From assembly GCA_013140635.1 (NCBI GenBank), contig JABFSM010000011.1, forward strand, positions 1 to 33,425: DNA of 33,425 bases, in the 5' to 3' direction. The notes beneath the pieces were generated by a model. It was not told the origin of the DNA. It ran no database searches and was given only the letters and a program-made list of their open reading frames with translations. Positions 1-33,425 of this stretch are shown piece after piece. The position numbers and the translations under genes are program-made. This stretch comes from Gemmatimonadales bacterium (GTDB taxonomy: Bacteria; Gemmatimonadota; Gemmatimonadetes; Gemmatimonadales; GWC2-71-9). How positions within the stretch are numbered: position 1 is the first letter of the stretch; every line of letters starts with the position of its first letter.

Positions 1-1785
1 GCCTTCCTCCACCTGACCGGCTACGACCTCTCCATCGAAGAGATCAAGCGCTTCCGCCAATGGGGCTCTTTGACCCCCGGCCACCCGGAGCGCGGCCATA
101 CCCCCGGCGTCGAAACCACCACCGGGCCGCTCGGCCAAGGCGTCGGCAACGCGGTCGGGATGGCCATCGCGGAGCGGCTCCTCGCCGCTCGCTTCAACGG
201 CCACGGCGAAACGATCGTCGATCACCGTACCTGGGCCTTCTGCAGCGACGGCGACCTTATGGAAGGAGTCGCCAGCGAGGCCTGTTCCCTTGCTGGCCAC
301 CTCGGCCTCGGCAAGCTGACGCTCATCTACGACGACAACCACATCACCATCGACGGCGACACCGCCCTCTCCTTCAGCGAAGAGGTGGCGCAACGGTTCC
401 TGGGCTACGGATGGCGCGTTCTCAAGGTCGCCGACGGCAACGACCTCGAGGCGATCGACCAAGCCCTTGCCCAGGCCGCCGGCGAATACGATCGCCCGAC
501 GCTCATCGTCCTCCGCACTATCATCGGCTACCCCGCCCCGACCCGGCAGAACACCGCCAAGGCCCACGGCGAGGCGCTCGGCAAGGACGAAATCCGGAAG
601 ACGAAGGAAATCCTCGGCTGGCCGGTGGATGAGCCGTTCTTCGTTCCGGTCGAGGTCGCGGAGGAGAAGCTCCGTATCAGAGCGCGTGGACAGGAACTTC
701 GAGAGCGGTGGGAACATCGGCTTGGGCGGCTGGAGATCGCGTCGCGTTCGCTCGCGATGACGTTCAAAGACACCATAGCTGGCAAGCTCGATCTTCCCTG
801 GGACGGAGTCCTCCCCACCTTCCCAGCCGGCAGCGCCCTCGCCACCCGGCAGGCTTCCGCGGCCACGCTCCAGTCCCTCGTCGAGGCGGTACCTGCGCTG
901 GCCGGCGGCTCGGCCGACCTTGCCGGGAGCACCGGCACCAACGTCAAAGGACTCGACACGTTCAGCGCCGAGCGGCCGGGGCGCAACCTGGCCTGGGGAA
1001 TCCGAGAGCACGGAATGGCGGCGGCGATGAACGGTATGGCGCTCCACGGAGGGGTGCGCCCGTACGGGAGCACCTTCCTGGTCTTTGCCGATTACATGAA
1101 ACCGTCGATTCGGCTCGCGGCGCTCATGGGGCTCCCGGTGATCTACATCTTCACCCACGACTCTATCGGCGTCGGAGAAGACGGTCCGACTCATCAGCCG
1201 ATCGAACAGCTGGCCATGTTGCGCGGCATCCCGAACATGGCCGTGATCCGCCCCGGAGACGCCGCCGAAACCGCCGAAGCGTGGCGCGCAGCGCTCGAGC
1301 GGAAGGACGGCCCGACCGCGCTCATTCTGACCCGGCAGAAGCTCCCGGTGCTCGACCGATCCGGCCTCGGCGCAGCAGCGGGAACGGCACGCGGCGCGTA
1401 CGTTCTCTACGAGCCGAAGGGCGCGCCCGAGGCCATCGCCATCGGTACCGGTTCCGAATTGAACGTGGCGCTCACCGCCGCCCTCCGGCTCGAGGGTGAG
1501 GGTATCCGCGTCCGCGTCGTCTCCATGACCTCTTGGGAGCATTTCCGTCGGCAGCCCCAATCGTACCGAGACGAAGTGCTTCCTCCGGCTATCCGGGCCC
1601 GCGTATCGATCGAGGCGGGCGCCCGTTTCGGCTGGCTCGAGTGGGTGACCGACGCCGGTGTATCGATCGGACTTGACCACTTCGGCGCCTCCGCCCCCGG
1701 CGAGCGCCTCTTCCAGGAATTCGGCTTCACCCCCGACGCCGTCGCGCAGGCGGTCCGCCGGGTCATTGGGAGAACCACACGGTGA
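1..1785 (+). CDS. tkt: transketolase, 5' truncated by window edge
   Basis: Frame 1 is open from base 1 ([30 protein letters not shown]...); motifs [73 protein letters not shown] are typical of transketolase. Confidence 0.96.
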
Positions 1786-2888
1786 CCAACCCACTCGTTC
1801 GGCTTGGCCAGCTTGGCCAGAGCCCCTGGTACGATTTCATCACCCGCGAGCTGATCGCCTCCGGAAAACTCGCCCGGCTCATTTCGGCCGACGGCCTTCG
1901 GGGAATGACGTCCAACCCGACGATCTTCGAGAAGGCGATCGCCGGAAGCGCCGACTACGACGACGATATCCGGGAGGCGGCGGCCCGGGGTAAGAACTCC
2001 GCCGAAATCTTCGAGATTCTCGCGGTGGCCGACGTACGGGCGGCTTGCGGCGCTTTCCATACCGTCTACCGCGCCACCGATGGCGTCGACGGGCTGGTCT
2101 CGCTGGAGGTGAGCCCCGAGCTCGCGAACGACACGGCCGGCACCGTCGCCGAAGCCAAGCGGCTCTGGGCCGCGGTGGGGAAGCCGAACGCGATGATCAA
2201 GATTCCCGCTACGCCGGCGGGTCTCCCGGCCATCACCGACACCCTCGCGGCCGGGATCAGCGTCAACGTCACCCTGCTCTTTTCGGTCGAACGCTATCAG
2301 CAGGTGATCGAGGCCTTCCTGGCCGGGCTCGAGCGGCGCACCGCGAGGGGCCTTCCCGTCGACCGCATCCGGTCGGTCGCCTCCTTCTTCGTGAGCCGGG
2401 TCGACGGCCGAATCGACCCGATGCTCGACCGGATCGGCGATCCGAAGGGGCTGCGCGGCACGATCGCCATCGCGAATGCCGCGGATGCGTACGACAAGTT
2501 CCTCCGCTCCCTCGAAACCGATCGCTGGGCGGCGCTGGCCTCGGAGGGCGCCCTCCCGCAACGGCCGCTCTGGGCGTCGACGAGCACCAAGGATCCCAAG
2601 TACCCGGATACCTATTATGTCGAGGCGCTGATCGGGCCCGATACGGTGAACACCCTTCCCCCCGACACCTTCGAGGCGTACCGCGACCATGGCACGCCCG
2701 AGCCCCGAATCGCCGCGGCGATGGCCACCGCCTGCGAACGGCTCGAGGCACTGGCGAGCGTGGGGATCGACCTCGCGGAGGTCACCCGCTTTCTGGAGGA
2801 AGACGGCGTGAAGAAGTTCGCCGCCTCCTATCGGGATCTCCTCGCCGGCATCGACGCGAAATCCACCTTGCTCACCTCCACACGTTAG
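1782..2888 (+). CDS. tal: transaldolase
   Basis: 368 aa, GTG start overlapping tkt stop by 4 bp; [48 protein letters not shown] motifs. Confidence 0.95.
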
Positions 2889-2894
2889 GTACGC

Positions 2895-4133
2895 ATGCTC
2901 GGCGCACTCAAGAAGCTCAGCCTGACGCATTGGATCATCATCGCCACCATCGCCGGCGTGGTGGTCGGGTACCTCGACCACGACGTCTGGCTCGATTCCT
3001 CGATCGGCGCCTCGGTCAAGCCGCTCTCGAACATCTTCATCCGGATGATCAAGAGCATCGTGGTACCGCTCATCTTCGGCAGCTTGGTCATCGGCATCGC
3101 GGGGCACGGCGACGATCTGAAGCGGGTCGGGCGGCTCGCCTTCCGCTCGATCGTCTACTTCGAGATCGTGACGACCGTGGCGCTCTTCGTGGGACTCGCC
3201 GCGGTCAACCTCGCCCGCCCCGGCGACGGCGTCTCGCTCGCGGTGCAGAGCACCGCCGATGCGCAGGCCTTTGCCGGCACCCCGATTACCCTGTCGGGCG
3301 TCTTGGAGCACACCGTTCCGGCGAGCTTCTTCGACGCCGCCTCCAAGAACGAGGTGCTGCAGGTGGTCTTCTTCTCGATTCTCTTCGCGGCGGCGCTCAC
3401 CCAAGTACCCTCGGGGCGGGGCAAAGACGCAATGCTGGGCTTCAGCGAAGGCCTCTCCGAGGTGATGTTCAAGTTCACCAACATCGTGATGAAGTTCGCG
3501 CCGTTCGGCATTTTCGGCGCCGTCGCCGCCACCATCGGGCAGAACGGCCTTGGCGTCATCGCCGCCCTCGGCAAGCTGGTGCTGACGCTCTACGTCGCGC
3601 TCGTCGTCTTCGTCGTCATCGCCCTCGTGCCGGTAGCGCTGATCGCGCGCATTCCGATCAAGAAGTTCTGGCAATGGGTCAAGGAACCGTGGCTCATCGC
3701 CTTCACGACGGCGAGCTCGGAGGCGGCGCTGCCGCTCGCGATGGAGAACATGGAGAAGTTCGGGGTGCCGCGGCGCATCGTGTCCTTCGTGATGCCGACC
3801 GGGTACTCGTTCAACCTCGACGGCTCGACCCTCTATCTCGCCATTGCATCGATCTTCGTGGCCCAGGCGGCCGGCATCGAACTCGGTCTCGGCCAGCAGT
3901 TGATCATGATGTTGACGCTGATGCTCACGAGCAAAGGGGTCGCGGCGGTGCCGCGCGCATCGCTGGTGATTCTCTCGGGGACGTTGGTGACGTTTGGACT
4001 GCCGCTGGAGGGTATTGCAGTTATTCTCGCGGTGGACGCCTTCATGGACATGGCGCGAACGTCGGTCAACCTGCTGGGGAATTGCCTGGCGTCGGCGGTG
4101 ATGGCGCGTTGGGAGGGGGAATTGGCGGCGTAG
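2895..4133 (+). CDS. dicarboxylate/amino acid:cation symporter (DAACS/GltP-DctA family)
   Basis: 412 aa membrane protein; IRMIKSIVVPLIFGSLVIGIAGHGD, TTASSEAALPLAMENMEKFGVPRRIVSFVMPTGYSFNLDGSTLY, VNLLGNCLASAVMARWEGE. Confidence 0.94.
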   Translation: MLGALKKLSLTHWIIIATIAGVVVGYLDHDVWLDSSIGASVKPLSNIFIRMIKSIVVPLIFGSLVIGIAGHGDDLKRVGRLAFRSIVYFEIVTTVALFVGLAAVNLARPGDGVSLAVQSTADAQAFAGTPITLSGVLEHTVPASFFDAASKNEVLQVVFFSILFAAALTQVPSGRGKDAMLGFSEGLSEVMFKFTNIVMKFAPFGIFGAVAATIGQNGLGVIAALGKLVLTLYVALVVFVVIALVPVALIARIPIKKFWQWVKEPWLIAFTTASSEAALPLAMENMEKFGVPRRIVSFVMPTGYSFNLDGSTLYLAIASIFVAQAAGIELGLGQQLIMMLTLMLTSKGVAAVPRASLVILSGTLVTFGLPLEGIAVILAVDAFMDMARTSVNLLGNCLASAVMARWEGELAA

Positions 4134-4905
4134 TCTTGACGACCTCGGGCTTCTTGTCTCTCGGGCTCGCCGCCGGAGGAACCCGGCTCCAGAGGGCGAT
4201 CGCGCCGCACGCCGAGTGGCGGGCAAACTCCGCCGGGATCTGGGAGAGACCGGCGTAGACTTCGATTCCCTCGAGCTCCTCCGGCCGCACCTGCCACAGG
4301 ATGTTCACGTCGACCTGGACCCCGTCCACCCAGTACGACGGAGAGCAGTTGGCCCCCGACCGGCCCATGATCACGCGGCACCTGCCGCCTCGGCAACCGA
4401 TCTGGACTCCGGGCACCATGCGTAGCAAGTCGGCGGTGCTTCCCGCATTACGCCTTACGATCTGGTCCCGCGTAAAATAGTGGCCTCCGCCTGACGCCAA
4501 CCGCCGCTCGAACCCAGCGGGGAGCTTCGGCGTTTCCCGCACCGCGAGATCCGGCAGTTTGAAGGGATCCGCGTCGGTTTCGAAGTCCACTTCCAGTATT
4601 TCGGCGGGCTTGATCGTGATTGAAGTACTCAGCGTCGAATACCCAATGGCCGTTGCCTGAATGACGTACTTCCCCGGCACGATTCCAGCGATCGAGAATT
4701 CACCCCGCGCATTCGTCACACTGCTGAAAAGAGTCCCGACGAGCGTCACCCGCGCCCCTTCGAGGGCGGGGCCCTTCTCGGAGACCTTGACCGAACCGGT
4801 AATCGAGGCAAGCTCCTGCGCCCCCCCCACGACGGACCCGCCGAAGGAGAACGCGGCGACCACAAGGGTCAGCCTGGCGACGATTTGTGTTGTTCGAAGG
4901 GACAT
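4066..4905 (-). CDS. carboxypeptidase-regulatory-like + TonB-plug-like domain protein without a beta-barrel
   Basis: Signal peptide, then ITGSVKVSEKGPALEGARVTLVGT...NARGEFSIAGIVPGKYVIQATAIGY (CarboxypepD_reg-like), then TADLLRMVPGVQI...YWVDGVQVD (plug-like). ORF ends inside the 3' end of the convergent symporter gene. Confidence 0.82.
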   Translation of the reverse strand: MSLRTTQIVARLTLVVAAFSFGGSVVGGAQELASITGSVKVSEKGPALEGARVTLVGTLFSSVTNARGEFSIAGIVPGKYVIQATAIGYSTLSTSITIKPAEILEVDFETDADPFKLPDLAVRETPKLPAGFERRLASGGGHYFTRDQIVRRNAGSTADLLRMVPGVQIGCRGGRCRVIMGRSGANCSPSYWVDGVQVDVNILWQVRPEELEGIEVYAGLSQIPAEFARHSACGAIALWSRVPPAASPRDKKPEVVKTTPPIPPPNAPSPPTPGNSPAG

Positions 4906-4930
4906 CTTCTCACCCCCGGAACGGGACGAG

Positions 4931-5002
<72 letters not shown>

Positions 5003-5100
5003 AGTGGCCATAAGGTGCCACCGGACAACGCGATCTTCAAGGGAACGGCGCCCCCGTCCGATTGGCACCGTACGATCCCAGAATTGGGATGGTTTCCTTC

Positions 5101-5253
5101 TTACAATCTGATGATAATGTATATAATATATCTATTTTATTATTGTTTATAGCTCAATTTAGCGTAAAGATATAGTATAATATATCTAATGCAATTTGTG
5201 TGTACAACCTGTTATAGTATACTTTATAGTAGCCATGCTATATTATCACCACT
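5101..5253. promoter_or_regulatory. AT-rich candidate promoter/operator region upstream of hipBA-like pair
   Basis: Sharp AT-rich island in a GC-rich window; 13-bp direct repeat TATAATATATCTA (5122..5134 and 5176..5188); inverted repeat AGATATA-N6-TATATCT (5168..5187); palindrome AGTATACT; TATATT (5239..5244) close to the ATG at 5254. Confidence 0.55.
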
Positions 5254-5559
5254 ATGATATACTTTACATCAGATCATGAAGTAAGCAAGGAGATCGGAGC
5301 CCGGCTCCGCCAGTATCGTCTCCAGCGAAATCTCCTCGTCGAAGATGTCGCCAGGGACGCAGGCCTCCACCGTAACACCGTCCTAGGCGCGGAGCGGGGG
5401 GCAAACCCCGGGCTCACGACGATTGTCCGGATTCTCCGGGTGCTCGGCCGACTCGATGCCCTCGACGCGTTTCTCCCTCCACCCGTGACCTCGCCGCTCC
5501 AACTGCTCGAGCACCGCGGAAAGCCCCGTCAGCGAGCCGGGCGCCCCCGCCGTGGCTGA
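5254..5559 (+). CDS. HipB-like XRE-family HTH antitoxin/transcriptional regulator
   Basis: 101 aa; EIGARLRQYRLQRNLLVEDVARDAGLHRNTVLGAERGANPGLTTIVRILRVLGRLDAL is an XRE-type HTH; immediately upstream of and overlapping a HipA-like gene. Confidence 0.88.
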   Translation: MIYFTSDHEVSKEIGARLRQYRLQRNLLVEDVARDAGLHRNTVLGAERGANPGLTTIVRILRVLGRLDALDAFLPPPVTSPLQLLEHRGKPRQRAGRPRRG

Positions 5560-6856
5560 TCCTGTTGCGGCAGAGGTCCGGCTCTGGGACCGGCGGGTGG
5601 GCGCAGTGGCGGAGGAGTCGAGCGGCCGAATCGCCTTCGAGTACGATCCCGCATTTGCCAGGGGAGGGCTCGAAATCTCGCCCCTGCATCTGCCCCTCTC
5701 CCTCAAGGGTCCGGTCACCTTTCCCGAGCTCGCCCGCATTCCTTCGTTTGACGGACTACCGGGCCTTCTGGCCGACGCCCTGCCAGACCGGTTCGGGAAC
5801 GCCCTCATCGCGCGCTACTTTGCGCTCAAGGGCCAACCGGCGGCGGCCCTGAGCCCGGTCCAAAAGCTCCTCTACATGGGCACCCGAAGTATGGGGGCGC
5901 TTGAGTTTCGCCCCGCCCTCCGCGTCGCGGCCACGCCGTCCGAGCGAGAGCCGCTCGAAATCGCCGAGCTGGTGGCCGACGCTCGGCGCGTGGTCGAAGG
6001 CAGACCCGAGGTCATCGTCCCCGAGATCATGCGGATCGGCGCCTCGGCGGGAGGGGCGCGGCCCAAGGCGATCATTCTCTGGAACCGGGCGACCGACGAG
6101 GTGCGGTCGGGATTCGCGAAGCCACATCCCGGCGACGAGCACTGGATGATCAAATTCGACGGCGTAGGTGAACTCGATGCCCCCGACCCGAAGCCAACGC
6201 CCTACAACCGGATCGAGTATGCCTACTCCCAAATGGCGCGCGAGGCGGGACTCGACGTCCCCGAAACGCGACTGCTCCAGGAGCGGCGGCTTGGCCATTT
6301 CATGACAAAGCGGTTCGACCGGGAGGGGGAGGGAAAGATCCACCTGCATTCCCTCGGGGGAATGCACCACGTCGACTACGACCAGCCGGGACGCTTCTCC
6401 TACGAGCAATACCTCCGCACCGCCCTGGGGCTCGGGCTTGGGTACCCCGCGCTGGAGGAGGCCTTCCGCCGCGCCGCCTTCAACCTCGCCGCGGTGAACC
6501 AGGACGACCATGTCAAGAACTTCTCGTTTCTGATGGACGAACACGGCGCCTGGCGGCTCTCCCCGGCCTACGATCTGACCTTCTCGAAGGGAGCGGGCTA
6601 CACGCGGCGGCACCAAATGACACTAGGCGGCAAGACGGAGGGATTCGTCCGGGACGACCTGCTGGCGCTGGGCGGCGCCTTCGGGCTCAGGAAGGACGGC
6701 GCCGATATCGTCGACCGGGTCGTCGCTGCACTGGGAAGCTGGGAGCGCTACGCGCGCGAGGCTGGGGTGCCCGACGATCGCGCGCGGGCCATTGCCGCCG
6801 AGTTTCGGGGCCCCGTTCTGTCTCGGGACCGGCGGCCGGTTCCTCCGGTCACTTGA
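5552..6856 (+). CDS. hipA: HipA-like serine/threonine kinase toxin
   Basis: 434 aa, GTG start overlapping hipB-like stop; GLPGLLADALPDRFGN, GASAGGARPKAII, NQDDHVKNFSFLMDEHGAWRLSPAYDLTFS (HipA catalytic region). Confidence 0.93.
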   Translation: MADPVAAEVRLWDRRVGAVAEESSGRIAFEYDPAFARGGLEISPLHLPLSLKGPVTFPELARIPSFDGLPGLLADALPDRFGNALIARYFALKGQPAAALSPVQKLLYMGTRSMGALEFRPALRVAATPSEREPLEIAELVADARRVVEGRPEVIVPEIMRIGASAGGARPKAIILWNRATDEVRSGFAKPHPGDEHWMIKFDGVGELDAPDPKPTPYNRIEYAYSQMAREAGLDVPETRLLQERRLGHFMTKRFDREGEGKIHLHSLGGMHHVDYDQPGRFSYEQYLRTALGLGLGYPALEEAFRRAAFNLAAVNQDDHVKNFSFLMDEHGAWRLSPAYDLTFSKGAGYTRRHQMTLGGKTEGFVRDDLLALGGAFGLRKDGADIVDRVVAALGSWERYAREAGVPDDRARAIAAEFRGPVLSRDRRPVPPVT

Positions 6857-7295
6857 TGATGCGAACGCTGTCCACGAAATAGGGGGTCTCACCGAAGCAC
6901 CTGGACGGCACGCCCCGGTGTTCCCGGTAGTAGAGCACCGCGCGGCGGCCGAGGGCAATGCTCACCTGCCGCGCGGTGGCCTCGTTCCGCACCGTGAATT
7001 CCCACATCGTCGGCGCCACGCCGGGCACCGTCGTAAGCGCCATCTCGCCCTCCCACGTCTTGCAGATCCACCCCTTCCTCGAAAACTTCTGCACGAACCC
7101 GGCGCGCTCACCCTCGGAGTAGGTAACGCTGAGGGCCGAGCAGGTGTAGAACGCAAAGAGAAGGACCGGCGTCAGCAGGACGATAGTGAGGATCAGCTTC
7201 CAGCGATGCCACCACCGTTTCGGAGGGGGTGGCGGGGCCGGCGCGGCGGATTCGGGAGCCGGCGCGGACGATTCAGGAGGATCGGAGTCGCTCAT
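6849..7295 (-). CDS. small single-pass membrane protein of unknown function
   Basis: MSDSDPPESSAPAPESAAPAPPPPPKRWWHRWKLILTIVLLTPVLLFAFYTC...: Pro/Ala-rich N-term, one TM helix, about 100-aa extracytoplasmic domain. ATG at 7295 chosen within the longer ORF. Confidence 0.75.
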   Translation of the reverse strand: MSDSDPPESSAPAPESAAPAPPPPPKRWWHRWKLILTIVLLTPVLLFAFYTCSALSVTYSEGERAGFVQKFSRKGWICKTWEGEMALTTVPGVAPTMWEFTVRNEATARQVSIALGRRAVLYYREHRGVPSRCFGETPYFVDSVRIIK

Positions 7296-7312
7296 GCGGG
7301 GAAAGCTACGGG

Positions 7313-8893
7313 CTATTGATCGAACCGTCCATTGAGCGAAAACGCAAAGCCCTTCGCCACGACGAAGGTCCACCCTGCTTCTTGCCACTCGTTCTCTTGG
7401 CGATAGACGAGATCGAGCCGGTTGGTTTCCACATTCCCGGTCCGGGTGAGCCCGATCCGCAGACCGATGCCGGCATCCCAGCCGGTGCGTCGCTTGGAAC
7501 CGTGATACCACGCACCGCCGTAGTCGACGAAACCGGCGATCCCGAGCGCGGTGAGCTTGAGGAAGTCGTCGAATGCGGTCCAGCGATACTCCGCGGTGGT
7601 GAAGAAGGCGCGGTCTCCGGTGAAGGCGTGCGCGTAGTACCCGCGCGGCCCGATGCCGAAGCCGAGGTCGAATTCGGCCCCGGGAAGCGCCCCCTCTTGC
7701 CATCCGGTGATGCCATGCAGCGCGACCAGGTGGCGCCGCCCAGGCTGGAGGAACGCGGTGGCGGCGACCTGCACCGAGCCCGAGTCGAGGCCGGCGCTCG
7801 TGAATCGTCCGGCGGCGCGGCCGAAGAGCTGCACGAATCCGGTGGGCCGGCCAAAGCCGGTGGTGACCGATACCGACGGGGCGATTCCATCCTCCCGGTA
7901 GCCGAACGCCTTCGGGGTTACGAACACCCCGAAGGAGATGACGGTGCTGACATCGATGTCTTGTTCCCGAGCATACCCTTCGAGCCCGCGGGAAACGAGA
8001 AAATGAGCCCAACGCACCTGGGCAAACCCACCGATGGCCCCGGAAGTGGTGCGGCCGATCGTGTCCGGGACGGCGTAATCAGCGAAGTCGTCACGGCGCA
8101 GCTGGGCGTTCACGCCGACTCGGACATACCCCGCGGGACCGGCGCGGAGCGCCCACCCATATGCGGCGTAGCCGAGGGCATACTTGCGCAGCAGCGAAGC
8201 GCCGGGCAGAGTGTCTCCCCCAAAGAACCGAAGCACCCGCTCATCTCGGAACTCGCCGTCAACTTGCCAACTCGAGCGCTGCGAAAGCGAAAAGAAGGGC
8301 CGGCTCAAGCGGAGGAAGCCGCGGGAGCCATCGCTACGATCCTCGTACACGGCCGTGGCCCCAATCCGGCCGGCAAAGAGCCGCGGCTGTTGGAAGCTGG
8401 TGCTGACGAGCGTCCGATCGGTGAGCTTGCGATACCGAACCGCCAGGTACGTGGCCGTGCCGAGGAGGTTGGATTCCTCGAGTTGAACGGTGTACTGGAT
8501 GGTCCGTCCGACGCTCGAAAAGCGGAAATCAGGTCGGGTGGTCCAGCCGTCGGCCGTGACGACGCGGACGACCAGGCCGCTGTCCGAGTGGACGGAGTCG
8601 AGAGCGACGCTCCGGAACACGCCGAGTCGGCGGAGATTGCGTCCGCTTTCGGCGATGGCCGCTGGATCGAATGGCATGCCGGGGCGGAAGAGGAGCTCGC
8701 GGCGCACCACACCGGTCCGGGTGGTGCGATGAAGGCTGTTCGCGAGGCGCGGAATGAAGGTGCCGGCTTCTTCGGGCGCAAAGATGTTGAATCGCCGGAT
8801 CTCGATACCCTTGATGACGGGCATGTCCTGCGCGGCGGCCGGAGACGGCAGAAGCGCGGCGACTAGAGCCGCCGCGAACCGAAGGGGGCGCAT
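7313..8893 (-). CDS. outer membrane protein with POTRA-like domain and BamA/TamA-type beta-barrel
   Basis: 526 aa, signal peptide MRPLRFAAALVAALLPSPAAAQ; POTRA-like IKGIEIRRFNIF...RELLFRPGMPFDPAAIAESGRNLRRLGVFRSV; alternating barrel-like C-terminus. Confidence 0.83.
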   Translation of the reverse strand: MRPLRFAAALVAALLPSPAAAQDMPVIKGIEIRRFNIFAPEEAGTFIPRLANSLHRTTRTGVVRRELLFRPGMPFDPAAIAESGRNLRRLGVFRSVALDSVHSDSGLVVRVVTADGWTTRPDFRFSSVGRTIQYTVQLEESNLLGTATYLAVRYRKLTDRTLVSTSFQQPRLFAGRIGATAVYEDRSDGSRGFLRLSRPFFSLSQRSSWQVDGEFRDERVLRFFGGDTLPGASLLRKYALGYAAYGWALRAGPAGYVRVGVNAQLRRDDFADYAVPDTIGRTTSGAIGGFAQVRWAHFLVSRGLEGYAREQDIDVSTVISFGVFVTPKAFGYREDGIAPSVSVTTGFGRPTGFVQLFGRAAGRFTSAGLDSGSVQVAATAFLQPGRRHLVALHGITGWQEGALPGAEFDLGFGIGPRGYYAHAFTGDRAFFTTAEYRWTAFDDFLKLTALGIAGFVDYGGAWYHGSKRRTGWDAGIGLRIGLTRTGNVETNRLDLVYRQENEWQEAGWTFVVAKGFAFSLNGRFDQ

Positions 8894-8916
8894 CGGAGTT
8901 CGGAGCGCCGGCGGGG

Positions 8917-9180
8917 TTAGGCGAGGCTTTCGAGCAGTTTCCAGAGCTCCACCGCGCTAAAATCATGGAACCGGCGGATCAGCTCCTGCTCGGATGGCTC
9001 GACGAAGATCCATCCCGTCGAGCGCTGGGCCTCGCTCGAAACGAAGTGCACCCGGCCACGGGCGGGCTGTTCTCCGGGTGCCGTCTCGAAATAGACCCGC
9101 CACAAAACTCCTCCGCGGGCCAAATCGCCGATATGGCGAGAGCCCGGGTGCTCCGGCAGTTCAAGCGGCGAGGAGGTCAT
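8917..9180 (-). CDS. small hypothetical protein (87 aa)
   Basis: MTSSPLELPEHPGSRHIGDLARGGVLWRVYFETAPGEQPARGRVHFVSSEAQRSTGWIFVEPSEQELIRRFHDFSAVELWKLLESLA; fits a gene-sized gap with ordinary protein composition. Confidence 0.6.
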   Translation of the reverse strand: MTSSPLELPEHPGSRHIGDLARGGVLWRVYFETAPGEQPARGRVHFVSSEAQRSTGWIFVEPSEQELIRRFHDFSAVELWKLLESLA

Positions 9181-9256
9181 CCCAGTAATGAGTAAGTGCC
9201 GGGACCGGCAATTCCAAGGGGCGAATGCCCCCCTACCCCGCTAACTTTCCAGCCCG

Positions 9257-9982
9257 ATGACATCCCCTGCTTCGCCACCCTCGAGCCCTGCCCTGTTCTG
9301 CGCTGCGTGCGGAACCCAACTCACCCCCGGCGCCAAGTTCTGCCACCGGTGCGGCGCGGCCACAGCCGCCGCCGGAAGCGGGACGGGACGGGAGCGCACC
9401 GCCTGGATCATCGCGGGGGCCATGGGTCTCTTGGCGCTCCTGGCGGTGGCCTGGCGCGCCGGCACGGTACAGCCGACCGTACCCGATATGGGCAACGCCG
9501 GCAATGTCGGCGCATCGGGGGCGTCACCGCTGGCCGGGCGGGCCCCCGACATCAGCAATCTCACCCCTCGGGAGCGGTTCGACCGGCTCTGGGAACGGAT
9601 CATCCGCGCCGCCGAAGGGGGAGACAGTACCACCATCATCCAGTTCACGCCGATGGCCCTCGGCGCATACGCGCAACTCGATACGGTCGACGCCGATGCC
9701 CGCTACCATGCCGCGATGATTCGCCTGACCATCGGGGACTTTGCATCGGCGGAGGCGCTCGCCGACACGATCCTTCGTCAGGCGCCGGGGCATCTCTTCG
9801 GCTTCGTGATCCGGGGGGAATCGGCGGACCGGCAGAACCAGACCCCGGCGCTCAATCAGAGCTACCGGGACTTCCTCGCGCACTACGACGCCGAGCTGCG
9901 GGCGGGACGGCCGGAGTACGCCGATCACACCCCGATCATCGCCGACTTCAGGACCCGAGCCAAAGCCACTCTGGGCCAATAA
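9257..9982 (+). CDS. zinc-ribbon membrane protein with TPR-like C-terminal region
   Basis: FCAACGTQLTPGAKFCHRCGAA zinc ribbon (two CxxC), one TM helix, helical repeat-like C-terminus. Confidence 0.85.
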   Translation: MTSPASPPSSPALFCAACGTQLTPGAKFCHRCGAATAAAGSGTGRERTAWIIAGAMGLLALLAVAWRAGTVQPTVPDMGNAGNVGASGASPLAGRAPDISNLTPRERFDRLWERIIRAAEGGDSTTIIQFTPMALGAYAQLDTVDADARYHAAMIRLTIGDFASAEALADTILRQAPGHLFGFVIRGESADRQNQTPALNQSYRDFLAHYDAELRAGRPEYADHTPIIADFRTRAKATLGQ

Positions 9983-9984
9983 CG

Positions 9985-10827
9985 ATGCCGCAGACTATTC
10001 ATGTCGCCCACTCTCCCGACTCCGACGATGCATTCATGTTCTATGCGCTTGCGGATCACAAGCTCGATACCGGGAATCTCGAATACGTCCACGAGCTGTC
10101 GGACATCGAGTCGCTGAACCAGCGGGCCTTGACCGGCGAGCTGGAGGTGTCGGCGGTGTCGATCCACGCCTATGCATATCTGGCCGATCGCTACGCGCTA
10201 CTCGCGAGCGGCTCCTCGATGGGAGACGGGTACGGCCCCCGTTTGGTCGCGCTCCATCCTTGCCCGGCTGACCCTCGCGCCGCGCTCAAGGGCAAGCGGG
10301 TGGGCGTCCCCGGGCTCCGGACCACGGCGTATCTCGCCCTCAAGCTCTACCAACCCGACATCGAGGCGGTCGTGATTCCGTTCGACCGGATCGGCGATGC
10401 GGTGAAGGCGGGGGAGGTCGAGGTCGGACTCATCATCCACGAAGGACAACTCACCTACGCGGAGGAGGGGTTCCATCTCTGGCAGGACCTCGGTGCGTGG
10501 TGGATGGACGACACCGGCTTGCCGCTCCCGCTGGGCGGCAATGTGGTGCGCCGCGACTTGGGCCCGGAGGTGACGGCGCAGATCGCCCGGGATCTTCGCG
10601 CCAGCATCGAATACGGCCTTGCCCACCGCGCTCCCGCGCTGGCCCACGCCAGCCGCTTCAACCGCGGCATCGGCGACGAAAAGACCGACCGCTTTGTCGG
10701 GATGTATGTCAACGAATGGACCGTCGACTACGGACCGCGTGGACGCAAGGCGGTACAGTTGCTCTTGGACCGAGCGCATGATGCGGGGATTATTCCGCAC
10801 CGCGTTGAGGTGGAGTTTGTGGGTTAG
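9985..10827 (+). CDS. mqnD: MqnA/MqnD-family protein (1,4-dihydroxy-6-naphthoate synthase-like, futalosine menaquinone pathway)
   Basis: ATG at 9985 chosen inside the longer ORF; MPQTIHVAHSPDSDDAFMFYALADHK...EVSAVSIHAYAYLADRYALLASGSSMGDGYGPRLVA... LIIHEGQLTYAEEGFHLWQDLGAWW resembles the MqnD-type periplasmic-binding fold. Confidence 0.75.
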   Translation: MPQTIHVAHSPDSDDAFMFYALADHKLDTGNLEYVHELSDIESLNQRALTGELEVSAVSIHAYAYLADRYALLASGSSMGDGYGPRLVALHPCPADPRAALKGKRVGVPGLRTTAYLALKLYQPDIEAVVIPFDRIGDAVKAGEVEVGLIIHEGQLTYAEEGFHLWQDLGAWWMDDTGLPLPLGGNVVRRDLGPEVTAQIARDLRASIEYGLAHRAPALAHASRFNRGIGDEKTDRFVGMYVNEWTVDYGPRGRKAVQLLLDRAHDAGIIPHRVEVEFVG

Positions 10828-10896
10828 TTGTTCGCTACTCGCTATTGGCTATTCGCTCGGCCCCTGGCGAATAGCGCGTAGCGAATAGCGAACAAC
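10827..10896. repeat. heptamer-based inverted repeat (array A)
   Basis: GTTGTTCGCTACTCGCTATTGGCTATTCGCTCG...CGAATAGCGCGTAGCGAATAGCGAACAAC; begins in the stop codon of the upstream CDS. Confidence 0.9.
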
Positions 10897-10963
10897 GCTT
10901 GACCCACACCCCCGGCCTTCCCTAGCTTCAGCAGGTTCGACATTCATCTCACCCCGGAGCCCC

Positions 10964-12037
10964 GTGGACGTTGCGCCGCGCCCAGCCGAGCCCGCCGGCC
11001 TGCTCATCGTTGACGACGAGGAGGCCATTCGCAACGCCCTCAAGCGGTTTCTCTCTGGACAGGGGTACGATGTCATTACCGCCGCGAGCGGTGAAGAAGC
11101 GATTCAGGCAGTTCGTCGCCACAAACTCTCGGCGATTCTCCTCGACGTCCGCCTTCCCGACGCGAGCGGCGTCGATCTGGTGCCGAAGCTTCTCGACCTC
11201 GAGCCCAACGCCGCCATCCTGATGCTCACCGCGGTCAACGATGCGTCGAGTGCCACGCTCTGCATGCAGCGCGGTGCGATGGACTACCTCACCAAGCCGG
11301 TCGATCTCCCGGATCTTTCCCGCGCCATTCTGCGCGCGCTGCGCCGGCGCGAGACCCAAATCGAGAGCGCCAAGATCAACCAATGGCTCAAGGAGGAGGT
11401 GGCGCTCCGCACCGCCGAGCTGCGGATCGAGCGCGCCAACCTGGAGCGGATCTCCGTCGCCACCCTCGAGGCGCTCGTGAACGCCTTGGAGGCGAAGGAC
11501 CCCTATCTCCGCGGGCATAGCGCGCGGGTGGCGGACATGTCGGCGATGGTGGCGGCGGAGTTGGGCATGGGAGACGAGCATGTCGAAGCGATCCGGACCG
11601 CGGGGCGCCTGCACGATATCGGGAAGATCGGGATTCGAGAGGAAATCCTGAACAAGCAGGGACCGCTCACCGACGACGAGTTCGAGCACGTCAAGCGGCA
11701 CACGGTCACCGGTTCGGAGATCCTCGCCCCCCTCACCCACCTTGGCCCGGTCATCGAATACGTCCGAAGCCATCACGAGCGGTGGGACGGCAAGGGGTAC
11801 CCTGATGCCCTCGCCGAGGACGCGATCCCGATGGGGGCGCGCATCATCGGGGCGGTGGAGATCTTCGACGCTCTCACCACGTCGCGCCCATACCAGGAAA
11901 AGATGACGCCGGAACTGGCGGTCGAGCGGCTCCGAGATCTGATCGGCACCGTGGTGGATCCGGCGGTCCACCGGGCGCTGCAGCAGGTGGTCGCTCGCCG
12001 AGAGGCGCTCATCTTCCTCGACGATCCGCGTGGTTGA
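10964..12037 (+). CDS. response regulator with HD-GYP domain (RpfG-like, putative c-di-GMP phosphodiesterase)
   Basis: REC: LLIVDDEEAIRNAL...ILLDVRLPDASGVDL...TAVND...DYLTKPVD; HD-GYP: LRGHSARVADMSA...AGRLHDIGKIGI...HHERWDGKGYPD. Confidence 0.93.
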   Translation: MDVAPRPAEPAGLLIVDDEEAIRNALKRFLSGQGYDVITAASGEEAIQAVRRHKLSAILLDVRLPDASGVDLVPKLLDLEPNAAILMLTAVNDASSATLCMQRGAMDYLTKPVDLPDLSRAILRALRRRETQIESAKINQWLKEEVALRTAELRIERANLERISVATLEALVNALEAKDPYLRGHSARVADMSAMVAAELGMGDEHVEAIRTAGRLHDIGKIGIREEILNKQGPLTDDEFEHVKRHTVTGSEILAPLTHLGPVIEYVRSHHERWDGKGYPDALAEDAIPMGARIIGAVEIFDALTTSRPYQEKMTPELAVERLRDLIGTVVDPAVHRALQQVVARREALIFLDDPRG

Positions 12038-13079
12038 GCGGGGGGCTCTCCGGGTGCTGGTCGTCGACGACGACCCCATCATGGCCGGCATGCTCCGCGC
12101 CGCCCTCGATGCGGAGGGGTTCACGGACGTGGCCGTGGCAGGCAGCGGCGCCGCCGCCCTCGACTCGTCGCACGCCCCGGACGTCGTTCTCCTCGACCAT
12201 CAGCTCCCCGATACGACCGGGATCGATCTCCTTCCCCGCCTGCTCGCGCGCCCGGACCCGCCCTCCGTGATCATGGTGACCGGTGAGGGGGGCGCCGAGC
12301 TCGCGGCCAACGCCCTGCGGCTCGGCGCCGAGGACTACCTGGTCAAGGGACCGAAGCTCCTCGCGGCCCTGCCGGGGATCGTGGAGCGGGCGCGGCGGAA
12401 TCGGCTGTTGCGATCGACCCGCACCGAGGTCGAACGGGAGTTGGTCCGCGCCGAGCGGCTGGCCGCCATCGGCGAGATGACGGTCACCCTGCACCATGAG
12501 CTCAATAACCCCCTCATGGCGGCGATGGCCGAAGTGGAGTTGCTCCTGCAGGGAAGCCCGACGATGGAGGAGATGCGCGAAGCGCTCACCCTCGTTCGGA
12601 CGGCGCTCTTCCGGATGCGCGACATCGTGAAGCAGGCTCGCGACCTCCAACGCGCCGACAGCGCCGACTATCTGAGTGGGCTACCCATGATCGACCTCAG
12701 CGCGCGCGCGGCCCCGGTCGCGGTGGCGCGGGGACGCGCCGTGCTCGTGGCGGCAAACCGCGAGCTCTCCCGGGCGGTGGCGCTCCTCCTCCGACATGCG
12801 GGGTGGACGGTCGACAAGGCGAGGACGATTTCAGAAGCGCAGCACGAGGCGGCTCGGCTCGACACGACATTGGTCGTGATCTCGGTGCCCGGAACTTTCG
12901 TCGATCCGCTGCAGGGATTCCATGCGCCGCCGGACCGGCCATACACGCTCGTTGCGCTCGTTCCGGGCAGCCCAGCTCCGGCGCGGGCGGCGGGCGCCGA
13001 TCTGGTGCTGTCGCTTCCGTTCGACCCCGCCTCGTTCACCAGTGAAGTGCTCGCCGCCATGCGGCGGCGGGGCGAATAG
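12030..13079 (+). CDS. REC - HisKA(DHp)-like - degenerate receiver-like protein lacking an obvious ATPase domain
   Basis: GTG start overlapping the HD-GYP gene stop; VLVVDDDPIMAGML...VLLDHQLPDTTGIDLL...VTGEGG...DYLVKG; AERLAAIGEMTVTLHHELNNPLMAAMAEVELLL (H-box-like); no N/G1/G2 boxes seen. Confidence 0.82.
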   Translation: MVERGALRVLVVDDDPIMAGMLRAALDAEGFTDVAVAGSGAAALDSSHAPDVVLLDHQLPDTTGIDLLPRLLARPDPPSVIMVTGEGGAELAANALRLGAEDYLVKGPKLLAALPGIVERARRNRLLRSTRTEVERELVRAERLAAIGEMTVTLHHELNNPLMAAMAEVELLLQGSPTMEEMREALTLVRTALFRMRDIVKQARDLQRADSADYLSGLPMIDLSARAAPVAVARGRAVLVAANRELSRAVALLLRHAGWTVDKARTISEAQHEAARLDTTLVVISVPGTFVDPLQGFHAPPDRPYTLVALVPGSPAPARAAGADLVLSLPFDPASFTSEVLAAMRRRGE

Positions 13080-13157
13080 GCCATCCAGTCGATTCCCTTG
13101 TCACCTCCACACGCGATCCGTAGATTGGCAGCGACCCATCGGCAGCAGGACGTTCCC

Positions 13158-14459
13158 ATGCGCATCGCCTCCGCCTCCTCGCTGTTGTTCGTGTTGCTCA
13201 CGGCCGCCTGCAGCACCGGGGAAGGACCTCTCGGCCCCGTTCCCCCAGCCGCGCCCCCGCCTCCACTCGCTCTCAACGCCGAACTCGGCCGACTCGCCTT
13301 CGAGGCAAGTTGTGCCTCCTGTCACGTCCGGAGCGAGGGGTTTGACCTAGCGCTCTTCGGGTTCTCCGAAGCGGATATCGTCCGGCGTGGTAGCCACCAC
13401 GTGTCAGAGACGACCGCGCGAAATATCGCCGCCTACGTTCGGTCGCTCGGCATTCAGCCGATCGGGCGAAACAGCGTCCCGTTCCAGCCTGGCTCTCGGG
13501 TGACCGACTCGGATGCGCAGTTCTGGCGGGACCTCTTCGGCACCGACGGGTGGCCCGAGCAACTGACCCCAGAGGCGCTCGCAGCGATCGACGTCCGGAA
13601 GCTGAACGCACCGCTCCAGCTCCCGCTCTGGTCGGTGGAAAACGGCGACGGCGACTGGCTCTCCGACGCAGCGCTCGACCCGGCGCTCGTGCAATACGAC
13701 GGGGGCGCTCTCGACGCCGCGATCGCCGCATACCGGGCCGATCCGACGACGGCCCGGTTGCTTCAGGCCGTCAGCCGCTTCGAAACGGCCACGCGGCAAC
13801 CACCATCGGCCGCCTGCGAGGGTATCACGGGAGCTCACGTCAGGCCGCGTGCCTGCTTCGAGGCCCGGCGCTGGATGTCGGCGTTCGCGGCGGTGCACTT
13901 CCTTCGCCAACGGGCGGCGGAGGTTCCGGTGGAGGTGATCAGGCTCTGGTGGGCCACCGGTGAGGCGTCGGTCACACTCTTCTTCTTCCCGCCCGACGGC
14001 CGCCGGGTGGAGCGGCCCGCCGTTGCGGGATGGCTCTATCTCGGGTTCTCCTACGCGCCAACCGCTTTCCCCGAAGAAAACGGGTATCTCGGCCAGTTTA
14101 CCGTGAGCAGCGGGTTTCCCAGGCTTGCCGTCTTTACCGCCCTTAGGCGGATGGTCGGTCAGGGAGAAGTGCATTTCGCCGGCTCGAACCAACGGTTCCG
14201 CGACGCGTTCCTGGCCGCATTGCGCGCCCCGGACGAGATCAAAGCAGAGGCCCTTCGCTTTGCCTATCGCTTCCTGCTGCGCCGACTCGACGCGGGGGAA
14301 CGGCCGAGCACCCAGCTCCTCTCCGGGGCCCGGACAAACGTCAACGCCGCGTTTGGCACAGTGGACGAACGCGTACAAGCGGGCTGGTTGCGGGTGGCGC
14401 CCGCGCTACTGAACGAAATCACGACGCTGCGCGACGAGTTGACCCGACGACTGCAGTAG
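13158..14459 (+). CDS. c-type-haem (CASCH) lipoprotein with large uncharacterised C-terminal domain
   Basis: MRIASASSLLFVLLTAACS lipobox; single CxxCH in RLAFEASCASCHVRSEGFDLALFGFSEADIVRRGSHH; rest not recognised. Confidence 0.78.
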   Translation: MRIASASSLLFVLLTAACSTGEGPLGPVPPAAPPPPLALNAELGRLAFEASCASCHVRSEGFDLALFGFSEADIVRRGSHHVSETTARNIAAYVRSLGIQPIGRNSVPFQPGSRVTDSDAQFWRDLFGTDGWPEQLTPEALAAIDVRKLNAPLQLPLWSVENGDGDWLSDAALDPALVQYDGGALDAAIAAYRADPTTARLLQAVSRFETATRQPPSAACEGITGAHVRPRACFEARRWMSAFAAVHFLRQRAAEVPVEVIRLWWATGEASVTLFFFPPDGRRVERPAVAGWLYLGFSYAPTAFPEENGYLGQFTVSSGFPRLAVFTALRRMVGQGEVHFAGSNQRFRDAFLAALRAPDEIKAEALRFAYRFLLRRLDAGERPSTQLLSGARTNVNAAFGTVDERVQAGWLRVAPALLNEITTLRDELTRRLQ

Positions 14460-14468
14460 TTCCGAGGG

Positions 14469-15497
14469 CTACGAGGCCACGTCCGCGGCGTCCGGAAGGA
14501 CGCCGCTCTGCTTTTCGGCGGCGTAGGACATGCCACGCAGACGAGCGAGGCGCTGACGAATGGGCGGATGGGAGGCAAAGAAGTCACCGAGCCGACCCTC
14601 CTTCTCGGAGAACTTCCGCGCACCAGGGTCGACGATACAGAGGTGCGCCGCCCCGCGCGCCATCGAGCGGGTCGCCTCAGGCGCGGCGTCGATCTTCTCG
14701 AGCGCACTGGCAAGAGCCATCGGGTTGCGAGTGAATTGGGCGCCGGTCGCGTCGGCAAGGTACTCGCGCTTCCGGCTCACCGACATCGAGAGAATGGCGG
14801 AGATGATCGGAGCGAGGATCAGCGTGACGATCCAGAGCACCAGCACGATCATCGCGAGCGGGTTGCCCTTCTTGCCTCCACTCCGCCCTCCCCGCCCGCC
14901 TCCGAACCGGAGGAACTGCCGCATCACATCCGACATCAGCGCAATGGCACCGACCATGGCGGCGAGGAGGGTCATCAGCCGAATGTCGTAGTTCCGGATG
15001 TGGGCCATCTCATGGGCGACGACCCCCTGCAGTTCGTCGCGATCGAGTTTTTGCAGCAGCCCTTCAGTGACGGCGATATGGGCGGCCCCGGGATAGAGGC
15101 CCGTGGCGAAGGCGTTAGGGTCGGCGTCCGGCACGATCCAGATCTTCGGCTTGGGAAGCCCCGAGGCGATCGCCATCTCTTCGACGATGTTGTCGAGCCG
15201 CTTGAGCTCCGGCGTCGCCGCCTCCACCAACTCCTGCGCCCCGGTGGCTTGGAGCACGCGCTTGAAGCCGAAGCGCCAAGCGTACCACGTGGTGCCGGCC
15301 GCGAAGAGGGAGGCCGTGATGCCGATGAAGGGGATGACATGGTGGTACGACTCCGGGGGGTACTCTCGAGTCTGAAGGTACAACGCGAGATCGCCCCCGA
15401 AGCCGATCCAGGCGAAGAACAGGACGAACCCCAGCACCAGCCAAGCGGATTTCCGCTTGTTCGACTCCTGCTGGGCAAAGAGATTCTTGTCGCTCAC
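14469..15497 (-). CDS. M48-family metalloprotease (HtpX-like)
   Basis: GVVAHEMAHIRNYDIRLMTLLAAMVG (HExxH), multiple TMs, SRKREYLADATGAQFTRNP, FASHPPIRQRLARL. Confidence 0.93.
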   Translation of the reverse strand: MSDKNLFAQQESNKRKSAWLVLGFVLFFAWIGFGGDLALYLQTREYPPESYHHVIPFIGITASLFAAGTTWYAWRFGFKRVLQATGAQELVEAATPELKRLDNIVEEMAIASGLPKPKIWIVPDADPNAFATGLYPGAAHIAVTEGLLQKLDRDELQGVVAHEMAHIRNYDIRLMTLLAAMVGAIALMSDVMRQFLRFGGGRGGRSGGKKGNPLAMIVLVLWIVTLILAPIISAILSMSVSRKREYLADATGAQFTRNPMALASALEKIDAAPEATRSMARGAAHLCIVDPGARKFSEKEGRLGDFFASHPPIRQRLARLRGMSYAAEKQSGVLPDAADVAS

Positions 15498-16063
15498 GCC
15501 ACCGGCTTGTTGAAGGAGAGGTCGACCATGGGCACCGCGCGCGCGGCCTGATCGTCGAGCTCCCAGAGCTCAGCCGGCGAGGCTTTGGCCATGCCGGCCA
15601 CAAGATTGGTCGGGAACTGCGCCTGCTTCGTGTTGTACTGTGTGGCCACATCGTTGTAGAGCTGGCGCGCAAAGCCGACCTTGTTCTCCGTGCTGGTGAG
15701 CTCTTCCTGCAACTGCAGCACGTTCTGCGAGCTCTTGAGTTCCGGGTAGTTCTCGGTCAAGGCGAAGAGCCGGCCGAGCGCCTGGGAGAGTTCTCCCTCC
15801 GCCTTGGCGGTCTGCGCGACACCTTGGGCGGAGACCGCCTTGTTGCGCGCGGCGATTACCGCTTCGAGCGTCCCGCGCTCGAATTCCATGGCACCCTTCA
15901 CCGTATTCACGAGATTGGGAATCAGGTCGTGCCGGCGCTTGAGCTGGACGTCGATCTGTTTCCAGGCATTGATCACCTGGTTCTTGAGGGCGACAAGCCC
16001 GTTGTAGGCCCCGACGACCCACAAGATGACAACGACTGCGACCACCAACAGAATCCACGACAT
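15494..16063 (-). CDS. lemA: LemA family protein
   Basis: MSWILLVVAVVVILWVVGAYNGLVALKNQVINAWKQIDVQLKRRHDLIPNLVNTVKG...; 4-bp overlap with the M48 gene. Confidence 0.94.
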   Translation of the reverse strand: MSWILLVVAVVVILWVVGAYNGLVALKNQVINAWKQIDVQLKRRHDLIPNLVNTVKGAMEFERGTLEAVIAARNKAVSAQGVAQTAKAEGELSQALGRLFALTENYPELKSSQNVLQLQEELTSTENKVGFARQLYNDVATQYNTKQAQFPTNLVAGMAKASPAELWELDDQAARAVPMVDLSFNKPVA

Positions 16064-16222
16064 TGTACAACCTCCGGTTGGTGACACGCCCGGTGTCCGG
16101 CGACGCCGGCCCGATCACTCTGGCGGGGGATAAAGAAGGGGCCGGAACGGCGGGCGCGCAACAGATCCCGCCTGCGGTAAAGGGGTGGGGCGGAACCGGC
16201 TATCCCCCGCTAGCGTGGCAAC

Positions 16223-16663
16223 ATGCGTCGCGGCTTCACCTTACTCGAAGTGGTCATGGTGTTAATGATCGTCGGGCTCCTGGCCAGCTTGGCCCTTCCG
16301 GGGGCCGCCGCGCTCGCCGACCGGCTTGCGGTCGAACACGAGGTCATGCGGATCGTGGTGGCGTATCGCTCGGCGTGGAGCGCCGCTCGGGCGCAGCACC
16401 GTCTCGCGCTCCTCCGGATCACCGCCGACAGTCTGGCCATCCGCACCGTCGGCGGCAGCGGCGCCGCCGATACCGTCCTGGCGTGGCTCGCCCCCGGACC
16501 GGCCAACGCCGGCGTCGTGCTCCGGTCTTCGGCCCACTCGATCCTGTTCGGGCCTGACGGGGTGGCCATGGGCGCCGCCAACGCTCGCCATGTTCTGGAA
16601 CGGGGAGGAGTTAGGCGCGAGGTAGTGGTGTCGAGGCTGGGGCGGGTGAGGGTGCAACCTTAG
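16223..16663 (+). CDS. type IV pilin / GspH-like pseudopilin
   Basis: MRRGFTLLEVVMVLMIVGLLASLALPGAAALADRL class III signal (GFTLLEV). Confidence 0.9.
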   Translation: MRRGFTLLEVVMVLMIVGLLASLALPGAAALADRLAVEHEVMRIVVAYRSAWSAARAQHRLALLRITADSLAIRTVGGSGAADTVLAWLAPGPANAGVVLRSSAHSILFGPDGVAMGAANARHVLERGGVRREVVVSRLGRVRVQP

Positions 16664-16751
16664 GGAAGAGGGAAGAGGGAAGAGGGAGGAGGGGGTCTTC
16701 GATCTAGCAACCGCTTCCCTCTTCCCGTTTCCCGCTTCCCTTCTCCTCTCC
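16663..16751. repeat. heptamer-based inverted repeat (array B)
   Basis: GGGAAGA x3 + GGGAGGA (16663..16690) facing CTTCCCTCTTCCCGTTTCCCGCTTCCC on the other side of a short spacer; overlaps both convergent CDS ends. Confidence 0.88.
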
Positions 16752-17318
16752 AAATAGCAGATCTACATGGACCACGATATCCGGATTCATCTTAAGTATG
16801 CCCAGCATCTTGCCCAGGCCCCCGATCTTGTAGTTCTTGAGATTCATCGGGGTGCTGGCCGTCAGGTGAATGCCGCCGGGCCCGCGAAAGAGAAGGGCCT
16901 TGATCTTCTCGGGTCGAGAGACACCGTGAATCACGAAGTTGCCGTTCAAGACCACACCGGCGCTGTCGCCCCGCTGCCAATCGGGAGTAACCCCGAGCAG
17001 CTCGAAGCGGATGGTCGGGTAGACCGCCGACTCCATGCTCTTGTTGAGATCGCGATCGCGGCGGTCGTTGCCGGTGGCCAGCGTCTTCACCGGGGCCTCG
17101 ACCCACCCGCGCACCTCATGGAGCGCGGCGCCGCCGGCCATCGCGCCGCGCACCTGGGTGGTGGTGCCGGTGAAGTCGCCAAGGGTGGATTTCCCGTCGA
17201 AGCTCAGTGTGCCGCGAGCCACGGGAGCGTCAGGCCAAGTCACCTGAGCGGGGGCCGGTGCCGCCTGCATGGCCGCGCCGGCCACCGCGAGCCCCCAAAT
17301 GCGGAACGCCGCGATCAC
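16704..17318 (-). CDS. YceI family protein
   Basis: Signal peptide; ARGTLSFDGKSTLGDFTGTTTQVRGAM...RDRDLNKSMESAVYPTIRFELLGV...LNGNFVIHGVSRPEKIKALLF. C-terminus EEKGSGKREEGSGC is encoded by repeat array B. Confidence 0.9.
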   Translation of the reverse strand: MIAAFRIWGLAVAGAAMQAAPAPAQVTWPDAPVARGTLSFDGKSTLGDFTGTTTQVRGAMAGGAALHEVRGWVEAPVKTLATGNDRRDRDLNKSMESAVYPTIRFELLGVTPDWQRGDSAGVVLNGNFVIHGVSRPEKIKALLFRGPGGIHLTASTPMNLKNYKIGGLGKMLGILKMNPDIVVHVDLLFGEEKGSGKREEGSGC

Positions 17319-17722
17319 ACCGCGGCGTCGGCTGCCGCTTCGAGCTCGTATCGCCGAATCTTGGCCAGCAACGTCGACCGCGCCAAGCCAAGGAGTTGCG
17401 CGGCGCGGCGGCGGTTGCCGCCGGTGTGCTGCAGCATCGCCGCAATTTGGCGGCGCTCCACCGCCTCGAGCGGCTCCGGCGGAGGGGCGTTTTCGCCGAG
17501 CGCCTCACGCAGGCGCTGGCGGTCGAGTTCGGGCAGGGCCAAATCGATCACGAGGAAGCCGGTGGAGCCTTCGCCCCCCTCGCCGATCATGGCGGCAGCC
17601 GCCGAACCTCTCTCTTCTGTCGTCACCACGCGTCCACCGTTCCGAAATGCCTCCGCCACACGTTCGGCTCGGGCGGAATCGGAACTAACCACGAGAACCG
17701 GGCGATGTTCGATATCGATCAT
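17315..17722 (-). CDS. Fis-type HTH regulator with short receiver-like N-terminus
   Basis: Start MIDIEHRPVLVVSSDS preceded by GGAGGTAGCGAA; LEAVERRQIAAMLQHTGGNRRRAAQLLGLARSTLLAKIRRYEL is a Fis-family HTH. Confidence 0.85.
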   Translation of the reverse strand: MIDIEHRPVLVVSSDSARAERVAEAFRNGGRVVTTEERGSAAAAMIGEGGEGSTGFLVIDLALPELDRQRLREALGENAPPPEPLEAVERRQIAAMLQHTGGNRRRAAQLLGLARSTLLAKIRRYELEAAADAAV

Positions 17723-17840
17723 TTCGCTACCTCCTTTGTCAATTCGGTATATACTTGCCGGCAATCGGGACGAATCTGCGGCGCTCCATGGCCGAGATCG
17801 GCCAGTTGCACGCGCGTTACCGACCCCCATCGACCGGCAA

Positions 17841-18824
17841 ATGACTGCTCCCCCTGACTTGACCCGACTGGCTCCCGGCGACCGTGTCCAGGATCCGTTC
17901 CTCGTCCTGGAAGTGGAGACGCGCAGCGGGGATCATCCGCACACCGTCCTCACCCTGGGCAACAGCACCGGATCGATCCAAACTGCCCCATTCTGGGCCG
18001 AGGAGCAGTCGAAAATCGCCGGGATCGGGAAGCGGTCAGTCGTCCAAATCATTGGTGAGGTAGCGACTTACCGCGACAAGCGGCAGCTCAAGGTGAGCTC
18101 CATTCGCGTTCTCCCCACCGGCACCGTGGAACCAGCTCGACTGCTCCCCTCGGTGGGGGATGTGAGCCGGTATTGGGCCTATGTCGACCGGCTTCGGGGC
18201 GAGATCAAGGGTCCGCGGCTTCGGGCCGTCCTCGATCTCTTTTATGAGGATCCCGAGTTCCGGGAGCGGTACGAGCAATGCCCCGGGAGCACAATCGGGC
18301 ACCATGCCGAGATCGGCGGATTGTTGAAGCACACGAGCGAAGTCCTCGCTATTGCGCAGGCTATCGCGCGAGCCGCACGGGCGGACGAGGATCTCGTCAC
18401 GGCGGGTGTACTCCTCCACGACATCGGCAAACTCGAGGCGTATCGGTGGGACGGGGCGTTCGAGGCCACGGAGCTCAATGCGCTGCAGGGCCATGTTGTG
18501 CTCGGCGCATTCATGCTGGACCGCACGGTGCGCGCGGCGTCACCCTCACCCTGCAGCGACCAAGAACTCGCAATTCTCACCCACCTGGTTCTTTCTCATC
18601 ACGGAAAGCAAGAGTTTGGCGCGCCGGTTCCGCCACTCACACTCGAAGCGGAAGTGATCCATTACGCCGATAACGCGAGCGCGAAGACGTCGAGCATGGC
18701 GGAGGCAATCAACACGGCGGCGAATTTTGCGGAAGGGGCGTTGGTCTCGAGCCAGGGCGTGTGGCAGGTGGATCGGCGCCGAGTGTACCGGGGAAAGTCG
18801 GATTGGGGAAGGAGTGAGGAGTGA
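17841..18824 (+). CDS. OB-fold + HD domain protein (YhaM-like 3'-5' exoribonuclease family)
   Basis: ATG at 17841; OB-like N-terminus ...HTVLTLGNSTGSIQTAPFW..., HD domain GGLLKHTSEVLAIAQAIA...AGVLLHDIGKLEAY...LSHHGKQEFGAPVPP...EVIHYADNASAK. Confidence 0.88.
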   Translation: MTAPPDLTRLAPGDRVQDPFLVLEVETRSGDHPHTVLTLGNSTGSIQTAPFWAEEQSKIAGIGKRSVVQIIGEVATYRDKRQLKVSSIRVLPTGTVEPARLLPSVGDVSRYWAYVDRLRGEIKGPRLRAVLDLFYEDPEFRERYEQCPGSTIGHHAEIGGLLKHTSEVLAIAQAIARAARADEDLVTAGVLLHDIGKLEAYRWDGAFEATELNALQGHVVLGAFMLDRTVRAASPSPCSDQELAILTHLVLSHHGKQEFGAPVPPLTLEAEVIHYADNASAKTSSMAEAINTAANFAEGALVSSQGVWQVDRRRVYRGKSDWGRSEE

Positions 18825-18862
18825 GGCCCAAGAGTACGAGCGAATAGCGGGAAGCGAATAGC
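18811..18862. repeat. heptamer repeats at CDS end (array G)
   Basis: GGAGTGA x2 (18811..18824, containing the stop codon), then CGAATAG-CGGGAAG-CGAATAG in one 7-bp register. Confidence 0.75.
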
Positions 18863-18891
18863 TCTCATCAGGTAACCGATACCTGCCCTAC

Positions 18892-18936
18892 AAAAAAAGG
18901 AACGGCCGCACAGCACGAGGCTGTCACGGCCGTCCC
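18892..18936 (-). terminator. Rho-independent terminator
   Basis: Minus strand GGGACGGCCGTGACAGCCTCGTGCTGTGCGGCCGTTCCTTTTTTT: ACGGCCG/CGGCCGT stem plus inner ACAGC/GCTGT, followed by T7. Confidence 0.88.
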
Positions 18937-19314
18937 ACGCATGAACCGGCTGAGGTCGGAGCCTTCGCCGCCGTTCTTCTTCTGCCTCGCCACCGTTTGG
19001 CTGATCCGCCTATCGGTTCGGGCTTGGCAGAGCCTCAGTGTTGATTCCCAGGCCGGATGGCCGTCCCACCTGGTTCGTCCATGCAAGCGCTGCGAGTCGG
19101 ATCAGGTCGCGGACTGACCCTTCGCACTGCGCTCCGAGGCGCCGCGTCGGAGCGGGTGGAACACGCGACTGGCTCCACCTGTTCGGGCCGGGTGATCACC
19201 AGGATCGTCGATGCTTTGGACGAGCAAGCGCCCCAGACATCTCCCCTGTCGTTCCGCCCGAACTGGCATCGCCCTGATCCGGCTTCTGAGGGAAGCCCAT
19301 CGCAGGCGACACGC
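18892..19314 (-). ncRNA. candidate large structured ncRNA, class not recognised
   Basis: No convincing CDS; promoter-like TTGCGC-N16-TATCTT just upstream; perfect stems, e.g. CGCTCCGA/TCGGAGCG (19130..19154), GGTGGA/TCCACC (19155..19179), GCGA..GGGTCAG/CTGATCC..TCGC (19092..19125), GGCTTC/GAAGCC (19281..19297), long-range CTGAGG..TCTGCC/GGCAGA..CCTCAG (18950..19038); intrinsic terminator at 3' end. Confidence 0.72.
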
Positions 19315-19318
19315 CCCC

Positions 19319-19346
19319 AAGATAGGATCGGCGTACAATCGCGCAA
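19319..19346 (-). promoter_or_regulatory. sigma70-like promoter for the ncRNA candidate
   Basis: Minus strand TTGCGC (-35), 16-nt spacer, TATCTT (-10), followed by a G-rich putative start. Confidence 0.5.
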
Positions 19347-19496
19347 GTGCCTGATTTTATTCGGTTTACGACGCTTCGAGTTGGTATCGTGTGGACAGGC
19401 AAGTGCAGGTGCCACAGGGGAGAAGAGGTGGTTCGACACACGGTGTGGAAATGTGAATCAACATCTGCTCGTTCGAGTGGGTGCATGGGGGGGGCG

Positions 19497-19611
19497 CTAT
19501 TCGCTATTCGCTATTCGCTATTCGCTATTCGCTATTCGCTATTCGCTATTCGCTATTCGCTATTCGCTATTCGCCGAAGGTCGGAAGCGAATAGCGAATA
19601 GCCAATAGCGA
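19497..19611. repeat. heptamer tandem array with opposing arm (array C)
   Basis: 11 perfect tandem copies of CTATTCG (19497..19573) facing CGAATAG-CGAATAG-CCAATAG; ends 1 bp from the stop codon of the minus-strand CDS at 19613. Confidence 0.95.
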
Positions 19612-19612
19612 C

Positions 19613-20233
19613 CTATGACTCCAACCCCACCTCAATGTACCGATACGTCTCCTCTTCATCCCCCGCGAGGCTTCCGAAGAGTGCGCCCGCCGAACTCGCG
19701 GCAAACCACCCGCCGATCAGCAGATGCTCGGAGCCGAGGGCGCTGACGATGGGGCGAAACCAACGGCGCAGATGACGGATTTCAGGGGCCCGCGGGGTGA
19801 GAAGCGCCATGAGGGCGCCGGTGCCCGATGTCGCACGCAGGAAATGCGCGAGGGCGTGCGCACGCTGGGAGAATTCAACCGCCTTGACCCCGGGCTCGTC
19901 GAAGAGCACCCGCCCCTCGAAGACGTCCATCGGCGGCGCGTCGAGACGCGGCCCGAGATAGACATACTGCCGTCCACCATCTGCTGTCTTTCGCTCCACC
20001 ACCGCGGCCGCCGTCTCGCTGGTAAGCCGGGCGGCATGGAGCAGGTCGTCGTCCGGCAACAACCCGACCGCGGCGGTCCACTCAAGGGCTGCTAGGGCGG
20101 TTTCGACCGGGCACCCCGAGGCATCGTCAAACGCAATCAAGCGCGGGGCTTGGTCGGCCCGGAGGAGCAAATGGGCCACCCCCTCGCTTCGATCGAGGAA
20201 GGTGCGAACGGTAAGGGTACCGGGGGTCGCCAT
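19613..20233 (-). CDS. hypothetical protein (206 aa)
   Basis: [59 protein letters not shown]...; ATG at 20233 chosen because the longer ORF runs antisense through cspA. Confidence 0.7.
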
Positions 20234-20304
20234 GGCTTCAAGCTTAAGGTCCGCCGTGGATATTGACAAATCCCCCAACGGGCGGAACCTTCTCCGAGTG
20301 GCCG

Positions 20305-20343
20305 CCGGCGCGGCGACGGGTCTCCGTCGGACCGCCGCGCCGG
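20305..20343 (+). promoter_or_regulatory. strong hairpin in the cspA leader
   Basis: CCGGCGCGGCG-N17-CGCCGCGCCGG, perfect 11-bp arms with inner GACGG/CCGTC pairing, 44 nt upstream of the cspA ATG. Confidence 0.55.
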
Positions 20344-20387
20344 ATCTCTCCCGAGCCGTCTGGCTCCCAGCATATGAGGTCGTGGCA

Positions 20388-20588
20388 ATGGCGAAGGGTA
20401 CTGTGAAGTGGTTTAACGATGCGAAGGGGTTCGGGTTTATCGCGCAAGAAGGCGGCAAGGACGTCTTCGTCCACCACACGGCCATCGTGGCCGATGGCTT
20501 CCGCTCCCTCGCGGAAGGGGATGCGGTGGAGTTCGAGATCGTCGACGGGCCGAAAGGCCTGCAAGCCTCGAACGTCAAGAAGGCCTGA
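20388..20588 (+). CDS. cspA: cold shock protein (CspA family)
   Basis: [66 protein letters not shown]. Confidence 0.97.
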
Positions 20589-20615
20589 CCGCCAACCACG
20601 GCCAGATCCTCCCGG

Positions 20616-20660
20616 CCGCCGGTGCGCGAGCGTAGCCCTCGCGCACCGGCGGTTCTCATT
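20616..20660 (+). terminator. probable terminator hairpin of cspA
   Basis: Perfect 15-bp inverted repeat CCGCCGGTGCGCGAG-cgtagcc-CTCGCGCACCGGCGG followed by TTCTCATTT (weak U-tract). Confidence 0.7.
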
Positions 20661-20674
20661 TGTACCCTTCCTCA

Positions 20675-21184
20675 ATGCCCATCCCCCCTGCTCCGCCGCC
20701 GATCGTGCGCCAGGCAACTGCCCTGCCACCCCTCTCCTTTGCGGGGTTCCGCGCTGGAATGCCGATGGATGAGGCCCGGGCCACAGCCAAGTCGGCCGGT
20801 GGCGGGATCAGCTGCAAGGCCACATCCGATCCGAGAATGCGGGAGTGCAGTGGCAGGATTGCCGAGCCAGGCGGCACGGGAAGCCTGATCCTCACTCTCT
20901 CGTCGATCAACGACTCCGCCGCAGTGATTCTCCTGAGCGGGGCTCATTCCGCCGACGGCGCCCCCTGGGTCACGGCCGCGCGAGAGGCGTTCGGGACCCC
21001 GAATCACCAGACGGGCGCGGGGATGGTGGAGAACTGGCAGTGGATTCGGCGGGGGCAGATGCTTCGGATCGTGCGGCGCGCCAATCGACGGATCGAATGG
21101 GCGGTCAACCTGACCTACGGGCCCCTCCTCGACGGCCTAGGAGCCCCAAAACGAAAAATGCCGGACAAGCAGTCCGGCGTCTGA
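20675..21184 (+). CDS. hypothetical protein
   Basis: MPIPPAPPPIVRQATALPPLSFAGFRAGMPMDEARATAKSAGGGISCKATSDPRMRECSG...; coding-like composition, start uncertain. Confidence 0.6.
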   Translation: MPIPPAPPPIVRQATALPPLSFAGFRAGMPMDEARATAKSAGGGISCKATSDPRMRECSGRIAEPGGTGSLILTLSSINDSAAVILLSGAHSADGAPWVTAAREAFGTPNHQTGAGMVENWQWIRRGQMLRIVRRANRRIEWAVNLTYGPLLDGLGAPKRKMPDKQSGV

Positions 21185-21214
21185 ACCACCCACGGCGCTG
21201 GAAGCGCCCGGGCG

Positions 21215-21592
21215 CTACTTCTTCCGCTTTCCCGCAGGCTTCTTGCCTGCGGGTTTGGGCTTCTTGGGTTGTTTGGCCTTCGCCTTCGGCTTCGGCTTGG
21301 GGTGGGCACCAGGTTTCTTCGGTTTTTCGCGTTCCGCGGCCCGCTCCGCCCGCCGCTGCACAACGACACGCGCGTCGGCCAGGACCCGCTCGCTCTCATC
21401 CTGACTCATCAGGTTCCGGCGAACAGCGAACTTGAGCATCTCATCGGCATCCGCGAGGTCGAACTCCTTGACGCGCGTCCCCGCCTTGATGAGGCCCACA
21501 ATAGCGTCCGCCACCGGGCTCCGAAGGACCTGAGCGATCCCCGGAAGAACCTCCATCAGCGAACTGATCTGCGTACCGGCCAGCTCCGTCAC
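21215..21592 (-). CDS. small protein with Lys/Pro-rich (H1-like) C-terminal tail
   Basis: MTELAGTQISSLMEVLPGIAQVLRSPVADAIVGLIKAG... followed by PKKPGAHPKPKPKAKAKQPKKPKPAGKKPAGKRKK. Confidence 0.7.
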   Translation of the reverse strand: MTELAGTQISSLMEVLPGIAQVLRSPVADAIVGLIKAGTRVKEFDLADADEMLKFAVRRNLMSQDESERVLADARVVVQRRAERAAEREKPKKPGAHPKPKPKAKAKQPKKPKPAGKKPAGKRKK

Positions 21593-21689
21593 TCCCTACT
21601 CCGATCAATTGCGGGTGGTTTTGAACGCCGCAACGTACCTGCAGGGCCGGAACAGGTCAAGAAAGCACGCCGAGAGCCGAGCGTAGTAG

Positions 21690-22805
21690 CTAGTAAAACA
21701 CCCGAACAAATGCCGATCCCACAAGAGCTGAGATACGCCCACGAACCAGACGGTCGTCATCGAGCGATCCCGACTCATAGCGCACAGTGGGCGAGAATAC
21801 GACCCGTTCGGACAATCGGAGATGAATCCCCGCTTCCACTCCGACGAGGTATCCACCGCCTACCTCGGCGTCAGAGCGCCGGACGGAAAGGGCCGGCGTA
21901 AAGTCGAGGCGCGCCGACACTGGAAGGGAGAGCGAGACCTCTCCCGATGTCAGGTCCTCACGATTGCGGGCCGAGGCGCCGGTCGTATCGCCGGCGCTCC
22001 GATGGAAGTGCCACAGGCCTACGCTGAGGGTGCCGGCGCCAACCGGAGCCGCCAGCTGTGCTTCGCCGATCCAGCGCGGGCCCGGGCGATACTGACCCCG
22101 CACCGTACTCGCCCCCCCAAATTGGTCATCACCGAAGGTGCTGTAGGTGACACCAAGCGAGAGTCTCGACGACCCGAGCAGTCGATCGGCGCCACCCCGA
22201 ATCCGGGCTTCGGCGCCGGGGCGGTAGGTGATCGGTCCGGTCGCATCGGTGTAGGGCGTGTACCGGCGCGTCACCCGAACGCTCCCGGCAACGCCGATGC
22301 TCCAGCCCCCTGCAGGAATGACGGCGGCGGCCCCACCCGTAATCGAGAACCCGCTCGAGTAGGAGGCGACCGGAAAGCCGAAGAGGCTCGGGCTGATGGC
22401 CCCGATCACGGCATAGTCGCGCGGAGGAGCGGCGGTCGGGCCGGTGGGAAGATTGACCACGACGGTGAAGACCATCGCCTCACGCCCGACGACGGCGGTC
22501 CCCCGCACCTGCGTGTCGGTGAAAGCCCCCACCGAGTGCGCGGTGCCGTCGGCGCGTTCCATCGTCGTCCGGACCCAGGCCGAGCCGGCGTCGAAGGAGA
22601 AGCGTCCCGCGGGAAGGACGACACCGAAGGGGATGCCGACTTGGCGCAGATACTTGATGCCGGCGAGCCGTTCGAACCGAAGGGACCGGACCTCCATACC
22701 GGCATAGGCGGTCCCGCCGCCGCCTAACGCTTGCGCCGCGAGATTCGGCACCCCGGCCAGAGCGAGCGCAGCCAGCCCGGCAACGCGGTGCGCGCGCCTT
22801 CTCAC
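21690..22805 (-). CDS. putative outer-membrane beta-barrel protein
   Basis: GTG start at 22805 (4-bp overlap with upstream gene); signal-like VRRRAHRVAGLAALALAGVPNLAAQA, alternating barrel-like segments, aromatic C-terminus VGSAFVRVFY. Confidence 0.75.
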   Translation of the reverse strand: MRRRAHRVAGLAALALAGVPNLAAQALGGGGTAYAGMEVRSLRFERLAGIKYLRQVGIPFGVVLPAGRFSFDAGSAWVRTTMERADGTAHSVGAFTDTQVRGTAVVGREAMVFTVVVNLPTGPTAAPPRDYAVIGAISPSLFGFPVASYSSGFSITGGAAAVIPAGGWSIGVAGSVRVTRRYTPYTDATGPITYRPGAEARIRGGADRLLGSSRLSLGVTYSTFGDDQFGGASTVRGQYRPGPRWIGEAQLAAPVGAGTLSVGLWHFHRSAGDTTGASARNREDLTSGEVSLSLPVSARLDFTPALSVRRSDAEVGGGYLVGVEAGIHLRLSERVVFSPTVRYESGSLDDDRLVRGRISALVGSAFVRVFY

Positions 22806-24100
22806 GGCCTGGGGATGGTCCCGGTCGCTTGGCTGACGGCGCCCACGCGGCTCGCGTCGTCCTGGCGAAGCGCTTCGGCGATCCGCGACCGCACCGACGG
22901 CGCGCGTGTGGCGAGCCCCGCGCGGGCGAGGCGGCTCGCGAGGCTCGGTGCGATCGTATGCAACGCGGCGGAGAGCTGGGCTGCCCGCGCCGAGGTGGGG
23001 CTCCGGCCTGCCATCGCGGCAAGGCGAGCCGGGGTCATCTTCGCCGCGGCGCCGGACGCGACGGTGGCCGCCGCCTTCTCGCGCGCCGGCGCGAACGACG
23101 GGTCCCGGCGAACCGCCTCCTGGAAGAGAACCCCGGCCCCGGCGACGTCGCCGCGATCGAGAGCCTCGAGACCCCGGCTGAACGAGAGAAAAGCTTGGAG
23201 ATCGGCGGTGGGACGCTCGGTGATCGCGCGCCGCTCGGCGGGGCTGAGCGTAATCTGAAGCTCGGACAGCAGGCCGAGCACGACGGCCTTCTCCATGGCG
23301 AAGAGGCGCTCCAGCCGGTCTGACACCGATTCGGTCGCGCGCACCGATGTCGTGATGGCGTCCACCACGTTCGCGTCGAGACGGAGCGCCCCATCCGGGC
23401 TTTCGCGTATCACCCCCTGAACGACCGCCGCGGCACGGAGCAGCCGGCCGGAGCGCGCCGCCGTTCCCGGTTCGGTTCTCGACCCGCCGGCGAGCGCCAG
23501 CTCCTCTTCGATCGCCTGTACCCGCTCCCTTTCGACGAGAGTGAGGCGCGACACGCGTGCGAGGTCGCTCATGACGAGATGAGCCAGGCCCCGCTCGAGC
23601 GGTTTGAGCTCGGGATTGCCGCCGAGGTAGACCCAAGGAAGCACGGCGATCGTGTTCGGAGCGGGCGGCAGCGCGGAAAGGCGGGCCTCCTCGGCAACGG
23701 CCCTTCGGGCCTCGAGCGCGAGGCGCTCGCGGGTGAGCGCGATGAGACGGGTTTCGACCGGCCGGCGTTCGGCGGCGGTGGCGCGCATCGCCGTGCTCAG
23801 CCGATAGGCATCCAATGCTGCTTCACGATCGCCGAGACCCTCGTACGCCAGACCGAGGTGCACGGCGGCGCGGAAGGATGGGGTAAGCGCAAGAGCGGCG
23901 GTGAGGGCATCCTTGGCCCGGGAAAACTCTCCGGCCCGATAGAACGCTATGCCGACGTCGGTCAGGCTCCCCGCATCGTTCGGCCGCGCCGCCCGACGGG
24001 CGTCCAATAGGGCGAGCTGTTCCGGCGTCACCCCCGGCGCGGGGCGGGCGGGGGCACAGGCGGCGAGCGCCAAGAGCAGCGGAAGGACCCGGGAAGTCAT
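22802..24100 (-). CDS. TPR lipoprotein with CsgG/FlgO/TolB-N-like domain
   Basis: Lipobox LLLALAACAPA; TPR-like DVGIAFYRAGEFSRAKDALTAALALTPSFRAAVHLGLAYEGLGDREAALDAYR; NTIAVLPWVYLGGNPELKPLERGLAHLVMSDLARVSRLTLVERERVQAIEEEL. Confidence 0.78.
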   Translation of the reverse strand: MTSRVLPLLLALAACAPARPAPGVTPEQLALLDARRAARPNDAGSLTDVGIAFYRAGEFSRAKDALTAALALTPSFRAAVHLGLAYEGLGDREAALDAYRLSTAMRATAAERRPVETRLIALTRERLALEARRAVAEEARLSALPPAPNTIAVLPWVYLGGNPELKPLERGLAHLVMSDLARVSRLTLVERERVQAIEEELALAGGSRTEPGTAARSGRLLRAAAVVQGVIRESPDGALRLDANVVDAITTSVRATESVSDRLERLFAMEKAVVLGLLSELQITLSPAERRAITERPTADLQAFLSFSRGLEALDRGDVAGAGVLFQEAVRRDPSFAPAREKAAATVASGAAAKMTPARLAAMAGRSPTSARAAQLSAALHTIAPSLASRLARAGLATRAPSVRSRIAEALRQDDASRVGAVSQATGTIPRP

Positions 24101-24170
24101 GCTGCCAAGATAGGAGTGAAGCGGGGGCAGGTAAACAGGAACCGCGGTTTTGTGATCTAGGTCACAGGGA

Positions 24171-24240
24171 GAGGAGTCAGGAGTCAGGATTCAGGATTCA
24201 GGGAATCTCTCAATCCTGAATCCTGATTCCTGAATCCTAA
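24171..24240. repeat. heptamer-based inverted repeat (array D)
   Basis: GGAGTCA-GGAGTCA-GGATTCA-GGATTCA facing AATCCTGAATCCTGATTCCTGAATCCT; ends 2 bp from the lepB stop codon. Confidence 0.9.
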
Positions 24241-24242
24241 CA

Positions 24243-24944
24243 TCACTGCGGAATGGAGAAGATCCGGCTCCAGCGGATGTTGGTGAAGAACGGTAGCGGC
24301 CGATAGGTATTACCGTCGAAACTGTAGTACACGAGGAGGGGACGGCCGCGCACATTCAGGCGCGGGAGAAAGCCCCAATATCGACCATCGTAGGAGCCGT
24401 CGCGGTTGTCGCCCATCATGAAGAACGAATCGGCGGGCACGACGATCGGGCCCCAGTTGTTGAGATCGGGGCGGTAGAGGTCGGCGTTGATGCCGTCCAC
24501 CAGATGCGGTAGCTGCCACCGGCGCATTTGTTCGCGCTGGAGCGGGTCGGCGTTGGCGGCAGGGTCGGTATGGATGGCCCACGGCTCCTCGACCGCCGCG
24601 CCGTTCCGGCTCAGCTTGCCGTTGGCCATCGAGAGGGTGTCCCCAGGCACCCCGATCAGGCGCTTCACCACCTTGAGGCCCTCTTCCTCCACCGAATCGA
24701 AGACGAGGATTTCGTTCCGGCGCGGCTCTCGAATGGCGGGAAGCCGTTTGCGCAGAAGCGGCACCTCGGCGCCGTAGAGTAGCTTGTTCACGAAAAGGAA
24801 ATCGCCGACGAGGAGCGTGTTTTCCATGCTCCCCGACGGGATGCGAAACGCCTCGACCAGGAAGGTCCGGAGGAAAAACCAGACCACCAACGCCACGGCA
24901 ATCGACTTGGTCCAGTCCCACAACCAGCGCGCGAACGACTTCAC
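24243..24944 (-). CDS. lepB: signal peptidase I
   Basis: FRIPSGSMENTLLVGDFLFVNKLLYG, KRLIGVPGDTLSM, FFMMGDNRDGSYDGRYWGFLPR. Confidence 0.96.
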   Translation of the reverse strand: MKSFARWLWDWTKSIAVALVVWFFLRTFLVEAFRIPSGSMENTLLVGDFLFVNKLLYGAEVPLLRKRLPAIREPRRNEILVFDSVEEEGLKVVKRLIGVPGDTLSMANGKLSRNGAAVEEPWAIHTDPAANADPLQREQMRRWQLPHLVDGINADLYRPDLNNWGPIVVPADSFFMMGDNRDGSYDGRYWGFLPRLNVRGRPLLVYYSFDGNTYRPLPFFTNIRWSRIFSIPQ

Positions 24945-24958
24945 GGATTCCTCACCCC

Positions 24959-26035
24959 TCAGTTGACCCAGTCGGCTATAAAGATATCGGTATCGCCAGT
25001 CTGCTTGCCATGACGGTTGGAGGCCCAGACGAGTTTCCGGCCGTCAGGACTGAACATCGGGAAGCTGTCGAAATCGGGGTGGGTAGTGACCCGCTCGAGA
25101 CCGGTGCCGTCCACGTTGACCAGAAAGAGATCGAACCTCCCACTCCGCGGATTCTCATAGTTCGAGGAGAAGATGATCCGCTTCCCATCGGGATGAAAAT
25201 ACGGCGCGAAGTTGGCGCCGCCCAGGCGGGTGACCTGCCGCGCATCGCTCCCGTCGGCGTTAGCCACCCAGAGCTCCACCCGCGCGGGCCGAACCGCGCG
25301 GTTGCCCAACAGCCTGAGGTAGTCGGCGGTGTCGGCCGCCGAGACCGGGTAGGCCGCCCGCCAAACGATTCGGGTGCCATCGGGGGAAAAAAATGCGCCG
25401 CCGTCGTAGCCGATCCGATTGGTAACTCGGCGAATATCGGTCCCATCGATGCTCATCGTATAGAGCTCGATGTCGCCATCCTTGGTGCTGGTGTAGATGA
25501 TGCGCTGCCCGTCCGGCGAGACGGTTGCTTCGGCGTTATACGCGCCGTTGTGGGTGAGCTGGCGAAGATCCGACCCATCGGTCCGCGAGGTGTAGATCTC
25601 CAGGTGGCCAAGGGGCCAGACGTACCCGAGCGACTGATCGGGACGGGCGGGACAGGCCTTGTCATGCCGGAAGGTCGACGAATAGAGCACCCGGCGGTCG
25701 CCGTCGTAGAAAAACCCGCAGGTAGTCCGGCCCAAGCCGTTCGAGATGCGGCGCATCCCGGACCCGTCCACGTTCATGATGTACTCTTGATCGCACCCTT
25801 CGTCGAGCTTTTCCTGGCGTTGGAAGATCAGTTGCCGCCCAGACCGGGAAAAATACGACTCGGCATTGTTGCCCCCAAAGGTCAACTGGCGAATGTTCCG
25901 GAGATGCGATTCGCCGGGCTCAGGCGCATGGAAAACGTTGCTCGCCGGTGTGTCACCGCCGACACCGCCGACTCTCCCCACCGACGGCGCGCACGCCGAC
26001 ACGAACAACAGGGCGAAGATCGGTCGCGCGATCAT
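24959..26035 (-). CDS. TolB-like/PD40 beta-propeller protein
   Basis: Repeated blades: ...SRSGRQLIFQRQ..., VSPDGQRIIYTSTKDGDIELYTMSIDGTDIRRVT, FSPDGTRIVW, FHPDGKRIIFSSNYE, FSPDGRKLVWASNRHGKQTGDTDIFIADW. Confidence 0.9.
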   Translation of the reverse strand: MIARPIFALLFVSACAPSVGRVGGVGGDTPASNVFHAPEPGESHLRNIRQLTFGGNNAESYFSRSGRQLIFQRQEKLDEGCDQEYIMNVDGSGMRRISNGLGRTTCGFFYDGDRRVLYSSTFRHDKACPARPDQSLGYVWPLGHLEIYTSRTDGSDLRQLTHNGAYNAEATVSPDGQRIIYTSTKDGDIELYTMSIDGTDIRRVTNRIGYDGGAFFSPDGTRIVWRAAYPVSAADTADYLRLLGNRAVRPARVELWVANADGSDARQVTRLGGANFAPYFHPDGKRIIFSSNYENPRSGRFDLFLVNVDGTGLERVTTHPDFDSFPMFSPDGRKLVWASNRHGKQTGDTDIFIADWVN

Positions 26036-26496
26036 CGAATCGCCTCCAACACTCTCTTGGCATGCCCCTTCGTTCTGACATTCTCGAACACGTGTGTAAG
26101 AACTCCCTTTTCGTCGATGATATACGTATTGCGCCGCATGCCCTGAAACTTGATGCCGAACATTTGCTTCTGGCCCCAAGCGCCGTACTGCCCCGCCACC
26201 ACATGCTCCGGATCGGCGAGGAGCATGAAAGGAAGCTTATAGCGCTTCTTGAAGCGGGCGTGGGAGCCCACATCGTCGGGCGAAACGCCGAGCACCACCG
26301 CTCCAGCCTCCCTGAGCGCCCCCCACTCGTCGCGAAAACCGCATGCCTGCACGGTGCAGACGGGGGTGTCGTCTTCCGGGTAGAAGTAGAGGACCACCTT
26401 CTTACCCTTGAAGTCAGACAGCCGGACCAGGTCGCCCGCGTCGGACCGGAGGGTGAAGGTGGGGGCTCGTACGCCGGGTTCGAGCATCGGGGTCAA
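26032..26496 (-). CDS. bcp: BCP-type peroxiredoxin (thioredoxin-dependent thiol peroxidase)
   Basis: GVRAPTFTLRSDAGDLVRLSDFKGKKVVLYFYPEDDTPVCTVQACGFRDEW...; 4-bp overlap with downstream gene. Confidence 0.93.
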   Translation of the reverse strand: MTPMLEPGVRAPTFTLRSDAGDLVRLSDFKGKKVVLYFYPEDDTPVCTVQACGFRDEWGALREAGAVVLGVSPDDVGSHARFKKRYKLPFMLLADPEHVVAGQYGAWGQKQMFGIKFQGMRRNTYIIDEKGVLTHVFENVRTKGHAKRVLEAIR

Positions 26497-26500
26497 GGCG

Positions 26501-28069
26501 CTATGGGACGAGTTCGGCCGGCAGCACGATCGGCGCTCGAACCCTAACGACCGGTGCCATCGCGCCGCGGCGCAGGTTCCGGTCGAAGAAGTTCCACGTT
26601 ACCAGGCCATCTTCCGACCCCGGCTCCAGAAGGTAAGCGGCGAAGACGCCGAGCCGTTGGTCGGTCGGCACCAGATACCACCCCGCGGTGGCCGCGACGG
26701 TTCCCGGCGCCCACTTTCCCTCCAACCGAATGGCCCGGTGCCCCTCGAAGAGCGGGTCGACCACCAGGCTGTCGATCTGAAACGCCTCCCCCGCCCCGCT
26801 CCATGCCGCACTGAGCCGCTGGACTTGGACACCCTGCGCGCGTAGGAGGTCGGCCACTTCGATGTGCTGCGGCGCAAAGAGGTAGGCGGACGGCATTGCC
26901 TCCTTGCGAAGCGCCGTGAATCGGTCGAAGACCGGCATCCGGATCGTCTTGAACACGCCGGTACGCCGCCGCCGTGCAAAGGGACCCGCGCCTTGATCGG
27001 CACGTTCGGTGATCTCGGCAATGACATCCTGCACCACCGGGGGCGCGAAGGTCGACCGAACCACCACGGAATCTGGACGCTGCCGTCCGGAGGCGGCGTT
27101 CAGCGACTTGATGATCTGCCGCTCGGCATTGGCCTGGCGGAAGACCTCGAGCAGGAAGTTGTAGGTCGCATCGATGCGAGTCTTGAGGTCCGCATTACTG
27201 TAGGCTTCGGAGAGAATCGCCATCCGACCGCGCATGCCAGCCCAGTTGGTGCCGAAGCGGGGCCGTGGATCGTACGTCTCCCATCCTAACACCAGCGAAT
27301 CGGGATCCTGGTTTCGGAAGTTGCCGTACCAGAACATTTCCTGCTTGTGGCGCGCCCGGACCCGCTGGCGCACCGCGGGAAGAAAGGTGTCCCGGATATA
27401 GTCGTTTGAGGGGGTCGAGTTCGGATTCAGCCCCGGCGCATAGGTCAGGGCGTAGCCATGATAGCTGCCGTTGGTCGTGTGCAGATCGATGAAGAGGTCC
27501 GGGTCCCACGCCTCGATGAGGCGAGCCGAGGCGCGGGTTTCGGGAGCCTCGCGTTTGACGTAGTCGCGATTGAGGTCCAGACCCTGCCCATTGGATCGCA
27601 AGCCAACGATGGCGGGGCCATTCTGACCGGAGCGGGTGCGCTCTCCCGAGCCCATCGCGTCGTTGCCATCCGCATTGTAGATCGGCACGATGACGAGAAC
27701 GAGACTGTCGAGGAGGGGTCGTAGCGAACCGAGGGTGAGATCGCGAAGGATCGCCAGGGCGGCGTCTTTCCCCTCCACCTCGCCGCCATGAATGTTCCCC
27801 TGTACGTAGAACACCGGCTTGCCGCTTCGGTGCGCCTCGGCCGGCCCATCCACGAGCGGCCGCGACGCGATGATATACGGAAGCACGCGGCCCTGGGGAC
27901 TCAGGCCCAGCCGCCCAACCCGGATACCGGCGCCAAGCTTCTGGAGCGAGTCCACGAATCCGAGCACGTCGGCGTGGCTCGACGTTTCCAAGAAGCCGGA
28001 GCGTTCGGGTTTGGTCTGTTGAGCGGCTAGCGGGGTCGAAATCGCGGCGAGGAGGAGAAGGCGGCGCAT
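26501..28069 (-). CDS. M14-family zinc carboxypeptidase-like metallopeptidase
   Basis: Signal peptide; VQGNIHGGEVEGKDAALAILRDL (HxxE), RSNGQGLDLNRDYVKREAPETRA, DLFIDLHTTNGSYHGYALTYAPG. Confidence 0.9.
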   Translation of the reverse strand: MRRLLLLAAISTPLAAQQTKPERSGFLETSSHADVLGFVDSLQKLGAGIRVGRLGLSPQGRVLPYIIASRPLVDGPAEAHRSGKPVFYVQGNIHGGEVEGKDAALAILRDLTLGSLRPLLDSLVLVIVPIYNADGNDAMGSGERTRSGQNGPAIVGLRSNGQGLDLNRDYVKREAPETRASARLIEAWDPDLFIDLHTTNGSYHGYALTYAPGLNPNSTPSNDYIRDTFLPAVRQRVRARHKQEMFWYGNFRNQDPDSLVLGWETYDPRPRFGTNWAGMRGRMAILSEAYSNADLKTRIDATYNFLLEVFRQANAERQIIKSLNAASGRQRPDSVVVRSTFAPPVVQDVIAEITERADQGAGPFARRRRTGVFKTIRMPVFDRFTALRKEAMPSAYLFAPQHIEVADLLRAQGVQVQRLSAAWSGAGEAFQIDSLVVDPLFEGHRAIRLEGKWAPGTVAATAGWYLVPTDQRLGVFAAYLLEPGSEDGLVTWNFFDRNLRRGAMAPVVRVRAPIVLPAELVP

Positions 28070-28082
28070 GGTGGAAGATAGT

Positions 28083-28142
28083 GAGGAGGGAAGCGGGAAG
28101 AGGGAGGAAAAGACCCTCCTCCCTCTTCCCGCTTCCCTCCTC
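28083..28142. repeat. heptamer-based perfect inverted repeat (array E)
   Basis: GAGGAGGGAAGCGGGAAGAGGGAGG (28083..28107), 10-nt spacer, perfect 25-bp reverse complement (28118..28142); 1 bp from the glnA stop. Confidence 0.95.
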
Positions 28143-28143
28143 G

Positions 28144-29580
28144 CTAGAACATCGACCAGAGATACTGGTTGGTCACCTCATGGTGGAACTGGATTTCTGG
28201 AATCTTGATCTGGGTCCCCAGCGCCTTCGGACAACGCTCGGCCGACGCCAGCTTGAGGTCGGCGTAGCGCTTGGCCACCGACTCACCCAGAAGGTCGGAG
28301 ACGAACTTGCTGCCCTTCATGAGCCGGATCCCGTCGTAAATATTGTCCGGCAGGAAACGGGTCCGGTCGCGGCGCTTCTCGCCGTCATCCTTCTCGATCG
28401 GCCCTTCGAATCCGGTCTTGAACATCGTGTAGATGGCCAGGTACGGATTGGCGTCGGGTGCGATCGACCGCACTTCGATGCGAGCCGATTTTTCGTTGCC
28501 GAGGGGAATGCGAACCATCGAGCCGCGATCGACCGCGGAGGCCTTGATCTGGTTGGGCGCCTCGAAGTGCGGGTCGAGGCGACGATAGGCGTTGACGCTC
28601 GGGTTGAAGAGGAGACAGATGTCCTGCCCGCTGGTGAGTATCCGATCGATGAACTTCCAGCCAAGCTTGGACAGCTTGTCGGGCCCCTTCACGTCGAAGA
28701 AGAGGTTCTTTCCCTTCTGGCTCACCGAGAGATTGGTGTGCATGCCGCTGCCGTTCACCCCGGTGACCGGCTTGGGGAGAAAGCTCGCGGTCATATCGAG
28801 GCGAGCCGCCACCTGCCGACAGATCAGCTTATAGAGGAGCACCTGGTCGGCCGCGATGCTGGCCTCGGTGTAGGAGTAGTTCATTTCGAACTGCGAGGGC
28901 GCCACCTCTGGATGGTCCTTCTCGTTGGCAAAGCCCATCGCGCGCTGCACTTCCGCAGCGGTATCGATGAAGGTGCGCAGTGCGTCGCCGGGGAGCGAGT
29001 GATAGTAGCCCCCGGTGCTGATGAACTCGAACCGGCCGGTCTCGTGGTAGTGCCGCTCCGCGTCCCGGCCCTTGAAGAGGAAGCCCTCGATCTCGTTGGC
29101 GGCGTTGCAGGTGTAGCCCTCTTTCTGGTAGAGCCGGCCGAGATAGCTCTTGAGCTTGGCGCGCATGTCAGCCACGTAGGGCGTCCCGTCTTTCTCGAGC
29201 ACGTCCGCAAAGACGAGAACCTTGCCGGGGCCGAAGACATCGGACGGCAGCATGTAGAACGCGGGCCAGTCGATAGCCAGGCGGAGGTCGGACTCCGCCT
29301 GCTGAGAAAAACCGCGAATGGACGAGCCGTCGAAGGTGAGGTTGTCGGCCGACTTGAGGAGAAACTTCTTGTCGTAGTCGAGCATATGAAGCCGGCCTTC
29401 GAGATCGGCGAAGCAGACGGTGACCGCCTTGATCCGCTTTTCGTCGGCGAGGTACTTCATGCGCTTGTCCCGGACCTTATCGGGTGCGGTGCGCGCCAGC
29501 CGCTCCGACTTGGCCTCCAGGTTGAGCTCCTCCAGCCGGTCGTAGGGGATTTCCAGAAAGTCTCTGAGTTCGCCGCTCAT
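28144..29580 (-). CDS. glnA: glutamine synthetase
   Basis: NLTFDGSSIRGFSQQAESDLRL, VAPSQFEMNYSYTEASIAADQVLLYK, KPVTGVNGSGMHTNLSV, NPSVNAYRRLDPHFEAPNQIKASAVDRGSMVRIP. Confidence 0.95.
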   Translation of the reverse strand: MSGELRDFLEIPYDRLEELNLEAKSERLARTAPDKVRDKRMKYLADEKRIKAVTVCFADLEGRLHMLDYDKKFLLKSADNLTFDGSSIRGFSQQAESDLRLAIDWPAFYMLPSDVFGPGKVLVFADVLEKDGTPYVADMRAKLKSYLGRLYQKEGYTCNAANEIEGFLFKGRDAERHYHETGRFEFISTGGYYHSLPGDALRTFIDTAAEVQRAMGFANEKDHPEVAPSQFEMNYSYTEASIAADQVLLYKLICRQVAARLDMTASFLPKPVTGVNGSGMHTNLSVSQKGKNLFFDVKGPDKLSKLGWKFIDRILTSGQDICLLFNPSVNAYRRLDPHFEAPNQIKASAVDRGSMVRIPLGNEKSARIEVRSIAPDANPYLAIYTMFKTGFEGPIEKDDGEKRRDRTRFLPDNIYDGIRLMKGSKFVSDLLGESVAKRYADLKLASAERCPKALGTQIKIPEIQFHHEVTNQYLWSMF

Positions 29581-29658
29581 CGATGGGCTCCGCGGTGGGT
29601 CGGTAGGGGTCCGGGAATGGAACAGTCTACCGCGGGTATCCTAAAAAAGCAATCGGAT

Positions 29659-29686
29659 AGTATAAGTGTTAGTGTTTTTATGATAA
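29659..29686 (-). promoter_or_regulatory. sigma70-like promoter upstream of glnA
   Basis: Minus strand TTATCA-N16-TATACT in an AT-rich stretch about 80 nt upstream of the start codon. Confidence 0.4.
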
Positions 29687-29702
29687 AATGTGGTTGGCTT
29701 AG

Positions 29703-29776
29703 GATATTCGATATTTGCTATTCGCTATTCGCCACCTACCCTTAGCGAGTAGCGAGTAGCGAATAGCGAATAGCGC
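29703..29776. repeat. heptamer-based inverted repeat (array F)
   Basis: GATATTCGATATTTGCTATTCGCTATTCGC facing GCGAGTAGCGAGTAGCGAATAGCGAATAGCG; 6 bp from the stop of the downstream minus-strand CDS. Confidence 0.9.
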
Positions 29777-29782
29777 ACGGCG

Positions 29783-30886
29783 TCACGTCCCGCGATCACT
29801 TCCCGGCCGCTTCGGATCCCGGTTGACCACCGTCGGCTTCACGGCGGCACTGGGCTGCAGGCGGTCGGTCCCGCCCACCACCACCTGCTCGCCAAGCTCG
29901 AGTCCCCGAACGATCTCTACATAGCCTGGGGTGCGGACTCCGAGTGTCACTTCGCGGCGCTCCGCTTTGTCGTCCTTTACCACCCAGACGTACATCGCGC
30001 CGGCAAAGGGGCTCACCGCATCTTCGGGAACGACCAGGGCGGTGGGCCGAGTGGCGGTCTCCAGGCGTGCTTCGATAAACATCCCGGCTTGCAGCTCACG
30101 CTTCGGATTCGCCACCAGCGCCTTGATCGTGATGGTGCGGCTGGGGAGCTGCACCAGCGGGTCGACGAAATCGACGGTGCCGATGAAATCCCGACTCTGC
30201 AGCGCCGCCACCCGAAAGAGGACCCGTTGGCCGACCTTGAGCTGGTCGGCGTAGCGCTCCGGCACCTGAAAGGCGGCGCGCTGAGGATTCACGGTTTGCA
30301 GGGTGATGAGCCGGGTCTGGTTGTTCACGTAGTCGCCTAGGCTCGCCAGGCGCTGACCGGTGACGCCCGCAAAGGGAGCGCGGACCACGGTCCGGTCGAG
30401 GCGGACCTGCAGCAGGTCGAGCCCCGCTTGAGTGCTCCGCATCTGGGCTTCGGCGCGTTCGACATCGGCGGTCGCGGCGGCCTTATCGGCCAGGAGCGCG
30501 CGAGTCCGGGTCAGCGCCTGTTGCGCCAGATCGCGGTCGGCCTGGGCGCGGGCCACCTGCGCCTTGAGTTCGGCATCGTCGACCCGGAAGAGCGGCGTAC
30601 CCTGGGCGACCTCGACTCCCTCCCGCACCAAGATCTCCACCAGTCGGCCGTCGACTTCCGGACGGAGTTGGATCGACTGGATCGGCTCGATCTGTCCGGT
30701 GGCGGTGATCGCGTCGATCACGGTGTCGGCACGCACGAGCACCACCTCAACCGGCACCGGGCCGCCATTACCTCGGCCGCCGCCCCCCGCCCCGCTTCGG
30801 CCGGCCGAGCCGGGGGCCGGCGTCCCGGACGAATTGCCGCAGGCGCTGGCCAAAACCGCCATCGCCATGATAGAGAGTCCCCTCAC
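29783..30886 (-). CDS. RND efflux periplasmic adaptor (membrane-fusion) lipoprotein
   Basis: GTG start at 30886 (4-bp overlap); lipobox LASACG; GQIEPIQSIQLRPEVDGRLVEILVREGVEVAQGTPLFRVDDAELKAQVARAQADRDLA...RAPFAGVTGQRLASLGDYV. Confidence 0.94.
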   Translation of the reverse strand: MRGLSIMAMAVLASACGNSSGTPAPGSAGRSGAGGGGRGNGGPVPVEVVLVRADTVIDAITATGQIEPIQSIQLRPEVDGRLVEILVREGVEVAQGTPLFRVDDAELKAQVARAQADRDLAQQALTRTRALLADKAAATADVERAEAQMRSTQAGLDLLQVRLDRTVVRAPFAGVTGQRLASLGDYVNNQTRLITLQTVNPQRAAFQVPERYADQLKVGQRVLFRVAALQSRDFIGTVDFVDPLVQLPSRTITIKALVANPKRELQAGMFIEARLETATRPTALVVPEDAVSPFAGAMYVWVVKDDKAERREVTLGVRTPGYVEIVRGLELGEQVVVGGTDRLQPSAAVKPTVVNRDPKRPGSDRGT

Positions 30887-32172
30887 GAAGGATCCTTGTC
30901 GCTGAAGAGTCGGCGGCCGAGGATGGCCTCGAGCCCGGCAAGGGCGAGGCGGGCCGCATAACGTGCTTGCACGAGGTCCGCCTGGGCCTGGGTCAGGCCG
31001 GCCTGGGCGTCGAGCAGGTCGAGAATGGTGCTGGCCCCGGCGCGGTAGCGGGCCTCCTGCACTCGGTACGATTCGCGCGCCACGACCAGTCCCTGGGCGG
31101 AGTATTCGGTCGTGGCCCGGGCGGTCTGGTATGCTTCCCACGCCGAGGTGACGTCGGCTTCGGCGGCGCGCTCGAGATCGGCCCGGATGGCGCGGGCCAG
31201 TTCCCGGGCGTTCTTGGCGCGGGCGTAGGCCAGCTCCCGCTGAGCGTTGTCCCAGAGCGGAAAGGAGAGGCTGACCGTGAGGGTCCGCCGGGTCAGGCCC
31301 TCGGGATAGAACTGGTCGCCGAAGGTGGTTTCGTTGGCGCTCAAGAACAGGGAGGGAAGGTAGCTCGCCCGGCGTGCCTTGAGCGCGGCCTCGGCGGAGC
31401 GCTCGTTGGCGCGCACCACCCGGTACTCGGGCCCCTGCTCGACAGCCTGCGTCATTGCCTCGACCAGCGACAGCGGGAGATCGGGAGCGCGGGCGGTGTC
31501 GAGCGGCGCGGCATCGATTCCGCCGGAGGCCCCGACGCGCTGGCCGAGGACGAGCCGTGCGACCCGCAGGCGAGCCTCATCTTGCAAGAGGCCGACCCGA
31601 GCCCGATTGAGTTCGAGCAGCAGTTGCAGCGAATCGGTTTGCACCGCGGCGCCACTCAGCACCCGGGCGCGCGCCACCACGAGTTGTTCCCCGGCGCGGC
31701 GAACCCGGTCGCGGCTCACATCGACGAACTCCCGATTGCTCAGGACCGCGTAGTAATCAGCCTCGGTGGTGAGGGCGGTCAGAAAGCGCTGCTGTTGCTC
31801 CCCCGCCCGCGCGCTTTCCAAGTCGGCGCCGGCCTGGCTCAGGGTGGCAAACTTTCGGCCGCCGGCGAAGAGTTCGAACCGGGCATCGATCCGTGCCGTC
31901 GCGCTGGTGGACGCCGGGGCGCCGGTACCGACGTTGAATTGCTGAGTGGAGAAATTGGTGTAGTCGCTACCGACGGTGATGGAGGGAAAGATCATCGCGC
32001 TCATCGCGGCGCGGCGCGCCCACGCGGCGTTGTCCACCGTCCCGAGAGCGCGCACGTAATTCGGATCGAGCCGCGCGGCACGGTTGAGCGCCTCGGCCAG
32101 AGTGATCCGAGGCATGGAGTCGGCGGCCGGCGCCTGCGGGGCGGCCGCGACGACGAGAAGCAGGGCGATCAT
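30883..32172 (-). CDS. TolC-family outer membrane efflux protein
   Basis: ITLAEALNRAARLDPNYVRAL...; C-terminal ARYRAGASTILDLLDAQAGLTQAQADLVQARYAARLALAGLEAILG. Confidence 0.93.
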   Translation of the reverse strand: MIALLLVVAAAPQAPAADSMPRITLAEALNRAARLDPNYVRALGTVDNAAWARRAAMSAMIFPSITVGSDYTNFSTQQFNVGTGAPASTSATARIDARFELFAGGRKFATLSQAGADLESARAGEQQQRFLTALTTEADYYAVLSNREFVDVSRDRVRRAGEQLVVARARVLSGAAVQTDSLQLLLELNRARVGLLQDEARLRVARLVLGQRVGASGGIDAAPLDTARAPDLPLSLVEAMTQAVEQGPEYRVVRANERSAEAALKARRASYLPSLFLSANETTFGDQFYPEGLTRRTLTVSLSFPLWDNAQRELAYARAKNARELARAIRADLERAAEADVTSAWEAYQTARATTEYSAQGLVVARESYRVQEARYRAGASTILDLLDAQAGLTQAQADLVQARYAARLALAGLEAILGRRLFSDKDPS

Positions 32173-33425
32173 TCCGCGCCCATCGCATGGGTGGCGGCCG
32201 CCGCGCCATGCCGTACGCGACCGATCCGCACCCGCAACCCCTCCATGAGCGAATAGACGACCGGCACGAGGAAGAGGGTCAGCGCGGTCGAGAAGAGCAC
32301 CCCGCCGACGATCGCATACCCCAGGGGACGGCGGCTCACCGACCCGGCGCCCAACCCGAGGGCGATCGGTACCGCGCCCATGATGGTGGCGACCGAGGTC
32401 ATGAGAATGGGGCGGAGGCGGATGCGGCCCGCTTCGAGAAGCGCTTCGACGACCTCCATCCCCTTCTCCCGCAGCTGATTGGTGTACTCCACCAGCAGGA
32501 TGGAGTTCTTGGTGACGAGTCCTATGAGCAGGATCATCCCGATCTGGCTATAGAGATTGATGCTCGACTTGGCAATGAAGAGCGTAAAGAGCGCGCCGGT
32601 GACCGCCAGCGGCACCGCCATGAGCACCGTAAAGGGATGCACCAACGACTCGAACTGCGAGGCAAGCACCATGAAGACGAAGATCAGCGCCAGCGCGAAG
32701 GCGAAGTAGAGCGAGGTGCCGCTCTCGCGAAGCTCGCGGGATTCGCCGCCCAGGGCGATCGTCGAGCCCGAGGGGAGCACTTCCGCGGCGATTCGTTCCA
32801 GAGAGTCGAGCGCCTCGCCCAGGGTGAATCCCGCCGCCAGGCCGGCGGAGAGATTGGCCGACCGGACGCGCATGTAGTGATTGAGCTGCCTCGGACCGAC
32901 CCCCTCCTTCACGGAAGCAAGCTGTTCGAGCTTGATGAGTTCCCCGTTCCGGCCCCGGACCGCAAGGCCGCTCATATCGGTCGGCGTGGCGCGTTCTTCC
33001 GGAGAGAGCTGCACCATCACGTAATAGAGCTTGTTGTTCCGGGTGAAGGTGCTGGCGCGCTGGCCGCCCAGCATGGCCTGCATGGTGCTGGCCACATCGC
33101 GCACTGGGACGCCGAGATCCTCGGCCCGGTCGCGTTCGTAGGAAACGGCGAGTTCCGGCTTGTTGACGCGGAGGTCGGTGTCGACGTTGGTGAGCCCGCG
33201 GACCTGGCGGGCCCGCTTGAGCATCGCGTCCATCCCAACGAAGAGGGAGTCGAAATTGGGATTTCGGATGATGAACTGGACCGCCGATCCGAAGCCGCCG
33301 AAGGCGGGGGGATTGTTGGCGAAGGCCTGCACCCCGGAGATCTGTGAGAGTTGCGGGCGAAGCACTTCGATAATCTGCTGGGCGGAACGCTTTCGCTCCG
33401 ACCAGTCGACGAAGCGGACGAAGAT
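32169..33425 (-). CDS. RND (AcrB/MexB-type) efflux permease, N-terminal part outside the window
   Basis: Open to the window edge (IFVRFVDWSERKRSAQQIIEVLRPQLSQISG...); LVHPFTVLMAVPLAVTGALFTLFI, SQIGMILLIGLVTKNSILLVEYTNQLREKG, RLRPILMTSVATIMGAVPIALGLGAGSVSRRPLGYAIVGGVLFSTALTLFLVPVVY. Confidence 0.95.
   Translation of the reverse strand: MFVRFVDWSERKRSAQQIIEVLRPQLSQISGVQAFANNPPAFGGFGSAVQFIIRNPNFDSLFVGMDAMLKRARQVRGLTNVDTDLRVNKPELAVSYERDRAEDLGVPVRDVASTMQAMLGGQRASTFTRNNKLYYVMVQLSPEERATPTDMSGLAVRGRNGELIKLEQLASVKEGVGPRQLNHYMRVRSANLSAGLAAGFTLGEALDSLERIAAEVLPSGSTIALGGESRELRESGTSLYFAFALALIFVFMVLASQFESLVHPFTVLMAVPLAVTGALFTLFIAKSSINLYSQIGMILLIGLVTKNSILLVEYTNQLREKGMEVVEALLEAGRIRLRPILMTSVATIMGAVPIALGLGAGSVSRRPLGYAIVGGVLFSTALTLFLVPVVYSLMEGLRVRIGRVRHGAAAATHAMGAE

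Follow-up and report, generated by a model that had tools for sequence, protein, structure and literature searches.

We found that an intergenic locus in a Gemmatimonadales genome almost certainly encodes a real structured non-coding RNA (ncRNA), a predicted transcript of ~420 nt that very probably represents a new RNA family. The window (the whole stretch of 33,425 nt that we analysed) has a gene-free interval at 18825–19612 with no credible gene, and the RNA is encoded there on the minus strand (18892–19312). Comparison of homologues shows an independent, modular RNA with its own putative promoter and terminator. Large structured bacterial RNAs that cannot be related to any known family are rare. 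Unlike most orphan RNAs, the present one offers a testable lead, namely an apparently DnaA-controlled promoter and a co-occurring protein. The sequence-only reading of the window had proposed an undescribed large structured ncRNA, and this proposal is borne out by covariation, by homologues and by the lack of an Rfam match. Its label of a 'large regulatory RNA' also fits. The upstream DnaA-box-like array and the co-occurring protein described below were not part of that reading. All RNA features given here are on the minus strand.

None of 100 dinucleotide shuffles folds as well as the RNA strand (z = -3.3). RNAalifold predicted 115 pairs from 19 full-length members; 95.1% of the cells are paired in these homologues, and 77 of the 115 pairs show double changes, compared with 42 in shuffles and 19–30 when the structure was slid. 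The helices of the window are thus far beyond chance, because compensatory change keeps them in the homologues. Those that had been picked out by eye can be read on the minus strand as GGTGGA/TCCACC, CGCTCCGA/TCGGAGCG with a 9-nt loop, (T)GCGA-A-GGGTCAG/CTGATCC-GAC-TCGC(A) and the nested CTGAGG..TCTGCC/GGCAGA..CCTCAG. All of the named helices belong to the conserved structure except GGCTTC/GAAGCC, which falls in the variable 5'-most ~75 nt. The open reading frames across the locus had been judged not to be protein-like. In agreement with this, any given frame is open in at most 4 of the 19 full-length homologues and the indels are mostly not multiples of three, which rules out a protein-coding reading.

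In the alignment of homologues, the promoter block is conserved and the 5' end variable; a highly conserved core follows, and then the 3' domain and the terminator. The 140-nt core (model R1; 19043–19182) has 98.2% of its cells paired in 22 sequences and 95.9% in 90 distinct sequences; the 90-sequence alignment was fitted to the model, whereas the 22-sequence core and the 19 full-length alignments were not. Double changes occur in 33 of the 36 core pairs among the 90 sequences, and none of 500 shuffles reached the observed value of any measure, so that covariation, which had been suggested as a check on the structure, is found both in the full-length RNA and in the core. Hairpin H1 (19155–19179) carries a near-invariant loop region, GCCAGUCGCGYGY, and is 97.8% paired, with 8 of 8 outer pairs covarying. 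Hairpin H2 (19130–19154), formed in the window by CGCTCCGA/TCGGAGCG, is 98.3% paired, and its pair 39–57 occurs as six pair types. Stem H3 is capped by hairpin H4 (19091–19126), and both covary, with 96.2% (H3) and 91.5% (H4) of the cells paired. The 5' domain (19183–19312; helices 1–4 of the full-length structure) is conserved in its 3' part and variable in its first ~75 nt, and the 3' domain (18937–19042; helices 9 and 12–17) contains the GGGGAUGGAAGC and GAAGAAGAACGG motifs.

Two further pairings lie outside the predicted secondary structure of the core. The first is a kissing interaction between the H1 loop (GUCGC, 19165–19169) and the H4 loop (GCGAC, 19106–19110), which is 98.7% paired and whose lead pair occurs as GC63 AU10 UG10 GU2 CG1 UA1. 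It shows a double change in 22 cells, compared with 3.5 in shuffles, and a scan of all column pairs ranked it first among the pairs outside the secondary structure. The second (pseudoknot 2) connects the H2 loop (GYGC, 19139–19142) with a 3' strand after H3 (GCRC, 19087–19090). Here 360 of 360 cells are paired (100%) and 3 of the 4 pairs show double changes, a result found in 0 of 500 shuffles. Since both pairings covary, the core is a doubly pseudoknotted fold.

The promoter (19319–19346) consists of TTGCGC (19346–19341), 16 nt and TATCTT (19324–19319), and the 5' end of the RNA is inferred to lie ~7 nt past the -10 element. The intrinsic terminator (18892–18935) is a GC-rich hairpin followed by T7 (18898–18892), where we set the 3' end; its helix (helix 18) shows double changes in 11 of 13 pairs. 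Both elements had been recognized from the letters alone, can be read on the minus strand and are conserved in the homologues. A simple consensus scanner called neither a promoter nor a terminator at the RNA locus, and the two calls therefore rest on conservation across homologues. The terminator comes directly after the RNA with no intervening gene, which is the basis for predicting an independent transcript. A conserved element, CGTAAACCGAATAAAATCAGGCACTTGCG (19342–19370), overlaps the -35 and is present in nearly all homologues, and no further copy of similar quality was found elsewhere in the genome.

The convergent neighbour (16767–18824, plus strand) has a YhaM-like 3'-5' exoribonuclease domain in the C-terminal half of its product (Pfam HD; NCBIfam PRK13480 with E = 6.5e-36, below that model's cut-off), and a YhaM-like gene is found near the RNA in about 33 loci. 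The open frame encodes 685 aa; the homologues are mostly ~320–450 aa long, and the true start may therefore lie further in. A perfect tandem repeat of CGCTATT (11.4 units, 19495–19574) lies between the promoter array and the gene of the neighbouring protein, with related GCGAATAG units just downstream of it at about 19590–19612. Elsewhere in the window (10964–13079) is a tandem pair of response-regulator genes, one with an HD_5 domain and the other with a HisKA domain.

The domain composition varies among the loci. In L024, the core is immediately flanked by the promoter and the terminator, and the 5' and 3' domains are both missing. The 5' domain is also missing in L008 and in several second copies, and the 3' domain in L013. 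Judging from this comparison, the 140-nt core is the minimal unit and the two flanking domains are optional. Two RNA copies exist in eight genomes, and as a rule only one of them is at the protein locus. The divergent second copies (L202, L208, L210, L212, L214, L215, L217, L218 and L219) are apart from the protein and have their own terminators.

We compared the locus with known RNA families. Neither the window locus nor 12 other loci with homologues has a match at or above the gathering cut-off in Rfam 15 (4227 families), as would be expected of an undescribed RNA, and a permissive scan of the window found nothing near the cut-off (for example, chrB-b with 18.5 bits vs 36.5, on the opposite strand). 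The absence of RNase P, tmRNA and SRP hallmarks had already been pointed out from the sequence, and these identities can indeed be rejected. The locus matches neither RNase P RNA (RF00010) nor tmRNA (RF00023), and the genome's own RNase P RNA (284 bits) and tmRNA (140 bits) are on other contigs; ARAGORN found no tmRNA in the window. SRP RNA (RF00169) does not match the locus; of 6 genomes searched, 5 have it at another place, and the window's own genome gave no hit. 6S RNA is a ~180-nt rod with an open-promoter-like bubble. It (RF00013) has no match in the genome, and the core described here is branched and pseudoknotted, not a rod. OLE, ROOL and GOLLD gave no match at the locus or at the homologue loci in the scan with the whole Rfam library, and we found no account of such an RNA in the literature. 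With more than 300 nt, covarying helices, a promoter, a terminator and no coding capacity, the predicted transcript belongs descriptively to the large structured independent ncRNAs.

The core covariance model detected the RNA in 81 of 399 sampled genomes of the phylum, 75 of them in family f1 and six in family f3, and in no other sampled family. Both families belong to the Gemmatimonadales, bacteria that live in soil and water. When 41 genomes were searched at the DNA level, the locus turned up in most members of the window's family, so the homologues that the original reading called for exist throughout most of that family as well as in a second one. One genome seemingly without the RNA (G150) has a diverged copy beside the protein, with 36.2 bits in a model search with the filters off. 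Another (G021) has only an RNA of the divergent second type and no protein. A GTDB-wide pattern scan returned 117 stretches, and those that score with the model all belong to this phylum, namely Gemmatimonadetes MAGs and 'Bacterium HR33' (L145). The matches outside the phylum do not score with the model and are due to chance, as are four viral matches. There is no RNA match in plasmid and phage collections, and a phage or plasmid origin was rejected on this ground.

We then investigated the region upstream of the promoter. A conserved array of TCCACA/TGTGGA hexamers is located 40 to 130 nt upstream of the -35. In the window, it consists of a distal DnaA-box-like array, TGTTGATTCACATTTCCACACCGTGTG (19437–19463; family consensus TGTGGATTCACAACTCCACATCGTGTGGA), and a proximal DnaA-box-like TCCACA (19390–19395), both recognized by hexamer enrichment and conserved arrangement. 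TCCACA/TGTGGA is the most enriched upstream hexamer (45-fold). In 89 non-redundant loci, it occurs 149 times at -300 to -250 from the core and 73 times at -250 to -200, with 1.0 expected in each case. The mean number of copies is 3.3 per f1 main locus and 3.0 in f3. The order is conserved as TGTGGATTCACAACTCCACATCGTGTGGA, about 40 nt, TCCACA..GCACA and then CTAACCCGAAGAAACATCGGCACTTGCG, and this pattern occurs only once per genome where it is matched. The exact TTATCCACA is also found upstream of the second copies L208 and L210, and the hexamer is wholly missing at three of the nine second copies.

The same hexamer is found at dnaA. In several genomes it occurs in the interval that separates dnaA from dnaN, alongside CTACTACTACTACT-like repeats, and in 6 of 7 genomes it lies between the -35 and -10 of dnaA. 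In L259–L265, the dnaA-dnaN region is a Gemmatimonadales oriC candidate in which a TCCACA box adjoins DnaA-trio-like CTACTACTACTACT; the dnaA promoter of these loci contains a TTTTCCACA box. A DnaA-box together with a DnaA-trio is the conserved origin-unwinding core (PMC8287927). Because the hexamer recurs both beside the trio-like repeats of oriC and in the dnaA promoter, the array hexamers are probably DnaA boxes to which DnaA would bind. At the sequence level, the RNA gene has what is expected of a DnaA-regulated gene, a cluster of DnaA-box cores near the promoter that is shared with oriC and dnaA, and it is reasonably likely that transcription of the RNA is regulated by DnaA. Alternatively, the upstream hexamers might bind another transcription factor with a TCCACA core and have no link to DnaA. 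Exact nine-base TTATCCACA boxes are rare in the array, which mainly shares the hexamer core, as this alternative would predict. It does not account for the same hexamer at oriC and in the dnaA promoter, and we consider it unlikely.

The RNA locus itself is not the origin. In 7 of 7 genomes, dnaA and the RNA share a contig, with 35 to 360 kb between them. We read the GC skew in G049 and G017, leaving out G019 (a scaffold with N runs), and it switches at or near dnaA, at least 183 kb from the RNA in G049 and about 30–70 kb in G017. Since the skew switches there and the unwinding element is in dnaA-dnaN, the RNA locus as oriC was ruled out.

The gene that adjoins the RNA (19613–20236, minus strand, with the open frame running on to 20659) encodes a ~205-aa protein that belongs to no known family and co-occurs with the RNA. 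The protein is adjacent to the RNA in 73 of 85 loci; it is upstream and co-directional in f1, and convergent, about 150–215 nt beyond the core, in f3. A search of the same 399 genomes as for the RNA found it in 76 f1 and six f3 genomes, with one further marginal match in f2 (E = 7e-4). The exceptions to the pairing of RNA and protein are mostly assembly limits, as in G376 and G392, where the contig ends. The two halves of the protein are homologous (hhalign E 5e-7), and it is acidic (pI 5.1–6.1). It has no sequence relative in Pfam, NCBIfam or PDB, and a match to FtsX is at chance level (E = 0.2). A search with its AlphaFold model (pLDDT 78) gave no significant fold match and no recognised nucleic-acid-binding fold; weak matches to sliding-clamp folds (TM 0.2) were set aside. 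In 23 loci, among them L195–L206 (genus g37 and others), a conserved ~190-aa gene with an apparent signal peptide (cluster 8) lies between the protein and the RNA. The co-occurrence may be the result of one gain in the f1/f3 ancestor, followed by vertical inheritance. As a single ancestral gain could produce it, the co-occurrence supports a functional link between the RNA and the protein without proving it, and we lean only slightly towards such a link.

We propose that DnaA probably sets the transcription of the RNA through the upstream array, in which case the RNA output would follow the replication or growth state. The RNA, which most likely acts in trans, may work as a ribonucleoprotein (RNP) with the ~205-aa protein or in one pathway with it, and the two stay together in two families despite the changed arrangement. 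Rather than serving metabolism or a mobile element, the RNA would most likely adjust replication, growth or gene expression to the cell cycle, by protein binding or by presenting the conserved loops. This chain of a trans-acting ncRNA, DnaA control and a protein link is our best explanation, although as a whole its chance of being right is somewhat below even. The acidity of the protein, its lack of a recognised nucleic-acid-binding fold and the second copies that lack the hexamer count against it. If the link is true, replication or cell-cycle control would include an RNA in this phylum, in which such control has hardly been studied. A more specific version, a lineage-specific replication-control RNP in which a DnaA-driven pseudoknotted RNA and the two-repeat protein feed back on replication initiation or couple growth to it, is speculative.

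Alternatively, the RNA might be a base-pairing or protein-sequestering regulator whose loops (CAAGGGCUCAGG, GAAGAAGAACGG and GGAUGGAAGCC) make contact with mRNAs or with a global regulator; it would then have no particular connection with the protein. The conservation of unpaired motifs among variable helices is consistent with this, and there are cell-cycle precedents in CcnA (PMC8959179) and EcpR1 (PMC4414408). On the other hand, we saw no conserved target. A CAAGGGC/GCCCTTG match to the dnaA leader, inspected by eye, is present in only 2 of 7 genomes and was dropped, and we regard a regulator of this kind as doubtful. A somewhat less probable idea is that the DnaA-box array is the main function, in titration or reactivation as with datA/DARS of Escherichia coli, and that the RNA is an unrelated housekeeping neighbour. 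The array is dense, its spacing is conserved, and it is on the dnaA contig but away from the origin. However, the distance from the array to the -35 of the RNA is kept in both f1 and f3, and several second copies at other places in the genome have retained hexamers. In L024, L008 and L195, the promoter has shifted to the edge of the core, and its sites have shifted with it. The array also follows the RNA and not the protein, as in f3, where the protein is on the other side. Less probable again is a ribozyme or catalytic RNP unrelated to replication, for which the upstream sites would only set growth-linked expression. Its pseudoknotted, near-invariant core with a kissing loop is as in catalytic or RNP cores, but there is no Rfam ribozyme match, and the absence of the RNA from related families argues against a universal housekeeping activity. 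Finally, although GC-rich DNA generally folds well, a chance structure, a coding region or a divergent known RNA can be dismissed, being refuted already by the covariation and opposed by the lack of a conserved frame, the RNase P, tmRNA and SRP RNAs elsewhere and the lack of an Rfam match.

A trans-acting ncRNA under probable DnaA control can be compared with several known systems. Like RNase P RNA, tmRNA, SRP RNA and 6S RNA, it would be a structured, stable bacterial RNA, but its fold is different. In descriptive terms, it resembles the group of large ornate RNAs of unknown function, which includes the bacterial OLE, ROOL and GOLLD RNAs (PMC12286853). The likeness lies in the size class, the many covarying helices, the kissing loops and the unknown function; the present RNA differs from these three in having no Rfam match, a chromosomal locus, an upstream DnaA-box-like array and different host taxa. 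OLE RNA also has protein partners. CcnA is a cell-cycle ncRNA at the Caulobacter origin and, like our RNA, is tied to replication control sequences (PMC8959179). The two can be told apart by position and presumed control: CcnA is inside the origin, presumably under CtrA, whereas the RNA described here is 35–360 kb from dnaA and not at oriC. EcpR1, an sRNA of Rhizobiales, represses dnaA mRNA and shares with the present RNA a proposed action on replication and the cell cycle, but it has two stem-loop domains, pairs with dnaA and gcrA mRNA and is under stringent control (PMC4414408). The anatomy of the present RNA is found in neither CcnA nor EcpR1. Among DNA elements, datA and DARS of E. coli are non-origin DnaA-box clusters with fixed spacing. 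The array upstream of our RNA is likewise a cluster of DnaA-box-like sites away from the origin with fixed spacing, but unlike datA and DARS, it forms the upstream region of a structured RNA gene.
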